Assembly: GCA_002842035.1 (NCBI GenBank)
Contig: PHBP01000001.1
Location: 171,198-235,197 of the forward strand
DNA: 64,000 bases
Origin: Candidatus Cloacimonetes bacterium HGW-Cloacimonetes-2
GTDB taxonomy: Bacteria; Cloacimonadota; Cloacimonadia; Cloacimonadales; Cloacimonadaceae
Reading direction: 5' to 3'
This document shows positions 1-64,000 of the stretch, in pieces; positions within the stretch are counted from its first letter, which is position 1, and the number at the start of each line of letters is the position of its first letter. Both the position numbers and the translations under genes were made by a program. Under the pieces are notes generated by a model. It searched no databases. It was not told the origin of the DNA and saw only the letters and a list, made by a program, of their open reading frames with translations.

Positions 1-2
1 TC

Positions 3-311
3 GAGATCATTCTCGAGAATTCCGGCGACTTGATGGATAGCTTTCCGGATGAAGATTTCCGAGCTCAGATCAGCGATGTCACCCTCAAAATCGAGGGTGT
101 CCGCGATATTGAAGAGCTGGGAATTCATCGATTTGGTCCACATTACATTGTCAATATGACGATTGGAGTGGAAGGCACGATATCTGTATCTGCCGGACAT
201 AAGATCGCCGATGAGGTTGAAGCCAAGCTCTTTGATCACTTCGGCTCAGGCCTCTCCAAAGTAAACATCCACTACCATCCGTCGATAAAAGCCACAGGAG
301 ACAACATTTGA
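3..311 (+). CDS. Cation diffusion facilitator transporter, C-terminal part (5' end outside window)
   Basis: This is the tail of a CDF-family divalent metal exporter. The frame is open from the window edge, so the membrane domain lies outside. The visible part matches the cytoplasmic dimerisation domain that follows the six-helix membrane domain. It shows the linker with SFPDEDF, then the ferredoxin-like fold with HRFGPHYIVNM and a closing VNIHYHP strand, where CDF proteins carry metal-binding histidines. A TTG and an ATG near position 30 could be read as starts, but coding clearly continues upstream (EIILENSGDL), so the gene is truncated by the window. Its stop TGA overlaps the TTG start of the next gene, suggesting translational coupling. 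The family is clear; the metal specificity cannot be seen. Confidence 0.85.
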   Translation, partial: EIILENSGDLMDSFPDEDFRAQISDVTLKIEGVRDIEELGIHRFGPHYIVNMTIGVEGTISVSAGHKIADEVEAKLFDHFGSGLSKVNIHYHPSIKATGDNI

Positions 312-1543
312 ATTACGGAAAACACATATTACTATCACTCGTCATCCTCGTCCTGATCAGTTTCTCACTACTCTGTATAATCCCCTTAAATGCCTCACGC
401 AAACCGATTGAAAAGATCAGCATCATTCCTCCCGAACCAGAATGGATCGTCGGTATTATCCCGAACGGAGGCAGTCTTTACAGCGTTTTGGGAGAGCAAG
501 GTCTCCCCGGAATCCACGTTGCCCTGGTCTCGTATCGTATGGGCGAGTATATCGACGTCACTACCATCCAACCCGGTGACACTCTCAAGATCAAGCTTAG
601 CGAAGACAAGCAAAGCATCACCAAGATGCAATTTGTCCAAGAGCCCACCACGAGGCATAACTTCACTGTTGTCCCTGATTCACTGATATACTCGATGGAA
701 TCCCTGCCTGTTACCGAGCAGTATCGCGTAGTGGAAGGCGAGGTCAATGGCACTCTGGATGCATCGCTTTTGGCTGCCGGTCTCCCCCCCACCTCAAAAC
801 AGCAGATCAACAACGGACTCGAAGCAGAGATCAACTTCTCCCGGGATGCCCGCTCCGGTGATCGCTTTACTGTCTTGGTGAAAGAGCGTATCTTCGAGAA
901 CAAGCCTCTGCCCGGAAGCACTGTCTATTATGTAAAGTATGAGGGAGAACGCACCGGAGCCAAGGAACTGTGGCGTTTTGAGGAGAGCGATCCCAAATCT
1001 GTTTTGAATGGTCTTTACAACAAGGATGGCAAGGCCAATAGCACCAGCGGAGTGGGCTTCCCTCTCGCCAGTATCCACGTAGTATCCAAATTTGGCCGTC
1101 GTGCTGATCCCTTTAGCGGACGCGGAGCCAATCACCAAGGTGTGGATTACAGGGCTCGTGGCGGCACGCCTGTCTATGCGGTTGCCAATGGAGTGGTTAC
1201 GGAAGCCCGTTATCACGGTGGCTGGGGAAACAACGTCCAGATCAAGCATTCCAGCGGGATGGAATCTCAATATGCCCACCTGAGCTCGATGAGCGTAAGG
1301 AAGGGTCAGAGAGTGGTAAAGGGACAAGTAATCGGCAGAGTAGGCAGCACAGGACGCTCTACCGGCGCTCACCTTCATTTCGGCTTGATCAGCGGAGGTA
1401 AATTCATCAATCCTACCAATCTCAAGATGGTCGGAGCTGAGAAACTGAATGCCCAGCAATTGAATGAATTCAACCGACAAAAACAAGTTATTATGAACCG
1501 CTTGCAGAGCCTGCGTCAACCGACTCGTCCTGCCATCAGCTAA
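308..1543 (+). CDS. M23 family metallopeptidase (LytM/OapA-type), membrane-anchored
   Basis: Predicted peptidoglycan endopeptidase of 411 residues acting in the periplasm. An N-terminal hydrophobic segment (residues about 8-29) is a signal peptide or membrane anchor. A middle OapA-like region follows, then the LytM domain from about residue 255. The zinc site is complete: His276 and Asp280 in HQGVD, His324 in QYAHL, and HLH at 355-357, so it should be enzymatically active. It starts at TTG 308, overlapping the CDF stop, with GGAG 7 nt upstream. It ends just before a strong terminator. Related DD-endopeptidases cleave crosslinks for wall growth or division; which role applies here is not visible. 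Confidence 0.92.
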   Translation: MNYGKHILLSLVILVLISFSLLCIIPLNASRKPIEKISIIPPEPEWIVGIIPNGGSLYSVLGEQGLPGIHVALVSYRMGEYIDVTTIQPGDTLKIKLSEDKQSITKMQFVQEPTTRHNFTVVPDSLIYSMESLPVTEQYRVVEGEVNGTLDASLLAAGLPPTSKQQINNGLEAEINFSRDARSGDRFTVLVKERIFENKPLPGSTVYYVKYEGERTGAKELWRFEESDPKSVLNGLYNKDGKANSTSGVGFPLASIHVVSKFGRRADPFSGRGANHQGVDYRARGGTPVYAVANGVVTEARYHGGWGNNVQIKHSSGMESQYAHLSSMSVRKGQRVVKGQVIGRVGSTGRSTGAHLHFGLISGGKFINPTNLKMVGAEKLNAQQLNEFNRQKQVIMNRLQSLRQPTRPAIS

Positions 1544-1564
1544 AGATAATTAAGCTATCTTTGT

Positions 1565-1591
1565 GGGGATTCACCCGAATCCCCTTTTTTT
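1565..1591 (+). terminator. Intrinsic terminator after the M23 peptidase gene
   Basis: A perfect 7-bp stem (GGGGATT/AATCCCC) with a 6-nt loop is followed by seven T residues, 21 nt after the stop codon. Confidence 0.9.
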
Positions 1592-1707
1592 GCCTCTGTT
1601 TGATGGATACTACCAACCCGGATTCTTCCTCTTCAAATCAGCATTATCTACTAAACCATTGGATGAGAGTTTATTAGCTATTGTCACCCCCATTCGCTCC
1701 GGATGAT

Positions 1708-1796
1708 CTACAGCATATCACCAGCAGATCAAGAGCAAATCAAGTCGAACCGGGTTCGAGGTGAATTGCTCTTGATCTGCTGGTGATATGCTGTAG
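1708..1796. repeat. Modular intergenic hairpin repeat, copy 1
   Basis: An 89-bp near-perfect inverted repeat. The outer 31 bp of each arm (CTACAGCATATCACC... to ...GAGCAA) pair perfectly. The inner part has a small mismatch (AAG against ACC), then GAAC-CGG-GTTC closes the hairpin. It contains the modules ATCACCAGCAG and ATCAAGAGCAA. It lies between convergent genes and beyond the M23 terminator, so it is not needed as that terminator. Four relatives occur elsewhere in the window. Confidence 0.95.
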
Positions 1797-1811
1797 TCAA
1801 AAGCCAGTCAA

Positions 1812-1845
1812 AGAGAAAAGCCGGGTGAACAATATCACGCCGGCT
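1812..1845 (-). terminator. Probable terminator for the acetyltransferase-like gene
   Basis: Read on the minus strand, AGCCGGCGTGA pairs with TCACCCGGCT (one bulge) and is followed by TTTCTCTTT. It sits just downstream of the minus-strand gene ending at 1873. Confidence 0.6.
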
Positions 1846-1872
1846 AATGATAATCTATTGTATGAGGCTCGT

Positions 1873-2994
1873 TCAGAGAGCTTTACGATATATTCGGAAG
1901 CGTTTGTAGATACGCCCCCCTGCTCGCTCCATCTCGGCACGGATTTGTTTGTTGTCCTCGAGCTCGTGGTGGCTATCCATTAGCTCTATGCCGGCTTCTT
2001 TGCAGGAACGTAGCATCGAGTATCCCATCAGGACATCAACTCCCTTGCCGCGATAATCCTCATCTGTAGCTCCCATATAGAGATCGAGCATCTTGGATTT
2101 CTTGCGAGCACTCAGGATGTGGATAAAGCCAAAGGGAAACATTCTACCACGAGCTTTGCGGATACCGGGTGCCATATTGGGAATGGCTATGAAAAAGCCG
2201 ATTACTTCGTCTTTGGTATTCACAACGCACTTGATAAAACGGGGATCGACCACCGGTATGTATCGATCCGCCAGATCAGCCATCTCGTGCTCTTCAAAGG
2301 TGGAATAGCCATAGAGATGGGTAAAGGTCTTGTTCATCAAGCGAAACAGAGGCAGGATATATGGCCTGAGTTGCTTTGTGGTCTTGAAATCCAGCAATTT
2401 GAATTCTTTATTGCGGCTGATACGCTCGAAGATCTTGCCATACATCTCTGTCATCGCTTTGGCGACTTCTACCTCATATACTACGTAGTCCACTTCTTTG
2501 GCATAGCCCAAGGCTTCCACCTGAGAGGGCATCGAGGGTCGATTTTGGAATGAAGCCAGCGTAGGGGTCTCATCAAATCCTTCGATGATCAAGCCTTCGG
2601 GATCTTCTTCTGTAAAGCCCATTGGGCCTACCAGACCGCTCATACCTTTCTGTTTTGCCCAGTTCTCGACGAATTCGATCAGGGCTTTGACAACTGCCTT
2701 GTCGTCGATGGAATCAATATAGCCAAATCGACCGTTATTGGTCTTGGAAAGCTGGTTGAAGCGTTTATTGATGATTCCCGCAATGCGGCCTACGACCTTA
2801 TCACCCTTGTATGCCAGAGCATAAATCATATCACAATAAGCGTGGGAAGGATTGCGCCGGGAATCGAAGCTGCGGGCGTCATCCGCGTAAAATGGCGGTA
2901 CCCAGTTTGGACGGTCTGCGTTTAGCTTTTCCGGCAGATAGACAAATTGCTTCATCTCAGCCTTGGTCTTGACTTCCCTGACTATAATACTCAT
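1873..2994 (-). CDS. GNAT-like N-acetyltransferase family protein
   Basis: A 373-residue cytoplasmic protein. The N-terminal region (REVKTKAEMKQFVYLPEKL, then NWVPPF, then GDKVVGRIAGIINKRFN) has the look of a large conserved family usually annotated as GNAT-like acetyltransferase. The C-terminal half holds a second acyltransferase-like unit (GATDEDYRGKGVDVLMGYSML) resembling the acetyl-CoA loop. The start is placed at 2994 because GGAG lies 6 nt upstream; ATGs at 3024 and 3006 have no Shine-Dalgarno. It appears monocistronic. The substrate is unknown and the acetyl-transfer role is inferred from family resemblance only. Confidence 0.7.
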   Translation of the reverse strand: MSIIVREVKTKAEMKQFVYLPEKLNADRPNWVPPFYADDARSFDSRRNPSHAYCDMIYALAYKGDKVVGRIAGIINKRFNQLSKTNNGRFGYIDSIDDKAVVKALIEFVENWAKQKGMSGLVGPMGFTEEDPEGLIIEGFDETPTLASFQNRPSMPSQVEALGYAKEVDYVVYEVEVAKAMTEMYGKIFERISRNKEFKLLDFKTTKQLRPYILPLFRLMNKTFTHLYGYSTFEEHEMADLADRYIPVVDPRFIKCVVNTKDEVIGFFIAIPNMAPGIRKARGRMFPFGFIHILSARKKSKMLDLYMGATDEDYRGKGVDVLMGYSMLRSCKEAGIELMDSHHELEDNKQIRAEMERAGGRIYKRFRIYRKAL

Positions 2995-3101
2995 TTCTTT
3001 CTCCATTTGTAAGAATATGGACACAGAGGGACATAGCAGCCTGTATCGCCATCTCTGTCAATCAGAATCTGCATTTGACCCTTATGATAGTGTTGAGTCT
3101 T

Positions 3102-6100
3102 TTACTCGTGAAGGGCTTTTACACGGTAGAAGCGCTTGCTAAGGGCACTATCGGTCCAGTTTGTGGTGCTGGTCTGCCCGATCTGGGAAAAGCCTGTAAT
3201 GGGATTGTCTGAGGCCTCTATGAGATAAGCAGTCGCGTGGGTAATGGGGCTCCAAGACAGGCTAATCTGCCCTGCAGAATAGCTGATAACGACAACGGGG
3301 CTATCCAGGACTGGCGGAATGGTAGGATCTTCTCTGAGGATATCAATTACCAAGGTTCCGCTACCTGCTGGAATATTCAGGCTTGTCTCGGTAGAGCCAA
3401 AGCTTCCGGTGTAGCTCCCGGTAGTCGTTCCCAGGCTATAAGCCAGATATGCCGGAACGAAACCGAGCCCGTTGTAACGCAGAGTGTAGTTGCCTGCAAA
3501 GGAAGAGCTTTCAGATGCATTTATTGTGTATCTGATGCCATCGGTGATGGTGCTCACAAGCACTGCAAAGTCAGTGTCTGGTGAGTTGATCGGATCGATG
3601 GTGACAGTGTTGTCCGTGTATCCGGGTAGATCCGCGGCTTCTATCAAGATTGAAGCTCCGGCTATGCTGGTATTGGCACCAACGCCTGTGATTACGCCGG
3701 TAGTTTGTACTTGGATTAGATTTGAGTACTCGCTGGTTCCACCAATATTACTGGCACGAATTCGGTAACTATAGGATGATTCAGGATCAAGCCCGGAGAT
3801 ACGGGATACGGTGTTTGACAGAGCATAGTTTTCATAGCCCGGAAGAATCGAACCACCGGCAATCTGGTGAGTCCCCAGGCCGTCCGCAGTATCTATGGGA
3901 TATACGTCCCACTGGCTTACCAGGGTCGGGAAACCGCTGCCGGGGTTTGTCGTAATACCTGCCAAAACCTCGGGTTTACGACGCAGAGTTTTATCTAAGG
4001 TGCTATAAGAATCGGCCGTCCAGGCTGTTCCGGGATCTTCTCCGATCCTTCCAAAGATATCGATCGTGGTGCCTGTCGAGCTTTTGAAGAGCTCGACTGC
4101 GTCATCTCCGTTGAAATTGATCGCAGAGAGGGTGACGGCAGTGACACCAGCGGGTAAAGTGAGCGTTGCGGCTGAGTTCTTGTAAACAATAGCCTGTCCG
4201 TGAGCCAGACTGCCTGATAGATTGCTGGTGCTACTTGGACTTGAAGCTCCATTTGAGTACAATCTGATAGCATAGGAGCTCAGGTCGATGGTATTGCCTG
4301 TGCCATTGTAAATCTCGATGTATTTGTTGTTTGAAGAGCCTTCGACGTATTCGCTGATGATCAGATCTGAGGCAAAGGCACTACCCGCGCTAAAGACTTC
4401 GAGATAGTAACTCTCTGCGCCATAGAGCTCGCTCCAGCGGGCTGTGAAGCCTTCGTGAGATACTGCTGTAGCCTCATAGGCAAGGGGCGGATCAAGTATG
4501 ATAACTTCATCGGTCGTGACAAAGATCACGTTGGAATAAGCTCCGGGGCTATCATTATAGACGGCTCTCAGACGGTAATAATAGGTTTTGTTGTCATCCA
4601 AACCCATAAGATAGAGGCTGTTGCCTGTGCAGGGATAATCTTCATAACCGGTTACAAAGCTGGTGAAACCGGTATCGGTGGAGAGATCAAAATAATAATC
4701 TGTGATCCCGGGGGCGGGCTGCCAGGTTGCCATAAAGTCGTAATAGCCTACGTTTATCGGAGCTGTCGCAACAACTGCGGGGATGTCATTATCCAGAATC
4801 TCAAGATTGAAGCTGCTATAGCTTCCGGCAGATGCAGAATTACCTCCCGAGACATTCACAAGAGAGAAGATCAAGATCTCCGTACCCTCGAGGAGACTGT
4901 CATCAGTGATGTTTACTGTGATTGTCCGGTTGCTGCTGCTCCCTGCGGGGAAACTGATGTTTTGAGTGCTGTAGTTCCCGATATCTGCTGGATTTCCTGA
5001 GCTGAGCACTATCTGAGCAGTGGTAGCACTGGTCGGGCTGGGATTGGTAATTGTAACGGTAAGTGTTACAGTGCCTTCATCCTCATCGACCATAGCGCTG
5101 GCAGGGCTGAATTGGACGATTGTATTGGGAGTGGTTCCTCCCCAGATGTAGCTAACGTATTCAGGATGATCAACGAAGGGATTGCGGTTACCCTGGTGGT
5201 TATAAACTGCTGCGTTTCTGGCTAGTTCTGCACTATCAACAGGATCTTGAGAATGCCACGTGATGAAAGTATCCAGCATATCGACGCCACCCTGGCTTAG
5301 GGTCATATTGTAACGAACGCTAAAGTAAAGCATAGCCCTGGCAAGATTACCTTTGTGCTGATCCGCAGGTTCAAAGACAGTATCCCCCGATTGATTGGTG
5401 CCTTTAAGGCTAACGTAGCCGTTGTATGAAGGATAGGTAGCCGTGACATCTACAACTTCGTCAAAGGGATAATTACTCCTGGAGGAGTTTACGCTGGAAT
5501 TAGTGATAAAGAGATGATGTACATCGGCTTTCTTGATGCTAGATTCGGATGAACCGAACCAGCTTTGGGCATAACTATGCTCGGTATTGGGATTTGAGCT
5601 ACCATTGTAAGAACTGCTGATAGAATAATCCTGCCCGGTATAGACGCATCTCACTACACCATTGGTATTATCGAGGCTTTGGAACAGAAAGGTCTTGGCC
5701 CCATCATAATTGGAATATGTATTGTTATCGATCAGATCGTGCAAACCGGTCTTCAGGGCCATCCCGGTAAGACCCAGTACAGGATTGTAATAGCCGTTGT
5801 AGGGATCGCTGGCAACGGTGGTAAGCTGGATTACGTTTGAGGAGGCGCTGGTGCCATTGACGTTTACAGATCTCACTCTGTAGTAGTATGTAGTAGCCGG
5901 ACTGAGACCGCTTACTGTCTGGGAAGTATTTGATACCGTTAGGTTGTTGTAGCCGCTTACAAAGGATGCGAAGATGGATGAGGTGGAGACGTCCAGGCGG
6001 TAGCTGCTTGCCCCTACTGCGGGATTCCAGTTTGCCACAAAGGATGAGGCTGTGATGGCAGTAGCAGCAGTCGCGGTGGGGATAGCTGGGGGATCGGTGC

Positions 6101-6896
6101 CGCTGGTAGTAAAAGAAAGCTCTTCTCCGTATGCTGTTCCCTGGCTATTTGTAGCATAAGCTCTTACATAATAGAGAGTCTGTGCTGCCAGACCGGAGAT
6201 TGTGGAGACAAAGCTCCCTGTGCCTGAGCCGTCATTACTATGATTCCCGCTGATAGTTGGATTGGGACTAGTAGCCCAGCAGACGCCTTTTGCTGTTACA
6301 ATGGAGCCTCCATCGGCAGTTACATTACCACCGGAGATAGCAGATACTGCAGTAATCGAGCTAATTGTCGCTGTCGTTACTGTGGGTATGCCCAAGCCCT
6401 GAAAGTCAGTGACTATTATATCGTGAACATACAAGGCATGGCTTGAGCTGGCAAGACGTAGCCTGGTAGCAGATGGATTATTCAGGTTGTAGATATGGGT
6501 AGAACCGATAGTATTGATCCCGCTAAAGGTAGTCAGCTCAATCCATGCAGAGCCATCCCAGCTTTGAAGCTTGACTGAGCGATCGGTTGAACCTGCTGCC
6601 AAATGAAACTCAATAGCTCCGGCAGAACTGGTTTGGGGAAGCTCTAATATCCCATTTGTTGCTTCCATCTGGACTCTTCCCATCGAACCGGTTCCCGATA
6701 ATGCTGCTCCAGGAGAGACCATACATCTGGTCATACTGACTGTACCGGTAGATCCATTTACTGGTATCTCCTGAGTATAGGAGCCATATGATCCTCTTGG
6801 TGTCCAGCTTTGGATATTCTCGCTGATGAGGTTTGCACCCCAAGCCAGGCTGATGGTTAAAACGCTAATGATAAGGCTTAATGTATATCTTTTCAT
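3102..6896 (-). CDS. Secreted multidomain endonuclease I with fibronectin III, Calx-beta and lamin-tail domains
   Basis: A 1264-residue exported protein. Signal peptide 1-20 is followed by a beta-sandwich-like region to about 165 and two fibronectin III repeats (about 170-265 and 272-362). An endonuclease I (EndA/NucM type) domain spans about 368-582, with probable catalytic His440 in NTEHSYAQSW and the closing NRNPFVDHPEYV motif. A Calx-beta-like domain (about 595-705, DEDEGTVTLTVTI), another FnIII, a lamin-tail-like domain (about 842-955, IISEYVEGSSNNKYIEIYNG) and further FnIII-like segments follow. It probably degrades extracellular DNA for nutrients or acts at the cell surface. Unlike its neighbours it lacks a YPNPFNP-type sorting domain and ends in an FnIII-like strand (RFYRVKALHE). 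The endonuclease assignment is strong; the accessory domains are assigned by eye. Confidence 0.85.
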   Translation of the reverse strand: MKRYTLSLIISVLTISLAWGANLISENIQSWTPRGSYGSYTQEIPVNGSTGTVSMTRCMVSPGAALSGTGSMGRVQMEATNGILELPQTSSAGAIEFHLAAGSTDRSVKLQSWDGSAWIELTTFSGINTIGSTHIYNLNNPSATRLRLASSSHALYVHDIIVTDFQGLGIPTVTTATISSITAVSAISGGNVTADGGSIVTAKGVCWATSPNPTISGNHSNDGSGTGSFVSTISGLAAQTLYYVRAYATNSQGTAYGEELSFTTSGTDPPAIPTATAATAITASSFVANWNPAVGASSYRLDVSTSSIFASFVSGYNNLTVSNTSQTVSGLSPATTYYYRVRSVNVNGTSASSNVIQLTTVASDPYNGYYNPVLGLTGMALKTGLHDLIDNNTYSNYDGAKTFLFQSLDNTNGVVRCVYTGQDYSISSSYNGSSNPNTEHSYAQSWFGSSESSIKKADVHHLFITNSSVNSSRSNYPFDEVVDVTATYPSYNGYVSLKGTNQSGDTVFEPADQHKGNLARAMLYFSVRYNMTLSQGGVDMLDTFITWHSQDPVDSAELARNAAVYNHQGNRNPFVDHPEYVSYIWGGTTPNTIVQFSPASAMVDEDEGTVTLTVTITNPSPTSATTAQIVLSSGNPADIGNYSTQNISFPAGSSSNRTITVNITDDSLLEGTEILIFSLVNVSGGNSASAGSYSSFNLEILDNDIPAVVATAPINVGYYDFMATWQPAPGITDYYFDLSTDTGFTSFVTGYEDYPCTGNSLYLMGLDDNKTYYYRLRAVYNDSPGAYSNVIFVTTDEVIILDPPLAYEATAVSHEGFTARWSELYGAESYYLEVFSAGSAFASDLIISEYVEGSSNNKYIEIYNGTGNTIDLSSYAIRLYSNGASSPSSTSNLSGSLAHGQAIVYKNSAATLTLPAGVTAVTLSAINFNGDDAVELFKSSTGTTIDIFGRIGEDPGTAWTADSYSTLDKTLRRKPEVLAGITTNPGSGFPTLVSQWDVYPIDTADGLGTHQIAGGSILPGYENYALSNTVSRISGLDPESSYSYRIRASNIGGTSEYSNLIQVQTTGVITGVGANTSIAGASILIEAADLPGYTDNTVTIDPINSPDTDFAVLVSTITDGIRYTINASESSSFAGNYTLRYNGLGFVPAYLAYSLGTTTGSYTGSFGSTETSLNIPAGSGTLVIDILREDPTIPPVLDSPVVVISYSAGQISLSWSPITHATAYLIEASDNPITGFSQIGQTSTTNWTDSALSKRFYRVKALHE

Positions 6897-6967
6897 AATT
6901 CACATCCATCTGATAATCTAAGCTTATGCTATGAGGATGCCATCCTAAAAACCGGCTGTTTTTGCCA

Positions 6968-7004
6968 AGTAAAAAAAGAAAGGGAGAGCCAAATGACTCT
7001 CCCC
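6968..7004 (-). terminator. Intrinsic terminator after the BNR-type secreted protein gene
   Basis: Minus strand: GGGAGAG and CTCTCCC flank an 8-nt loop and are followed by TTTCTTTTTTT. It lies 22 nt downstream of the stop codon at 7026. Confidence 0.88.
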
Positions 7005-7025
7005 TACTATCTTATATGGACTTCT

Positions 7026-9170
7026 TTACTTTACTAGCATCATCCTGCGAGTCTGGTTTATTCCAGCTCCGTTCAGACGATAGAAATAGAGGCCGCTGTT
7101 GACACCTTGTCCATCAGCATCGGTGCCGTCCCAGATTACGCTGGTCCTACCCATACCAAGATTTCCATTGATCAAGGTCTTGACCAGCTGTCCTTTTACG
7201 TTGAAGACATCCAATCTCGCCTGACCCGCTCTGGGCAGGTCAAAGCTTATAGTGGTGGAGGGATTGAAGGGATTGGGATAGTTCTGATGCAAGACATTAA
7301 CCGGTGCAGGACTGGAGGGATCGTCTGAAGCTCCACCATTGAAATCGATCAGCAGTTCCATAAACATCGTCCTGCCACCATCATTGGTAGGATGGTAGGA
7401 AGGAGTCTGCACAAAGGAACCCCAGGTGTAGTCGTCGTAGAACATCACACCCAGCTTGGCATGAGACTGATCGACATAGATCATCTTGTCCGCTGGATAG
7501 ACCCACATCGGCTTGATATTTGCCATTTGAGGTACATCGATATTGTTCAATACGATGGGTTCGCTCCAGGTCTGTCCCTGGTTACGGGAGACTGAAATGA
7601 AGATCTCTGGGACATTAGCCCAATCGGAATACTCAGCATCGCTAAAGGAATTGAAGAGCCTGGCGCGATATGAGTTTTGCCACAAGGCTGCCATCTGACC
7701 CTGTGCATTGGGCTCGGTCATCTTGTAGTTGTTATAATGGAACATCATCGCATCCGTATGCGCGGTCTCATCCCACAGGGGGAAAGGCCAATCCGTGACC
7801 ATCAGAGGATAATATCCATCCGTGGCATTTCCACCGTATTCATCAACCTCACCCCAAGGGGCTTCGATATCCCACGGCGTAAAGTACTGGTTGAAGGTAT
7901 CAGTAGGATCCTTCACAGGATAGACTTCTCTTACCTGGAAGCTCTCATCATTCGGGTTGAAGACCAGTTCTTTCATAAACTGGATATTGGGATAGTATGT
8001 ACCTTCGTTTGTGCTGAGAGCCCAGATTGCCGGGAAATGCAGCTTGCCGTCATTATCCACAATGGCATTGAGGTGGCTCGAATTTGCTACATTCCAGCTA
8101 AGATCTTCATCGGCATAGGGAACCTCATCGGCATTGGAGAAGTATCCGATAGTAGATCCGGGAGCTTCCGGCGGGTTCCAGGTAGGCAGATTGCTATACC
8201 TGCCAACGTGATCCCAGACGCCCATTCCGTAGTTACTATTAACATATACATCGATATCCGGCTCGTCAATATCATTACCATCGACATCCTGGGCGTAGTG
8301 ATAACCTGTGTAAAAGAGCTTGCCGGTATTATCAGCAGCTATTGCCATAAAGGGACGACGCCAGTTATCGGGGTCATTGTTCCAATCGTCCATCTGCGGA
8401 ATTGTTACTGCCGTGAAGTTCAAAACTGTCTCTGCCATAATATCAGCTTCATTGAAATCCGCATAGGCAATATAGGGATTCTCAGAAGGAGCAGAGCTAT
8501 GTGTGACGTAATTGCGCATTGCAACATAAATACGGCGCTTGCCATCGATTGGTGATGGTCCTATCACTGCCGTAGGCCAGATAAATTCGTTATCTGTAGA
8601 TGGCGGGAAACTTGGAGGATCGATTGTTGTGGGAGCATTGCCAATGGTATGGAGGGGTCCCCAGACACCGGCTATACCCTCTATAAACAGATCGTAAACC
8701 AAAACAGTCTCGTTATTGGTGTCTGCATCGACATTCACATGCCAGGCATAAAAGGGCTTACCCGAAACAGGATCAATCGCCAGCGAGGAGAATCCTTCGT
8801 GAAGTGAAGTATCCGTAATCTCGTTGTTGTTGATCACATTGCCTGCCGTATCCAGATAGGAATAAAATACTCTTCTGGTAGCAGTAGGCTGCCTTCTGGC
8901 ATGATAGGTCATAAAGTATCCTCCCCCGGCTACATCAGGGATGACTCTCAGGGGAAAGCCATTGTAAGCACCTATCATATAGTCATAATAGTTGGTGAGT
9001 AGTGAGGTGGGGGTAACGGAGAACTCAAAGGTGGGGGTAATTCTGTGTCTGGGATTGGGAATCCCCTGAGGAGATTCGACCGGACGTGGTTCCCAGGCCG
9101 GCTTCAATGTATCAGCCAAAATACTGCCCACCAGTATGAGTGCGAGCGTGAGTAGAATCAGTCGTTTCAT
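7026..9170 (-). CDS. Secreted BNR/sialidase-like surface protein with C-terminal sorting domain
   Basis: A 714-residue exported protein of unknown substrate. It has a signal peptide (about 1-19), a long beta-rich body, and one clear Asp-box-like motif near residue 540 (SRNQGQTWSEP), typical of BNR/sialidase-type propellers. From about residue 628 it carries a FlgD-like/T9SS-type C-terminal domain (NYPNPFNPSTTISF, then VFNVKGQLVKTL, then NSGLYFYRL, ending RRMMLVK). This domain directs export and cell-surface attachment in related phyla. The many aspartates (for example DNDGK, DADGQ) suggest calcium binding, which is inference. Catalytic residues of a true sialidase are not evident, so enzymatic activity is not claimed. 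Confidence 0.75.
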   Translation of the reverse strand: MKRLILLTLALILVGSILADTLKPAWEPRPVESPQGIPNPRHRITPTFEFSVTPTSLLTNYYDYMIGAYNGFPLRVIPDVAGGGYFMTYHARRQPTATRRVFYSYLDTAGNVINNNEITDTSLHEGFSSLAIDPVSGKPFYAWHVNVDADTNNETVLVYDLFIEGIAGVWGPLHTIGNAPTTIDPPSFPPSTDNEFIWPTAVIGPSPIDGKRRIYVAMRNYVTHSSAPSENPYIAYADFNEADIMAETVLNFTAVTIPQMDDWNNDPDNWRRPFMAIAADNTGKLFYTGYHYAQDVDGNDIDEPDIDVYVNSNYGMGVWDHVGRYSNLPTWNPPEAPGSTIGYFSNADEVPYADEDLSWNVANSSHLNAIVDNDGKLHFPAIWALSTNEGTYYPNIQFMKELVFNPNDESFQVREVYPVKDPTDTFNQYFTPWDIEAPWGEVDEYGGNATDGYYPLMVTDWPFPLWDETAHTDAMMFHYNNYKMTEPNAQGQMAALWQNSYRARLFNSFSDAEYSDWANVPEIFISVSRNQGQTWSEPIVLNNIDVPQMANIKPMWVYPADKMIYVDQSHAKLGVMFYDDYTWGSFVQTPSYHPTNDGGRTMFMELLIDFNGGASDDPSSPAPVNVLHQNYPNPFNPSTTISFDLPRAGQARLDVFNVKGQLVKTLINGNLGMGRTSVIWDGTDADGQGVNSGLYFYRLNGAGINQTRRMMLVK

Positions 9171-9460
9171 AATAGACTCCTAAGCTGGTTGTAAATTGTT
9201 GAACCTTTCGTAAGTAAGGCCATTAAGCCTCCTTGCACTTAAACTATTCTATCTCATAAAAACCGGTCTGATCCCGGTACAGACCTTATGGAGATAAAAT
9301 AATTGCATTTAAAAGATTGTCAAGTAAATGTAGCATTAAGTTCTTGATTTTTCAGATACCTCGTTATTGAATCCCCCCCCCCTATCTGACACTATACTCG
9401 TAAAATTAGTCTTATCATGAGAGGGAATCCAGAAGTTGGACCCTTATTACAACCCGGTGT
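9171..9460. other. Upstream region of the BNR-type protein gene, no gene seen
   Basis: AT-rich leader region. An imperfect inverted repeat lies at about 9250-9297 (TATCTCATAA with TTATGGAGATA, and GGTCTG with CAGACC). It could form a hairpin in the 5' leader of the minus-strand gene. A run of ten C lies at about 9373-9382. No coding signal was found. Confidence 0.4.
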
Positions 9461-9680
9461 ACTGGGGATATTATGAAAGAGATCAGGCAACAAGCGATCG
9501 AGGATGGTGATTCTGCGGCTATCTCCCAATGCAATTTGGCGCTTTGTATCAGCTAAGGTAAGGGGATTCAACAACACGGAAGGCAGAAAATGCCGCTAAG
9601 CTACTGGGAACATCGGAAAGCACTCTTTCTGGAGAATAGGAAAGTATAAGCTGGATTTCTACACCAGAAAGGGGCACTGA
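9461..9680 (+). pseudogene. Remnant of a sigma-54-dependent (Fis-type HTH) transcriptional activator
   Basis: No intact frame exists, but stitching frames gives recognisable pieces of the C-terminus of an NtrC-family activator. First comes a stretch resembling the end of the AAA+ domain (W-G-N-like, then MKEIRQQAIEDGDSAAIS). About 60 nt later comes a Fis-type helix-turn-helix, AENAAKLLGTSESTL, continuing after a frameshift near 9630 as WRIGKYKLDFY before a stop at 9680. In-frame stops and at least two shifts separate the pieces, so this is a dead fragment. The assignment rests on the HTH pattern; the upstream part is weaker. Confidence 0.5.
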
Positions 9681-9873
9681 AACAAGATGTTTTTATGTGT
9701 GATCTGGCCTAAATTTCATATCTGAAATTGCAGACTCAATGATTTTTCCCGAAATCTTGAAATAAATCTCACTCTAGAATTGTAGGAAAGACACAAAGAC
9801 TCGACTTTGTAGGCACTTAACAATTCACCAACTGCAACCATCATGGCGCGCTTTGTGCGTTTTCTGATCTGTT

Positions 9874-10128
9874 ATGAAGAAAGCAAAACTCTCGCAGAAT
9901 GTTTGCCAGGTTAGCCTGTTGTTTGAACACAAATTAGGTTCAAGCGGGCACAGACTTGTCGGTTTTACCGTGGGTAAAACCGATGGCAGTTTCGAAAACA
10001 TATCCATGCGGTATACAGATACCAATCGCGTGGAGGTAATCGAGCTACTGAGCGAACTGAGGGAGAGCTTCCTGTCCACCAAACCAAAGAAAAACCCAAG
10101 AAAAACATCCCATAAAGAGGAGAACTAA
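9874..10128 (+). CDS. Small hypothetical protein, doubtful
   Basis: An 84-residue open frame that I do not recognise. It ends 2 nt before the next gene and contains that gene's Shine-Dalgarno within its last codons. No Shine-Dalgarno precedes its own ATG. The composition is plausible for a globular N-terminal half followed by a lysine-rich tail (STKPKKNPRK). It could be a fragment of a larger decayed gene, given the pseudogene just upstream, or chance. Confidence 0.25.
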   Translation: MKKAKLSQNVCQVSLLFEHKLGSSGHRLVGFTVGKTDGSFENISMRYTDTNRVEVIELLSELRESFLSTKPKKNPRKTSHKEEN

Positions 10129-10130
10129 CC

Positions 10131-10793
10131 ATGAATCTAGCAAAATTGTTCGCTGTATCACTACTTTTCTTACTAGTGATGACCTCAGTATCACTTTCTG
10201 CTGTGGCGCTAACGGGAGAGCTGAGCATTGGAGCGGGTGGGGATTACACGACCTTCACAAGTGCAATCAATGCCTTGAACACCAACGGAGTAGGAGCCGG
10301 AGGAGTGATCTTCAACGTCGTTTCTGGATCCGTATTCTCGGAGAACCTGCCAGCCATCACAGCCACAGGTACCGCTGATGATCAGATTGTCTTCCGTAAA
10401 TCCGGGACAAATGCCTATCCACAGGTCAGACCCAGCGGAACTGCCGGGACCACTGATGCGGGATTGATAGTTCATGGTGGTGATTACATCACCTTTGATG
10501 GTATCGATGTCAATTCCTCGGCTGTAACTACAGTGGAATATCCCAATCCCTTCAATCCGGATACGACCATCAAGTATTCACTCAAAGAAGTGAGCAGTGG
10601 AAGCCTGTCAATCTACAACCAGCGCGGTCAACTGGTGCGTGATTTCCAGATCACGAATGCGCCTGCAGGTCCAAATAGCATCTATTGGAATGGAATGGAC
10701 AGCCAAGGGAGATATGTGTCCAGCGGACTTTATCTGTTCATCCTGCGAGTGGGAAGCGAGAGCTTCAACCGTAAAGCAACAATAGTCAAGTAA
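10131..10793 (+). CDS. Short surface protein: beta-helix start joined directly to a sorting domain (probable internal deletion)
   Basis: A 220-residue exported protein with signal peptide 1-23. Residues about 30-125 (GGDYTTFTSAINALNT... GGDYITFDGIDV) are the opening of the large right-handed beta-helix proteins common in this lineage, which normally run for hundreds of residues. At about residue 135 the sequence passes straight into a C-terminal sorting domain (YPNPFNPDTTIKYSL ... SSGLYLFILRV ... ATIVK). The gene looks like a large adhesin-like protein whose repeats were deleted in frame. The start has a good Shine-Dalgarno (GAGGAG), and it ends before a strong terminator, so it may still be expressed. 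The function is unknown. Confidence 0.8.
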   Translation: MNLAKLFAVSLLFLLVMTSVSLSAVALTGELSIGAGGDYTTFTSAINALNTNGVGAGGVIFNVVSGSVFSENLPAITATGTADDQIVFRKSGTNAYPQVRPSGTAGTTDAGLIVHGGDYITFDGIDVNSSAVTTVEYPNPFNPDTTIKYSLKEVSSGSLSIYNQRGQLVRDFQITNAPAGPNSIYWNGMDSQGRYVSSGLYLFILRVGSESFNRKATIVK

Positions 10794-10809
10794 TTATCTC
10801 AACCGAAGC

Positions 10810-10854
10810 AGAAGCGGGATTTCAGACGTGAAATCCCGCTTCTTACTTTTATTA
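10810..10854 (+). terminator. Intrinsic terminator
   Basis: A perfect 15-bp stem (AGAAGCGGGATTTCA and its complement) with a GACG tetraloop is followed by a T-rich run, 17 nt after the preceding stop. Confidence 0.9.
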
Positions 10855-11066
10855 CAGAGATGAATCTTGCTTGAGCCCCTCATCCGCCGCACATAATCTT
10901 CGCTAATATTTTAATAAATCTCGGTGAGACATTACCGTTACCTTGCAGCAGATTCACCTTGATCAGGCATTATGCTTGCAAAAAAAAACACGACCAGGCA
11001 AATAAGGCTTGACAGCCATATTCACAGAGAAACAATTGCATCACGATATGAATTCTGGAGGAATTG

Positions 11067-13184
11067 ATGAGAATCATCATCTTATTGTCAGTCTGTATTA
11101 TCGCCGTAACCGGTCTGTGGGCAACGGCAATCCCCATATCAAACCAAGCTGTTCTTACCGATGATAATGTCTTCGGATCTTTGGTACGTATCGACCCGGA
11201 TGACAGTCTCCTGGAATCCCTCAAAACCAAGTTTTGGCTCTGGCAGGATGGAAACGATCTGGTAGTCTATGCCGAAGCCGAGATTGATTCCACCTTTGAG
11301 CAAGGTAACCACAGTCGTAGAGACGAGAATGCCAGCGGAGATATGCTTCGTGTTCAGCTTGTCACTATGCCACAGTCATATATGGCATATGCTTATGTTG
11401 CATATCCCCTGGGCAATCTTGCCGATGGTATCAGAAAAAAAGATATGAGTATTGACTATTCCTGGGACAGTCACTACAGTTACAGAAGTGAGATATCAGC
11501 CGATCTCTGGCGTGTTACCTTTCGCATACCTTTGGGAGAATTGCGTTTTCGCCAGGAACAGCCATATAATTGGAGAGTGATCTTCTCCAGATACTATGAG
11601 GTAAACAGCGCTACCTATAGCAGTCCCTATGCAAATACAGACCAGATGAATCTTTACTTTATGAGCTCTCATCCGATCAGCCTGAGCGGACAGATTACGA
11701 GGGATTTTCCTGTCACGCTAAAGCCTTATTTTGTAAAGTCCTACGATCTTGTGAATCATACAGATAGCTTTGATCCTCAAAATCTGGGTTTGGATGTCGC
11801 ATTTGTTCCCAGCCAGAAACTAAGGCTAAAGCTTAGCTTCAATCCCGATTTCTCCGATGTCCCGATGGATAGCGCATCAGATGATTACAACAACAAATTC
11901 CCGCCCTATTATTCTGAAAACCGTTTTTTCTTCACAGAAGACCTCCAGGTGTTTAACCTGGGAGATTACTTGTACACCCGTAATATCGCCCAGCCTCAAT
12001 TTGCTTACAAACTCACAGGCAATAGCGGTAGAATCAATTGGGGTATCTTGGGGGCTCTTGACAAAGAAATCCGCGACGAGGGGGTTCTGATCAATCGAGC
12101 TGACTATTATCAGGCAATCAGTATCAATCCCTCCTGGGAAAAGTTCAATCTCAGCAATTCTCTGATCAGTCGCGTAGGTGATGGTTTTTACAATCACGGA
12201 TATTATGGCAATTACAGCTATATGCCGGTACCCTGGCTCACAGTCAGTACAGACAACCTCTTTGCTATCCAGAAAGAGCAAAATGAACCGGATCAACACC
12301 GGGGTGTCATAAGTACCAACAAGCTTAGCTACAACAAGGGGGATTATTCCGGCACACTCGCCTATATTGTGGTCAGTGCGGATCTGGTACACGACACCGG
12401 CTACATTACCGAGAACGACTATGACGGCTGGAATCTCGATCTTGCCTGGGATAAGATCAGTCCGGAAGCCTTCATTAACTCCCGCGGGATCAATGGATCA
12501 TTTTCTCTTAGTCGCTCCACCCTCAGCCAAAGTGATTATGATCTGAACAACCAGTTTCTTTACGCCTATATATGGCTGAAACGCAAGCTATTTCTACATA
12601 CCAGTATCTCATCAGGCACGGATCTGGGTACAGATCGAGATATCTTCCGCACCTGGACATTCAATACCGGGTTTAACTACGAGCCAATACGCCAGCTCAA
12701 TTTCGGGGTACGCGTCAGCCAGGGCGAAAGCCTGATCTATTCCCTCAACGAGGTGCACGACCGGACAGCTCTGCTACTTTCTTGCGGGATTAACCTGGCT
12801 CGTAAATTCAGGGTAAATTACAATGGTATCTTCAATTTCCTGGGCTATCCCGAGCTAAATGAGCTGGATCTGGGCGGTGGCGTTGTAATCCCTTTGATAC
12901 TCGATAACAAGTATGGCGTTAACAACTTAACTTTGGTTTACAACCACTCCAAAGCCCTTAGCCTTTCAGGTGGGATGGGGCTCTCCACCTATGAAAGCGG
13001 TGGCAGATATGCAAATTTATCTTATTACGGTAATTTGAGATACGAGTTCAAGCCGGGTTACTTCCTCTATATGGGGCTAAAATCCCAACAAAGCCAGATG
13101 GAGCCTAGCACAATCTCCGATCCCCTGGGGCAGTTCCGTCGGGATATGGCAAGTGCTTATCTGAAGGTAGCTCTCACTCTGTAA
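11067..13184 (+). CDS. DUF5916-like outer-membrane protein with N-terminal carbohydrate-binding-like domain
   Basis: A 705-residue exported protein. A signal peptide (about 1-20) is followed by a family-9-CBM-like sandwich to about residue 200 (WRVTFRIPLGELRF). The hallmark of DUF5916 proteins then appears (SFNPDFSDVP ... NKFPPYYSENRFFFTEDL, about residues 255-290). The remainder alternates aromatic strands as in an outer-membrane beta-barrel and ends in KVALTL. It is probably an outer-membrane receptor or channel; the ligand is unknown. The start is at ATG 11067 with GGAGG 5 nt upstream; TTG 11064 would be too close. The gene stands alone, followed by hairpin repeat copy 2. Confidence 0.78.
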   Translation: MRIIILLSVCIIAVTGLWATAIPISNQAVLTDDNVFGSLVRIDPDDSLLESLKTKFWLWQDGNDLVVYAEAEIDSTFEQGNHSRRDENASGDMLRVQLVTMPQSYMAYAYVAYPLGNLADGIRKKDMSIDYSWDSHYSYRSEISADLWRVTFRIPLGELRFRQEQPYNWRVIFSRYYEVNSATYSSPYANTDQMNLYFMSSHPISLSGQITRDFPVTLKPYFVKSYDLVNHTDSFDPQNLGLDVAFVPSQKLRLKLSFNPDFSDVPMDSASDDYNNKFPPYYSENRFFFTEDLQVFNLGDYLYTRNIAQPQFAYKLTGNSGRINWGILGALDKEIRDEGVLINRADYYQAISINPSWEKFNLSNSLISRVGDGFYNHGYYGNYSYMPVPWLTVSTDNLFAIQKEQNEPDQHRGVISTNKLSYNKGDYSGTLAYIVVSADLVHDTGYITENDYDGWNLDLAWDKISPEAFINSRGINGSFSLSRSTLSQSDYDLNNQFLYAYIWLKRKLFLHTSISSGTDLGTDRDIFRTWTFNTGFNYEPIRQLNFGVRVSQGESLIYSLNEVHDRTALLLSCGINLARKFRVNYNGIFNFLGYPELNELDLGGGVVIPLILDNKYGVNNLTLVYNHSKALSLSGGMGLSTYESGGRYANLSYYGNLRYEFKPGYFLYMGLKSQQSQMEPSTISDPLGQFRRDMASAYLKVALTL

Positions 13185-13225
13185 ACAGACTGCCGATACG
13201 ATCTTTCTCCCTGATTGCCTATGAT

Positions 13226-13312
13226 CTAAAGCAGATCACCAGCAATTCAAGTCGAAATCAAGTCGAACGTGGTTCGAGGTGATTTCGGCTTGAATTGCTT
13301 TTGATATCGGGA
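13226..13312. repeat. Modular intergenic hairpin repeat, copy 2
   Basis: The inner arms AGCAATTCAAGTCGAAATCA and their counterpart pair around GAAC-GTG-GTTC. The outer part is more degenerate than in copy 1 (CAGATCACC against TTTTGATATC). It contains an extra TCAAGTCGAAA-type module not seen in the others. It lies 42 nt after the stop of the plus-strand gene and before a convergent gene. Confidence 0.85.
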
Positions 13313-13616
13313 TGACTATGCGGATAGTAAAAAGTAATTGGAGAGGAGTTTGGAGGGGGATGGACCTGATGTACACTATGAACGAAATAGTCTGCACAGA
13401 CATCAATGGAGCGCTTCACATTGTCGCACAGATAATTACAGCTTACTGATTACCACTCAATATTCACCCCATAAAAAATACCGTGGGGAGCACCGGGCGG
13501 TGTCCCCACGACTCGGAGGGCATTCTATGTAGGGTCTGTAGGCTGAAGTCAGCTTCTCACAGGCGGGATTCCTGTCAAGCAAGAAAAGCGAATTCGATAG
13601 TTTTTTATCAAATTAG
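13313..13616. other. Intergenic region with one strong hairpin, no gene seen
   Basis: It holds short open frames without Shine-Dalgarno or family resemblance. A hairpin at 13481-13512 pairs CGTGGGGAGCACCG with CGGTGTCCCCACG around a 2-nt loop and has no T-tract on either strand. It may be a small repeat unit or a structured RNA element. Confidence 0.4.
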
Positions 13617-13652
13617 TGAGCCCCGCCACCGATATAGGCGGAGGCAGGGCTC
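13617..13652 (-). terminator. Possible terminator hairpin after the Omp28-like gene
   Basis: TGAGCCCCGCC and GGCAGGGCTCA form an 11-bp stem with one wobble pair. It lies about 40 nt beyond the minus-strand stop at 13694. No clean T-tract follows on that strand, so termination is only suggested. Confidence 0.4.
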
Positions 13653-13693
13653 AGATATATAACCTTAGATAAGCTCTAAGAATAAGACAGATA

Positions 13694-15118
13694 TTACTTT
13701 AGATAGATGAAGCGTTTGGTAGCTTGCTCTCCATTACTACTGATCCGTATGAAATATACTCCTGTGCCGAATGTTTCCAATTCAGAGAGAGAAAGTTGCC
13801 TTTGGATCATCCCGGTTTGGACATCGTCTTCAGTTGATAGTATAACCTGACCCCGAAGATTGAAAACCTGGGTAATCAGCTTGCCGGGGGCTTTGCTATA
13901 GTAGCGGTAGCTGGCGCTATCGTGCACGGGATTGGGCCATAGCTTGAGATCTGCCAGAGCAGGAGTATATTGCTCATCATTACTGACAGGAGGTTGTGGC
14001 AGGCTGATCAGTGATCGTGATTGAGCCTGTATCACTCGCTTGGTGAGAGGATCTTGCAGCCAGGCTACCAGATCGCAGTTGTTACTATATACATAATCCT
14101 CAAACAGCAACATAAAATCGTAATCCAGATACTGCGGAGAGCCGGGATTGATTTCTACGGGGAGGCCGTATTGATCAGGAAGCAGATAACGGGTAACCTT
14201 GTCCAATTGATTCAGCCCCATCCAGGAGATCGGCAGGTTGTTTTCTCTGACCGCCACAAACAATCTCCAGTCGAGTGTGTCCAATAGGGCTATCCTGTTG
14301 ATTCGGATTTGAAAATCCCATATATTTCCTATGCTGGAGCCGTAAAGTTGTAGCTCTACCGGGCTGGTAGTGGCACGGCATTGATCTAGAGCAGGATTGT
14401 AATATGGCAAAAGGCTGCTGCTGGTGCTGGCAGAATCAACGATACAAGTACCATCAAAAACCGCAGTGGGATAATCTGTGATATTATAATACTCCCTGCG
14501 CCAGAGCGATGCATCGCAATCATAAGGTGGAAAGCTCTGGTGGTTCAGTACTGTTATGTGCTCCTGATCGAGTGCATTCACTGCCAGGATTGCCCCATAG
14601 GAATCGTCAAAGACATCTCCATATATCCCCGAAGCGAGCTCCATCAAAACCTTCTGGCGGGGTACAGACCAGACATTTGCTATAGAGTATCCACCATTAT
14701 TGGAAGGATTATCATCAATCAAGGGGAAGGCATCGATCGTGAATTCAAATCTGTAATAGGTATTCCCCATATTGGGATAAAAGTCCGGGAAACTGACCTC
14801 AAGCTCCTGGCCTACATTCAGTGAGTTTGTGTTGAAGCCGGGCCAGCTCTCTATCATAATGGATCCACGAAAGATGTTCATTGTCGTGTAGGCAGTAACG
14901 GTTGAGCTGCCATAATTGGCAATGGTGCACTTGGGAGTAAAGGGTTCTCCCAAGGCTATCAAAGTATCGGGCTGGGTGGCGATAATCGCCAGATCAAGGT
15001 TCCGATCACGATTAGTTTGGGCAGCTAGATTAATACAGACCAGACATATTGCCAAAATCAGCAGTAGTCTGCGCTCGAGCCAATGGCTAATCGACTCATT
15101 GGATAACTGCTTTGCCAT
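13694..15118 (-). CDS. Omp28-like secreted protein with thioredoxin-like fold lacking CxxC, plus sorting domain
   Basis: A 474-residue exported protein. The signal anchor lies at about residues 17-34, followed by a beta-sandwich. A thioredoxin-like domain starts at about 155, resembling the Omp28 family (QKVLMELASGIYGDVFDDSYG ... YPTAVFDG). Family members normally carry a WCxxC-type motif where this one has ASGIYGDVF, so redox activity is not expected, though the cis-proline segment (YPTAVFDG) is kept. The C-terminus is a sorting domain (LKLWPNPVHDSASYRYY ... GTGVYFIRIS ... RFIYLK). The start is set at 15118, with GGAG 6 nt upstream; the ATG at 15130 has none. It overlaps the upstream cyclophilin gene by 23 nt. 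Confidence 0.75.
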   Translation of the reverse strand: MAKQLSNESISHWLERRLLLILAICLVCINLAAQTNRDRNLDLAIIATQPDTLIALGEPFTPKCTIANYGSSTVTAYTTMNIFRGSIMIESWPGFNTNSLNVGQELEVSFPDFYPNMGNTYYRFEFTIDAFPLIDDNPSNNGGYSIANVWSVPRQKVLMELASGIYGDVFDDSYGAILAVNALDQEHITVLNHQSFPPYDCDASLWRREYYNITDYPTAVFDGTCIVDSASTSSSLLPYYNPALDQCRATTSPVELQLYGSSIGNIWDFQIRINRIALLDTLDWRLFVAVRENNLPISWMGLNQLDKVTRYLLPDQYGLPVEINPGSPQYLDYDFMLLFEDYVYSNNCDLVAWLQDPLTKRVIQAQSRSLISLPQPPVSNDEQYTPALADLKLWPNPVHDSASYRYYSKAPGKLITQVFNLRGQVILSTEDDVQTGMIQRQLSLSELETFGTGVYFIRISSNGEQATKRFIYLK

Positions 15119-16175
15119 GTTGTACTCCATCAGGCGTAGATAGTTTGATCAGGTAGATGCCCGGAGCAAGGCGCTTGCCACTGTTGTCGCAACCGTCCCA
15201 GTTCCAGGTGTTTGGACCCTGATACGACTGGATGCCTTCTTCTTCGCGGATAATTCTGCCTCGAAGGTCAAAGACGCTTACGGAAAATGTGCCGCTCTTG
15301 CGGCTGGTAAAGCCGATGCTGGTCATTCCACCGGTAGGATTGGGGCTAATAGTGAGCCCCGGAACGGGATTGGGGATGAGGGCATCATCACTGGAAGTGG
15401 ACAAAGAGATATTCCAGATGGTGTCATAGCTAAAATCTCCCTGGCTGATACGACAAGTGATAGTCTGGGGCGTTGTAGGGTTGAGTGCTATTTCCAGCAG
15501 GAAATCAGTCTGGCCTACAAGTTCTTCCGTTCCGGCAAACCACTTGTAAGTGTGAAGACCATTGTTTGAGCTTGATTCTACTATGAACATCACGGTCTCC
15601 CCCGCAGTAGCCACTACAGGCTCTTCTATGGCTGGAGTAACGTTTCCTATATCGAGATCGACTATGGAAAGCGTATGTATATTGACAGGAGTCACGGGGA
15701 GTCCGTTGGTATTTGTAGGCACTGTGCCAATCGCAAGGACAGTATCCAGACCCTCGATTACCTGCCCAAATACAGCGTAGCTGCCGTTGAGGTGAGGTGT
15801 GGGAGCCAGGGTAATGTAATACTGGGATCCGGCAGAATTTGGGGCTGAAGTGCGAGCCATCGCCAGGGTACCGGCTTGATTGTGGTTTAAAAGAGGCGAA
15901 AACTCATCAGGGATTGTATAACCGGGACCGCCATAGCCTGTACCAAGAGGATCGCCATCCTGGATCACAAAGCCTGCAACTACTCTATGGAAGATCAGAT
16001 CATTGTAAAAACCGCTGTTTGCAAGAGTGACAAAGTTACCCGCAGTGATTGGGACTATGTCGTCATAGAGCTTGCAGGTAAAATCGCCCATAGAGGTGTG
16101 CCAACGGGCAAATTGAAGGGCCGATGCCTGAGTGATAACTATCAACATAAATGCAAAGAAAAGAGCTTTCTTCAT
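15096..16175 (-). CDS. Secreted cyclophilin-type peptidyl-prolyl isomerase with C-terminal sorting domain
   Basis: A 359-residue protein. Signal peptide about 1-20 is followed by a cyclophilin domain (about 22-185). The domain has FHRVVAGFVIQDGDP with the catalytic Arg, GYGGPGYTIPDEF, LAMART, GSQYYITLAP and YAVFGQVIEG, so it should be active. An Ig-like linker follows, then a FlgD-like sorting domain (LTISPNPTGGMTSIGF ... LAPGIYLIKLS). The architecture implies a folding catalyst displayed on, or released from, the cell surface rather than the usual periplasmic form. ATG 16175 is preferred over GTG 16178 because GGAG is 6 nt upstream. It lies 65 nt after tldD and is probably the same operon. 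Confidence 0.88.
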   Translation of the reverse strand: MKKALFFAFMLIVITQASALQFARWHTSMGDFTCKLYDDIVPITAGNFVTLANSGFYNDLIFHRVVAGFVIQDGDPLGTGYGGPGYTIPDEFSPLLNHNQAGTLAMARTSAPNSAGSQYYITLAPTPHLNGSYAVFGQVIEGLDTVLAIGTVPTNTNGLPVTPVNIHTLSIVDLDIGNVTPAIEEPVVATAGETVMFIVESSSNNGLHTYKWFAGTEELVGQTDFLLEIALNPTTPQTITCRISQGDFSYDTIWNISLSTSSDDALIPNPVPGLTISPNPTGGMTSIGFTSRKSGTFSVSVFDLRGRIIREEEGIQSYQGPNTWNWDGCDNSGKRLAPGIYLIKLSTPDGVQHGKAVIQ

Positions 16176-16240
16176 CACAGACTCCTTTATTTAGGATAGC
16201 CGATGGTATCACCACAATGGCGATACCATCGGAAGAGGGA

Positions 16241-17680
16241 TTATATTTTAACGCTGACGTTGATGTTTTTAAAGCGTGCAGGAGCAATCCCGTGGGAGAG
16301 TTGCATCACCTGTCCGGGCTCGCCTTTTCCACAATGGAAGGTGCTGTGGTATGCCCACTCCTCAGGTCCGCAGATGCGGTCGCAGGCGTTCCAAAAGTCT
16401 TTGGTGATTCCAAAGTAGGTGGGTTCTTTCACAATACCGGTGATTCTGCCATCTTTAATCTTGTAGCCGATCTCAGTGGTAAATTGGAAGTTGTTGCGGT
16501 TGTCATCTATAGACCAAGTCTTTGTAAAGTCGAGCAGATAGCCATTCTCTGTGTCGGCAATCAGATCAGCCAGACTGCCTTTTCCGGGAGCGAGGCAGAA
16601 ATTGGTCATACGCACCAGCGGGAAATCGTCGGCAAAAGACGCCTTCATATTGGAGGAAGGTTCCAGTCCCAGCATATGGGCTATATGGCGCGAAGTTTGT
16701 TGATCGACCAGGATACCATCCTTGATGATGTCAATTTTGCGTCCGGGAACGCCTTCATCATCGAGGGGATGATAACCCAGTCCGGCGGGATCTGTGCTAT
16801 CGCTGTAGATATTCACTACCTCACTGCCATACTTGAAATTGCCCAGCATTGAGGGTTTGATAAAGGTCTTGCCGGCATAGGATATCTCCATCCCAAAGAT
16901 GCGATCTGCTTCGGTAGCATGACCGACTGACTCGTGCAATTGCAGAGCCAGGTGGCCATTGCCGATGATGATATCAGAGCGTTCTTCCTGGATCGTGGGA
17001 GCAGTAAGAAGATCGGTGGCTTCTTTCATTATACGCTCGGTATTCGCGGCAAATTCCTGGCTGTGAAAGAGCTCAAAACCGGCACGTCCGGCGCTCATAT
17101 GGCCTGGCCAGGTGCGGCTCTGGATACCGTTTTCATCTGCGGCAACAACGCTCATAACCGGCAGGGTGTTGTAGAAAGAAGTATGGCTGTAAGAACCCTC
17201 TGTATTGGCATAGTACTTTTCCTGGCGCATAAACTCGCCACCTACGTAGGAGTGTACGATCTTGTTTTGCGGTTTGATCGCTATTGCAAGACCCCCCAGG
17301 AAATCCAGCTTTTCTTCCTTTGCCATTTCAAAAGGATTCTGCTTTGGCTTGTGGTGATAGCTGGCAATGGTAGGTTTTAACGCAGGGAATACCACTGCTT
17401 CTTTTTGGAAAAGCGAGCCGTGGATGGCATTGGAGCGGGCTTTGGCAATCAGTTTATCGATGTTGTCGACACTCAGATCGCGGCTTCCGGCAAAGCCCCA
17501 ACAGCCATTGATCAAGACTCTGATCCCGATCGCCCAGCTATCCATCGCAGAATTGTAGGCTCTTAGGAATCCGTTTTGGTAGTAGATTTCTTCAATATCT
17601 GTCTTGGTAATGCGGACGTCGGCAAAGGTGATGCCATTACCGCCGAGTTTCTCTATAATAGTTTTTATCATTTGTTCCAT
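16241..17680 (-). CDS. tldD: TldD-like zinc metalloprotease
   Basis: A 479-residue cytoplasmic protein of the TldD/PmbA family. The zinc motif HESVGH is present (His249, Glu250, His254), with the surrounding GNGHLALQLHESVGHATEADR region conserved, so this is the catalytic subunit. In studied systems TldD pairs with TldE in a heterodimer that processes peptides such as microcin B17 or degrades unfolded substrates. The partner gene lies immediately upstream (10-nt gap), giving a complete pair. The start has GGAG 7 nt upstream. No peptide precursor gene was recognised nearby. Confidence 0.93.
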   Translation of the reverse strand: MEQMIKTIIEKLGGNGITFADVRITKTDIEEIYYQNGFLRAYNSAMDSWAIGIRVLINGCWGFAGSRDLSVDNIDKLIAKARSNAIHGSLFQKEAVVFPALKPTIASYHHKPKQNPFEMAKEEKLDFLGGLAIAIKPQNKIVHSYVGGEFMRQEKYYANTEGSYSHTSFYNTLPVMSVVAADENGIQSRTWPGHMSAGRAGFELFHSQEFAANTERIMKEATDLLTAPTIQEERSDIIIGNGHLALQLHESVGHATEADRIFGMEISYAGKTFIKPSMLGNFKYGSEVVNIYSDSTDPAGLGYHPLDDEGVPGRKIDIIKDGILVDQQTSRHIAHMLGLEPSSNMKASFADDFPLVRMTNFCLAPGKGSLADLIADTENGYLLDFTKTWSIDDNRNNFQFTTEIGYKIKDGRITGIVKEPTYFGITKDFWNACDRICGPEEWAYHSTFHCGKGEPGQVMQLSHGIAPARFKNINVSVKI

Positions 17681-17690
17681 TTGGCTCTCC

Positions 17691-19019
17691 TTAGATGGTC
17701 CCGGTAGAGGAAGTGATATTGAAGTCCTTTACCAATACATGCGGTGCTTTGGCGGCATCGATGCCAAAGAACGAGTAGTTTTCGGAGAAAGGCACTGTCT
17801 CGCTACGGTTTTCGAGGGCAACAATATTGCGGAGGATTCGCTCGATCTTCTCGGTAAAACGGAGATTGTTTACGACCTTGGTGATCTTACCATCTTCCAC
17901 CAGGAAGGTTCCATCCCTGGTAAGCCCCGTAAGCGATGTCTCTTTGGGATTTATGAAGTTCATATAGTGCAGGCTGGAAATGTAGAGCCCCCGTTTGAGC
18001 TTGCCCAGTAGGTGTCCCAAGATCTGATCTCCGGGAGCCAGCTTCATACAGCTCATACTATTGCCATTCTTTGGCAAGCCGGTTTTGTGATGGTAGTAGT
18101 TATTGCAGGTAAAAGCCTTGAACACGCCCTTTTCCACCAAAGTAAGTGGCTTGTAGATATGGCCTTCGTTGTTGTAATCATAGGTAATCAGGTCATTATC
18201 CGTAGGATCGTCGATAATTGTAATGTACTCAGGAAAAACAGTTTGATCGAGCTTTCCATCAAAGAAACTGGAGTGTTGGTCCAGAGCTCTGGCACTCATC
18301 CCATAGCCGAGATATTGGATAAACTCTGCTATGCAGCGTGGAGCCAGTACTACGTCATATTGACCGGGCTCAACATCTACCACTTCATTGGAAGCATAGC
18401 CAATCTTGGTGAGCAGGCGGGAAATGAAGACATCTTTGTCAAAACGACCAAAGTCCTCTCCGCCAAAGGTCTCGAGCACAGTGATCTGGCTTTCGTTGTG
18501 CACAGCTTTTACTTCCAGATAGATAGGAGAGCTTTCCCAGCTCTTTTGAAGTCCGTTGCTATTGATCAGCTCCCGTTGCTCGTAGTTGCAGATAAAGGTG
18601 CCGTAGATAGCAAAATTGTGCGGATCTACTGCCTGAGCTATCTCCGCCAGTATCGCGGTCTTGGTCTCAAGCGGGATCTTCTCGATATTGTTCGGCTTGA
18701 TACGCGGAGTAGCAATTGTAAGATCATTCTCAATATCTACAAAATCGGGATCTTCCGGCAGCTTGTCGATGATGCCCATAGCTTCTGCCAGTGCTACATC
18801 AAGCTTTTCCAGGTTAGGATCGTCTATACTAAAGGAATACGACTTCTTGCCCTTGTAGAGCGTCATATCCATTGCTATGCTTTCCTTGCTGATGTTGTAA
18901 TTGGTCTGGCTGTGGTAAAAGCGCAGGAAATCAGTCTGCCAGCGTTTCTCGCTGATCACATACTTCAGTTCTTTGTGCGCTGAAAGAGTGGCCAGAATGT
19001 GGGATAAATACTGCTTCAT
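17691..19019 (-). CDS. tldE: TldE/PmbA-like partner subunit
   Basis: A 442-residue protein of the TldD/PmbA family. It lacks an HExxxH motif, as expected for the non-catalytic TldE subunit that completes the TldD active-site cavity. The N-terminal part (VISEKRWQTDFLRFYHSQTNY) and the C-terminal GTFLVEDGKITKVVNNLRF are typical. The start has AGGAG 6 nt upstream and lies 9 nt after the preceding gene. Order and spacing indicate co-transcription with tldD. Confidence 0.88.
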   Translation of the reverse strand: MKQYLSHILATLSAHKELKYVISEKRWQTDFLRFYHSQTNYNISKESIAMDMTLYKGKKSYSFSIDDPNLEKLDVALAEAMGIIDKLPEDPDFVDIENDLTIATPRIKPNNIEKIPLETKTAILAEIAQAVDPHNFAIYGTFICNYEQRELINSNGLQKSWESSPIYLEVKAVHNESQITVLETFGGEDFGRFDKDVFISRLLTKIGYASNEVVDVEPGQYDVVLAPRCIAEFIQYLGYGMSARALDQHSSFFDGKLDQTVFPEYITIIDDPTDNDLITYDYNNEGHIYKPLTLVEKGVFKAFTCNNYYHHKTGLPKNGNSMSCMKLAPGDQILGHLLGKLKRGLYISSLHYMNFINPKETSLTGLTRDGTFLVEDGKITKVVNNLRFTEKIERILRNIVALENRSETVPFSENYSFFGIDAAKAPHVLVKDFNITSSTGTI

Positions 19020-19028
19020 TCTTTACTC

Positions 19029-20300
19029 CTAAATCCAGGTAGTCTTGTTGTGCCGACGCTTAGGATTATTTGTCCTTGTAACAAAGCTCCCGCTCGGCTT
19101 GGCAATCTTTTTGCCATTAAAAACTTCGGTTCCCCGTAAATATACTGCTTTGATATTTCCAGAGAGCTTCTTGGTGGATCCATCCGGCAGCTTGAACTCA
19201 GTGCTTCCCTGAGGATCAAAGATCACAAAGTCAGCATCGCTGCCTGCTTCTAAGCATCCTTTTTGAGGATAGATGCCCAGTCTCTTTGCGGGATTCTCCG
19301 AGATCATCCTCAGACAATGAGCCAGAGGAATCTTGCGTGATTTCCACAGCTCGGATAATATCCAGGTGTAGCTATAACGCAGCAGACCGGGCGGCAGTCC
19401 CTTATAAAGTTCCCCGTACTTGTCGCTGTTATCTGTACTATTATTGGTAATCATATAGATCTTGTTGGTTCTGAGCAGCTCGTAAAGCTCTGCAGAATAG
19501 CCCTTGAGATCCGTTTCATAGCCTGCAGGATTCACAGTGTTGTCAAAGAGCTCCATCATATCTGCCATGGCTAGTGAGAATGATATATCAGAACGTTTGG
19601 AGATGCTATTGATGAATTCCACTGTCTCAAAAGCCGATACCCTGGGAATGTGGATGGGATTTTCCTGCATACGGCGCAGAAGCTTCTTGATGGCTTCACG
19701 CTGCGAGTCAAAGGTGTATTGGCTATCACTCTCAGTATCGTATCCCTGGAAGGAGAAAGCGGTATCGGATTCGTAGATATCCATAAAGAGATCCATAATC
19801 TCGCTAAAACTCATCTCCTGTAATGCCGGATTGGGAGACGGACTATAGAGGGCTATACCCACCACACCTTTTGCCCAGAGGATCTGTGCAGCTTCTGCGT
19901 GATAGGGATAGTCATTGATATTCACATTCCCCCACAGAGCCATATCTATGTAGCTGTTTTCCTCGACCAAAGCTGCAAAATGCTTCATATCATCCAGTGT
20001 GAAGACAGGTTTCTTGCTACGAAAGCTCATCTCGGCGATTGTAGTCCATCCACCTTTGATAGCCTCCTGGCTATATTTACCAATCAGCTTGGCTTCACTA
20101 TCATTATCGGAGAGGATATGGCTGTGGGCATCCACCGCTCCGGGAAGCAGCATAGCACCATTCAGATCGATGATTTCACAGCTATCTTCGCATGCAATCT
20201 CGTCTGCGGAGATCTTGATAATCTTCTCATCAAAGAGCAATTCCACCCGCTTGAAGGCATTCGATGAGGTTGGTAACAGGGCATTGATAAATTTCTTCAT
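19029..20300 (-). CDS. Dihydroorotase/hydantoinase-like amidohydrolase, probably non-catalytic
   Basis: A 423-residue amidohydrolase-superfamily protein. It has the PGAVDAHSHI strand-1 motif with the HxH pair and the conserved C-terminal NPAKRLG...GSDADFVIFDP. Other metal and catalytic positions of cyclic amidohydrolases look lost. The carboxylated-lysine segment reads GVVGIALYS with no Lys. The HVS histidine segment reads HIPRVS. The catalytic Asp segment (TDHAPH in the family) reads MITNNSTDN. It is therefore probably not a working dihydroorotase, and may be a scaffold or an enzyme with altered chemistry. It starts within 2 nt of the fabI stop, without an obvious Shine-Dalgarno, suggesting coupling. 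Confidence 0.75.
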   Translation of the reverse strand: MKKFINALLPTSSNAFKRVELLFDEKIIKISADEIACEDSCEIIDLNGAMLLPGAVDAHSHILSDNDSEAKLIGKYSQEAIKGGWTTIAEMSFRSKKPVFTLDDMKHFAALVEENSYIDMALWGNVNINDYPYHAEAAQILWAKGVVGIALYSPSPNPALQEMSFSEIMDLFMDIYESDTAFSFQGYDTESDSQYTFDSQREAIKKLLRRMQENPIHIPRVSAFETVEFINSISKRSDISFSLAMADMMELFDNTVNPAGYETDLKGYSAELYELLRTNKIYMITNNSTDNSDKYGELYKGLPPGLLRYSYTWILSELWKSRKIPLAHCLRMISENPAKRLGIYPQKGCLEAGSDADFVIFDPQGSTEFKLPDGSTKKLSGNIKAVYLRGTEVFNGKKIAKPSGSFVTRTNNPKRRHNKTTWI

Positions 20301-20301
20301 A

Positions 20302-21066
20302 TTAATAAGCCATAATATTTATTCCTGCATCGACATAGATCGTTTCACCAGTCACTCCCGAGGAATAATCCGAGAGCAGGTAAAGGGCAGTCTTGGCTAT
20401 ATCTTCCAAGCTTATATTACGCGCCAGTGGCGCTGTCTTCTCAATCCGCTTTTGCATCTGCCCGATGCCACCGATTACAGCAGAAGACAGGGTCTTAATA
20501 GGACCGGCAGAGATAGCATTTACCCGGATATTATCCGAACCCAAGCTATGTGCCAGATAACGTACGCTTGCTTCCAGAGCAGCTTTTGCCACACCCATTA
20601 CTCCGTAATGGGGCACTACCTTTTCTCCACCGTAGTAGGTAAGAGTAAGCGCCGTAGAGCCGGGATGGAGCAGAGGCTTTGCTTCTTTCAAAGTAGCAAT
20701 AAAGGAATAGACGCTGATATCCATCGCCGTGAGAAAGCCATTACGGCTGCACTCGTGGAATGCTCCGTTCAATTCATCCTTGGGAGCATAGGCAATGCTG
20801 TGGACGATGATATCTACACTATCCCAAAGCTTGGCAACCTGAGAAAAGAGCTCACGAATGCTGTAATCTTTGGAGACATCGCATTCGATGCAGTGCTTCG
20901 CTCCAAGCTCCTCAGCCAGCGGCAGAACTCTCTTTAATAGCGCAGGAGACGCATAAGACAGTATCAATTCAGCTCCGCTATCCACCAAGGCTCTGGATAT
21001 GCCGTAGGCTATCGAGTAGTTGTTTGCAACGCCCATCACAAGGGCTTTCTTTCCTTTCAAGTCCAT
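20302..21066 (-). CDS. fabI: Enoyl-[acyl-carrier-protein] reductase (NADH), FabI
   Basis: A 254-residue short-chain dehydrogenase-fold enzyme that reduces trans-2-enoyl-ACP in the last step of each fatty acid elongation cycle. It carries the FabI-type nucleotide motif GVANNYSIAYGI. The catalytic Tyr-x6-Lys is Tyr154/Lys161 in PHYGVMGVAKAALE. The family signatures HSIAYAPKDEL and RVNAISAGPIKTL are also present. Length is as expected. The start has GGGAG 5 nt upstream and directly abuts the lipoprotein stop. Its place after the MCE cluster links lipid synthesis with envelope maintenance. Confidence 0.95.
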   Translation of the reverse strand: MDLKGKKALVMGVANNYSIAYGISRALVDSGAELILSYASPALLKRVLPLAEELGAKHCIECDVSKDYSIRELFSQVAKLWDSVDIIVHSIAYAPKDELNGAFHECSRNGFLTAMDISVYSFIATLKEAKPLLHPGSTALTLTYYGGEKVVPHYGVMGVAKAALEASVRYLAHSLGSDNIRVNAISAGPIKTLSSAVIGGIGQMQKRIEKTAPLARNISLEDIAKTALYLLSDYSSGVTGETIYVDAGINIMAY

Positions 21067-21942
21067 TTATTCTCCCGTAACTGCAATTTTATCAAGATCA
21101 GCTTCAACCTTGCTGATCATTTCCAGATTGGCATAAGATTGGAAGACCTGACGCGCTTTTAACAATAGCGATAGCGCTTCCACATTCTTACCACGTGCCA
21201 TCTGAGTCTTTGCCTGAAGCCACAAGCTGTAGCCCAGAGAAGCAAAATTACCATAGCTGTAATCCAAGTTTACAGATCTTCTTAAGTAGTAATCAGCCTT
21301 GTCCAAATTCCCGGCAACATAGTAATGATATGCCAATGAATAGGCTGCCTGCGAAAGAATTTGTGGATTTATCTGTCTTTTGCGCAGTGGCTTGCGAAAG
21401 TGTTTCGCTGCCAGGCGCTCCAGTTGTCGAACCTTGCTTTGATCTGTATTCTCAAGATAGGCATCTGCCTGAATCTTGTAAGATAAGACCTGCATCTTCT
21501 GTGAATCTGTATATTTTTCCGAAGCAACAGCCACTATGGATATCTCTTGATAGTTCCTGTCCAGTTGCAGTTTGTGCAAATCATAGAGTAACAAAATCAC
21601 AGCATTATCCGGATCAATTTGCTCCGCAATCTCCTGCATCTCATAACGATACTCATCTGCCGCATCGTGATCGGATTGCTCCAGCTTGATCCGCGCCAAG
21701 CCCGATAGACAGTACATCTGCCCCTCAGTATTGGCAAAGCTGCGATACAGATCCAGCGCAAAGACATAGGTATCGATAGCATTGGCAAAACGCTTTTGTT
21801 GCTCGTAATCCTGAGCCAATTTCAAAGCATTGTCCGCATTGAATTTCGCCTGAGGTTGCAAGGGTTGTTTCAGGCTGGAACAAGCAACCATTATAAGCGC
21901 TAGAGCCGCCAAAAGCAGCAGTTTACTCACCCGGGAGATCAC
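21067..21942 (-). CDS. TPR-containing lipoprotein
   Basis: A 291-residue predicted lipoprotein with signal peptide and lipobox ending LIMVAC (Cys about 21). It is followed by helical repeats of TPR type (ALKLAQDYEQQKRFANAIDTY, then later ADYYLRRSVNLDYSYGNFASLGYSLW). The likely start is GTG 21942 with GAGG 4 nt upstream, and it overlaps the end of the MlaD-like gene by 20 nt. Position suggests an envelope partner of the MCE system, such as an outer-membrane-facing component, but this is inference from context. Confidence 0.75.
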   Translation of the reverse strand: MISRVSKLLLLAALALIMVACSSLKQPLQPQAKFNADNALKLAQDYEQQKRFANAIDTYVFALDLYRSFANTEGQMYCLSGLARIKLEQSDHDAADEYRYEMQEIAEQIDPDNAVILLLYDLHKLQLDRNYQEISIVAVASEKYTDSQKMQVLSYKIQADAYLENTDQSKVRQLERLAAKHFRKPLRKRQINPQILSQAAYSLAYHYYVAGNLDKADYYLRRSVNLDYSYGNFASLGYSLWLQAKTQMARGKNVEALSLLLKARQVFQSYANLEMISKVEADLDKIAVTGE

Positions 21943-23008
21943 TTATCCTCACAGTTCCTGTCGAGGCTTTGGGCTGCGTCGTGGTTATCCCGCCTCGCAG
22001 GATCGGATTGTTGTTCAAGGCTTCCAATGTCTGGCTTGCTCTTGCCATCGTTTCATTCAAATTATTAATCATCATCAGGATCTCCGGATTGTTCCTGTTT
22101 GCAACCTGGAGTATGCTTTGAGCTTCCCTGAGGCTGGCATTGAGCGTCACCAATACATTGCTGAGCGGTTTGATAATCTGATCTCCACCCGGATCTATCA
22201 TCCGCACTACCAGACTATCCGGATTGGAGTAATTGCGGGCAGCGATATTGGCAGATTGCATAATAGATTCGATCTCCCCCATCTGGCTTTCGATGCTGCT
22301 CGTGATATCCGCCATATTTGCCAGAATCCTGAAGAGAGCTCCCTGATCAGCATTGTTATCACGATTCATATTTACCATAAAGCGGTTCAGCTCAGCCATA
22401 ATGCTCTGCATCTCGATCAAGCTGGAATCCACTTTCTCGGTAGCATTAGCAGCATTATAGAGAATCCTGAAGATCGTACCCGCATCGGGATTCTGATCTC
22501 TACCGAGCTCTTTGGTGAGATAAGCCACATCCTCGATAATCCCTGATATTGGGTCGCTATGTGCAGGTGAGATCTGCTTCAAAAGGGCTTTGCCATCCGG
22601 AAAATCTGTGCAAGGAAGAGTCGCACCTTCTTTTAAAAGCTTTGTTGCAGTAGGATCAGGGATCAGCTCGAGAGTAGTTTTGCTGGTAACCGGGTTTGTT
22701 TGTCTCAGGATTACCGAAGGATCCACCATTGATTTGGTATAGGTCTCCAGGACGTAGAACTCAATTCTAATGTTACCGGCTTTACTCAGCTCAAAGTTTT
22801 TGATCCTGCCAATCTCGAAACCTTTGTAGAGGATGGGGGTCTGAGTAGATATACCGGTCGCATTCTGCAGAGTAGTATAAAACTCCAATTTTTTCACAAA
22901 GAGATTTTGCCTGATGGCAATCGCGATTAGAGCCAGGATCAACACAAGTGCCGGTATAATGACAAAAGTGATCACTACTGGTTTGGTATGCTTGATCTTA
23001 TAGTTCAT
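21923..23008 (-). CDS. MCE-domain (MlaD-like) substrate-binding protein
   Basis: A 361-residue protein with one N-terminal membrane anchor (about 9-30). An MCE domain (about 38-120) follows, with TGISTQTPILYKGFEIGRIKNFELS and a hydrophobic TSKTTLELIP strand. A long helical C-terminal region with repeated NPDAGTIFRILYNAAN / NADQGALFRILANMAD units comes next. MlaD-type proteins form hexameric lipid-carrying rings in the periplasm. The C-terminal helices may form a tunnel or needle, as in longer MCE proteins. A good sigma-70-type promoter lies just upstream. Confidence 0.88.
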   Translation of the reverse strand: MNYKIKHTKPVVITFVIIPALVLILALIAIAIRQNLFVKKLEFYTTLQNATGISTQTPILYKGFEIGRIKNFELSKAGNIRIEFYVLETYTKSMVDPSVILRQTNPVTSKTTLELIPDPTATKLLKEGATLPCTDFPDGKALLKQISPAHSDPISGIIEDVAYLTKELGRDQNPDAGTIFRILYNAANATEKVDSSLIEMQSIMAELNRFMVNMNRDNNADQGALFRILANMADITSSIESQMGEIESIMQSANIAARNYSNPDSLVVRMIDPGGDQIIKPLSNVLVTLNASLREAQSILQVANRNNPEILMMINNLNETMARASQTLEALNNNPILRGGITTTQPKASTGTVRISDLPGE

Positions 23009-23032
23009 AATCTACTATTCTCCCAAAGCTAC

Positions 23033-23062
23033 ATTAAAAGCTGGGATATCGTTTTTTGTCAA
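23033..23062 (-). promoter_or_regulatory. Predicted sigma-70 promoter for the MlaD-like gene
   Basis: Minus strand: TTGACA (23057-23062), 18-nt spacer, TTTAAT (23033-23038), about 25 nt upstream of the ATG. It lies in the 88-nt gap after the degenerate ATPase gene. Confidence 0.6.
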
Positions 23063-23096
23063 GGAATAGCTTACAAACCACCAAATATTTATCGTA

Positions 23097-23717
23097 TCAA
23101 AGCTCCACACTGTGCTTTGCAAAGCCTATACAAAAGTCATCGTCCGAGCTATTGATCAGCATATGCTGTGTGCTCCGAAGTTCGCTCAGAACAGTCAAAA
23201 TCCGTCTCCGTTGCTTCTGATCCAAGAGGTAATATGGATCATCCAAAAGCAGAATCCTGGGGTTAAACAGCATAGCCCGTATCAAGCTAAGTATCTTGAT
23301 CACCGAGGGCTTTACCATTGAGGGACGCAGATTCAAATCCACTATTAGCTCAAAACGCTCCATCCAGATTGCCAGTTCATCTTCAAAGGTGTCATCCGCC
23401 GAGTTATCCTTGATTAATTTGTAAGGCAAGAGCAGGTTCTCCCGCAGACTCAGATTGGCCAGCATTATCCCATGCGCAAAGACATAGCCAAAAATCCTGG
23501 GGAGAGGTTCTGACAGGATCAATTCCTGCACAGCAATGCCATCGATCAGGATCTCTCCCGAGTGCTCCCTACCCATACCAAGCATAGCGGTAAGAACCGA
23601 GCTTGCCAGATCGTTATCCTCTGTCCTGATTACACATACAGGATCAAGGATCAGTTCCCTGTTTAGAACCGGGGCTTCAGCTCTGGTCTTGAAATTCTTT
23701 AGCTCTATCCGGATCAT
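23097..23717 (-). CDS. Degenerate MlaF-like ABC ATPase (catalytic motifs lost)
   Basis: A 206-residue protein with recognisable ABC ATPase topology between MlaE- and MlaD-like genes, but no catalytic motif survives. The Walker A segment reads VIRTEDNDLASSV instead of GxxGxGKS/T. The Q-loop segment reads GYVFAHGIM with no Gln. The LSGGQ position reads LRPSMVKPSV. The Walker B segment reads ILLLDDPYYLLD (Glu to Asp), and the switch His is absent (LINSSDDDF). Hydrophobic core patterns (SGEILIDGI, NLSLRENLLLPYKL, RAMLFNPRILLLDDP) are kept, and the frame is long and intact. This argues for a folded pseudo-ATPase rather than random decay. It shares an ATGA overlap with the MlaE-like gene. Confidence 0.8.
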   Translation of the reverse strand: MIRIELKNFKTRAEAPVLNRELILDPVCVIRTEDNDLASSVLTAMLGMGREHSGEILIDGIAVQELILSEPLPRIFGYVFAHGIMLANLSLRENLLLPYKLIKDNSADDTFEDELAIWMERFELIVDLNLRPSMVKPSVIKILSLIRAMLFNPRILLLDDPYYLLDQKQRRRILTVLSELRSTQHMLINSSDDDFCIGFAKHSVEL

Positions 23718-24478
23718 TTAAGCATCCAAAAGATCCAGGTGATCAGGATATCGCTGATAACAACCAAGGTAATCGAGTTTACAACTGCTTTAATCGTACG
23801 CTGCGGCACCTCAGTCGTGGCGTGGCTAACGCTCATCCCCTCATAGCTGGAGACCAGCGAGATCAGGAGCCCGAAAACAAGCGGTTTCAAGAGCATCATC
23901 ACGATACTTCCGAGTTTCAGCTCCATAAAGAAATCACCCATAAACGACCTGAATTCTATACTGCTAAAAATCTGTGAAAAGAGCCATCCACCGAATACCG
24001 CGATGATATTAAAGTAGATTGTCAGGATCAGCATTGCGATCATTACGCCGTAGATTCTGGATACTACGAGATAGGAGATGGGCGACAGACCATAACTCTT
24101 TAACAAGTCAACTTCCCGGTTTACGACCATATTGCCTAGCTCCGTCGCAATAGCCGTACCGCTTCGGGCAACCACTACCAAAGCAGTAATGATGGCGCTT
24201 AGTTCATTGATTATCACTGTTACCAGGATCATATGAACCAAATTACCCTGTCCAAAAGTGGAAAGCAGGCTATAACCCTGCATAATCACCAAACCGCCAA
24301 TCGCCAAAGCTATGAAGCTGATCAGGGGCAATGCCTCATAACCGGTAAACAGGATTTGGCGCATTATCACCATCAGGCTTACATGGCTATTACCCTTGAG
24401 GTGGGCAGCCTCGTGCAAAGCAGTCCCGGCAAAAGAAAAAAAGTCCAGGAAGGACTTTTTTTCGGCAGGATTTCTCAT
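23714..24478 (-). CDS. MlaE-like ABC permease of the MCE system
   Basis: A 254-residue inner-membrane protein with about five to six hydrophobic segments. The MlaE family core is present (LISFIALAIGGLVIMQGY, then VVVARSGTAIATELGNMVVNREVDLL, and GLLISLVSSYEGMSVS). The start is taken at the internal ATG 24478 (MRNPAEKKSF), because the longer frame runs back through the upstream gene. No clear Shine-Dalgarno is seen, so coupling to that gene is possible. In the family, MlaE contacts the ATPase through the loop reading EQIDAL; here it reads REVDLL. Confidence 0.85.
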   Translation of the reverse strand: MRNPAEKKSFLDFFSFAGTALHEAAHLKGNSHVSLMVIMRQILFTGYEALPLISFIALAIGGLVIMQGYSLLSTFGQGNLVHMILVTVIINELSAIITALVVVARSGTAIATELGNMVVNREVDLLKSYGLSPISYLVVSRIYGVMIAMLILTIYFNIIAVFGGWLFSQIFSSIEFRSFMGDFFMELKLGSIVMMLLKPLVFGLLISLVSSYEGMSVSHATTEVPQRTIKAVVNSITLVVISDILITWIFWMLK

Positions 24479-24492
24479 ATATGGATTTGTTT

Positions 24493-24849
24493 TTATTTCA
24501 ATATAAGGGTCTTTTTTGTGGATGTATAGCGTCCCTGGTAATTGACTACTACGCTGTAAGCACCAGTGGGTACGTAGATTCCGCTGTCGGAAATACGATT
24601 CCATCCAAGTACAAGGTTTTTGCTTACGATTCCGCTGTACAGATGCTTGATGATGGTACCGCCTTCTTCTTCAATGTATACTGTGGCATAGCACTGCCCA
24701 CTGAACTCCAGGTGGATATTGGTATGATTCTGCATAGGATTGGGGCTGATTTCAAAACCGGCCAGCGTAGGAACGCGGGTCGAGGCAACTAAGCCTGTCA
24801 CGATCAGCATCATACTGATCACCAAACCGATCATTATCACCTTTTTCAT
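24493..24849 (-). CDS. Minimal exported protein consisting of a signal peptide and a sorting-type domain
   Basis: A 118-residue protein. Signal peptide about 1-23 leads almost directly into a complete FlgD-like/T9SS-type C-terminal domain (FEISPNPMQNHTNIHLEF ... YVPTGAYSVVVNYQG ... KKTLILK). There is no passenger domain. The start has a GGAG about 7 nt upstream. It lies 14 nt before the MlaE-like gene on the same strand, so it may be the first gene of that operon. It could be a structural surface protein, a decoy or competitor for the export machinery, or a remnant. Confidence 0.75.
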   Translation of the reverse strand: MKKVIMIGLVISMMLIVTGLVASTRVPTLAGFEISPNPMQNHTNIHLEFSGQCYATVYIEEEGGTIIKHLYSGIVSKNLVLGWNRISDSGIYVPTGAYSVVVNYQGRYTSTKKTLILK

Positions 24850-25137
24850 TGTATCCTCTCCATATTCACTTTATGCCAATATCAATATGCAAGTTCCGTT
24901 CCGACCATCCTCTTTTTCTGCCAATTTCTTGAATATCTGAATCATTTCTCGCTATTATTGGTGCTTTCCGTGTCGATACACCAGCGAAATCGGAACTATG
25001 CTCGTCTATATACAGATCATATTGGGATAGTGTAGTCCATTTGATGTAAAAGCAAAGCAGTTTATTCATAGATCAACAACCGGGATTGGCTTGCGAGTTC
25101 TGTTTGGACTGGATGCTCGTTGCCCACCTACATTCTG
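24850..25137. other. Intergenic region, no gene recognised
   Basis: A short minus-strand open frame (24866-25069) has no Shine-Dalgarno and resembles nothing known to me. The region separates the sorting-domain protein gene from hairpin repeat copy 3 and probably holds that gene's promoter. Confidence 0.3.
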
Positions 25138-25219
25138 GAGCAGATCACCAGCAGATCACCAGCAAATCAAGTCGAACGCGGTTCGAGGTGAATTGCTCTT
25201 GATTTGCTTTTGATATCGG
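25138..25219. repeat. Modular intergenic hairpin repeat, copy 3
   Basis: Left arm: GATCACCAGCA twice, then AATCAAGTCGAAC. Right arm (complement): GATATCAAAAGCA, AATCAAGAGCA, ATTCACCTCGAAC. The loop is GCG. The arms align module by module with several mismatches. It lies 3' of the tRNA cluster. Confidence 0.85.
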
Positions 25220-25330
25220 CTTGATCAAGGGGAAGTATGAAGTGTAAACTAAGTAAACAGGTGAGAAAATGATGGTCAAAGGATGTATTGGAGGTAATTT
25301 GAATGCCCGGCCTGACGAAATGTATATTAG

Positions 25331-25406
25331 TGGGGTGGGTGATGGGAGTCGAACCCACAACGCCCGGAACCACAATCCGGTGCTCTGCCATTGAACTACA
25401 CCCACC
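25331..25406 (-). tRNA. tRNA-His(GTG)
   Basis: A cloverleaf is readable on the minus strand. The acceptor GTGGGTG/CACCCAC has an extra G at -1 opposite C73, the hallmark of tRNA-His. The anticodon loop is TTGTGGT, and the T-loop GGGTTCGACTCCC is followed by an encoded CCA. Confidence 0.95.
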
Positions 25407-25449
25407 ACTACATTGATACTATCACTCTATCATAGTCACGATTGAAAGC

Positions 25450-25526
25450 TGGCACGCCAGAAGGGATTCGAACCCCTGACCCGCAGCTTAGAAGGCTGCT
25501 GCTCTATCCTACTGAGCTACTGGCGC
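25450..25526 (-). tRNA. tRNA-Arg(TCT)
   Basis: Minus-strand cloverleaf with acceptor GCGCCAG/CTGGCGT (G-U closing pair), D-arm AGCTCAGTAGGATAGAGC, anticodon loop CTTCTAA, T-loop GGGGTTCGAATCCC and encoded CCA. Confidence 0.95.
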
Positions 25527-25534
25527 CTATTTGA

Positions 25535-25611
25535 TGGTAGCGGCGCAGGGATTTGAACCCCGGACCTGCGGATTATGATTCCGACGCTCTAACCAGCTGA
25601 GCTACGCCGCC
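25535..25611 (-). tRNA. tRNA-Met(CAT), elongator type
   Basis: Minus-strand cloverleaf with acceptor GGCGGCG, D-arm AGCTCAGCTGGTTAGAGC, anticodon loop ATCATAA, T-loop GGGGTTCAAATCCC and encoded CCA. It lacks initiator features. A lysidine-modified tRNA-Ile2 would also carry a CAT anticodon and is not fully excluded. Confidence 0.88.
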
Positions 25612-25621
25612 ACATCTTTCT

Positions 25622-25646
25622 AAAAAAAAGAGAGAATGAACTCTCT
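25622..25646 (-). terminator. Intrinsic terminator after tRNA-fMet
   Basis: Minus strand: AGAGAG-TTCATT-CTCTCT followed by seven T residues, 10 nt after the initiator tRNA. It separates that gene from the next tRNA. Confidence 0.75.
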
Positions 25647-25656
25647 ATGTAAAAAA

Positions 25657-25732
<76 letters not shown>

Positions 25733-25858
25733 TCAAGGTTTTGCCATCTTCTGAGAGGGCATCATCCTGTCAAGAGAAAAGTTCGGATTCGTTATCTTCC
25801 TGACAGCTTATCAAGCAGTTAAGACGCATCATTGTATAGCATAAGGCTTTGCATATAC

Positions 25859-26518
25859 TTATGACAATCTTTCGTCGATGTTGTGCTTTATCACTCTGCC
25901 CTGAGCAAGATAAATCGTGTTTTCTGCGATATTGGTGGAGAGATCGGCAATACGCTCGTAGTTCCGCGAAATCCTCATCAGATGGAGATAGTCCTGGATC
26001 TTTTCAGGAGCTTTCTGCATCAACATAATCAAATGGGAGATGATCTGCCGATTGTAATTGTCCACGATGTTATCATCGTTGCAAACTGCCTGCGCCAGAG
26101 CGCTATCTTCCTGATTGAAAGCCTGTAAGCTATCACGCAGCATCTTGGTCGTGGCGAGCTTCATCTCTGTAAGCTCGGGTACTTGTTCGATTCCCGATCT
26201 TCCGCTGAGAGCGCAGCTGCTTTCAGCGATGTTTACAGCCTGATCTCCCAGGCGCTCAATGTCGTTGTTGATCTTGTAGATCATCAGGATTTGGCGCAAG
26301 TCCTTGGCTTCCGGTTGTTGCAAAGCAATAAGCGAGATACATTTATTTTCTATCTCGATTTCGATTTGGTTTACCCTCTTTTCAAAGGTCATTACATCGT
26401 CCAGAAAACAGAATCCGGCATCGAAGAGACCTTCTGTTGCCAGAGATAGCATCTTCATCACCAAGCTGGATTGGGATAAAAGTAACTGCTTGAGCTCATA
26501 TATTTTATCTGCTAACAT
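25859..26518 (-). CDS. phoU: Phosphate transport regulator PhoU
   Basis: A 219-residue cytoplasmic helical protein with two PhoU repeats (for example IYKINNDIERLGDQAVNIAES and MRISRNYERIADLSTNIAENT), which carry the metal-binding E/DxxxD motifs. PhoU bridges the Pst transporter and the PhoR kinase and represses the Pho response when phosphate is plentiful. The start has GGAG 5 nt upstream. It is the last gene of the porin-pstSCAB-phoU run. Confidence 0.96.
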   Translation of the reverse strand: MLADKIYELKQLLLSQSSLVMKMLSLATEGLFDAGFCFLDDVMTFEKRVNQIEIEIENKCISLIALQQPEAKDLRQILMIYKINNDIERLGDQAVNIAESSCALSGRSGIEQVPELTEMKLATTKMLRDSLQAFNQEDSALAQAVCNDDNIVDNYNRQIISHLIMLMQKAPEKIQDYLHLMRISRNYERIADLSTNIAENTIYLAQGRVIKHNIDERLS

Positions 26519-26530
26519 AATATCTCCTTA

Positions 26531-27289
26531 TCATCCAAATACGCCGGTGAGGTAGGATTCCGTGCGTTTATCTTTGGGTACTGTGAATAAATCTTCGGTG
26601 GGGCCAAATTCCACCAGTTTTCCCAGATACATAAAGGCGGTGTAATCCGAAATTCTGCCGGCTTGGGCTATGTTGTGCGTTACGATCAGGATGGTTACAC
26701 TCTTGCGAAGCTCGATGCATAGCTCTTCAATCTTGGCAGTTGACTGAGGATCAAGAGCTGATGTGGGCTCGTCAAGCAGGATCACACTGGGGCTGTTTGC
26801 CAATGCTCTGGCGATGCAGAGGCGTTGCTGCTGACCTCCCGATAGAGACATAGCGGAGCAGTTGAGCCTGTCTTTCACTTCATCCCAGAGCCAGGCGGCT
26901 CTCAGGCTTTGCTCTACCCGGGTGTGTATCTCGCATTTGCTGTAGCGTCCCTGGATCTGCAGGCCATACGCAACATTGTTAAAGATCGACTTTGGGAAGG
27001 GATTGGGCTTTTGAAAGACCATCCCTACACTGGCACGCAGCCTGCTGAGATCGGTGCCTGGAGCATAAATATCCTGCTGATCCAGATAGACATTGCCATG
27101 GATACGGGTATTGGGAATGAGATCGTTCATTCGGTTAAAACACCGCAAAAGAGTGGATTTACCACATCCTGAGGGCCCAATAATCGCGGTAATCTTGTGT
27201 TTGTAAATATCCAGACTCACATCTTGTAAAACGTGGTTGTCACCAAAGTAGAGGTTCAAGCCGGAGCTATTGATCTGAGTGTTTACCAT
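26531..27289 (-). CDS. pstB: Phosphate ABC transporter ATP-binding protein PstB
   Basis: A 252-residue ABC ATPase with intact motifs: Walker [11 protein letters not shown]-loop [10 protein letters not shown], signature [14 protein letters not shown], Walker [14 protein letters not shown] and the switch His in IVTHN. The PNPFP segment after the Q-loop is specific to PstB. It powers high-affinity phosphate import with PstA/PstC. Its start overlaps the pstA stop by 7 nt. Confidence 0.97.
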
Positions 27290-28137
27290 TTTCTGGTTCT
27301 CCTGATTCGATATCTAATGTATATTGCCATCCCGCTGATGCCCAGCACCATCATAATCAGGACCAGGGCTGTGCCATAAGCAATCGGGACTTGCGCTTTG
27401 GCGTGCGAGCCTTCGGTCATTAGAGCGTAGATGTGATAGGGCAAAGCCATTACTTCGTCCATTGGAGAGCGGGGCAATAGGCGTGAATAGAATGTAGCTG
27501 CTGTAAACATTATGGGGGCTGTCTCTCCAGCTACTCTGCCGATGCTGATGATCGAGCCGGTGAGTATCCCGGGGAGTGCAGATGGCAACAGGACTCTTTG
27601 TATAGTTTGACGTTGGCTGGCCCCCAGTGCCAGGGATGCTTCCTGAAAGTCATTTGGAACACTGCGCAGTGCTTCTTCAGCAGCATTGATGATGATAGGC
27701 AAAGCTAACACAGCCAGGGTCAAAGAACCTGCCAGCATTGAGACATTCAGCTTCATTGCCCCAACGAAGATAGCCATACCAAACAAGCCATAAATAATCG
27801 AGGGCATCCCGGCAAGAGTGTCGATGGCAAGCTTGACGAGTCTCACCAGCCAGACCGGCTTTCCGTAACTAAACAGAAAGATTGCCGTGAGCACTCCCAA
27901 AGGTAAAGCGATTCCTATAGAAAGGACAGTAAGCCAGAAGCTGCCTAATAGAGCCGGGAAGATGCCTCCTTGGGTCATAGAGTTTCGTGGAGGAGAGCTT
28001 AGGAATTCCCAACTGATAACGGAGCTTCCCATTACAGCAATCCTGCCAATAAAGAGGATCAGGAATGCAGCACTGAAGAGCATACACAGGCTTAAGAGTC
28101 CTAAACCGATCTTGTTCTTGATCATTCTGAACACCAT
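27283..28137 (-). CDS. pstA: Phosphate ABC transporter permease PstA
   Basis: A 284-residue inner-membrane permease with six predicted helices and the ABC permease coupling motif [20 protein letters not shown]. It pairs with PstC to form the phosphate channel. The strong Shine-Dalgarno AGGAGG lies 5 nt upstream, and it overlaps the pstC stop by 1 nt. Confidence 0.96.
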
Positions 28138-29069
28138 TAGTTCCTCCTGCGGTGCACTATGCTATTGGCTATCATATTTACAGTAAAGGTCATCAGAAAC
28201 AGGATAATAGCCAGAGCGAACAAGGAGCGGTAGTGCAGGTCTCCTATGACGGTCTCCCCCATCTCTGCGGCAATGGTTGAAGTAAGTGGGCGAATTGGAC
28301 TGAAGATAGAATCTGGAAGCTTTGTAGCTCCTCCTGCGACCATCAATACAACCATAGTCTCACCAATTGCTCTGCCCAGACCAAGCAGTACGCTGCCGAT
28401 AATGCCTCGTCCTGCAGCCGGCACCACAATCTTGCTGATGGTCTCCCACTTCGTTGAGCCCAGTGCCAAAGCTGCTTCACGGAGGCTTCTGGGCACACCA
28501 GCCAAGGCATCCTCACTCATACTGGCTATGATAGGCACAATCATCAAACCAAGGATCAACGAAGCACTAAAGAGATTCAAGCCCGTCTCCAGATGAAATG
28601 TCTCCCGGATCAGTGGCGCCAGAAAAGCCATACCAAAGAGCCCATAAACCACTGAGGGTATTGCTGCCAATAGCTCTATCACCGGCTTGGCGATCTCCTT
28701 GAGCCTGGTTCCTGCGATCTCCGAGATAAAGATCGCAGAGCCCAATCCCAAAGGCAAGGCAAATACTAACGCCCCGATACTCACCAGGATAGAGCCTATG
28801 ATCAGGCTAAATGCACCAAATTCGGGGCTGCCATGCGTGGGATACCACTGTGTTCCACCGATCAATCTAAGAGGTGAATAAACCTTGAAGAAGGGCAAAC
28901 CTTCCCTAAATATGCTAAAAATAATCCCCGCCAGGCAGATTATTGTGATCAGAGCAGTCGATGTAACCAGTATCCTAAACACGACATTCCGCAGGGGCTC
29001 TCGATTGGGACAGCATTTGTCCGCTGTAGCAGGCCTTACTGATTCTTCAATTATAGATAGATCGTTCAT
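28137..29069 (-). CDS. pstC: Phosphate ABC transporter permease PstC
   Basis: A 310-residue inner-membrane permease. The first helix lies at about 30-52 after a cytosolic N-terminus, and the coupling motif is EDALAGVPRSLREAALALGST. It also shows the family segment IPSVVYGLFGMAFLAPLI. Shine-Dalgarno GGAG lies upstream of the ATG. It pairs with PstA. Confidence 0.96.
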   Translation of the reverse strand: MNDLSIIEESVRPATADKCCPNREPLRNVVFRILVTSTALITIICLAGIIFSIFREGLPFFKVYSPLRLIGGTQWYPTHGSPEFGAFSLIIGSILVSIGALVFALPLGLGSAIFISEIAGTRLKEIAKPVIELLAAIPSVVYGLFGMAFLAPLIRETFHLETGLNLFSASLILGLMIVPIIASMSEDALAGVPRSLREAALALGSTKWETISKIVVPAAGRGIIGSVLLGLGRAIGETMVVLMVAGGATKLPDSIFSPIRPLTSTIAAEMGETVIGDLHYRSLFALAIILFLMTFTVNMIANSIVHRRRN

Positions 29070-29141
29070 TGAGGTCTCCTAATAAGCTGCCGGAGCTCCC
29101 GCAAAACAGAGCAGGGAGCTTCCGGCTGTATTTATGCAGTC

Positions 29142-29945
29142 CTAGTTCAGTGTGATAAAGCCTTCACGGCGCACTATCGCCTGTCCGGCAGCAGATTGTA
29201 TAAAGACCAAATATTTGGCGACCTCTCCGGTTGCTCTGCCATTGGTGTACATATATAGCTTACGAGCCAAGCGGTAAGTCCCGTTTTTGACTGTCGTCTC
29301 TGTAGCTGCGATGTTTTCGACCTTAACGGTTCTGACATCCTCTGTGATATAGCCCAAGCCTGCGTATCCAATTCCTCCGGGAGTAGAGGCAACGGTCGAA
29401 ACCACTGCGTTGTTAGAAGCCAGCATCTGGGCGGTTGAGGCTACTCTAGCGCCCTGCAGAGCTTTCTCGTTGAAGACTTCAAAAGTACCGGATGCAACGT
29501 CTCTGGAGATCACTACAATGGGTAGATTCGGTCCACCCACAGCGTTCCAATTGGTGATCTGCCCGGTATAGATCCTCTTGATCTGAGCTATAGTGAGGTT
29601 TTGCACAGGATTGGAAGTATGCACCACAATAGCAATACCATCATTGGCAATCGCATAAGGTGTAGGATTAACCCCTCTGGAACGAGATTGGGAAATCTCG
29701 GAGGATTTCATCGGACGGCTGGAATTTGCTATTTGCACAGTACCATTTTGCAGAGCTGCGATTCCGACGCCGCTTCCTCCGCCGCGCACCGAGATATTAA
29801 CTCCGGGATGGGCATCCATATAGGCTTCCGCTGTTGCCTGTGCAACCGGAAGGACAGTGGTTGAGCCGGAACAGGTGATGCGTGCCTGGGCAAAGATGCC
29901 GGTAATTACAAAACTTAGCAGGATCAGTGTATAAAACTTTCTCAT
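29142..29945 (-). CDS. pstS: Phosphate-binding protein PstS
   Basis: A 267-residue periplasmic binding protein. The signal peptide ends at about residue 19 (IFAQA). Phosphate-binding loops are visible: ITCSGSTTVLP, GGGSGVGIAAL and RDVASGTFEVF, the last typical of PstS. It delivers phosphate to PstCA. ATG 29945 is chosen because the ATG at 29957 is part of its own GGAG Shine-Dalgarno region. It lies 12 nt after the porin gene. Confidence 0.95.
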   Translation of the reverse strand: MRKFYTLILLSFVITGIFAQARITCSGSTTVLPVAQATAEAYMDAHPGVNISVRGGGSGVGIAALQNGTVQIANSSRPMKSSEISQSRSRGVNPTPYAIANDGIAIVVHTSNPVQNLTIAQIKRIYTGQITNWNAVGGPNLPIVVISRDVASGTFEVFNEKALQGARVASTAQMLASNNAVVSTVASTPGGIGYAGLGYITEDVRTVKVENIAATETTVKNGTYRLARKLYMYTNGRATGEVAKYLVFIQSAAGQAIVRREGFITLN

Positions 29946-29957
29946 TGTGGTCTCCAT

Positions 29958-31076
29958 TTACTTTATTGTGTTTGAAAAACGCCACTTAAGCTGCAGCATA
30001 AGCTGAGCATAGTCTTTGAGTCCATTGGCATAGGACGCAGCAGATTCATCAGCATCATAAGTGCGGTTACTATAGTTCATTTGCAGTTGCATAGCAGGAA
30101 CTGCAGATTCATTGTGCATAAAGTTATAGTTGATACCGGCTGTGACGGTTTCGGAGAGATTGCGATTGGCGCTATTGTCTGTCTCGTCCCAGCGATCCCA
30201 ACGACCCAGGATTTGGATGTCTTTACCGAGGTAATTCTTCAGAGAAACGATCGGCATCACCATCAGACCATTGGCGCTGTAATCAGCAGTTCCGGCTGCA
30301 ACGTTGGGATATTCGACACTTTTGGAGATGTATTCTGCCCAAAGATCCAGCGGACCAAAGGCAATCCTTGCCAATCCATCAGCCAGCATCTGACGGTTGT
30401 AAGCAGCATTGGCAGCGCCGGTTGTGATGCTTTCTTCACGCTCGGAACTATTTGTCATAAACGACCCACCCAAGCTAAGACCGGGTATCGGAGTCAGTCT
30501 CACATTGGCAAGATAGGCAAGCTCGGTATTATTTTTGAGGTTTTGCCCCCAGTTCTTGTAACCCTCGCCATTGTAGATACCAAGGGCATAGTCACCCAAT
30601 CCGGAGGGCAGATAACCATTGAGGCTGATGCCATAATCCGCGGAATTGGCGATCTTGTATTCGTCTGTCGGAGCCTTACCAATAATTGTATAGTCCCAAT
30701 CGTAGATACTGCCGAAATAGACCTTTTGCAAGCCAACTGTGATCTTTGAATCAGGAATAGGCAAGACATTGGCAAAATCGACATAAGCGTACTTAAGCTT
30801 TAGCCCTGCACCATCTTTGAGGGCATCTGTACTAAACATATCAACTGTAAAACGTCCCTTGACCGTCTCGGTGAACTTGGCTTCGAGCCCAAAGTAACCG
30901 CGTTCCAGAGAAAGCGTATTGCTGCGAATTGATGTATTCATCGTATCTGCGGCTGTGGTTCCGCTATCCATAGTCCAGCGATTCCACATCTCACCCGAGA
31001 TCTTGATCTCCTGCGCAACAAGCGACATACTGAGCACTGCGATCAGCAGCATTAACAACAAAGCGTGTTTTTTCAT
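29958..31076 (-). CDS. OprP/OprO-like phosphate-selective porin
   Basis: A 372-residue outer-membrane beta-barrel protein with signal peptide about 1-22. The following strands (ISGEMWNRWTM, LSLERGYFGLEAKFTETVKGRFTVDM, LKLKYAYVDF) match porin O/P proteins, and it ends with an aromatic-rich strand (LMLQLKWRFS). It is first in the pst operon, consistent with outer-membrane phosphate uptake under starvation. The start is at 31076 with GGAG 5 nt upstream; the ATG at 31103 lies inside the promoter. Anion selectivity is inferred from family and context. Confidence 0.85.
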   Translation of the reverse strand: MKKHALLLMLLIAVLSMSLVAQEIKISGEMWNRWTMDSGTTAADTMNTSIRSNTLSLERGYFGLEAKFTETVKGRFTVDMFSTDALKDGAGLKLKYAYVDFANVLPIPDSKITVGLQKVYFGSIYDWDYTIIGKAPTDEYKIANSADYGISLNGYLPSGLGDYALGIYNGEGYKNWGQNLKNNTELAYLANVRLTPIPGLSLGGSFMTNSSEREESITTGAANAAYNRQMLADGLARIAFGPLDLWAEYISKSVEYPNVAAGTADYSANGLMVMPIVSLKNYLGKDIQILGRWDRWDETDNSANRNLSETVTAGINYNFMHNESAVPAMQLQMNYSNRTYDADESAASYANGLKDYAQLMLQLKWRFSNTIK

Positions 31077-31101
31077 CTTAACTCCTTTTTGGTTCTGCTT
31101 C

Positions 31102-31107
31102 ATTATA
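31102..31107 (-). promoter_or_regulatory. Promoter -10 element of the porin-pst operon
   Basis: TATAAT on the minus strand, about 25 nt upstream of the porin start codon. No good -35 is present; the repeats just upstream occupy that place, as in activator-dependent Pho promoters. Confidence 0.65.
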
Positions 31108-31116
31108 CGCTTTGAT

Positions 31117-31154
31117 TGTTAAGATTTTATAAGCTTGAGATTAAGAATGCTTAA
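31117..31154 (-). promoter_or_regulatory. Candidate Pho box (PhoB operator) of the porin-pst operon
   Basis: Minus strand: four TTAA/TTATAA-type half-sites (TTAAGC, TTAATC, TTATAA, TTAACA) starting 10, 12 and 10 nt apart. This is the roughly 11-nt periodicity expected of Pho boxes, and it ends 9 nt before TATAAT. A similar TTAAG-N5-TTAACC pair precedes phoB. Confidence 0.6.
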
Positions 31155-31188
31155 CAGACTTCCATCGGCTTTGTTTCCAATAGCTTCC

Positions 31189-31284
31189 CTATAGTCACCA
31201 GCAGATCAAGAGCAAATCAAGAGCAATTCAAGTCGAACCGGGTTCGACTTGATTTGCTCTTGATCTGCTGGTGATCTCCTGTAG
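31189..31284. repeat. Modular intergenic hairpin repeat, copy 4
   Basis: A 96-bp hairpin. The left arm has modules GATCAAGAGCA, AATCAAGAGCA, ATTCAAGTCGAAC. The right arm (complement) has GATCAAGAGCA, AATCAAGTCGAAC, so the left arm holds one extra module. Core GAAC-CGG-GTTC. It lies beyond the protease terminator and upstream of the pst promoter. Confidence 0.93.
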
Positions 31285-31290
31285 AGCAGG

Positions 31291-31325
31291 CGAAGAAAAA
31301 AGAGAGGCGATATCCTCGCCTCTCA
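31291..31325 (-). terminator. Intrinsic terminator after the C10 protease gene
   Basis: Minus strand: GAGAGGCGA-GGATA-TCGCCTCTC followed by TTTTTTCTT, about 20 nt after the stop at 31345. Confidence 0.9.
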
Positions 31326-31344
31326 CAGATCTTATATGGTGATA

Positions 31345-34300
31345 TTACTTTAGCATAATGAAGCGCTTGGTAGAGCTGAAGCTTCCAGCGCTCATACGAT
31401 AGAGGTAGATTCCGCTACCGACAGAAACACCCAGATCGCTCTTGCCATCCCAAATCTTGCTATAGAAACCGGGCTGGTTGTGGTTTTCTGTGATGCTTCG
31501 CACCAGTTGTCCTCTGGAATTGAATACCTCCAGGCGAACAACGCAGGGGTGGTCGATGGCATAGCTGATCGTGGTAGAGGGATTGAAGGGATTCGGGTAG
31601 GCACCGATCAGTTGAGTCACCAGAGGAAGAGCAGGATTCTGATTGCCACCATTGGGATAATACTCGATTGAGAGCGGGCCATAGAAGGCACTCGAGCCAT
31701 CCATTTCCAAGCTCTGCAGCCAATAATGCACCAGTCCATCGCTATTGAGGTCCTGATCCACGTAAACGTATGATTGTTGCTGGGATGTGTTTGTCCCCTC
31801 GATTAGGACTTGCAGATTGAGCGCAGTCTCCAAATCGAGTTCATTATTACGGTAGATATTGTAGCCCAGGCAGTTTGATTCCGACTCCGTGATCCACATC
31901 AGCATCACTTTGTTTTGGGCGTTGATCGTGGCAGTAAAGGCAGAGAGCTCCACCGGCAGAGTATTGTCATAATTACCCAAGCTTATGATAGCTTCGCCCT
32001 TGGCATCCAGATCACAGACAAAGCTGATCACGCCATCTACGGCTTCGTGGAGATGCCATTGACTGCCCAGATAGACCGCTGCATCAGTATAAGCAGTCGT
32101 TATCGAGATATTGACTGTACCGGTACCGCTCAGGCTGAAACTAAGCATAGATTGGAATCCTGCGGGAATCCCGGCTGGAGGCACTATCTCTGAATTATAG
32201 ATCAATGGATCAGTTCCATCATGTGAAAGTACCGCATCGGGATCGATCACAGTGGGATCTTCGGGAATAATCGCATAGGGGGTATAAGTGAAAGTCCAGG
32301 TAGGACAATCAGTTGCATCTGCTCTGTCCGCTGCGGGTGATCTGAGAGAAGTGCCTCCCTTGGAGCCATCAAAGGGAATCACTTTCCAGGTATGGATACC
32401 TGAGCTGAGCGTAGGGGTAGTCCAGCCAGGGGTAGTGAGATTGGCTGCGACAAGGCTTTCGTCAAGGTATAGCTTGTATCCGATAGCCTGTAGTCCACTG
32501 GGATTGGCCTGCCAGGCGAGAGTCACTCCTCCCGGAGTAAAGCTATAAACGGTAGTCCCATTTGCCGGTTCCGGATTGATCGCCGGTAATGGACTATTGG
32601 GTGCTAAACCGGGAATGAGGATATCATCCAAACGCAGCATATACTGATCAGTGCAGTCATAATGGCGGAAGGCGAGGTAAATATCCATACCAGTAAAAGC
32701 ACTGAGACTGAGCGTGCGCAGATGCCAGGAGCCATCTGTCATAGTCTCTGTAAAGAGAGTATTAGTAAATGCGGAGAGCTGATTTGTAGTAGTGGAGATC
32801 ATCACCGAGTATTTCTCGGCAGGCCAGGCGGGATCGAGAGCACCGATGTAATATGAGAGTTCATCTCCGCTTTGTATCCTGATTCTAGGTGAAATGAGCC
32901 AGTTATCAGGGGTTAATGCCCCGCGTCCTTGTCCCTTAGAGGAATCAGTGATCTCTTTGGAGGCAATATAGGAAGCACTTACCGCGCAATTGTTACCGCC
33001 GTGGGCATAGCTCGCATTGGCTAGATTTTGCCAGTTGTAGGTATCTGCATCGACATCCATAATTGTCCAGTTAGTTGGCGGGAAGGTCGCTCCCTCAAAA
33101 TCGATGTTCTGATAATCACCGTAACCTTTGAGATTGATCGTGAAGCTGCCACCATTTGTTACAATGTCAAAAGTTCCGGTCTGAATCCCTTTGGCAAGTG
33201 GATTAAAGCTAAAGCCAAAGTTATGCGTGGCACCCGCGGTCAAGGTCACTGAGCTGTTGAAAGTAGTCGTGAAAGCTGCGCCTGATAAGATCGCGCTGGT
33301 AATGGTCAGTGTCCCCGTCCCAATGTTCTTGAGCTGGAAGATGCTCCCGGAGGAAGTAGTTCCATTGACCGGGGCTACACCTTGCCAGTAGTTAGCATTG
33401 AGGGATGCGAGAGGTTCGCTGGCTTCTGTTACATTCAAGGTAATAGGAATCACCATATTGTCTCCCTTGAGGCTTCCGCTGGGAGCAATATAATTTGAAT
33501 TGTTGTAAATAGTCAGATAAGCATTGTATGCCCCGGCTGCTAAATCTGTGGTGTCAAAGGATAGATTGACGTTAGCAGTACCGGCAGGGCTTACTGTGCC
33601 ACTGGTGGGATTTACACTGATCCAGCGATTTCCGGAGATATTGGCACTGAAGATGTTCTCTATCCCCATAGCCGTCCAGGAGCCGGCAGAGCCATAAAAG
33701 GATGTACCGTAGTCATAATCTGCAGCTACGGTATAGGGCTTGCCGCTGGTAGTGCCTTCAGGTACTACTGCCACCCAGAAATCACCACTTACAGTGATCG
33801 GTGTGGGCAAGGTGTAATCTGTCGCAGTCCAGCTTGTAGTTGGCTTTAGAGCAGTAATCCAGCCGGACGTATGGAGTACGGTAACGCCATCTGCGGCATA
33901 TATCTTGAATTGGAAGGTGTCTTCAGTACCCCAGAGATCATCAGCAGCTTCGTAGAAATATGCCCTTAACTGGCTGATAGTAAGTCCGCTGTTGCTCCAC
34001 ATTCCAAAATCACCGATGGAGAATTTGGTAGCTCTTTCAGTAACTGAGGCAGAAAGATATGACACATCAGCTATATCGCCATAGGAGATCCAACCGGTAA
34101 CAGAATCTTTGGATTGAGGAAGAGCAAGGGGTGCTGCTATCCTCGTAGCATTAGCCGGAGGGAGCTTCTTGCTGAAGGACCTGTCAAGGCTGCCGGATGA
34201 GGATGCTTTACTCAGGCTGAGAGCATACTGCAGACTGGCTGTGCCACCGGGATTGGAGATCGCAAGTACCTGGCTCTCGCTTTGTCCCAGATAGAGATTG

Positions 34301-37017
34301 GATGTAAAAGAGCTATGATTGGTCTGCATCTCTGCCCAAGTAAGGTAAAAATCCTGGCTCGTGGTAAGGTTGTTTGAAATCACAACACCGGATGCGGACG
34401 AATTGAAATAGAAAGCTCCCGGGGTTGAGGCTGTTACACTGTATGTTCCAGCCAGAATGTTGTTGATCAGATAGTAGCCGCTTGTATTGGTGTAGGCAGT
34501 CTTGGAGCCAATCTGCACGAGGGCATTGGCAATCGGAGTGCTCGTCCCGGAGCGGTAAACATAACCGCTGAGGTGTCCCAATTGGGGAGGTGGAGGCACA
34601 CTGTCATCCTGGGCCAGGAAGTCATCGATCAAGAGGAAGAAAGCATCATTAGAGACGCATTGAATGGCAATATAGACGTTTGAGTTGTTAGCACAATTAG
34701 CAGGCAGATTGTAGCTATACTGCGTCCAGGTGACCGGAGCAGAAATGTAGGTAGTGGCAGATCCAGCCAGATAGGTCGTGAAGTTTGAATAGCTATTTCC
34801 AGTGGTTGAGACCAGCACCTTGAAACGTTCCAAGCCATAATCTGCCACATAGGATCTAGCCCAGAAGCTGATTCTGGGATTTGCCCCAAAGCTCAATCTG
34901 GGGCTGATCAACCAGTCGTTGTTGGGAGGAGTCGTAGCGGCAAAACACGCTGCATATTGAGAACCTCCGTGAGCTTCTGCACCTGAGATTGCCGGAACGG
35001 TGGCGGTTGGATCATAGACGATAAATGACCCGGTATATCCAGAATTTGCCCAGGTGACATCGGTAATCCCATAGGTTGTAGAGCCATCACCATCGTACTG
35101 CGTCCAGGGGCTGATATCCAGAGTAAAATCAGTATAAGTCTCGAATCCATCCGAATAGACAGATGCCGGAGCCGTTCCGCTGAGAGTGACAGTTACTGTG
35201 CCTCCGGAAGTGGTGATAACATAGCTCTGGTTGTCCGATCCATAATCAATTGGATCGTAGGCAAAGCCAAATTCGTGAGATTGCCCAGCTACCAGGGCGA
35301 TATTGGTATTTAAAGTGCTGCTGAATTCAGTCGTGGAGAGATTGGTCACAGAACTGATAGTAAGCACTCCCTGTCCGATGTTTGTAAGGCTAAAGATCGC
35401 TCCGCTACTAGCTGAGTTACCTGGGGCGACAGAGCCCGCAGCCCAGGAACTGAGATTCAGATTGGCAATGGGATTGGGATCTACCCAGAGTTGTGGGCCA
35501 TTGATGTCATCGAGGTATATAGTCTTTCCCTGAGAGTTGTTATTGGTGGAGTTTACCTCAAAACAGAGATAATAGTCACCGGGGGTCAGTGTATTAAAGT
35601 TTACCGTATAAGTAGCTGCAGTTGATGTGAGAGCTGCTGTGGAATAGTAATCCGTCCAGGTAGTACCGTTTGTGGAGGTGCGGATCTTGAGGTATTCATA
35701 ACGGTTCAGATTGGCTCTTCTGGCCTTGAAAGACAGAGTGCTGGCGGTATCGATTGTGAGCTTTGGGGTTACCAGCCTTACACCATTTGCAGTTCCAGTG
35801 TAATAGGCTGAAGCTGTACCGGTAATCGGATTGGTAGCATATCTTGTCCAAGTCGTAGCCGATCTGCTCCATCCGATGGGCGGGAATGTAGTCCCCTCAA
35901 AACCTTCTGTAAGATTGGTAAATTGCTCTCTGGGTTGGATGCCGATCACAGCTTGCTGGGAACTGGTGAAATTATCTGTGCCCGGATTGAGTGCACTCAG
36001 GTAGAAGTATCCGTTGTAATAGCCATACCATCCCCAGTTGATGTGGAAATAGTTTGTTCCGGAATAACCATCCATCACAAAGGCATGTCCTCCGGATTCG
36101 GTGCTGGAACCGGAGTAATAGACCGGCCTGTAGTTATCCAGCTCTCCCCGCATCAGAGCTTCCCAATTGGCTTCGGAGTAGGAGGATTTCTGCTTCCAGG
36201 AAGCAGTATCTTTGTATTTAAAATAGGTCGTAAGAGCAGCAGGTACATCAAAACTATAAGCTCCAGAACCATCCGGACCATAATCCATATCTACTGAGAT
36301 ACCTGTGTGGCGGCAGATAGTCGCAACTGCTGAGTTTGACGATGAGGTGGAATTGGGCATTGATGCCCAGTTGTAAACAGTATTACCAAAATCCGCTGAC
36401 TGGGTGCCATAGGTGGGATGATAATAGCTATGGGTGCCTGATCCGGTCGTAGGGTATGCCCAATAGCGCATAATCTGCGACATCGCGGTCGCAACGCAGC
36501 CGACCGGGGTATTGGATGGGCACAAAGCATTGTATGGTGAGCCTTGTCCCCAGGTTGAAGTAATCAAAGGTGAGACGGCACGAAGATCACGCTGAACTTG
36601 AAATTGATCTTTGGGCTGGGCATAGTGTTGCCAAAGCTCACGTATCTTGGTGTCTTGCGGTAGATTCATAGATCTGATCTGTCCAATTTGCTCGGCCCAG
36701 TTGCTTATGAAATAGCTCAGTTGGGGTGGAAAATCAGCTTCGCCCCAGCGTCCACTATCACTATAACCCAGGATGGGATTGGCAGCATCATCGCCCGATA
36801 CAATCACAAATCCTGCAGGATTGAGATGAACAAAGTAGATTACGCCTTGCTGATTTGTGGAGTTAAGATTGGTGATTGTAGAATTCAGGTATGTCTTACC
36901 GCTACGTTCCAGCATTAGGTTCTCAGCCACTCGGATTGCAAGCTCCGGGCTAACGATCCCGGCAAATAGATGCAACGTTAAAAATAGAAAAAGCACTGGT
37001 AATAATGATCTCTTCAT
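31345..37017 (-). CDS. Secreted C10 (streptopain-like) cysteine protease, giant multidomain, with sorting domain
   Basis: A 1890-residue exported protein. It has a signal peptide (about 1-20) and a Spi-type propeptide (AIRVAENLMLERSGK ... FVIVSGDDAANPILGYS). The C10 peptidase domain has Cys174 in PVGCVATAMSQIMRYW, His311 in GGHAFVMDGY and FHINWGWYG. Next come cleaved-adhesin/MAM-like sandwiches (first near residue 375, another near 1390), a carboxypeptidase-regulatory-like fold (LSGYVYRSGTSTPIANALVQIG), Ig-like modules, and a C-terminal sorting domain from about 1805 (YPNPFNPSTTISYAI ... GSGIYLYRMS). The catalytic pair is intact, so it should be active after propeptide removal. The start could be 37026 or 37017; the latter has better spacing to GGAG. 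Related enzymes are secreted proteases. Confidence 0.88.
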   Translation of the reverse strand: MKRSLLPVLFLFLTLHLFAGIVSPELAIRVAENLMLERSGKTYLNSTITNLNSTNQQGVIYFVHLNPAGFVIVSGDDAANPILGYSDSGRWGEADFPPQLSYFISNWAEQIGQIRSMNLPQDTKIRELWQHYAQPKDQFQVQRDLRAVSPLITSTWGQGSPYNALCPSNTPVGCVATAMSQIMRYWAYPTTGSGTHSYYHPTYGTQSADFGNTVYNWASMPNSTSSSNSAVATICRHTGISVDMDYGPDGSGAYSFDVPAALTTYFKYKDTASWKQKSSYSEANWEALMRGELDNYRPVYYSGSSTESGGHAFVMDGYSGTNYFHINWGWYGYYNGYFYLSALNPGTDNFTSSQQAVIGIQPREQFTNLTEGFEGTTFPPIGWSRSATTWTRYATNPITGTASAYYTGTANGVRLVTPKLTIDTASTLSFKARRANLNRYEYLKIRTSTNGTTWTDYYSTAALTSTAATYTVNFNTLTPGDYYLCFEVNSTNNNSQGKTIYLDDINGPQLWVDPNPIANLNLSSWAAGSVAPGNSASSGAIFSLTNIGQGVLTISSVTNLSTTEFSSTLNTNIALVAGQSHEFGFAYDPIDYGSDNQSYVITTSGGTVTVTLSGTAPASVYSDGFETYTDFTLDISPWTQYDGDGSTTYGITDVTWANSGYTGSFIVYDPTATVPAISGAEAHGGSQYAACFAATTPPNNDWLISPRLSFGANPRISFWARSYVADYGLERFKVLVSTTGNSYSNFTTYLAGSATTYISAPVTWTQYSYNLPANCANNSNVYIAIQCVSNDAFFLLIDDFLAQDDSVPPPPQLGHLSGYVYRSGTSTPIANALVQIGSKTAYTNTSGYYLINNILAGTYSVTASTPGAFYFNSSASGVVISNNLTTSQDFYLTWAEMQTNHSSFTSNLYLGQSESQVLAISNPGGTASLQYALSLSKASSSGSLDRSFSKKLPPANATRIAAPLALPQSKDSVTGWISYGDIADVSYLSASVTERATKFSIGDFGMWSNSGLTISQLRAYFYEAADDLWGTEDTFQFKIYAADGVTVLHTSGWITALKPTTSWTATDYTLPTPITVSGDFWVAVVPEGTTSGKPYTVAADYDYGTSFYGSAGSWTAMGIENIFSANISGNRWISVNPTSGTVSPAGTANVNLSFDTTDLAAGAYNAYLTIYNNSNYIAPSGSLKGDNMVIPITLNVTEASEPLASLNANYWQGVAPVNGTTSSGSIFQLKNIGTGTLTITSAILSGAAFTTTFNSSVTLTAGATHNFGFSFNPLAKGIQTGTFDIVTNGGSFTINLKGYGDYQNIDFEGATFPPTNWTIMDVDADTYNWQNLANASYAHGGNNCAVSASYIASKEITDSSKGQGRGALTPDNWLISPRIRIQSGDELSYYIGALDPAWPAEKYSVMISTTTNQLSAFTNTLFTETMTDGSWHLRTLSLSAFTGMDIYLAFRHYDCTDQYMLRLDDILIPGLAPNSPLPAINPEPANGTTVYSFTPGGVTLAWQANPSGLQAIGYKLYLDESLVAANLTTPGWTTPTLSSGIHTWKVIPFDGSKGGTSLRSPAADRADATDCPTWTFTYTPYAIIPEDPTVIDPDAVLSHDGTDPLIYNSEIVPPAGIPAGFQSMLSFSLSGTGTVNISITTAYTDAAVYLGSQWHLHEAVDGVISFVCDLDAKGEAIISLGNYDNTLPVELSAFTATINAQNKVMLMWITESESNCLGYNIYRNNELDLETALNLQVLIEGTNTSQQQSYVYVDQDLNSDGLVHYWLQSLEMDGSSAFYGPLSIEYYPNGGNQNPALPLVTQLIGAYPNPFNPSTTISYAIDHPCVVRLEVFNSRGQLVRSITENHNQPGFYSKIWDGKSDLGVSVGSGIYLYRMSAGSFSSTKRFIMLK

Positions 37018-37494
37018 CTTTCCCATTCTCCTCTAAGATAATCTCTTACGTGCTGACCCATACGATAGAAAACTTTTCTATTTAGTCAAGATATTTTTGT
37101 AGAAAATCAATACTGATAATGGTTATGAAGCAAGATACTGTAGTTATAAGGCTGTCTTTGAGGAGCTTAGCGTATTCAAGAAATCAGTCTTTAATCAAAA
37201 TTGCATACTGAAACTCCTCCATTGCAGATAATTGAAAACCATATCCCTAAATCACTACCGGCTCCACACTCCTCTAAGCGACCACAACAGAACTACCCAA
37301 GGCTGCTCTCACAATTCACCCACTTTGTGGGAGAATCGTGGGAGACAGCTGGGAGAAATCTATTAAGAACCCTAAATAGGGACAGGAAATATCCTAGTGT
37401 TTTGGCTGGACAAATAAAGGAAAAGCAGACGGATTATGGCAGGCACCAATGAATGACTATGGCTTGGTACATAGATCGAGTATAGACAGCCTTA
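37018..37494. other. Intergenic region between the sigma factor and protease genes, no gene seen
   Basis: It holds the protease promoter region and the downstream region of the sigma factor gene. A short TTG-started plus-strand frame (37201-37452) has no Shine-Dalgarno or family resemblance. No strong terminator was found. Confidence 0.35.
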
Positions 37495-37986
37495 CTAAGT
37501 CTTCCATACTTTGAAGCGTCTGAGTGCCTTGAGTTTTAGCTGCTTGCACCGCTCTACGCTGATATCCAGTATTTGTGAGATCTGCTTTAGGCTAAGCTGC
37601 TGCTCCAGGGATAGCTTCAAAATCTCAGCCTCAAGAGGCGGAAAAGAGGAGGGAATTAGCAGTTGCGGCTTATCCTGCGTGATTGCCGGAGCAGAGCTGG
37701 AGGATATAATCTTTTCGGTTAGCTCCACTGCTCCCAGTGATGTCCGCTGTTCCCTGGCCAAGGCCTCCAGTATGTACTTTTTGATCCAATAGACTGCATA
37801 GCTGGAAAATTGCGTACCCTTATCAGGATCATAGCTATGCGCAGCCTTCATCAAGCCAATCATCCCTTCCTGGAAAAGGTCATCATCCGACAGTCCTTTT
37901 CCGCTATAGCTTTTTACAATGCTGCCTACCAAGCCACGATGTTGATTCAGCAGTTCGTCCGTGATGATTGGTTTATTCGATGGCAT
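37495..37986 (-). CDS. Short sigma-70 family factor linked to phoBR
   Basis: A 163-residue RNA polymerase sigma factor. Region 2 is clear (DDLFQEGMIGLMKAAHSYDPDKGTQFSSYAVYWIKKYILEAL), including the core-binding and -10 recognition helices. A short linker follows, then a region 4-like helix-turn-helix (LEQQLSLKQISQILDISVERCKQLKLKALRRF). Region 3 is missing and region 1.1 absent, so it is an alternative factor. Its ATG overlaps the end of phoR by 14 nt with no obvious Shine-Dalgarno, suggesting translational coupling. It probably forms a third gene of the phoBR operon. A role in phosphate-starvation transcription is inference. Confidence 0.85.
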   Translation of the reverse strand: MPSNKPIITDELLNQHRGLVGSIVKSYSGKGLSDDDLFQEGMIGLMKAAHSYDPDKGTQFSSYAVYWIKKYILEALAREQRTSLGAVELTEKIISSSSAPAITQDKPQLLIPSSFPPLEAEILKLSLEQQLSLKQISQILDISVERCKQLKLKALRRFKVWKT

Positions 37987-39307
37987 AGGTATTTGTAAGG
38001 GGGAAACTCATCTCTATCGAAGTGCCTTTGCCCGGGCTGCTATTTGCGCAAATCGTACCCCCATGCATCAGGACAATATGCTTTACTATTGCCAGCCCTA
38101 AGCCGGTTCCGGTTAGCTTGCGGTTTCGCGAGGGATCTCCCACATAGAAACGCTCAAATATACGTGGCAAGTGAACTGGATCAATACCACTTCCGGTATC
38201 TGAGACAGTGAATGATATGGCATCGCTTTGCCTCTTGCATTCAATTGTAATCCCCCCCTGATTAGTGTAACGCAGAGAGTTTTGCACCAGATTAATAAAG
38301 ATCTGCTCAAAACGGAAAGGATCGCATTCAAAGATTGGCAGGTGATCCTCCAATGCTATCGTAAGCTCCAAGCTTTTCTCCTCTACCATCGGATCCAGAA
38401 TCAACCTCAGGTTTTCAAAGAACACTGGCAATTTGGTGGGGTGCAAATCCGCTTGGGAGATAGCTTCCAGGCGAATAAGCTGTTCCAAATCTCTGATCAG
38501 GTGGATCAAGCGCTGGGTATGATTTTGGATAATCGCCAGGTAACGCTTGTTCTCCGGTACTACGTATTCTTCCATCGCATCAGAAAAACCTTTGATAGCA
38601 GTAAGCGGAGTGCGTAGCTCGTGAGCCAGATTTACAATGAATTCCTTCTTCATTTGCTCTGCCTGGTAGATGGTATCTATGTTTTGCATCAAGAAAACAG
38701 TGCGGTTTGCAGCATCATTGCGATTGCCACTCAAGAGATAATGATGCTCTCCCAAGTGAAGCTCCTTGATGCGTGTGTGCTGTTCAGTCTTCCACTGATC
38801 AATTAGCTCTGTCAGGGAGATATCCAGGACTTCCCGTGCGTACTGGCGTTTCTCCGGGTCATAGAGCGGAAAAAGCTTGCCAAATGATCGATTAGCCCAG
38901 ACTATCCTACCGTCCCGGTTTTGCGACCACAGGATGTCGTCGATTGAGCTGAGAACCAAGCGTAGCTCTTCCCTATGAATTGCCAAATGGCTGATCGTCT
39001 TGTCAAGGGCTCCCAGCATATCGTTTAAGCTTTTGCCCAGATGGTCGATCTCACCCAGCTCGAGGCTGGGTATCCTGAGACTATAGTCCCCCCGTGCGAT
39101 TTGCTTTGCGACTTCGCTGATCATCTGGTAATGATGCCTGAGATTTCTGCTGATATGGAGCAGAACTGCGCTGATTGACAGACCCATCACTGCTACGACG
39201 ATGTAAGGAGCTTGCCTGGTATATAGCAAACCTATCAGGATCGCCAAGAGCAGTGTAACACTGAAAAAAAGCAGGCGGTTCAGACTTTGCTTGTCAGCTT
39301 TGGGCAT
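37973..39307 (-). CDS. phoR: Phosphate regulon sensor histidine kinase PhoR
   Basis: A 444-residue membrane kinase. Two close hydrophobic segments (about 9-27 and 32-50) with almost no periplasmic loop fit PhoR. A HAMP-like segment follows, then a PAS domain (SIDDILWSQNRDGRIVWANRSF) and HisKA with His229 in LAHELRTPLTAIKG. The HATPase domain has N (FINLVQNSLRYTNQ), G1 (DTGSGI), F (FERFY) and G2 (GTGLGLAIVKH) boxes. It is thought to read Pst/PhoU state and phosphorylate PhoB. The start is set at ATG 39307, with GGAG 9 nt upstream, overlapping the phoB stop. The longer frame lies inside phoB. Confidence 0.92.
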   Translation of the reverse strand: MPKADKQSLNRLLFFSVTLLLAILIGLLYTRQAPYIVVAVMGLSISAVLLHISRNLRHHYQMISEVAKQIARGDYSLRIPSLELGEIDHLGKSLNDMLGALDKTISHLAIHREELRLVLSSIDDILWSQNRDGRIVWANRSFGKLFPLYDPEKRQYAREVLDISLTELIDQWKTEQHTRIKELHLGEHHYLLSGNRNDAANRTVFLMQNIDTIYQAEQMKKEFIVNLAHELRTPLTAIKGFSDAMEEYVVPENKRYLAIIQNHTQRLIHLIRDLEQLIRLEAISQADLHPTKLPVFFENLRLILDPMVEEKSLELTIALEDHLPIFECDPFRFEQIFINLVQNSLRYTNQGGITIECKRQSDAISFTVSDTGSGIDPVHLPRIFERFYVGDPSRNRKLTGTGLGLAIVKHIVLMHGGTICANSSPGKGTSIEMSFPLTNTYAIE

Positions 39308-39998
39308 TGGTGAGATCTCCGGGATCGTATTTGTAGCCAAGTCCGCGCACGTTTTTGATCGATGCAGCATAATTTCCGATTTTATCGCGCAGATTCTTGA
39401 TATGGACGTCGATAGTGCGCTCAACTACAATCTTGTCCGTTCCCCAAAGCTGATCCAATAATTGGGATCTGCTAAAGACCCAGCCGGGACGAGAGCTAAT
39501 GATCTGCAGAATTTTGAACTCGGTGAGAGTAAGATCTATCCTTTTATCGTCAATAAAGGCTTCGAAACGGTTGAAATCCAGCTTGAGGGCTGGCTTGAGG
39601 ATGAGGATGTTTTTATCCTTTTGGCTCAGACTACGTCTCAGTACAGCTCGTATCCTGGCTAGTAGCTCTTCCCCTTCAAAGGGCTTGGTTATATAATCAT
39701 CAGCACCATAATCCAAGCCTTTTACTCTATCTTGCAAGTCAATTCTGGCAGTCAACATTATGATTGGAAGAGATGAGAACTTGGGATCGCTCTTTATTAA
39801 CCTGCAGAGCTCCATCCCGTCCATATCAGGGAGCATCAGATCCAGTAACAGCAAATCAGGCAGCTCTTGATCGAGCTTTTCCAGCATAGCTGATGCTTTC
39901 TCAAAGCCGCGGCAACGATAACCCGCTGCGCTCAGTTTCAGGATAAGCAGTTCCAGGATATCTGTTTCATCTTCGACCAGATAGATGCTTTGTTTCAT
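39294..39998 (-). CDS. phoB: Phosphate regulon response regulator PhoB
   Basis: A 234-residue OmpR/PhoB-family regulator. The receiver domain has an acidic pair (VEDE), phospho-acceptor Asp53 in LLLLDLMLPDMDG, and Lys in ITKPF. The C-terminal winged helix (LTLTEFKILQIISSRPGWVFSRSQLLDQLWG ... VDVHIKNLRDKIG-type segment) binds DNA. The start is at 39998 with GGAG 5 nt upstream; the longer frame lacks support. Candidate Pho boxes upstream suggest autoregulation. The specific PhoB identity rests on the phoR neighbour and the nearby pst operon. Confidence 0.9.
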   Translation of the reverse strand: MKQSIYLVEDETDILELLILKLSAAGYRCRGFEKASAMLEKLDQELPDLLLLDLMLPDMDGMELCRLIKSDPKFSSLPIIMLTARIDLQDRVKGLDYGADDYITKPFEGEELLARIRAVLRRSLSQKDKNILILKPALKLDFNRFEAFIDDKRIDLTLTEFKILQIISSRPGWVFSRSQLLDQLWGTDKIVVERTIDVHIKNLRDKIGNYAASIKNVRGLGYKYDPGDLTNAQS

Positions 39999-40073
39999 TC
40001 TCACTCCTTGCTTCCTTTGGAATCCTAGTCTTAGCGTGCATAGCATTTTGACAAGCAAAAAGCGCTGGAAATC

Positions 40074-40106
40074 GGTTAATTCTTCTTAACAATGGAATAG
40101 GGTTAA
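40074..40106 (-). promoter_or_regulatory. Candidate Pho box upstream of phoB
   Basis: Minus strand: TTAACC (40101-40106), TTAAGA (40084-40089), TTAACC (40074-40079). The last two are 10 nt apart and match the TTAAG-N5-TTAAyC pair at the pst operon. The site is weaker than the pst one. Confidence 0.4.
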
Positions 40107-40173
40107 TATATCGAAACTATTAGCACTTGCCTTTGCTATACAATCGGGTAATATATATCCTAGAGGTGGAATT

Positions 40174-40929
40174 ATGATCTTTAACGTTAAACGAATGATC
40201 GACACGGAACTGCACTTTGCTTCCCGATTCACCAACATGACAACAGAGGATTGGGGCTTACTATTTTGGAACGAGGGCAACAAGAGCTCTCATGACAGCA
40301 ATCACGCTATTATCATAGACCATCTGGGTGTAGAGGCGACAATCAAACAGATATTGAGCTTTTACAAGGGAAAAGGCATCACCCCCAGAATCTATCCATC
40401 CCTAAAGGATGGCGAGTACGAGATGCTGAAACCTCACTTGGAAGCACACGGATTCATCGTAGAGCCGATGGAAACGCTCAAGTATTACCTGCACGAAGAA
40501 GAAAGCCACATCATGCCAAATCCAGATATGGAGTATAGGAGATTACACTCTGTTGATCCAGCCCTTCAGGATTTGATCATCGCAGGAGGTGGAGGAGATT
40601 GGCTGATCAAAGTCGCTCAGAAACAATTGCACCACCCTTCTTATCATCTCATCGGTGGCTTCATTGATTACGAACTGGTCTGCGTGGCTTCAGTAAGTTT
40701 GTTTGCCGGATACTCCCGGTTGGATGACGTCCTGACACATCCTGTCCATCGTGGAAAGGGCTATTCAAGCGCTTTGATCGACCATTTGATCAAGTATCAT
40801 AAATCTCTCAGCGATAATTATCTCTATCTTTATACTGCTGCCCCCAATGCCGCCCGTATCTATGAGAAAGGTGGATTCAAGGAGATCCCCTTGAATTTCA
40901 CGAACTTCAGAGCATATCGCGATCTCTAG
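40174..40929 (+). CDS. GNAT family N-acetyltransferase
   Basis: A 251-residue cytoplasmic protein. The C-terminal half is a GNAT domain with the acetyl-CoA-binding loop VHRGKGYSSALIDHL and the NAARIYEKGGFKE motif. The N-terminal half (DTELHFASRF ... IYPSL ... LKPHLEAHGF) is a second, degenerate GNAT-like fold. The substrate is unknown. Shine-Dalgarno GAGGTGG lies 4 nt upstream of the ATG. It diverges from phoB, so the promoters may be close, but no Pho box orientation toward it was established. Confidence 0.85.
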   Translation: MIFNVKRMIDTELHFASRFTNMTTEDWGLLFWNEGNKSSHDSNHAIIIDHLGVEATIKQILSFYKGKGITPRIYPSLKDGEYEMLKPHLEAHGFIVEPMETLKYYLHEEESHIMPNPDMEYRRLHSVDPALQDLIIAGGGGDWLIKVAQKQLHHPSYHLIGGFIDYELVCVASVSLFAGYSRLDDVLTHPVHRGKGYSSALIDHLIKYHKSLSDNYLYLYTAAPNAARIYEKGGFKEIPLNFTNFRAYRDL

Positions 40930-40955
40930 AGCAGAGTTTTTTCTATACAAAATGA

Positions 40956-40983
40956 AAGTCCGGGATATAATAATCCCGGACTT
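40956..40983. terminator. Bidirectional intrinsic terminator
   Basis: A perfect 11-bp stem (AAGTCCGGGAT/ATCCCGGACTT) with a 6-nt loop lies between convergent genes. T-rich flanks on the plus strand (TATTCTAT) and AT-rich flanks on the other suggest it serves both. Confidence 0.75.
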
Positions 40984-41007
40984 ATTCTATCTCTATAGGA
41001 TTGAGCT

Positions 41008-42261
41008 CTAATTGAAGCCTTGGCTCATAGCTTCACCAAGATCGAAGATGGGCAGATAGATCACAACGATTACGCTACCGACCACTGCAGCCATCAATAT
41101 GATGAGCAGGGGCTCGATCAAGGTTGTAAGACGATCGATCACAGCATCTACTTGCTTCTCGTAGAATTGGGCTGACTTGGCAAGTAGCTTGTCCATATCA
41201 CCGGTTTCTTCACCGGTTGCAATCATCTGAAGCAGAGTCGAAGGGAAAGCCCCAGTTCTACGGAAGGCATTAGCTACGCCATAACCTTCTTTGACAAGAA
41301 CTCTTGCTTTGCGAACGGCTCCTTCAACCACAGCATTCTGCACGACGTTTTCAGTGAGCTCGATAGTCTCCATAATTGGCACACCCGCTGTCATCAGAAT
41401 ACTGAAAGTGCGGGAGAATTTGCTCATAATGGAGTTGTTTATCACACCACCAATAACGGGGATTTTCAGCTTGATTGTGTCCATTATATAGCGTCCGCGA
41501 TCCGTAAGGTAAAACAGGAAGATAGCAGCTACCATAGCGATCAGTAGCAGGATGAACAGGAATAGATTCCCTGTGATGAAATTACTGATTGCGATAGCCG
41601 CAAGAGTAGGCGCAGGCAGATCTGCATTGAAGTTTGAATAAACTTGCTCAAACTGGGGTACGATATAGTAGAAGATCGCCCAGGTAGCAAAGGCCAAAAA
41701 GACGATAATGAAGAGCGGGTAAGCCATAGCTGATTTCACTTTGCGCTGAGTATCTTCAATCTTTTCCAGATAATCGGACAGCTCATTTAGCACTGTGTGC
41801 AAGGTACCGGATACTTCACCGGCCTGTACAAGAGCTACGTAGAGCGGATTGAAAACACCAGGATGCTGTTCCATAGCTTCGGAAAGGGAGAACCCTTTAC
41901 GAATATCATCGGAGATCTTGCGCAAGACCTTGGCAAACTTGGCGTTCTTTTCCATCTTCTCCAGGTCGGATATGGCCTTTTCGATGGTCAAACCCGCAGA
42001 GAACATCGTTGACAACTGGCGTGTGAAGAAGACCAGAGTCTTCAGCGAAACGCCGGTGCGGATTTTGTAGATTGTGAGCATCAGCTTGTCAAAGAGGGAG
42101 AGCTTGCCTTTATAAGCACCCTCTGCCGCAGCTTTGACCGCGATGATAGTATTGCCTTCTTTGCTGAGCTTATCGACGGCCATATCAAGGGTGTCGGCCT
42201 TGATCATACCTTCGACTCTAGCGCCTTTGGCATCCTTTACGATATAGGAGAAATTTGGCAT
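41008..42261 (-). CDS. pilC: Type IV pilus inner-membrane platform protein PilC
   Basis: A 417-residue GspF/PilC-family protein. A short N-terminal cytosolic domain (FSYIVKDAKGARVEGMI) is followed by two repeated GspF domains, each with a cytoplasmic helical bundle. These are LVFFTRQLSTMFSAGLTIEKAI and, later, SKFSRTFSILMTAGVPIMETIEL, with GEETGDMDKLLAKSAQFYEKQVD. Three membrane helices are visible. It couples the PilB/PilT motors to the pilin pool. It is the last gene of the pilus operon, ending at a bidirectional terminator. Confidence 0.95.
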   Translation of the reverse strand: MPNFSYIVKDAKGARVEGMIKADTLDMAVDKLSKEGNTIIAVKAAAEGAYKGKLSLFDKLMLTIYKIRTGVSLKTLVFFTRQLSTMFSAGLTIEKAISDLEKMEKNAKFAKVLRKISDDIRKGFSLSEAMEQHPGVFNPLYVALVQAGEVSGTLHTVLNELSDYLEKIEDTQRKVKSAMAYPLFIIVFLAFATWAIFYYIVPQFEQVYSNFNADLPAPTLAAIAISNFITGNLFLFILLLIAMVAAIFLFYLTDRGRYIMDTIKLKIPVIGGVINNSIMSKFSRTFSILMTAGVPIMETIELTENVVQNAVVEGAVRKARVLVKEGYGVANAFRRTGAFPSTLLQMIATGEETGDMDKLLAKSAQFYEKQVDAVIDRLTTLIEPLLIILMAAVVGSVIVVIYLPIFDLGEAMSQGFN

Positions 42262-42290
42262 AGGCTAAACCTTTTATCCCTTTTCTATTT

Positions 42291-44000
42291 CTAATCTATG
42301 ACTGTAAGCTTGATCACTTCGCGAATGGAGGTAAGACCTTGCTTCATCTTGACGATAGCGGCATCGTGGAGAGTACGCATACCGGAACGAAGTGCAGATT
42401 CGCGGATCAGATCCTGATTTCCGCCATCATAAATGATCTTACGGATTGCAGGATCTACAGTGAGAAGCTCGAATATACCTGTACGTCCGGAGTAACCGGT
42501 GTTGTCGCAGTGGACGCAGCCGGTGCCATGCTTGAAGGTTATCTTGGAAGCATCTTCAGGAGTGATACCAGCATCGCGGATCTCATCTTCAGTCGGCTTG
42601 TAATCTGTCTTGCAGTGTTTGCAGATCTTACGCATCAGACGCTGAGCCATCACGAGGGAAAGAGATGAACCGACGAGGTAGGGTTTGATACCGATATCGA
42701 TCAAACGTGTAACTGTGGCGGGAGCATCGTTGGCGTGCAGTGTCGAGAACACAAGGTGACCTGTCAGAGAGAACTTGATAGCGATATCTGCGGTTTCCTC
42801 GTCACGAATTTCACCTATTAGCACGATATCCGGGTCCTGACGCAAGACAGAGCGCAGAGCAGAACCGAAAGTAAGGCCGATTTGCTCTTTGGTCTCGATC
42901 TGAGTAATACCCTCGAGGCGGTATTCCACGGGGTCTTCCACGGTAATGATATTGGTTTCGGGATCCTCAATCTCCTTCAAGGCTGCGTGCAATGAAGTTG
43001 ATTTACCGCTACCGGTGGGACCTGAAACGATAATGATACCATAAGGACGGCGAATGATCTTATTAAAGATCATCATGTCTTCGGGCTCGAAACCAAGGGT
43101 GGAAAGCTTGAATCCGAATTCACCCTTGTCCAAAAGACGCATCACGACCTTTTCACCGAGCACGGTAGGAGTGATGGATACACGAACGTCAACGCTCTTT
43201 AAAGAGGTCTTGAGCGCGATATGACCGTCCTGAGGAAGTCTGCGTTCCGCTATGTTGAGCTTGGACATAACCTTGATCAAAGAGATCACACCGGCATGCA
43301 TTCCGATAGGCGGAGTCATTACTTCGCGCAGTGCTCCGTCCACACGAAAACGCACGCGTGTGTTTTTGATAAGAGGTTCGATGTGAATATCTGTCGCATT
43401 TGCCTTGATAGCTTCGTTGATAATCAGATTAACAAGCTTAACGATGGGTGCATCAGCATCACCGGAAGCAGCAGCTATTGTGATCTCATTTTCTTCATCA
43501 TCAACTGCGACAAAGTCAAAGCCACCGACTGCTGATTCGACTTCGGTAGTAGTACGAATGCTCTTGTAATATTTCTCGATAGTATCTCTGAGAGCTGTAT
43601 CTCCGATCAATAGAGGTTTGACATTCTTACCAAGCAGCTTTTTCAAGCTATCGATTACAGTAAGATTTTCAGGATCGGTAGTAGCAATTACTACTCCATC
43701 AGGCTCATTGCGGAGGGCTATGACATGGTTCTCGACTGCAAATGGTTCTGGAATCATCGATACGACATTGACGTCCAGATCGACGAGTTCTGAATCGTTA
43801 ACTATGTCATAGGGCAGTTGCATCTTAAGGGCTGCCAATAGCTGGGATTCTTCCAAGTGGCCGAGCTTGATGAGAGTCTCACCAATTTTCAGGCCAAAAT
43901 TCGACTGCTTGATCAAGGCTTCTTTGACTTGGTCTTCGGTGACGAATCTTTCGTGTACCAAGATCTCGCCAAGACGGGCAAACTCAGGGTTAAAGCTCAT
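42291..44000 (-). CDS. pilB: Type IV pilus assembly ATPase PilB
   Basis: A 569-residue secretion ATPase. The N-terminal MshEN-type domain (RLGEILVHERFVTEDQVKEA ... KIGETLIKLGHLEESQLLAA) is the type that can bind c-di-GMP. The motor domain follows, with Walker A GPTGSGKSTS, an Asp box, Walker B DIVLIGEIRDEETADIA and a His box (STLHANDAPATVTRL). A four-cysteine zinc site (CKHC ... CVHC) near the C-terminus is intact. It powers pilus extension. Shine-Dalgarno GAGG lies 7 nt upstream. The c-di-GMP control is inferred from the domain. Confidence 0.95.
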   Translation of the reverse strand: MSFNPEFARLGEILVHERFVTEDQVKEALIKQSNFGLKIGETLIKLGHLEESQLLAALKMQLPYDIVNDSELVDLDVNVVSMIPEPFAVENHVIALRNEPDGVVIATTDPENLTVIDSLKKLLGKNVKPLLIGDTALRDTIEKYYKSIRTTTEVESAVGGFDFVAVDDEENEITIAAASGDADAPIVKLVNLIINEAIKANATDIHIEPLIKNTRVRFRVDGALREVMTPPIGMHAGVISLIKVMSKLNIAERRLPQDGHIALKTSLKSVDVRVSITPTVLGEKVVMRLLDKGEFGFKLSTLGFEPEDMMIFNKIIRRPYGIIIVSGPTGSGKSTSLHAALKEIEDPETNIITVEDPVEYRLEGITQIETKEQIGLTFGSALRSVLRQDPDIVLIGEIRDEETADIAIKFSLTGHLVFSTLHANDAPATVTRLIDIGIKPYLVGSSLSLVMAQRLMRKICKHCKTDYKPTEDEIRDAGITPEDASKITFKHGTGCVHCDNTGYSGRTGIFELLTVDPAIRKIIYDGGNQDLIRESALRSGMRTLHDAAIVKMKQGLTSIREVIKLTVID

Positions 44001-44091
44001 TTTGTATCCTCGTTATTTATTCTAAAAAAGTATGAATCTCTATCTTGAGACTAATCTTGAACCGATATCAACTCCCTTTACTTATTATTAT

Positions 44092-44120
44092 GGGATGGGA
44101 GACTCGTGGTCCCCCATCCC
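44092..44120 (-). other. Hairpin between the lipoprotein and pilB genes
   Basis: Stem GGGATGGG/CCCATCCC with about a 13-nt loop in the 133-nt gap inside the pilus operon. No T-tract follows on the minus strand. It may be an mRNA processing or attenuation site. Confidence 0.4.
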
Positions 44121-44133
44121 GATATTTCATTTC

Positions 44134-46362
44134 TTAGAAAGGAGGATTAACCAAAGGATAACGATACAACTGAACTTCTGTATCAGATGTTACGCTAGTT
44201 CCTAGGATACGTCCCACGATAGCACCGCTGGCCTGACCGGGAGTACCGGTGAGAGGATCCGGTAGCGGGATTTCCACTACGTAGAACCTGATTCGACCAA
44301 TTGCAAGGCCATTCCAATCCGTAGTGATCTGCCAAGGCGGATCGTTTGGATCGTTATTGGTTCCGGCGGTCTGTACAAAGTTACCGCGGGTCGAGACCAA
44401 CATGATCTTGGCATCGTGTATGAAGTTTCCTTGTGAATCCGTTAGCAGGCTATAGATATCCGCTTCTTTGAATGCAGGGGCATCCTGTCCAAAGTTCAGA
44501 AGACCAGGGATTGCCTGCATTTCGAAACGCGGATCCTGCAAAGGCAGTATCACGATGGATTGTCCATATACACTGGCACCCTGACCATTGAGAGTTTCGA
44601 CTCTGATGGTAAGTGGCTCATAGGTATAGGTTCCGGAATAAGTAAGCACTGTATAGGCAACACCGGCAAGGGAATCACCATTTACGCTTACGTTTCCGAC
44701 GAATGCATCGGCAACAATCTGGCAATTATATGTATCACCTGGCAGGAAGAACCGTACTGCTGTACCGCGTTCCACAGGATTACCCCATTGATCTTTTATC
44801 ACTGCACCAGCTATCACTCTCCACAATCCGCCACCCATATTGGTACCGGTGTTGAATCCACCGATAAAGGGTACGATTGTGTGGGGAGGACCAGCCTGAA
44901 TAATGATATTGGGTTTGGATGCAAACACATACTTGCCATTCTTGGTGCAAGAGGCACGGACAGTCAGCACGCCGGCTGTAGTGCCACTATTTACAGATAT
45001 CTGCGCTTCACCGCCACTGGAAACCACCAATACGCTATCCTGAACAGGTTGGTTATTGAGGTTGGCTCCGGCAGGAGGATTGGTATTCATAATCTTGAAA
45101 TACACATTCTGCGGAGTATCGATCAAGTTGCCATTGATATCCTTGAGCTTGACGCGCAGGATAGCTGATGAAGTACCACCGGTATTCGCTACTGAAAGCG
45201 TAATCTGCTCTTCCTGTGTCCATTGAATAGAGTGAATATCATCACTGGAAACATTGAATATCAGAGAGCTTGTAAGTGTGTCGCCATTGGCAAAGGCTGA
45301 TATTGTGGCAGCACCGGCTTGCAGACCGGGGGTGAACCGGACAGTAGCTGTGCCATTGATATCCGAGTTCATTGTAACAGTCTGAGTAGTATTAATAAAG
45401 GTACCCAGGTTCGTCGTGAACTTAACCGGCTTGGTAGGACACAGGTTATTATGCATATCAGTCAGTTTCGCTTGCATAAATATCGGATTGGGACTGCCCA
45501 CAAAACTGGTATCGGCTTCGACCATAGTCCCATCAACCTGAACAAAGCTCTTGAGCTCCAAGTTAGCAGGTCTTCCGGGCGATACGATGATACCACGTTG
45601 AGCGCTCTTGTCAGCCAATCTCGCTGTTACCATACCGCTTCCGGCGATAGTCCCCGCGTGTAGCTGTACAGACGCCCTCCCGTTAACAGTTTGAACAACG
45701 ACGGAATCTCCCAGGAGATTTCCTTCGGCATCCATAAAGTTACCACGGGTAGTGGCAAAGGTAATCAGAGTATTGTTTGGTACATCATTGCCCAAGATAT
45801 TGATAGCACGGGCACGGATAGTAATCGCCTGTGTTACTGTCATCGGTTGAGGTCCAATCGAAGCTGGTGTCGGGAATTCCAAAGAAAGGCTCTGGATCGG
45901 GGGCACATCAACGATTTCGACATTTACCATCGTTGTATCAGCAGATACAATACTATCGGCCACAGAATCGTGGTACTTGCGTACTATCGCATAAATTGAG
46001 GCAGTACCTACATCACCATCATCCCAGAATATTGATCTGGCAACACCTGTACTATCAGTAGCAACATTAGTCAGCACACGGCCAAGATCGGTCTTGAACT
46101 GCACCATCTGATTTGTGGCTGCAAATCCCTCACCATCTTTCACAGTAATACTGATAGTGGAATAAGTGATGTTATTATCAGAATAAATCGTGTCCGGAGA
46201 GGCCACAGCCTTGGTAATGATCCTGACCTGTGAATTAGGTGGTGGTGGCGGTACATCCGGCAAAATTATAGGCGGATTACGTCTATCGCAGGAGCTGGAG
46301 AGACTTACCAGCACCAAAAGCAATAGCATAAAGAAGGGACTAAGGGAACGAAGTTTTCTCAT
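44134..46362 (-). CDS. Lipoprotein with bacterial Ig-like (invasin/BIG1) repeats in the pilus operon
   Basis: A 742-residue predicted lipoprotein. The signal peptide ends in a lipobox LSSSC (Cys about 25), followed by a proline-rich linker (PDVPPPPP) and several Ig-like repeats of invasin/intimin BIG1 type. These are visible as ISITVKDGEGFAATNQMVQFKT, IRARAINILGNDVPNNTLITF, ILRVKLKDINGNLIDTPQNV and AGAVIKDQWGNPVERGTAVRF. Its ATG overlaps the pilQ stop (ATGA), so it is translationally coupled to the secretin. It may be an outer-membrane accessory of the secretin, or a surface adhesin associated with the pilus; context supports a pilus role but does not prove it. Confidence 0.85.
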   Translation of the reverse strand: MRKLRSLSPFFMLLLLVLVSLSSSCDRRNPPIILPDVPPPPPNSQVRIITKAVASPDTIYSDNNITYSTISITVKDGEGFAATNQMVQFKTDLGRVLTNVATDSTGVARSIFWDDGDVGTASIYAIVRKYHDSVADSIVSADTTMVNVEIVDVPPIQSLSLEFPTPASIGPQPMTVTQAITIRARAINILGNDVPNNTLITFATTRGNFMDAEGNLLGDSVVVQTVNGRASVQLHAGTIAGSGMVTARLADKSAQRGIIVSPGRPANLELKSFVQVDGTMVEADTSFVGSPNPIFMQAKLTDMHNNLCPTKPVKFTTNLGTFINTTQTVTMNSDINGTATVRFTPGLQAGAATISAFANGDTLTSSLIFNVSSDDIHSIQWTQEEQITLSVANTGGTSSAILRVKLKDINGNLIDTPQNVYFKIMNTNPPAGANLNNQPVQDSVLVVSSGGEAQISVNSGTTAGVLTVRASCTKNGKYVFASKPNIIIQAGPPHTIVPFIGGFNTGTNMGGGLWRVIAGAVIKDQWGNPVERGTAVRFFLPGDTYNCQIVADAFVGNVSVNGDSLAGVAYTVLTYSGTYTYEPLTIRVETLNGQGASVYGQSIVILPLQDPRFEMQAIPGLLNFGQDAPAFKEADIYSLLTDSQGNFIHDAKIMLVSTRGNFVQTAGTNNDPNDPPWQITTDWNGLAIGRIRFYVVEIPLPDPLTGTPGQASGAIVGRILGTSVTSDTEVQLYRYPLVNPPF

Positions 46363-47771
46363 TGTTGTTCCTCCTGAGCCTGTTCTTCTTCCTCAAACTC
46401 AATCAGGTTGCGAGTAAGACGCTCGTCAACGATCGGGGCGGGGCTGGATTGATGAGTAGAAATCAATCTGGGAGTGATCTCCATAATCAGATCAGTGTTC
46501 TCGACCATTTCATAACGGTGCTGGAACAGCTTTCCGACGAAAGGAAGGTCGCCCAAGAAGGGAAGTTTTGTGGTTTTTTGGTTGATAGTGGAATTGAGCA
46601 GTCCACCCACGATAATTCTTTGTTCGTTGGGAACAGTGACACGGGTGGAAATCCTGCGGACCTTGGTGCGGGGAACGTATCCACCGACGAGATCTGTTAC
46701 GCTGCTAACTTCGGGAGCTATGTGAGCGGTGATCATACCCTGTGCGTTGACTGTGGGGGTCACGCGGAGCATAATACCAACTTCTTCACGCTCGACTTGA
46801 ATTTGACGATCGTTATCGGTGACAACAAAAGGTACGACTTCACCGATATGAATTTCGGCTTCGTTGCCACTAAGTGCTGTTACACGGGTATCCGTGAGCA
46901 GCTTGGCAGCATTGTTTTCAAGCAGCCAGTCAATAGTGATGTCAAGAGCCGTAAGCTGACGGCTGAAGTGACCGATATCATGGAATCCATTGATTCTTTG
47001 GAAGTATTGTTGATCCGGAACTACACCAAAATCGGTCGGATCGCCGTGAGGCAGATAACCGGTTTCGTCGTTATAATTGTAAGGAAGACCCACACCGTCA
47101 CCATTGACAGGATCTTCTGCCAGGATGGTAGTAAGGTGATTGAGTCTTGACCAATCGATACCATACTTCTTGGCATTGGAAAGGTGTACTTCGATCAAGC
47201 GAACTCTGATCTCGATCTGCTTTTGTTCGACATCGATACCGTTGATAAGCTCTACTAACTGGTTGTAGCTCTCAGGGTTTCCGTAGAACATAATGGCATT
47301 TTGTCCTTCGATCGGAACGATTGTGCCACCGGTTCCTTCCAGGGCTTTGCCGACTAAAGCGGCATCAAGATTGTTCAGATAGATCACATAGCTGCGTTCG
47401 CCGGCTTCTTCTGTGATCCTTTGGCGCTCGCCGACCAAGAATGTATTTTCGCCTACCACACGATAAGAAAGACCTACTGCACGGGCTACCAAGGCAACCG
47501 CATTCTCGATAGGAACGTCCTTAATATTGATCGTAACACGTCTTTCTTCACGCTGACCGCTGCCGGCCTGATCAACAGCAAGCACAATATTTGTGTTGCT
47601 GAGGCGTGACAGAGCGTTCAATACTGAGGAGAGAGTTGCGTCGTCTGCGTTGAAGGTAACTCTTGTTAATAATGGTGATCTGTTCTGAGCAAAGACTAGA
47701 CTGATTGCAAAAAGCATCACAGCCAGCAAGATAATGCTCAGGTACTTTCTAGAGCTTACCATATTTTTCAT
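46359..47771 (-). CDS. pilQ: Type IV pilus secretin PilQ
   Basis: A 470-residue outer-membrane secretin. The signal peptide (about 8-29) is followed by N-domains: STN-like (ATLSSVLNALSRLSNTNIVLAV), then an NolW-type domain (VIYLNNLDAALVGKALEGTGG). The secretin core has VPFVV, the VGIMLRVTPTVN segment, PNEQRIIVGGLL and LPFLGDLPFVGKLFQ. It forms the pore for the pilus. It is shorter than proteobacterial PilQ because AMIN domains are missing. The start is set at ATG 47771 (GGGAG 5 nt upstream). Confidence 0.94.
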   Translation of the reverse strand: MKNMVSSRKYLSIILLAVMLFAISLVFAQNRSPLLTRVTFNADDATLSSVLNALSRLSNTNIVLAVDQAGSGQREERRVTINIKDVPIENAVALVARAVGLSYRVVGENTFLVGERQRITEEAGERSYVIYLNNLDAALVGKALEGTGGTIVPIEGQNAIMFYGNPESYNQLVELINGIDVEQKQIEIRVRLIEVHLSNAKKYGIDWSRLNHLTTILAEDPVNGDGVGLPYNYNDETGYLPHGDPTDFGVVPDQQYFQRINGFHDIGHFSRQLTALDITIDWLLENNAAKLLTDTRVTALSGNEAEIHIGEVVPFVVTDNDRQIQVEREEVGIMLRVTPTVNAQGMITAHIAPEVSSVTDLVGGYVPRTKVRRISTRVTVPNEQRIIVGGLLNSTINQKTTKLPFLGDLPFVGKLFQHRYEMVENTDLIMEITPRLISTHQSSPAPIVDERLTRNLIEFEEEEQAQEEQQ

Positions 47772-47802
47772 ATTAACTCCCAATGTTCTATTTCCTTTGT
47801 TT

Positions 47803-48342
47803 TTAGTAATTATCGAGATTGGAGGAGGTATTGTTCAGATCCTCCTGCGGTCTTTGAGGCCTGGGCTGCACTGTGGTTGTGTAGGTGCTGCCACCATAAT
47901 AATAAGTCATTGTATTGTCACCAATGTTTACGATGCGACGGCCTTCGATCACATCACCGACTCTTCCGCCGTGGATCTGATCTTGATACTCAACGTAGGC
48001 AATCTTGTTGCCAAATTCATCAATTGCTGTGGTACTGAGGCGGAAGGTATTGCGGACCATTTCCTCAAATTCCTTCATCCTATCCACTTGATCCTTGATG
48101 ATGTTTCCTTGACGGAGCGGATCGCGGTTTGTACCAAAGACGAAGCTCTTACGGTCTTGGATCGAATTTTCGATCATTTTGATCCGGTTGAGCAGAGTAT
48201 CAGAGACAGATTCTTCCGTATGGATGGAACGTGCCGGCACTTTGGACATTGTATTGTACATTGAATACAGCTTGATTCCCATAGCGATGAGGGCGATCAC
48301 GATCAATGCAATTGCGAAGTCTTTAACGAATCTTGCTTGCAT
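47803..48342 (-). CDS. pilP: PilP-like type IV pilus assembly protein
   Basis: A 179-residue protein with an N-terminal membrane segment (about 10-29) and a small C-terminal beta domain (KIAYVEYQDQIHGGRVGDVIEGRRIVNIG). This resembles the PilP/GspC homology region that contacts the secretin. The position between pilO and pilQ matches the canonical pilMNOPQ order. PilP is normally a lipoprotein; here a membrane helix replaces the lipobox. The function is assigned mainly from position and domain shape. Confidence 0.7.
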   Translation of the reverse strand: MQARFVKDFAIALIVIALIAMGIKLYSMYNTMSKVPARSIHTEESVSDTLLNRIKMIENSIQDRKSFVFGTNRDPLRQGNIIKDQVDRMKEFEEMVRNTFRLSTTAIDEFGNKIAYVEYQDQIHGGRVGDVIEGRRIVNIGDNTMTYYYGGSTYTTTVQPRPQRPQEDLNNTSSNLDNY

Positions 48343-48896
48343 TATACCTCCCTTTTAACCTTAAAGATTGAAAGCTCGAGCGTCACTCTGTAGCGGTTTG
48401 GTCCACCGGTAGATTGATCTCTTTGTGAATTGCTGACCTGAGCTGGGCTGATATCCAAAGCGTGGATCTTGATAAGGTTGTCCATCGCTTCGATATCGGA
48501 TATAAACTGGCCAACTTGAATATAGGTAGCTTCCAATTCCATATTGTAGGTTGTCTCGATCAGACCGGGCAGGGAAAACTTGTTGCTATCCGCAAGCCTG
48601 GTAATCGAAATGGAGCGCTGATGAGCCATCTCACCGATACGTCTCTTGAATTCATTGATCTCATCAAAAGAGAAAGCTCCCTCTTTGGTGAGACTGTTAT
48701 CAATAATCAGAGCAAACTGAGAAAGCTGTTCTTCCAGAATCCTGGCGCTATTCAGCTTCTCTTGAGCAGTTTTGATCCGATTGTCATAATCTGAAATCTT
48801 GTCCAAGCTGGACTTGAGCATATTGCTACTGAGCGTGAAGAAGATCACTGCAGTCAGCAATATCACCAGAACCATTATTGTATAGCGTTCTTTCAT
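48342..48896 (-). CDS. pilO: PilO-like type IV pilus alignment protein
   Basis: A 184-residue protein with one N-terminal membrane helix (about 7-27), a coiled-coil (KISDYDNRIKTAQEKLNSARILEEQL) and a ferredoxin-like C-terminal domain (YNMELEATYIQVGQFISDIEAM). This is the PilO architecture. It forms the inner-membrane alignment complex with PilM and PilN. It overlaps pilN (ATGA) and pilP by 1 nt. Confidence 0.85.
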   Translation of the reverse strand: MKERYTIMVLVILLTAVIFFTLSSNMLKSSLDKISDYDNRIKTAQEKLNSARILEEQLSQFALIIDNSLTKEGAFSFDEINEFKRRIGEMAHQRSISITRLADSNKFSLPGLIETTYNMELEATYIQVGQFISDIEAMDNLIKIHALDISPAQVSNSQRDQSTGGPNRYRVTLELSIFKVKREV

Positions 48897-49495
48897 CGTT
48901 CCCCCACCACTGGTGCTTTCTGAGTTTCTCTGCTATAGCACTCGATTACAAATTCCAGGATAGCAGTATCTTTGACTATCTGACGACTGATCTGTCCTGA
49001 TTTGATTTGCGGAAAATCGTTCGCTATTTCTGGATTGCTCTTGAGGCGAATTATGAAGCTATTGATTAGATCCAATTCCTGGACATTTGAATTGACCGGT
49101 GTAATACCGTTTAGAGTAAGAATTCCATTATTAAAGGAAAACTTGCTAACGGCGAGCTGGTCATTGATCTCCTGACCCAATGCGATCATCTTCTTGGCCC
49201 AGAATATTCTGTTGTTGAAGGTCTCGGCCAATTTATCCAGATCTCCGCTGGAAAGATAATCTTCATTGGTCTGGAAGCTATCGAGCTGTTTCTGAGTCTG
49301 CGCAAGGTAGGCCCTGCGGGTCTCAACCTTGGCTTTCAGCTTGTTGTTTACAACAATCAGTCCGGCTATTAGAAGAACAAAACACACTAAATAAACGATC
49401 GCGGCATTTAGAAAGGTCTTTCTCTCACGTTCTGCCTGAACTTTTATTTCACCGTATTTATTGAGATTGATTTTGAAATAAAAGACTGTTCCCAT
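48893..49495 (-). CDS. pilN: PilN-like type IV pilus alignment protein
   Basis: A 200-residue protein with a short cytosolic N-terminus (YFKINLNKYG, the PilM-binding INLLP-like segment), a membrane helix (about 29-50), a coiled-coil and a ferredoxin-like C-terminal domain. Shine-Dalgarno AGGAG is present. It lies between pilM and pilO. Confidence 0.85.
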   Translation of the reverse strand: MGTVFYFKINLNKYGEIKVQAERERKTFLNAAIVYLVCFVLLIAGLIVVNNKLKAKVETRRAYLAQTQKQLDSFQTNEDYLSSGDLDKLAETFNNRIFWAKKMIALGQEINDQLAVSKFSFNNGILTLNGITPVNSNVQELDLINSFIIRLKSNPEIANDFPQIKSGQISRQIVKDTAILEFVIECYSRETQKAPVVGER

Positions 49496-49510
49496 ATCCG
49501 TTCTCCTCCC

Positions 49511-50581
49511 CTATTCCATTCTCATCGCCAAACCGATGGCAAGAGCAAGTTGGGGATCCTTTTTATCCTGGAATTTTTCAGGCATTTCAACATTGATGAA
49601 AGGCATGAACACTTCGGTAGGAATATTCACTTTGTCCTGAATGTACTCAGCAAGGCCCTTGAGCTTGGCACTGCCACCCATCAGATACACCTTTCTGTAG
49701 TCGCTGTTTCCGGCTTCTTTCACATAGAAACGAAGAGCTCGGCGTACTTCCTCGACGATTGCGTCCTCGGTGCTCTTTTCAGAGATATCGAGCATTGAGA
49801 TCGTCTTGACATCCGAAGCTCCGGGTGCATCGGTAAGTCCCCATTCAAACTTATACTCCTCAGCAGCATCCCATTCCATCTGGCGTTTACGCATTATATC
49901 GCGCGTAAAGTTATAACCGCCATAGGGTATATCGCGAGCGAAAAGCTTGGATTCGGGTCCCCAAATCACCATATTGGTTCTATGAGCACCCAGATTCAAG
50001 AGAACATAGACTCCGTCTTCGACGAAGGCATTGAGCGCAAAGCTATTTGTAATCGCCAAAGAGTCAATATCCACCAAGTTTGGTGTAAGACCTGCAGAAA
50101 CGAGGTTGTTGGTATGATCGTTCAATACTTCTTTGGTGCTGGCTGCCAACAGGATATTCATATTGTTGGTTTTCTCTTCAACACTGATTACCTGATAGTC
50201 TAGCACCATATCGCTTCCACTGATCGGGATATGCTTCTTGGCCTCAAAAAACAGCGCAGACTCAAGCTCTTCATCAGGAAGAAAGATCGTCTTGATCTGT
50301 TTGATACTGGTATTGTCACCACCGATGGAGGTAACAAGATGCTTGATGCTTTTGGGGTTGATATGCAGAGTTCTGAGCATCTCGATAATTACCGGGGCAA
50401 AGCGTTCAGGACGGAGGTCGGAAGGGATGTACTCGATCCCTTGCGGAACTGTAGGCCGAACCTCGTAATTGAGCAGCTTGAACCCATCGTGCAATTTCTT
50501 CAGATGCACGATCTTGATACTATGAGAACCGATGTCGATACCCACTGTCTCTTTGAACTTTAGCGTTTTTGTCTTCTTCAT
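49511..50581 (-). CDS. pilM: Type IV pilus assembly protein PilM
   Basis: A 356-residue actin-like ATPase of the FtsA/MreB fold. Nucleotide-binding motifs VGIDIGSHSIKIVHL, VLLNLGAHRTNMVI and VYLMGGSAKLKGLAEYI are visible. It binds the PilN N-terminus in the cytoplasm and links the alignment complex to the motors. Shine-Dalgarno GAGG lies upstream. Confidence 0.95.
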   Translation of the reverse strand: MKKTKTLKFKETVGIDIGSHSIKIVHLKKLHDGFKLLNYEVRPTVPQGIEYIPSDLRPERFAPVIIEMLRTLHINPKSIKHLVTSIGGDNTSIKQIKTIFLPDEELESALFFEAKKHIPISGSDMVLDYQVISVEEKTNNMNILLAASTKEVLNDHTNNLVSAGLTPNLVDIDSLAITNSFALNAFVEDGVYVLLNLGAHRTNMVIWGPESKLFARDIPYGGYNFTRDIMRKRQMEWDAAEEYKFEWGLTDAPGASDVKTISMLDISEKSTEDAIVEEVRRALRFYVKEAGNSDYRKVYLMGGSAKLKGLAEYIQDKVNIPTEVFMPFINVEMPEKFQDKKDPQLALAIGLAMRME

Positions 50582-50609
50582 AGTTCCTCTTTATTCTATG
50601 ACATTCAAT

Positions 50610-52493
50610 TTATAAGGTTCGGGGCGGACGCTTGATTACCCAGCTCTCAGCTTCCATCGGAGCGTATCCACCCTGAAGGTTAACTTCCGGAAAGTCGATT
50701 GGCGCGGTAAAATAGAATCTGGTATCGTAGTGATAGTTCTTGGCATATCCGGTACCGGTTCCGGAAGCACCTGGATAGTGCCTGGTATTCATCTGAATAT
50801 TCAATACAGGATCGACATAGTTTACATTGCTCGTACCACCGCAGGCGTCTATAGGGATGTTCCATACACCGTAGGTGGGATACTCTGAATCGAGAGGGCT
50901 TCGGTGGACGAATCCACGGCGTCTCTGAGCTACGGATCCCCAGAGGTTGATATCACCGCGCTCCATATACGGCTGCCGCTCCGGCCATAAAGGATTGTAC
51001 CAGGGATAATCGATATTGGGAGGCCATGGGCTGCCGGCATTCTGTGGGTAGCGCCTGCGATGCAGATCAATTTTTGTAAAGATTTCATTTCCAATCCGAA
51101 AATCTGGCACCGAGGGATGCGGATGCTGATATTCAAAAGAGAAGACACCATCGTAATGGGGGTTTCCTCGGCCATCGCCCAAAGCGCATAGCGCCGCATA
51201 GATGTTGATACCGGAATCTGCGCTGGGAGTACCGTTGGGTCCGCAATTGGGATGTACTCGTGAAGAATCTATTGGATCTCTGTAGCCATACTTGATTAGA
51301 ATTGACTTCTCTGAAACCAAGCCAACTATATCGTTTTGATTCATCGGATTGTCGTCAGGAGCTTGTCCAATCGGCGTTCCTTGCAATAGGATATCACCCA
51401 CAAGGTACATTGTATCACCAGTCGCCCAAGTTTGTCTTCCGGCAAACATTCCTTTAATCCATAGTTCGTTTGGCACGTAGAAAGACTTATTGGTGCCACT
51501 ACCACCAGGTACGCTTGTCCATACCGTATCTTGAATAGCATAAGTATTCCTATACAATGGAGTTCCCAGAGGTGGAGTGGGGTAATTATTGTAAACAAAA
51601 GCATGCTCAATATATGGATCTGATTTTGTTCCCAGCATCACTGAGTAGGTAGTATTTTCCACCTCCACATACACTATATACTTGGGGTCATAGGTCAGGG
51701 GACCTACCCTTTGACCGTTATTCTGAATGGTAGTAGCTTCATCAGGAAATTCGTATTTTTTATACTCTTCCAGATATCCTCCCAAGAAAACGCTCTCATA
51801 GGGAATCACGCCACTGAGAGTTCTAATCTTTCCTGAAGTAGTCACTAGATCGTGGAATGTGGGCCAACCTTGGTTTGTACCACCACCCGCCTGTTTGATC
51901 CAAATATCGGTATTACTGTGCACACGGCCATGAATAATGTCCGGACCGTAGAAGTACACATTAGTACCATTAGTGGATTCATCAGTATCGGTGAAGTACA
52001 TAAATTCTGAATAGCGCTGTTTCCTCAAAAAGAACTCACCATAGTTTCTTACGATTGACCCTCTGGAATTGAGGAAAGCAACTTGGCCAATACCGGCTTT
52101 GGCATTGATCAGGGATTTGATCACATATCCCTGAGTGATCGCCACACCGGAATAGTTTCCGCCAACCGCGGCACCCTGAGCCATCTGCAAATCCTTGATT
52201 ATCTTGGATTGCATAGTAAAAGTACGGCTCATATTAGAGCCTTGCATCTCTACAGATCTCTGAGGTGTATAGACCGTTCCCACGATCTCACCTGCTCGTT
52301 GCAAAATGGCTTGTCCGCGTGATGCCTCACTGCGTAGGAAATGAAGACCTTGCAGACCTTCATAATCCCAATGATAGGCAACTATGTCGCGCATGGCGAG
52401 ACTGGTCATAGTAAGACCACTCATCATACCTATTACCGCCATCAACATAGCGATCGAGATGTTACCTCTCTGGTTCAAAAAAACCTTTCTCAT
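50610..52493 (-). CDS. Large PilX-like pilus-associated protein
   Basis: A 627-residue protein with a short positively charged N-terminus (MRKVFLNQRG) followed by a hydrophobic helix (NISIAMLMAVIGMMSGLTMT). This is the layout of PilX-type minor pilins, although no FTLIE-like processing motif is present. The large C-terminal part contains HGRVHSNTDIWIKQAGGG, seen in large PilX-like proteins of related phyla, and many aromatic/glycine segments. Most minor pilins are under 200 residues. It sits between the minor pilins and pilM, so it may be a tip adhesin or priming complex member. The function is inferred from position. Confidence 0.65.
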   Translation of the reverse strand: MRKVFLNQRGNISIAMLMAVIGMMSGLTMTSLAMRDIVAYHWDYEGLQGLHFLRSEASRGQAILQRAGEIVGTVYTPQRSVEMQGSNMSRTFTMQSKIIKDLQMAQGAAVGGNYSGVAITQGYVIKSLINAKAGIGQVAFLNSRGSIVRNYGEFFLRKQRYSEFMYFTDTDESTNGTNVYFYGPDIIHGRVHSNTDIWIKQAGGGTNQGWPTFHDLVTTSGKIRTLSGVIPYESVFLGGYLEEYKKYEFPDEATTIQNNGQRVGPLTYDPKYIVYVEVENTTYSVMLGTKSDPYIEHAFVYNNYPTPPLGTPLYRNTYAIQDTVWTSVPGGSGTNKSFYVPNELWIKGMFAGRQTWATGDTMYLVGDILLQGTPIGQAPDDNPMNQNDIVGLVSEKSILIKYGYRDPIDSSRVHPNCGPNGTPSADSGINIYAALCALGDGRGNPHYDGVFSFEYQHPHPSVPDFRIGNEIFTKIDLHRRRYPQNAGSPWPPNIDYPWYNPLWPERQPYMERGDINLWGSVAQRRRGFVHRSPLDSEYPTYGVWNIPIDACGGTSNVNYVDPVLNIQMNTRHYPGASGTGTGYAKNYHYDTRFYFTAPIDFPEVNLQGGYAPMEAESWVIKRPPRTL

Positions 52494-52520
52494 AATAGCT
52501 CCTTAGCGTAAGCCACTATA

Positions 52521-53114
52521 TTAATCTCTTCCCATAATGGTACTGAAATTAACTTCTTTGTAAATACCTTCCCGAATTTCTGTTTTGGCAGATAAATCCA
52601 CCTGAACCACGATCGTTTCGATTGATTGATTCAATCTGGTTATCCTGAAATTCGTTATTTCGATCTTATCCAATGATCCTTCATCCGGGAAAAGATACTT
52701 GGGAGCAGCCAAGGCTACACCCTTGTAAACATAGTTTACACGTATCGCTCTACCGTCGTAGTAAAACTGGGCGCGATCGATGTTTTGGGATACATCGGAA
52801 ATTGGGGGGTAGCAGGTTATACCTGATCCGCTATCGGCATTGAATATCCCGCCCATCAGCTCAAGACGCTTGGCATTGGAAACGCCATAGAACTGGCCGC
52901 CAACCGGATCACCCACTGATACACCAGTTTTAATGGTGTTGATGCAGGCAAGGGCGTCTTTTTGCAGCTCTACCCAGGTATTCAGCTCTTTGTACTTTGA
53001 AAAGAACACGCTCAATCCGACTGCCGAGATCAAAATCAATAGAGTGGAAATGGTAACCACAGTCATCACTTCGATCAAGGTAAAACCCTTTTCATTCAGT
53101 ATCTGTTTTCTCAT
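52521..53114 (-). CDS. Minor type IV prepilin (PilW-like)
   Basis: A 197-residue prepilin with leader MRKQILNEKG and cleavage/methylation site KGFTLIEV, then a hydrophobic alpha-helix of about 22 residues and a beta-rich C-terminus. The glutamate at mature position 5 is present. The start is placed at 53114; the ATG at 53120 is only 1 nt from AGGA. Which named minor pilin it corresponds to cannot be decided from sequence alone. Confidence 0.85.
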   Translation of the reverse strand: MRKQILNEKGFTLIEVMTVVTISTLLILISAVGLSVFFSKYKELNTWVELQKDALACINTIKTGVSVGDPVGGQFYGVSNAKRLELMGGIFNADSGSGITCYPPISDVSQNIDRAQFYYDGRAIRVNYVYKGVALAAPKYLFPDEGSLDKIEITNFRITRLNQSIETIVVQVDLSAKTEIREGIYKEVNFSTIMGRD

Positions 53115-53123
53115 TTCCATATC

Positions 53124-53582
53124 CTAATAATAATCTTCTCGCATTGTGATAAAGCGATCTTTCTTGGTTCCCGGGTCTTTGTAGCGGACAGTAACCAATA
53201 GATACCGAAAATCGTATAGCTGACCGCCTGCAAATTCGGAATCTTTCTTCAATTCAACCGTAAGCCTGCCCATCAAAGTTCTGTTTCTGGGCAGCTTGTC
53301 GATAACAACGTCTTTGCCTGAATGCAAGCGAAATCCGCTTACTTTCTTATAATAGTAGTGCTGCAGTTCCAGCTCACCGGAAGCCAATAGCGTGGCGACG
53401 CGATCGCGATAATTATTACTTATCTGCTTTTCAGCATAAATAATACCTATATAGATAGTGATTACCACCAAAGCGAGGATGACTGCTGATATAATCACCT
53501 CGATTAAAGTAAAACCATCCTGCGATCCCAGTGTACCAAACACCTGGCTTCCGGAACGAACGGAATTGTTACTCGCTATCAT
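53124..53582 (-). CDS. Minor type IV prepilin (PilV-like)
   Basis: A 152-residue prepilin. A long leader ends in QDG before FTLIEVIISAVILALVVIT; Glu5 of the mature helix is present, and the C-terminus is short and beta-rich. No convincing Shine-Dalgarno precedes ATG 53582, so the true start may be further downstream. It directly follows pilT. Confidence 0.82.
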   Translation of the reverse strand: MIASNNSVRSGSQVFGTLGSQDGFTLIEVIISAVILALVVITIYIGIIYAEKQISNNYRDRVATLLASGELELQHYYYKKVSGFRLHSGKDVVIDKLPRNRTLMGRLTVELKKDSEFAGGQLYDFRYLLVTVRYKDPGTKKDRFITMREDYY

Positions 53583-53596
53583 GGATTTGTTCGTGT

Positions 53597-54652
53597 TCAG
53601 AATCCAGCTCCAGAAGCAAACATTTTTGGGTTTTCGGCAACTTCTTCAGCAACCGTTCTTTCAATGTGGTTGTTCATCACCAAGTTGTACAGCGATTGGT
53701 CACGCGTCTGCATACCTTCTTTGGTACTGGCCTGGATCACGGAAGGAAGCTGATAGGTCTTTTCCTCACGGATGAGGTTTCGGACTGCAGCATTGGCTAC
53801 CATAATCTCGACTGCGGGCACGCGTCCTTTGCCATCTTTGGTAGGCAGCAAAGTCTGCGAGATCACAGCTTCCAGTGATTCGGAAAGCATCGAGCGAACC
53901 TGTTGTTGCTGTTCTTTGGGGAACATGTCGATAATACGATCGATGGATTTTGTACAGCTACCTGTATGTAGTGTGGCAAAAACCAAGTGTCCCGTTTCGG
54001 CGGCTGTAAGAGCCAGCGATACGGTTTCCAAATCGCGCATTTCACCCACCAGGATCACGTCCGGATCTTCACGCAGAGCGCTTCTCAGCGCTGCTGTAAA
54101 GCTCCAGGTGTCATGACCCAGTTCACGTTGGTTAATCAGGCTGTTCTTGCTACGGTGCACGAATTCGATTGGATCTTCAACTGTAATAATATGGCAGAAT
54201 CTCGATTCGTTGATACTATCGATCATCGTAGCCAATGTAGTTGATTTACCGCTACCGGTCGGTCCGGTCACCAGAATCAAACCTTTTTCCTTGGTGGTGA
54301 GTCTTTTCAGAATCTCGGGCAACTTCAGTTCATCGTATGTCTTGATTTCATTTGGAATCACACGGAAAGCCGCGGATATACCATTGATCTGGTGAAATGC
54401 GTTGACACGGAAACGAACGTCGTTGCTGAGCTTTGTCGAAAAGTCAATTTCCAGATTTTTTTTGAACATTTCCTGCTGTACTTCATTCATAACTCCATAG
54501 ACGAGAGTTTCAATCTCTTCTACAGAGAGAATGGGCAGGTTCAGACGTTTCATCTTGCCGTTGACGCGCACCATCGGGTGAGAGCCGGCGGCTATATGAA
54601 GGTCCGAAGCTCCCGCTTCAGCAGTGAAGCGGAGTAATTCATGAATAGTCAA
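53597..54652 (-). CDS. pilT: Type IV pilus retraction ATPase PilT
   Basis: A 351-residue secretion ATPase. N-terminal PAS-like domain (IHELLRFTAEAGASDLHIAAG), Walker A GPTGSGKSTT, Walker B DVILVGEMRDLETVSLAL, a His box (ATLHTGSCTKSIDRI) and the retraction-specific motif AVRNLIREEK are all present. This points to pilus disassembly and hence twitching or DNA uptake. It starts with TTG (GGAGG 8 nt upstream), 15 nt after pilA. Confidence 0.95.
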   Translation of the reverse strand: MTIHELLRFTAEAGASDLHIAAGSHPMVRVNGKMKRLNLPILSVEEIETLVYGVMNEVQQEMFKKNLEIDFSTKLSNDVRFRVNAFHQINGISAAFRVIPNEIKTYDELKLPEILKRLTTKEKGLILVTGPTGSGKSTTLATMIDSINESRFCHIITVEDPIEFVHRSKNSLINQRELGHDTWSFTAALRSALREDPDVILVGEMRDLETVSLALTAAETGHLVFATLHTGSCTKSIDRIIDMFPKEQQQQVRSMLSESLEAVISQTLLPTKDGKGRVPAVEIMVANAAVRNLIREEKTYQLPSVIQASTKEGMQTRDQSLYNLVMNNHIERTVAEEVAENPKMFASGAGF

Positions 54653-54667
54653 TTTCCCGTCCTCCGA

Positions 54668-55105
54668 TTAGTCGGCTTCGATTCCTCCGCTCTCAGGATC
54701 TGTCCACTGGTCCACGCCGTAGCCATGGAATTTCGCTTCAACTATGTCGTACCAAACTTGCTTGCCTTCACCGCCGGGGAAATCCTGGGTGGAAGTAGCA
54801 ATGATCTTCTTCGGGGGGTTACCGATAACTTCGAATTTCCAGTTTTTCACTGTGCTTTCACCAAGACGGGCATCTTTCTGAGCCAGTTCAAGGCTGTAGC
54901 CTTCGGTCGTACCGTTGGTTTGGAGATAGACATCGTATGATTTACGAATGGTGCTGATTGCGGTTTGAGCTTCAGTCGAACGGGACTTCTCAACATAACG
55001 AAGGTAACGGGGAACGGCCAAGGCTGCCAGAATGGCAACGATGATCACGACCACCAAGACTTCGATAAGGGTGAAACCCTTTTGGTTCTTCATTTTACTG
55101 AGCAT
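54668..55105 (-). CDS. pilA: Major type IV prepilin PilA
   Basis: A 145-residue prepilin. Leader MLSKMKNQKG is followed by the processing site and helix FTLIEVLVVVIIVAILAALA with Glu5, then VPRYLRYVEKSRSTEAQTAI, an alpha-helical spine, and a small C-terminal domain rich in Asp and Gly. The strong AGGAGG Shine-Dalgarno lies 7 nt upstream of ATG 55105, so the longer frame is rejected. A near-consensus sigma-54 promoter precedes it. First position, strong Shine-Dalgarno and dedicated promoter fit the major pilin, but the name is by inference. Confidence 0.88.
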   Translation of the reverse strand: MLSKMKNQKGFTLIEVLVVVIIVAILAALAVPRYLRYVEKSRSTEAQTAISTIRKSYDVYLQTNGTTEGYSLELAQKDARLGESTVKNWKFEVIGNPPKKIIATSTQDFPGGEGKQVWYDIVEAKFHGYGVDQWTDPESGGIEAD

Positions 55106-55152
55106 TTTCTTTCCTCCTGGGAAGTGTTTTTTTCTCGTTGCTTTTCTTATAT

Positions 55153-55168
55153 GCACATTGCGTGCCAA
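55153..55168 (-). promoter_or_regulatory. Near-consensus sigma-54 promoter of pilA
   Basis: Minus strand: TTGGCACG-CAAT-GTGCA with GG at 55165-55166 and GC at 55153-55154. Against TGGCACG-N4-TTGC only one position differs. Predicted transcription starts about 12 nt downstream of the GC, leaving a leader of about 36 nt before the pilA ATG. Confidence 0.7.
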
Positions 55169-55453
55169 ATCAGAGCGATTTTTCCCTCTGAACTATCCTG
55201 TCCATCTGAACAAAAAGCTCTTTATCTGTCAAGTTATTAAATACTTGCCTCGATTCCGATTTTATTTACAGCCAACTAAAATCTCCTGCCCTGCCTTCGA
55301 TGATTGTTATCAATACAAGCAAGTTACCTTGTATCTTTTGAATATTCTCTACAACAGAAACGCAATTCCATCAATGAATCATTGAATCGGACTTGACAGC
55401 TTCTGAGCCGGACTGGGTATCGCACAGTATATATCTAAATTTGAGGAGTCGGA
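55169..55453. other. Divergent intergenic region upstream of pilA
   Basis: It would hold any activator binding sites for the sigma-54 promoter and the promoter of the plus-strand gene at 55454. A TTGACA (near 55390) and a TATATAT (near 55428) are present but too far apart to form one promoter. No gene seen. Confidence 0.35.
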
Positions 55454-57118
55454 ATGAACCAACAAGTAATCATCACCAAGGACCTGAAGCTTAATCTTCC
55501 CAACGTGAAGGCTTGGCTGCCGATCCTGATCAGCCTCATCCTGGCGGGATTCTTCTTTTACTTTGAAATGCCTGTCTTGTCCCTGAAGTTTACGCAGTGG
55601 ATAGTGCCATTCATTATCATTCTGCTTCCTCTCACTATGATAGCTGCCATTCGCAGATACATCGGATACTTGATCATCCTTATGATAGTTTGGCTGATTT
55701 TTGTGCCTTTTTTCTCGACTGGCATATTCAATTCCAAGGCTTACCGAAATATGATCGGGAAAGTTGATTCCACCAATTTTACGGATTTGGTATCTCCGGT
55801 CAATCTCAATCAAGTTCCCATAGTCGATCTCGCATTTGCCTCGTCGCTCGCCGATAAGAAACTGGGTGATGACTTTGCCCTGGGCAGCAGAGTGAAACTG
55901 GGTACTCCTACGATACAGATGGTCAAGGGCAATCTCTATTGGGTGGCTCCCCTGCTTCACAGTGGATTCTTCAAGTGGCTAGGGAATCGTGCTAATGGCA
56001 CACCCGGCTATATAATGGTATCCGCGACCAATCCCCAGGACGTAAGTTTTATCAGAGAGATCGATGGCAAGCCCATCAATGTAATATATCAACGTAACGC
56101 TTACTTTGGGCAAAATCTCTACAGACATCTCTACCTGAATGGTTATACTAATATAGGAATGGCAGGAGACACTTTCGAGCTCGACGACAATGGCGAGCCA
56201 TACTGGACCATTACAACATATAAACACAAGGTAGGTGTATTGGCGCCGGAGGCCACAGCCTTGGTCACCGTCCACGCTCAGACCGGTAAGATCGCAGAAT
56301 ATCCTTTGATCAAAACCGCAGCAGGTTATGACGACAGCAAGATTCCCGCCTGGGTAGATCGGGTGCAGCCATCATACTTTGTAATGCCACAACTCTCCTG
56401 GTGGGGAAAATACGTCCGGGGCTTTTGGAATACCCTTTTTGGAAAACGCGATATGCTGATGATCACAGAAGGTTACAACGTAATCTATGGGCAGGATGAG
56501 CGTAGCTATTTCTATACCGGACTATCCAGTGTAGGCTCCGATGAAGGCACGGTCGGATTTACTCTGATCGATACCAGAAACAAGAGCACTCACCTATATA
56601 GAGTATCCGGCGCTACCGAGTATGCCGCTATGCGCTCTGCTGAAGGCAAGGTCCAAAACTTCCGCTATTCTGCTACCTTCCCAATCCTGGTGAATCTAAA
56701 TGCCAAGCCTACATACTTTATGACCCTCAAGGACAGTGCCGGCTTGGTAAAGATGTTTTGTTTCGTCTCAGTCAAAGACTTCTCCCTGGTCGGAGTGGGT
56801 GAATCGATCAAAGCGGCTCGAGACAGCTATCAAATGGCTCTTGCCAGCAGTCGGGTCGGCACGCTTGCCGAAGGACCGGTGGCATCAGAGACATTCACCG
56901 GCAGAGTATCCAGAATAGGTTCCGACATCAAGGATGGCAGGACTTTCTACTATTTCAGCCTTGCCGAAAAGCCGGGATTGCTCTTTATTGCAACCAGCAA
57001 TCTGAGCAGCTATCTGCCAATCACTTCCGTGGGAGACAATCTCCAGCTCTCATACTCACCAACTACAGACAAAGAGATTAGCCTGAATACACTAAAAAAC
57101 CTCTCTCTGGGAGAGTAA
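55454..57118 (+). CDS. Conserved-looking membrane protein of unknown function
   Basis: A 554-residue protein I do not recognise. Three hydrophobic segments lie in the first 95 residues (about 21-42, 46-64, 70-90). A long soluble part follows, with ALVTVHAQTGKIAEYPL, IPAWVDRVQPSYFVMPQLSWWG, GFWNTLFGKRDMLMITEGYN and a C-terminal small beta domain (FTGRVSRIGSDIKDGRTFYYFSL). The TGKI and YSATFPILVN stretches recall PepSY- or quinoprotein-like strands, but this is weak. Strong Shine-Dalgarno (GAGGAG, 5 nt before ATG). It appears monocistronic, followed by hairpin repeat copy 5. Confidence 0.7.
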   Translation: MNQQVIITKDLKLNLPNVKAWLPILISLILAGFFFYFEMPVLSLKFTQWIVPFIIILLPLTMIAAIRRYIGYLIILMIVWLIFVPFFSTGIFNSKAYRNMIGKVDSTNFTDLVSPVNLNQVPIVDLAFASSLADKKLGDDFALGSRVKLGTPTIQMVKGNLYWVAPLLHSGFFKWLGNRANGTPGYIMVSATNPQDVSFIREIDGKPINVIYQRNAYFGQNLYRHLYLNGYTNIGMAGDTFELDDNGEPYWTITTYKHKVGVLAPEATALVTVHAQTGKIAEYPLIKTAAGYDDSKIPAWVDRVQPSYFVMPQLSWWGKYVRGFWNTLFGKRDMLMITEGYNVIYGQDERSYFYTGLSSVGSDEGTVGFTLIDTRNKSTHLYRVSGATEYAAMRSAEGKVQNFRYSATFPILVNLNAKPTYFMTLKDSAGLVKMFCFVSVKDFSLVGVGESIKAARDSYQMALASSRVGTLAEGPVASETFTGRVSRIGSDIKDGRTFYYFSLAEKPGLLFIATSNLSSYLPITSVGDNLQLSYSPTTDKEISLNTLKNLSLGE

Positions 57119-57182
57119 TGATAGATAAACCTCTGTTGATATATCAGATAGGCAGGTCTATCCGCCTTTTGCCCCAATAGAT

Positions 57183-57271
57183 CTACAGCAGATCAAGAGC
57201 AGATCAAGAGCAATTCACCTCGAACCGCGTTCGACTTGATTTGCTCTTGATCTGCTCTTGATCTGCTTTAG
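57183..57271. repeat. Modular intergenic hairpin repeat, copy 5 (inverted relative to copies 1-3)
   Basis: An 89-bp hairpin. Left arm: GATCAAGAGCA, GATCAAGAGCA, ATTCACCTCGAAC. Right arm (complement): GATCAAGAGCA twice, AATCAAGTCGAAC. Core GAAC-CGC-GTTC. The AAG/ACC mismatch near the loop is on the opposite side from copies 1-3, so this copy is in the other orientation. It lies 64 nt after the membrane protein stop. Confidence 0.93.
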
Positions 57272-57490
57272 ACTGCAGGAAAGCAGTAAGTGGTAAGTAG
57301 TAAATAAGGGGTACAATGGAAGCAGAGCTCAAATAGGAATCCACTATGCTGTTTCTTTGCCAAAGCACGTGAACTCGCTAATCCCGGAGCCGTTTTCTGC
57401 CGCAGCTTTGGGGGAAAAGACTTGACGGATAAGTTTTGCTCCCATTCCTTGCACCTTAGTGGAAAAATCGAATTATTCAAGGAGACATTG
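57272..57490. other. Leader region of the parvulin-type isomerase gene
   Basis: No gene. A weak promoter candidate (TTGACG near 57422) precedes the Shine-Dalgarno GGAG at 57480-57483. Confidence 0.3.
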
Positions 57491-59521
57491 ATGAAATACA
57501 CATTCAAGACTGTTACGGCGATCCTGCTATTGATCAGTATGCTGGGCAATTTGTTTGCTCTGGAGCAAGCCATACAGGTTCAAAGTGAAAACAGAATCAA
57601 TGAAAGCGACATTCTGGCAGAGTTTGATGGCGGTACGATCACCCGGGGCGACTTGCTCGACAAGATCAGCAAGCTGCAACCCCAGGTACAGGGCAGATAC
57701 AAGACCGCTGAAGGTCAGATCCAGGTATTGGATGTGATCGCCACCGAAGAGCTTTTTTACAAGAAAGCCATTGAGCTTGGTATGGATCAGGATCCGGCAG
57801 TTGTAAGCCTGATCTCCACTGCCGAAAAGCAATTCTTGATTCAGGAATTCTATCGCAGAAACATCACTGAAATGGGAATTATTACGGATCAGATGAAGCG
57901 TGAGTACTATGCAAACAATCAAGCCCAGTACTTCGTGCAGCCCAATATCACTATCGACTATATGCAGGCAGCCGGTGAAAGCCAGGCTCGTGATGCCCTT
58001 GCCAGATTACAGAGTGGTATTAGTTTTCGTGAAGTATCCGATAGTTTGAATATTAATTCATATGCCCGCGGACTGCAGGGCAGAATCCGCAACGTGCGCC
58101 TCAATGGCAATATCCCGGGCGTTGGCAACGACCCTCAGCTTGAAGAGCTGATCCGCAATGCCGAGACCAATTCTGCGTCGTATATCGGGCCTGTGCAGAC
58201 CTCCACCGGATGGCATATCCTGCGCAAAGTAGAGATGATCCCCGGATATCAAAAGACCTATGAAGAAGTCGAACCAGAGCTGGAGCAACGCATTCGTCCC
58301 ATCCTGGACAGGGACAATCTGAATGCCTTGAAAGCCCGTTTGATGACCAAGTATAATGTAGTGGTCGATACCACCAAAGTATCATTGATTGATTTAAGAC
58401 GTCCCGATGAAAGTCTTGCGATCAAAGATACCCTTGTGATTGCTGCGAGTAACAGCGAGATCCGGATGACCATCGGAGATCTGCTAACGGCTTTTTCCAA
58501 AGTCTCCCCTCAGGAGCAGGTATTTTACACACGTGGAGATGGAGTAAAGCAGCTTATCGATCAGGAATTGATCCGCAACCTGCTGTTTGTAGAAGCCAAA
58601 GCTCAAAACTATCAGCAGTACCTTGTGGATTCGCCTGATTATCAGCAAATGCGCAGATATCACATATTGAGCAACGCTTATCGTCGCTTGGTTCGCGAAC
58701 AAGTAGTGGTGACCAGTGACGATGCTATGGCATATTACAATGCCAACATCGAAAGCTATCAGACCCCGCCCAATCGCGCAATCCAGGTCTTGTGGTTTAC
58801 AGAACAAGAAACTGCAAACCGTGCCTGGAGTCTCTTTAACCTTGCTCTGCGCACTCGCAATGAAGCAAAAATGACAGAGTTGATCACACGCTATTCTACC
58901 CAACCCGAACGTTCAGTACTCGAGAACCAGTACAATAATGGCACAGTTACAGGCGTGGGACCCGATCAGGAGTTTTCCCGCCTGATCTGGGCTACTCCAA
59001 TCAATGGATTGAGCCCGGTCTTTACTACTGCCCAAGGCAATATCGTGTTCTTTAGAGTGTTGAGAGAGAGCGAAGTGACTACTACTCCTTTTACAGAGAT
59101 TGAGCCCCGCATTCAGGGCACACTCAAACAGCAAAAAGAAAAAGAAAAGCAAGATCAGGTGATCCAGGAACTGAGCGTAGAGTATCATCTGCGCAAATAT
59201 CCGGAACGCATCACTTTAATGCTCAGTGCAGAAGAAATGTTTGAGCTGGCAAATTCCGCTGCTCAGCAGAGAAACTACAACGATGCCATAGTCTATTACG
59301 ACCAGATCATTGCAAACTACAAGAACAACATAGATGATTACAAAGCCAGCTTTATGAAGGCTTTCCTGATCTCGGAAGAAATGAACGACAAGCCCAGAGC
59401 TCTGGAGCTCTTCCGCAGCTTCCTGAGAGACTTCCCCGCTGGCGATCTTCACGAATCAGCACAGTTTATGCTGGACGTCCTGGAAGGCAGAGTCAATCCT
59501 GATTTCCAGATCGAAGACTAA
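57491..59521 (+). CDS. Parvulin-type (PpiC/SurA-like) periplasmic peptidyl-prolyl isomerase
   Basis: A 676-residue exported chaperone. The signal peptide (about 1-22) is followed by a SurA-N-like helical domain (about 40-145). Two parvulin-like domains come next: one well preserved near 155-265 (IGPVQTSTGWHILRKVEMIPGYQKTYEEVE), the other near 420-550 and more degenerate (SPVFTTAQGNIVFFRVL). A TPR-like C-terminal tail (MFELANSAAQQRNYNDAIVYY) ends the protein. Such proteins assist outer-membrane protein folding. ATG 57491 has GGAG 6 nt upstream; the longer frame is rejected. It ends before a strong terminator. Confidence 0.85.
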   Translation: MKYTFKTVTAILLLISMLGNLFALEQAIQVQSENRINESDILAEFDGGTITRGDLLDKISKLQPQVQGRYKTAEGQIQVLDVIATEELFYKKAIELGMDQDPAVVSLISTAEKQFLIQEFYRRNITEMGIITDQMKREYYANNQAQYFVQPNITIDYMQAAGESQARDALARLQSGISFREVSDSLNINSYARGLQGRIRNVRLNGNIPGVGNDPQLEELIRNAETNSASYIGPVQTSTGWHILRKVEMIPGYQKTYEEVEPELEQRIRPILDRDNLNALKARLMTKYNVVVDTTKVSLIDLRRPDESLAIKDTLVIAASNSEIRMTIGDLLTAFSKVSPQEQVFYTRGDGVKQLIDQELIRNLLFVEAKAQNYQQYLVDSPDYQQMRRYHILSNAYRRLVREQVVVTSDDAMAYYNANIESYQTPPNRAIQVLWFTEQETANRAWSLFNLALRTRNEAKMTELITRYSTQPERSVLENQYNNGTVTGVGPDQEFSRLIWATPINGLSPVFTTAQGNIVFFRVLRESEVTTTPFTEIEPRIQGTLKQQKEKEKQDQVIQELSVEYHLRKYPERITLMLSAEEMFELANSAAQQRNYNDAIVYYDQIIANYKNNIDDYKASFMKAFLISEEMNDKPRALELFRSFLRDFPAGDLHESAQFMLDVLEGRVNPDFQIED

Positions 59522-59545
59522 TCAGATAATTCCCGTTACTTTCAT

Positions 59546-59573
59546 AGGCTCCCATACCGGGAGCCTTTTTTTT
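59546..59573 (+). terminator. Intrinsic terminator
   Basis: Stem AGGCTCCC/GGGAGCCT with a 5-nt loop is followed by eight T residues, 24 nt after the stop. Confidence 0.92.
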
Positions 59574-59579
59574 GTTTGG

Positions 59580-60092
59580 TCTCAATGTATGATCATTTAC
59601 CACTATAACTCATTGATCCCAATATCATTATACCTGCCGGCATCAGAATATTCGAGGGTGTACAAATTGCCTCGTGGAAATCTATAGACAAAGCTATACT
59701 CTTGAAGGTCTTATATTTATCTTATGTTATACTCTGGTATTACGACCATTGTTCATCATTAAGGTTAAATATTCTATATTGCACACGTCTTTAAAGCCTC
59801 GTCAGAAGCCAATTTCCTCTGATAACAAGGATAGTTGCTGTTTCTTCCCTAAAACAGGCATAATGGGGATTTGTGGCAAAAAATACACCATCAATACAGG
59901 GATAATACAGCTAAATCACTACGATACAAGCCATTACAGATAGAGTACATTAGGAACAAGATATGCTCGTTTATTCTCTTCGGTGTGATGCCGATTCCGG
60001 ACTATGAGATTGAAACTGTTTTTGACGCCCGTGGGTGTTGACGACAACCGAATAGTGATGGATTATTGCGACTACGAAAAGGAAAAAAGAAT
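59580..60092. other. Long intergenic region upstream of the second pilus-type locus
   Basis: AT-rich with short frames lacking Shine-Dalgarno sites. Near 60030-60050 GTTGACGACAAC forms a small perfect hairpin before the gspF-like gene. No gene, terminator or recognised riboswitch was found; it probably holds the locus promoter. Confidence 0.35.
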
Positions 60093-61433
60093 ATGTTGGG
60101 AGAGTACAGATTTATAGGCATTGGGCCTCAAGGTAAGCAAGTACAGGGTACTTTTACAGTGGGTTCTTTGCGGGAAGCCAGGCAACACCTGGCTAAGCTG
60201 GTGACCAAGTATCAGATCCAGGTTCAGCTACTGGAGCGTAAGAAAGAATTTCAATACACGGTCTATCTGCCCGGAAGGAAGCCGATTCAGAAGCATCAGG
60301 CAGCATATAGCAAAGATGAGCTCGCTGCGGTGCTTACTAAGATGGGTTATACAAACTTCAAGATCAGCCCCATCTTCTTTGACTTTAGATTCAGGCCTGG
60401 GATGCTTGATATTATGATGTTTATCAAGCTTTCCGCCACAATGCTCAAAGACAAGATGAGCTTTGGTAAGATTTTGGAGATGCTTGCGGATGAGCAGACC
60501 AACCGGACTCTGCGAGAGACCTTGATCCAGATCGAGAATCAGCTCAAATCTGGCGTTGAAGGAAAAGATGTCTTTACGCAGTACAGCCACGTCTTTGGCA
60601 GATTTCCTTCCTATATGCTGGGTCTGGCAACCCGCAGCGGAAACATGGCAGAGATCTTTGAAGCAACCGCTAAGTTTATGGAGCGTGATCTGGAGATCAA
60701 ACGCAATATCAAGAAAGCTCTGATATCACCGCTCTTTGCTGTTTTGGCAACCCTTGGAGCAGTTGGCTACTATGTTCAGGAGATCTTCCCTGCTACTGCC
60801 GAGCTTTTCCTGAATTACAATATGCCTCTACCGGCAATGACAACCGCTACACTGGATCTAAGCCACTGGCTGAAGCAGTTTGGCTGGATCATCCTGATAC
60901 TTGTAGCTCTGGGAATCGGGGCTTTCTGGCAATGGAAAAACTCTGTGAAAGGCAAGATTTGGTTTGATCAAGCCATTACGAAGCTACCCATTGTAGGCCA
61001 TCTGATCCATAAGTCGGCAATTGAGATCTACTTTAGAGTCTTTTCCACTATCTATAACGGCAAAGGTGATAATATTGACATCATCCGTATCTCTGCCGAA
61101 GCCTGCCGCAATGCCTGGATTGAGAAACAGATCAAGACTATCACTATCCCTTTGATGCTAAAAGAAGGAGAAGCATTTGTGCCGGCAATGGAAGCTTCTG
61201 GTGTCTTTACCAAGACTGTGATCACCCGGCTCAAAACAGGACAGGAAACCGGAAACATCCTTCAGGCTGCCCAGCAGATTGCTATCTTTTACGAAGCGGA
61301 AACAACCTACAAGATGAACAGCCTGATCGAGTATATTCAGACCTTGGTTGCCCTATTCATCTCTGTAGTGATCTCACTTCTCACCGTGATCTCTGCTGAA
61401 ATAGCCACTATCTCACCTCCCACGGGCTTCTAA
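60093..61433 (+). CDS. GspF/PilC-family inner-membrane platform protein, second system
   Basis: A 446-residue paralogue of PilC. The cytosolic N-terminus (about 1-100) is longer and different (FIGIGPQGKQVQGTFTVGSL). Two GspF domains follow, with FIKLSATMLKDKMSFGKILE, FPSYMLGLATRSGNMAEIFE and the second repeat FRVFSTIYNGKGDNIDIIRI ... ITRLKTGQETGNILQAAQQIAIFYE. Three membrane helices are visible. It lies 12 nt upstream of its own ATPase gene, in F-E order on the plus strand. Start ATG 60093 has AGGA about 9 nt upstream. It belongs to a different machine from the main pilus operon. Confidence 0.88.
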   Translation: MLGEYRFIGIGPQGKQVQGTFTVGSLREARQHLAKLVTKYQIQVQLLERKKEFQYTVYLPGRKPIQKHQAAYSKDELAAVLTKMGYTNFKISPIFFDFRFRPGMLDIMMFIKLSATMLKDKMSFGKILEMLADEQTNRTLRETLIQIENQLKSGVEGKDVFTQYSHVFGRFPSYMLGLATRSGNMAEIFEATAKFMERDLEIKRNIKKALISPLFAVLATLGAVGYYVQEIFPATAELFLNYNMPLPAMTTATLDLSHWLKQFGWIILILVALGIGAFWQWKNSVKGKIWFDQAITKLPIVGHLIHKSAIEIYFRVFSTIYNGKGDNIDIIRISAEACRNAWIEKQIKTITIPLMLKEGEAFVPAMEASGVFTKTVITRLKTGQETGNILQAAQQIAIFYEAETTYKMNSLIEYIQTLVALFISVVISLLTVISAEIATISPPTGF

Positions 61434-61445
61434 GGAGTAGTACAG

Positions 61446-63221
61446 ATGAGTATCACCGGAAACTTTGGCAAGTACCTGGTCAATGTCCAGCAGATAGATG
61501 CTGATATTGTAAATAGAATCTGTGATCATCTGAACGTCAGCGGAGATGCTACTCCTGATGCCATAGCCAATGCACTGGTTACAGACTACAAGATAGATTA
61601 TGATACGGTGTATTCCGCTTTGGCAAGGCATTATGCCTTTGGGGAAATGAACATCCCGGTGGATTCCATCCAAGCCTCCCAGATCAAGCAGATTAAGAAG
61701 CTGCACAAGACTTTTGATGAAGAGCTTTTACGCCAGCTTCTGGAAAACCGTATCTTCCCATTAAGGTATCTACCCAAGAAAGGCGATATTCTGCAGATTC
61801 TGGCAGCAAATCCTTTGCACCCACTGATCCAAAGCATCAGCAAGGACACCAGGTACAAGCACATAGATGTCTATTGGAGCAAACGTAATGCCATCGAAAG
61901 CCTCACTTGCAAGATAGCTAATTGTCACGAGAGCTTCCTCGACACAATAAACGAAGCACCCCAGGTGATCAGCCAAGCCGTCAGCACCATAGACGACGTG
62001 GATGAGATGGCTGTAGATGAGGAGATCAATCGTAGTATCCTGGTCGATATCTTCGATTCTGTGTTGATAGAGGCTGTAAGACAGGATGCTTCAGATATCC
62101 ACATCATTCCCTCTGGTAGAATGGCGGTGGAGTTGTATTTAAGGGTTGACGGCAGGTTGCAGCTTTGGCACAGGCAGGAAGGTACTCCGGCTGAAGCTTT
62201 GGCAGCAGTAGTAAAAGACCGCTGCGTTGGGATTGATCGCTTTGAGCGGGATTCAGCTCAGGATGGGTATGCGCAGAGGATCGTAGATGACCATCTGATC
62301 CGTTACAGAGTCTCCATCTTACCTATCGTATCAGCAGAGTATGAACGCCGCTTTGAAAGTATCGTTATCAGGGTGATAGATGATAGGAAAGTCATTACTG
62401 ACTTCCACAAACTCGGCTTTCAGACGCAGGCTGAGGATGAATTTGTGAAATCAATCAATACTTCCAAGGGGATTGTGATCGTTACAGGGCCTACCGGTAG
62501 CGGCAAAAGCACTACCTTGATGGCTGCTTTGAACAACATAATAACGCCCTCCCTCAACGTCCTTACCTGTGAAGATCCTGTAGAATACGTAATCAAGGGT
62601 GCCCGCCAGCTAAAGATCGGGCACAAGATGACCTTTGACCAGGCTATGCGCTCCATCCTGAGGCACGATCCGGATGTCGTGATGGTCGGGGAGATCAGGG
62701 ACAAGATCACCGCAGATATCGCCGTAAAACTCGCTAATACAGGCCACCTTACGCTCTCCACCCTCCATACAAACGATGCTCCCTCCGCGATCACCCGGCT
62801 CTACAAAATGGGCATAGAACCCTTCCTTTTGGCATACTCGATCAATATCATCATAGCACAGAGACTGGTACGGAAACTATGCGAACACTGCAAAGAACCG
62901 ATTTCTGCGGATAAATACCCTGCGGCATTGCAACTGGGACTCACCAAGGAAGAGCTGGATAGTGGCTCTATCTTTCAAGCAGTCGGATGTGACAAGTGCA
63001 ATGATGGCTTCCGTGGACGTATCAACATAGCGGAAGCTCTCTACTTCTATCCCGAGATCAGGGCTGAAATCATCCGCAATTCTACAGAGATAGACGAAGA
63101 AAGGATACGTAATCTGGCGCAAGCCCGGGGTATGCTTTCCATGCGTGATTCCGGTATTGCCAGGATCAGAGAAGGGCTCACTTCTGTGGCAGAAGTCCTT
63201 TATGCCACTACGGAGGAATGA
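61446..63221 (+). CDS. GspE/PilB-family secretion ATPase, second system
   Basis: A 591-residue secretion ATPase. The N-terminal domain (about 1-175) only faintly resembles MshEN, lacking the RLGxxL repeats, so c-di-GMP binding is not expected. The motor domain is intact: Walker A GPTGSGKSTT, Walker B DVVMVGEIRDKITADIA, His box STLHTNDAPSAITRL. A four-cysteine zinc site (CEHC ... CDKC) precedes FRGRINIAEAL. Shine-Dalgarno GGAG. It forms a pair with the preceding GspF-like gene and overlaps the next start. Confidence 0.9.
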   Translation: MSITGNFGKYLVNVQQIDADIVNRICDHLNVSGDATPDAIANALVTDYKIDYDTVYSALARHYAFGEMNIPVDSIQASQIKQIKKLHKTFDEELLRQLLENRIFPLRYLPKKGDILQILAANPLHPLIQSISKDTRYKHIDVYWSKRNAIESLTCKIANCHESFLDTINEAPQVISQAVSTIDDVDEMAVDEEINRSILVDIFDSVLIEAVRQDASDIHIIPSGRMAVELYLRVDGRLQLWHRQEGTPAEALAAVVKDRCVGIDRFERDSAQDGYAQRIVDDHLIRYRVSILPIVSAEYERRFESIVIRVIDDRKVITDFHKLGFQTQAEDEFVKSINTSKGIVIVTGPTGSGKSTTLMAALNNIITPSLNVLTCEDPVEYVIKGARQLKIGHKMTFDQAMRSILRHDPDVVMVGEIRDKITADIAVKLANTGHLTLSTLHTNDAPSAITRLYKMGIEPFLLAYSINIIIAQRLVRKLCEHCKEPISADKYPAALQLGLTKEELDSGSIFQAVGCDKCNDGFRGRINIAEALYFYPEIRAEIIRNSTEIDEERIRNLAQARGMLSMRDSGIARIREGLTSVAEVLYATTEE

Positions 63222-63649
63222 TGAACCTGATGGAGATGGTTTGCGTGATGTTTGCAATGGTTTTCTTTACATCCGTGGCTTTGATCTACAATCGTGGAGC
63301 CTGGAGCCAGAAAGAACGCCTTTACGATGCCAATTCCTTCGTTCAGGCAACCGTCCTGGCTCACAGTGTATTGGATGAGATCGATGCGAAACTACTCAGC
63401 AAGGATCTCGCTTTTGATCAGATCATTACCAATTATAATGTAAACAGAAACGTCAATCTGGATTACGTAGGTGAAGCTTATACTCTTGCCATCACTGCAG
63501 TTCAGGCGGATTCCACCGGACAAGCCCTGGCAACCCCCATCACAGGCAGTATCTTCACCCGTGTATCGGTAAGAGTATCAGCCTTGTCGGGCTTGAGAGA
63601 GCCACTCCAGATCAGCCGTTTATTTACCAAAACCCACCTTAACCTCTGA
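63221..63649 (+). CDS. Small single-anchor pseudopilin-like protein
   Basis: A 142-residue protein with an N-terminal hydrophobic helix (about 3-20, MEMVCVMFAMVFFTSVALIY) and a polar C-terminal domain. It has no GFTLIE prepilin cleavage motif, but length, anchor and position after gspF-gspE fit an accessory pseudopilin-like subunit. Start 63221 is preferred over the overlapping 63218 because the Shine-Dalgarno GGAGG is better spaced. Confidence 0.6.
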   Translation: MNLMEMVCVMFAMVFFTSVALIYNRGAWSQKERLYDANSFVQATVLAHSVLDEIDAKLLSKDLAFDQIITNYNVNRNVNLDYVGEAYTLAITAVQADSTGQALATPITGSIFTRVSVRVSALSGLREPLQISRLFTKTHLNL

Positions 63650-64000
63650 TGAATCTAATCATCGATATCCTGGGAGCTCTGGTAATCGGCAGTATGCTGA
63701 TGCTGATGATGATTACCTTCCAGTATCAGCTAAAGGATACTGCTGATGCAGCCATCTTCATGACAGGTATGATAGACCATATGCAAAAGTCTACAACCAA
63801 ACTCAATGAACTCATCTCTTTTGCCGGGATAGGTATGACCCCAACTACTACGATCACCACTGCAGGTACTACCAGATTAGCTTTCCGGACCAAATGGGAT
63901 TATACGACCAATACCATCAGCGCTACTATCCACACCATCAATCTGGAGCTTGCTGATAGCACGGCTGTTGGCAAGTCTCTGCTGGTAAAGCAGGACAACG
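63649..64000 (+). CDS. Single-anchor pseudopilin-like protein, 3' end outside window
   Basis: An open frame of at least 117 residues continuing past the window. Its ATG overlaps the preceding stop (TGATG). The hydrophobic anchor is at about 4-24 (IIDILGALVIGSMLMLMMITF), followed by a polar region (QYQLKDTADAAIFMTGMIDHMQ), then a Thr-rich segment. It is similar in layout to the previous gene, so it is probably another subunit of the second pilus-type machine. No prepilin motif is visible. Confidence 0.6.
   Translation, partial: MNLIIDILGALVIGSMLMLMMITFQYQLKDTADAAIFMTGMIDHMQKSTTKLNELISFAGIGMTPTTTITTAGTTRLAFRTKWDYTTNTISATIHTINLELADSTAVGKSLLVKQDN

Follow-up and report, generated by a model that had tools for sequence, protein, structure and literature searches.

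An operon of the Mla/MCE lipid-transport type in Candidatus Cloacimonetes bacterium HGW-Cloacimonetes-2 encodes, in the position of the ATPase MlaF, a nucleotide-binding domain (NBD) that has lost five catalytic-motif residues but is conserved together with its permease. The gene lies within a 64,000-nucleotide stretch of DNA, the whole of which was analysed and is called the window below. Judged from its sequence and its predicted structure, this pseudo-NBD is an ABC ATPase by descent, with a true ABC-ATPase fold. The reading favored here, which on balance is probably correct, gives it a structural or gating role: most likely dimeric and seated beneath MlaE, it would hold this permease within an MCE lipid bridge that works without hydrolysing ATP itself.

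ATP use defines ABC transporters. A dead but conserved NBD, the only one linked to its permease, would part the motor role of the NBD from its structural role; it would also bear on an open question concerning MCE systems, the need for ATP in lipid flow between membranes. Moreover, intermediates among lineages make the order of loss testable.

Gene Organization

A preliminary description of the window placed an ABC-ATPase-like gene between MlaE- and MlaD-like genes. Pfam profiles identify all three (Table 1), with ABC_tran matching the central protein at E = 1.3e-6 (29.4 bits, cut-off 25). The frame is intact, as described, and its ATG overlaps the mlaE stop codon as ATGA (positions 23717-23714); the strand, previously left unstated, is minus. 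The start listed for mlaE, 24604, runs into the upstream FlgD-like gene. The real start is likelier to be the ATG at about 24478, judging by homologous sequences, which begin about 42 residues after the listed start.

Table 1. Features of the lipid-transport cluster, by position in the window.
Feature	Position	Strand	Basis or remark
Pseudo-NBD in the MlaF position, 206 residues	23097..23717	-	Open reading frame, Pfam, alignment, model
MlaE permease	23714..24478	-	Pfam MlaE PF02405, 3.9e-57; listed open reading frame 23714-24604
Stretch coding for the MlaE coupling helix (approximate), NMVVNREVDLLKSYG	24079..24120	-	Arg at the position of E. coli E127
MCE (MlaD-like) protein, 361 residues	21923..23008	-	Pfam MlaD PF02470, 1.6e-7, 31.9 bits versus 25.1
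TPR lipoprotein with lipobox-like ...IMVACSS, downstream in the operon	21067..21942	-	Adjoins the MCE gene across the family
FabI-type enoyl-ACP reductase, gene abutting that of the lipoprotein	20302..21066	-	Same place in several genera
FlgD-Ig-like protein, small and secreted; its gene immediately precedes mlaE	24493..24849	-	Conserved in the family (synteny); Pfam FlgD_ig 0.026, below cut-off

The monomer model of the MCE protein shows a transmembrane helix at the N terminus, then a single MCE domain and a C-terminal part that is long and helical; pLDDT is 60 for the whole chain and about 87 for the MCE part, the tail being of low confidence. No STAS domain (MlaB) was matched among the six cluster proteins scanned, and no PF05494 match (MlaC carrier) was found in the genome. 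The fabI gene is followed on the minus strand by genes for an amidohydrolase and then a TldD/PmbA-type protein. FabI lies within the lipid-transport cluster in genera g1, g3, g8, and g9, and is absent from it in genomes G025 and G003; its presence might point to some connection with the supply of lipids, but proves nothing.

Fold and Catalytic Motifs

An AlphaFold2 model of the pseudo-NBD, built on 31 orthologues, has a pLDDT of 94.5 and a pTM of 0.90. Foldseek returned 1,177 PDB matches to it at E ≤ 0.001, and these matches are ABC ATPases: the top one by E-value is MceG in the Mce1 complex (8fed), and MlaF (6xbd) also is found, with TM-scores of about 0.83 (0.83 to MlaF). Together, model and matches rule out a structure unlike that of ABC ATPases. 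The ABC_tran profile is matched by 29 of the 31 aligned orthologues. A PADLOC match to mads_3 (2.5e-4) was discarded, since it reflects similarity common to ABC proteins over a short segment.

Alignment to E. coli MlaF bears out the losses read earlier from the sequence: the Walker A lysine (K47 to A), the Q-loop glutamine (Q92 to A), the signature (LSGGM to VKPSV), the Walker B glutamate (E170 to D), and the switch histidine (H203 to S). Two further losses went unmentioned in the preliminary description: the window protein has no A-loop segment and none of the C-terminal extension of MlaF, and across the family the alignment stops short of that extension. Relatives share this degenerate condition. 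Among 24 family orthologues from eight genera, K47, Q92, the signature, E170, and H203 each are present in none, and normal Walker motifs occur in 0/24; the canonical MlaF paralogue, which served as the control, retains all of these catalytic residues in 30/30 genomes. Because the losses are seen in every orthologue and the motifs in every paralogue, chance or sequencing error is excluded. The open frames and shared losses of the 24 orthologues likewise rule out a local pseudogene or an assembly error.

The preliminary description went slightly too far in one respect, the loss of "all" catalytic motifs: the five motif residues are gone, but the Walker B aspartate (Asp169) is retained in the window protein and in 22 of the 24 family members. 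Its retention may be structural, or may be left over from the binding of a metal or nucleotide.

Distribution and Order of Loss

The MlaE clade of the window was found in 41 of the 125 phylum genomes searched; these represent 17 genera, which fall into six families and two orders. A scan of a wider genome collection found only one locus, from Candidatus Cloacimonadota. In the MlaE tree, this clade makes up one side of a 100/100 branch.

The signature and switch histidine are missing from all 39 orthologues (24 from the family of the window, 15 from five others). The 15 outside members retain the remaining residues to varying extents: the Walker A lysine in seven, the Q-loop glutamine in 12, and the catalytic glutamate in five. 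Mapped on the MlaE tree, the Walker A lysine must have been lost three times or more (in families f1, f10, and f13). In the simplest history suggested by these sequences, the signature and histidine would have been lost early and the P-loop repeatedly later, because the former are absent from 39/39 whereas seven orthologues keep the lysine. The order of the deepest losses is less certain, because the outgroup branch of the tree is long and the tree carries a warning that long branches may have been joined (f10). For the clade as a whole (six families, two orders), there is about an even chance that an ABC transporter has turned ATP-hydrolysis-free, with an NBD solely structural or gating in function and with living intermediates.

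In two loci of family f10 (L083 and L084), the gene immediately after mlaE and the pseudo-NBD gene is predicted to encode a transporter-like membrane protein, and no MCE gene adjoins them; Walker A in these loci reads GLS in place of GKS.

The MlaE Interface and the Canonical MlaF

In E. coli, the MlaE coupling helix contacts MlaF through the pairs E127-R52, Q128-L96, S131-R157, M135-Y108, and R142-E112 (PMC7784689). The conserved residues of the pseudo-NBD cluster in F80-P98 (FGYVFDEGIMLSNLSLRENLLLP), which aligns with the Q-loop and the start of the helical subdomain. At the positions of MlaF L96, Y108, and R157, the family has M (24/24), L (24/24), and R (23/24), respectively; R52 is gone from most members. 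On the permease side, the E127 position is Glu in 29/29 canonical MlaE proteins, Arg in 22/24 from the family of the window, and N, Q, H, or S in other families, and the S131 position is Leu in 39/39. Thus, near-invariant NBD contacts combined with altered E127 and S131 positions suggest a gripping surface that is retained, yet altered on both sides. A strict swap of the E127-R52 salt bridge finds only part support: the f6, f7, f9, and f10 NBDs keep Lys, and their MlaE proteins lack Glu. Because this Lys persists despite loss of the Glu, a changed interface is claimed here, not a compensated pair.

The preliminary description offered three mechanisms: transport without ATP, a borrowed ATPase, or a pseudo-ATPase scaffold. 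Combined, the first and third fit best. The second, in which the canonical MlaF would power this MlaE, either alone or as a heterodimer with the pseudo-NBD as accessory, is the main rival; it is weakened and now seems unlikely. Its appeal lies in gene number and precedent. The earlier description pointed to the possibility of a second MlaF, and the genome does encode one canonical MlaF elsewhere, on contig C8, for three MlaE genes; the next-best match in the MlaF search was C8:233856, at 35% identity, and the operon of the pseudo-NBD contains no second NBD. Sharing of one ATPase is known, since MceG serves several Mce systems (PMC9947336). Within this genome, the MlaE at C11:209278-209970 (G000, L076) has neither an adjoining ATPase gene nor an adjoining MCE gene. 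Because there is only one canonical MlaF and no ATPase gene adjoins that of the C11 MlaE, the latter probably shares the C8 protein, and together with an orphan MCE protein encoded at C6:104149 (L077) it may form a third system that does so.

Three observations argue against extending this arrangement to the MlaE of the window. At the E127 position it carries Arg; all canonical MlaE proteins examined carry Glu there, and so does the C11 protein with its canonical coupling helix. The Lys facing a lost Glu in four families is the weak point of this argument, as E127-R52 is not a strict pair. A heterodimer of the pseudo-NBD with the only canonical MlaF of the genome would leave no intact site, because one site lacks the signature and the other lacks Walker A. 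Finally, the pseudo-NBD is never found apart from mlaE. An unrelated or shared ATPase could nevertheless drive the permease, which counts against the ATP-free reading.

A separate observation concerns the canonical C8 MlaE, which has a long N-terminal extension that is STAS-like in appearance.

A Proposed Structural or Gating NBD

A non-hydrolysing structural NBD is favored because neither a homodimer nor a heterodimer with MlaF gives a normal ATP site. The dead NBD, which keeps its fold, most likely sits as a dimer beneath the MlaE permease and would retain the groove for the MlaE coupling helix while neither sandwiching nor hydrolysing ATP. Its job would be to assemble, stabilise, or gate MlaE. 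The permease, pseudo-NBD, MCE protein, and lipoprotein together would act as a lipid gate and would bridge the membranes without themselves hydrolysing ATP, and lipid flow presumably would be governed by supply and demand or by another gradient. The formation of this complex, its failure to bind nucleotide, and the passive nature and direction of transport are what we infer from the fold, the lost motifs, the conservation, the linkage, and the altered coupling helix.

Two sets of mutants bear on the model, the first in its favor and the second against it. E. coli MlaF requires both its Walker A lysine and its Walker B glutamate, each missing from the window protein; the K47A and E170Q forms do not complement (PMC7367683), and therefore a normal Mla system would not function if its NBD were dead. 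In mycobacteria, MceG Walker B mutants destabilise Mce complexes (PMC9947336); an inactive NBD thus need not make a good scaffold.

The Former ATP Site

Rather than serving structure alone, the old ATP site might have been remade for another ligand or partner, making the pseudo-NBD a sensor or regulator. In that role it would gate the flow of lipids, perhaps in connection with fatty-acid synthesis. The site is surrounded by near-fixed new residues: D192, F195, and R170 (24/24 each) and Y163 (23/24). At the D-loop Asp position, 23/24 have N; the window protein keeps D. These residues may, however, merely staple the fold, and FabI, on which the link to fatty-acid synthesis rests, belongs to the cluster in several genera but is absent from it in others (G025 and G003). 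Such a regulatory site is distinctly improbable, more so than a borrowed MlaF.

Persistence of non-canonical ATP binding or hydrolysis is very improbable. The retained Walker B aspartate and the seven members of other families that keep Walker A speak for it, but Walker A, Q-loop, signature, histidine, and A-loop all are gone within the family, and the replacement residues differ from genome to genome, unlike those of a rebuilt active site.

Maintenance and Selection

The earlier suggestion that this gene is maintained has proved sound. The NBD is present in 25 of the 26 family genomes with this MlaE, the exception being a locus that stops at a contig edge, and a matching MCE protein likewise in 25 of 26. 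Conversely, the 24 family genomes lacking this MlaE contain no NBD (0/24) and an MCE fragment in one. Fisher tests of co-occurrence, which count genomes as independent though they are related, give p of about 4e-13 for MlaE with NBD and about 8e-12 for MlaE with MCE. The pseudo-NBD gene adjoins mlaE in 39/39 loci, some of which have no MCE gene nearby; for example, in G011 the MCE gene is unlinked, the two loci being at 187.7 kb and 1.607 Mb of one contig. Frames are open at all loci examined, one of which (L040) has a run of N inside the gene.

Within the family of the window, most dN/dS estimates suffer from saturation (dS above 2 or undefined); the closer f13 pairs were used instead. In these unsaturated pairs, dN/dS is 0.08-0.15 for the pseudo-NBD versus 0.04-0.07 for MlaE. 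In 19 genomes that contain both systems, mean pairwise identity is 42% for the pseudo-NBD versus 73% for the canonical NBD, and is lower in 171/171 pairs; the corresponding permeases show 66% (this MlaE) versus 62% (canonical). On these sequence comparisons, constraint on catalysis has been lifted from the NBD alone. Decay under relaxed selection, en route to loss, is the least probable alternative: the faster evolution of the pseudo-NBD and the absence of the whole system from genera g5 and g6 would fit it, but not the open frames, the low dN/dS, the new invariant residues, or the joint retention with MlaE and the MCE protein.

Relation to Known Systems

Like MlaFEDB of E. coli, the system of the window has an MlaE-type permease, an MCE protein, and an ABC-fold NBD encoded together. 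MlaFEDB, however, has MlaB, MlaC, and the MlaF C-terminal extension, none of which was found here by STAS scan of the cluster, PF05494 search of the genome, or alignment, respectively. The Mce1 and Mce4 systems of mycobacteria also are MCE systems, whose permease may be without its own ATPase gene, and MceG provides the top structural match; yet MceG is an active ATPase common to several systems, whereas the window encodes a dead NBD with the permease and has an altered coupling helix. The minimal MlaEFD system of Veillonella parvula, in which an elongated D joins E and F and no other subunit, has been proposed to form a transenvelope bridge (PMC10665443). The MCE protein of the window resembles this elongated D in its long helical tail, as modelled with low confidence. 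Unlike the pseudo-NBD, V. parvula MlaF closely resembles the MlaF of model diderms (PMC10665443).

Precedent for ATPase-free MCE transport comes from PqiABC and LetAB, MCE bridges with a membrane partner that lacks an ATPase domain (PMC12436622). PqiA and LetA, however, are not MlaE-type ABC permeases and have no NBD; the window system has both. Degenerate NBDs, for their part, are well known in heterodimers with one good site: TM287/288, TmrAB, ABCC1, and ABCG5/G8 have selected degenerate motifs, and a structural role has been given to the degenerate site (PMC7756269). These heterodimers keep one intact composite site, whereas the sole NBD encoded at this locus lacks both halves. Among the open-licence papers searched, no description was found of an MCE system, or of another ABC transporter, with a sole linked NBD that has lost both halves of its site.

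Other Features of the Window

Four tRNA genes (25334-25732, minus strand) lie between the lipid-transport operon and the phoU/pst genes. On the same strand, 31345-37026 encodes a secreted protein of 1,893 residues with Spi inhibitor, C10 peptidase, cleaved-adhesin, and FlgD-Ig sorting-like domains. Short arrays with an 11-base period (AGATCAAGAGC, CTTGATCTGCT, AGCAAATCAAG, and AGCAGATCACC) occur at 57179-57267, 31200-31232, and 25139-25169.
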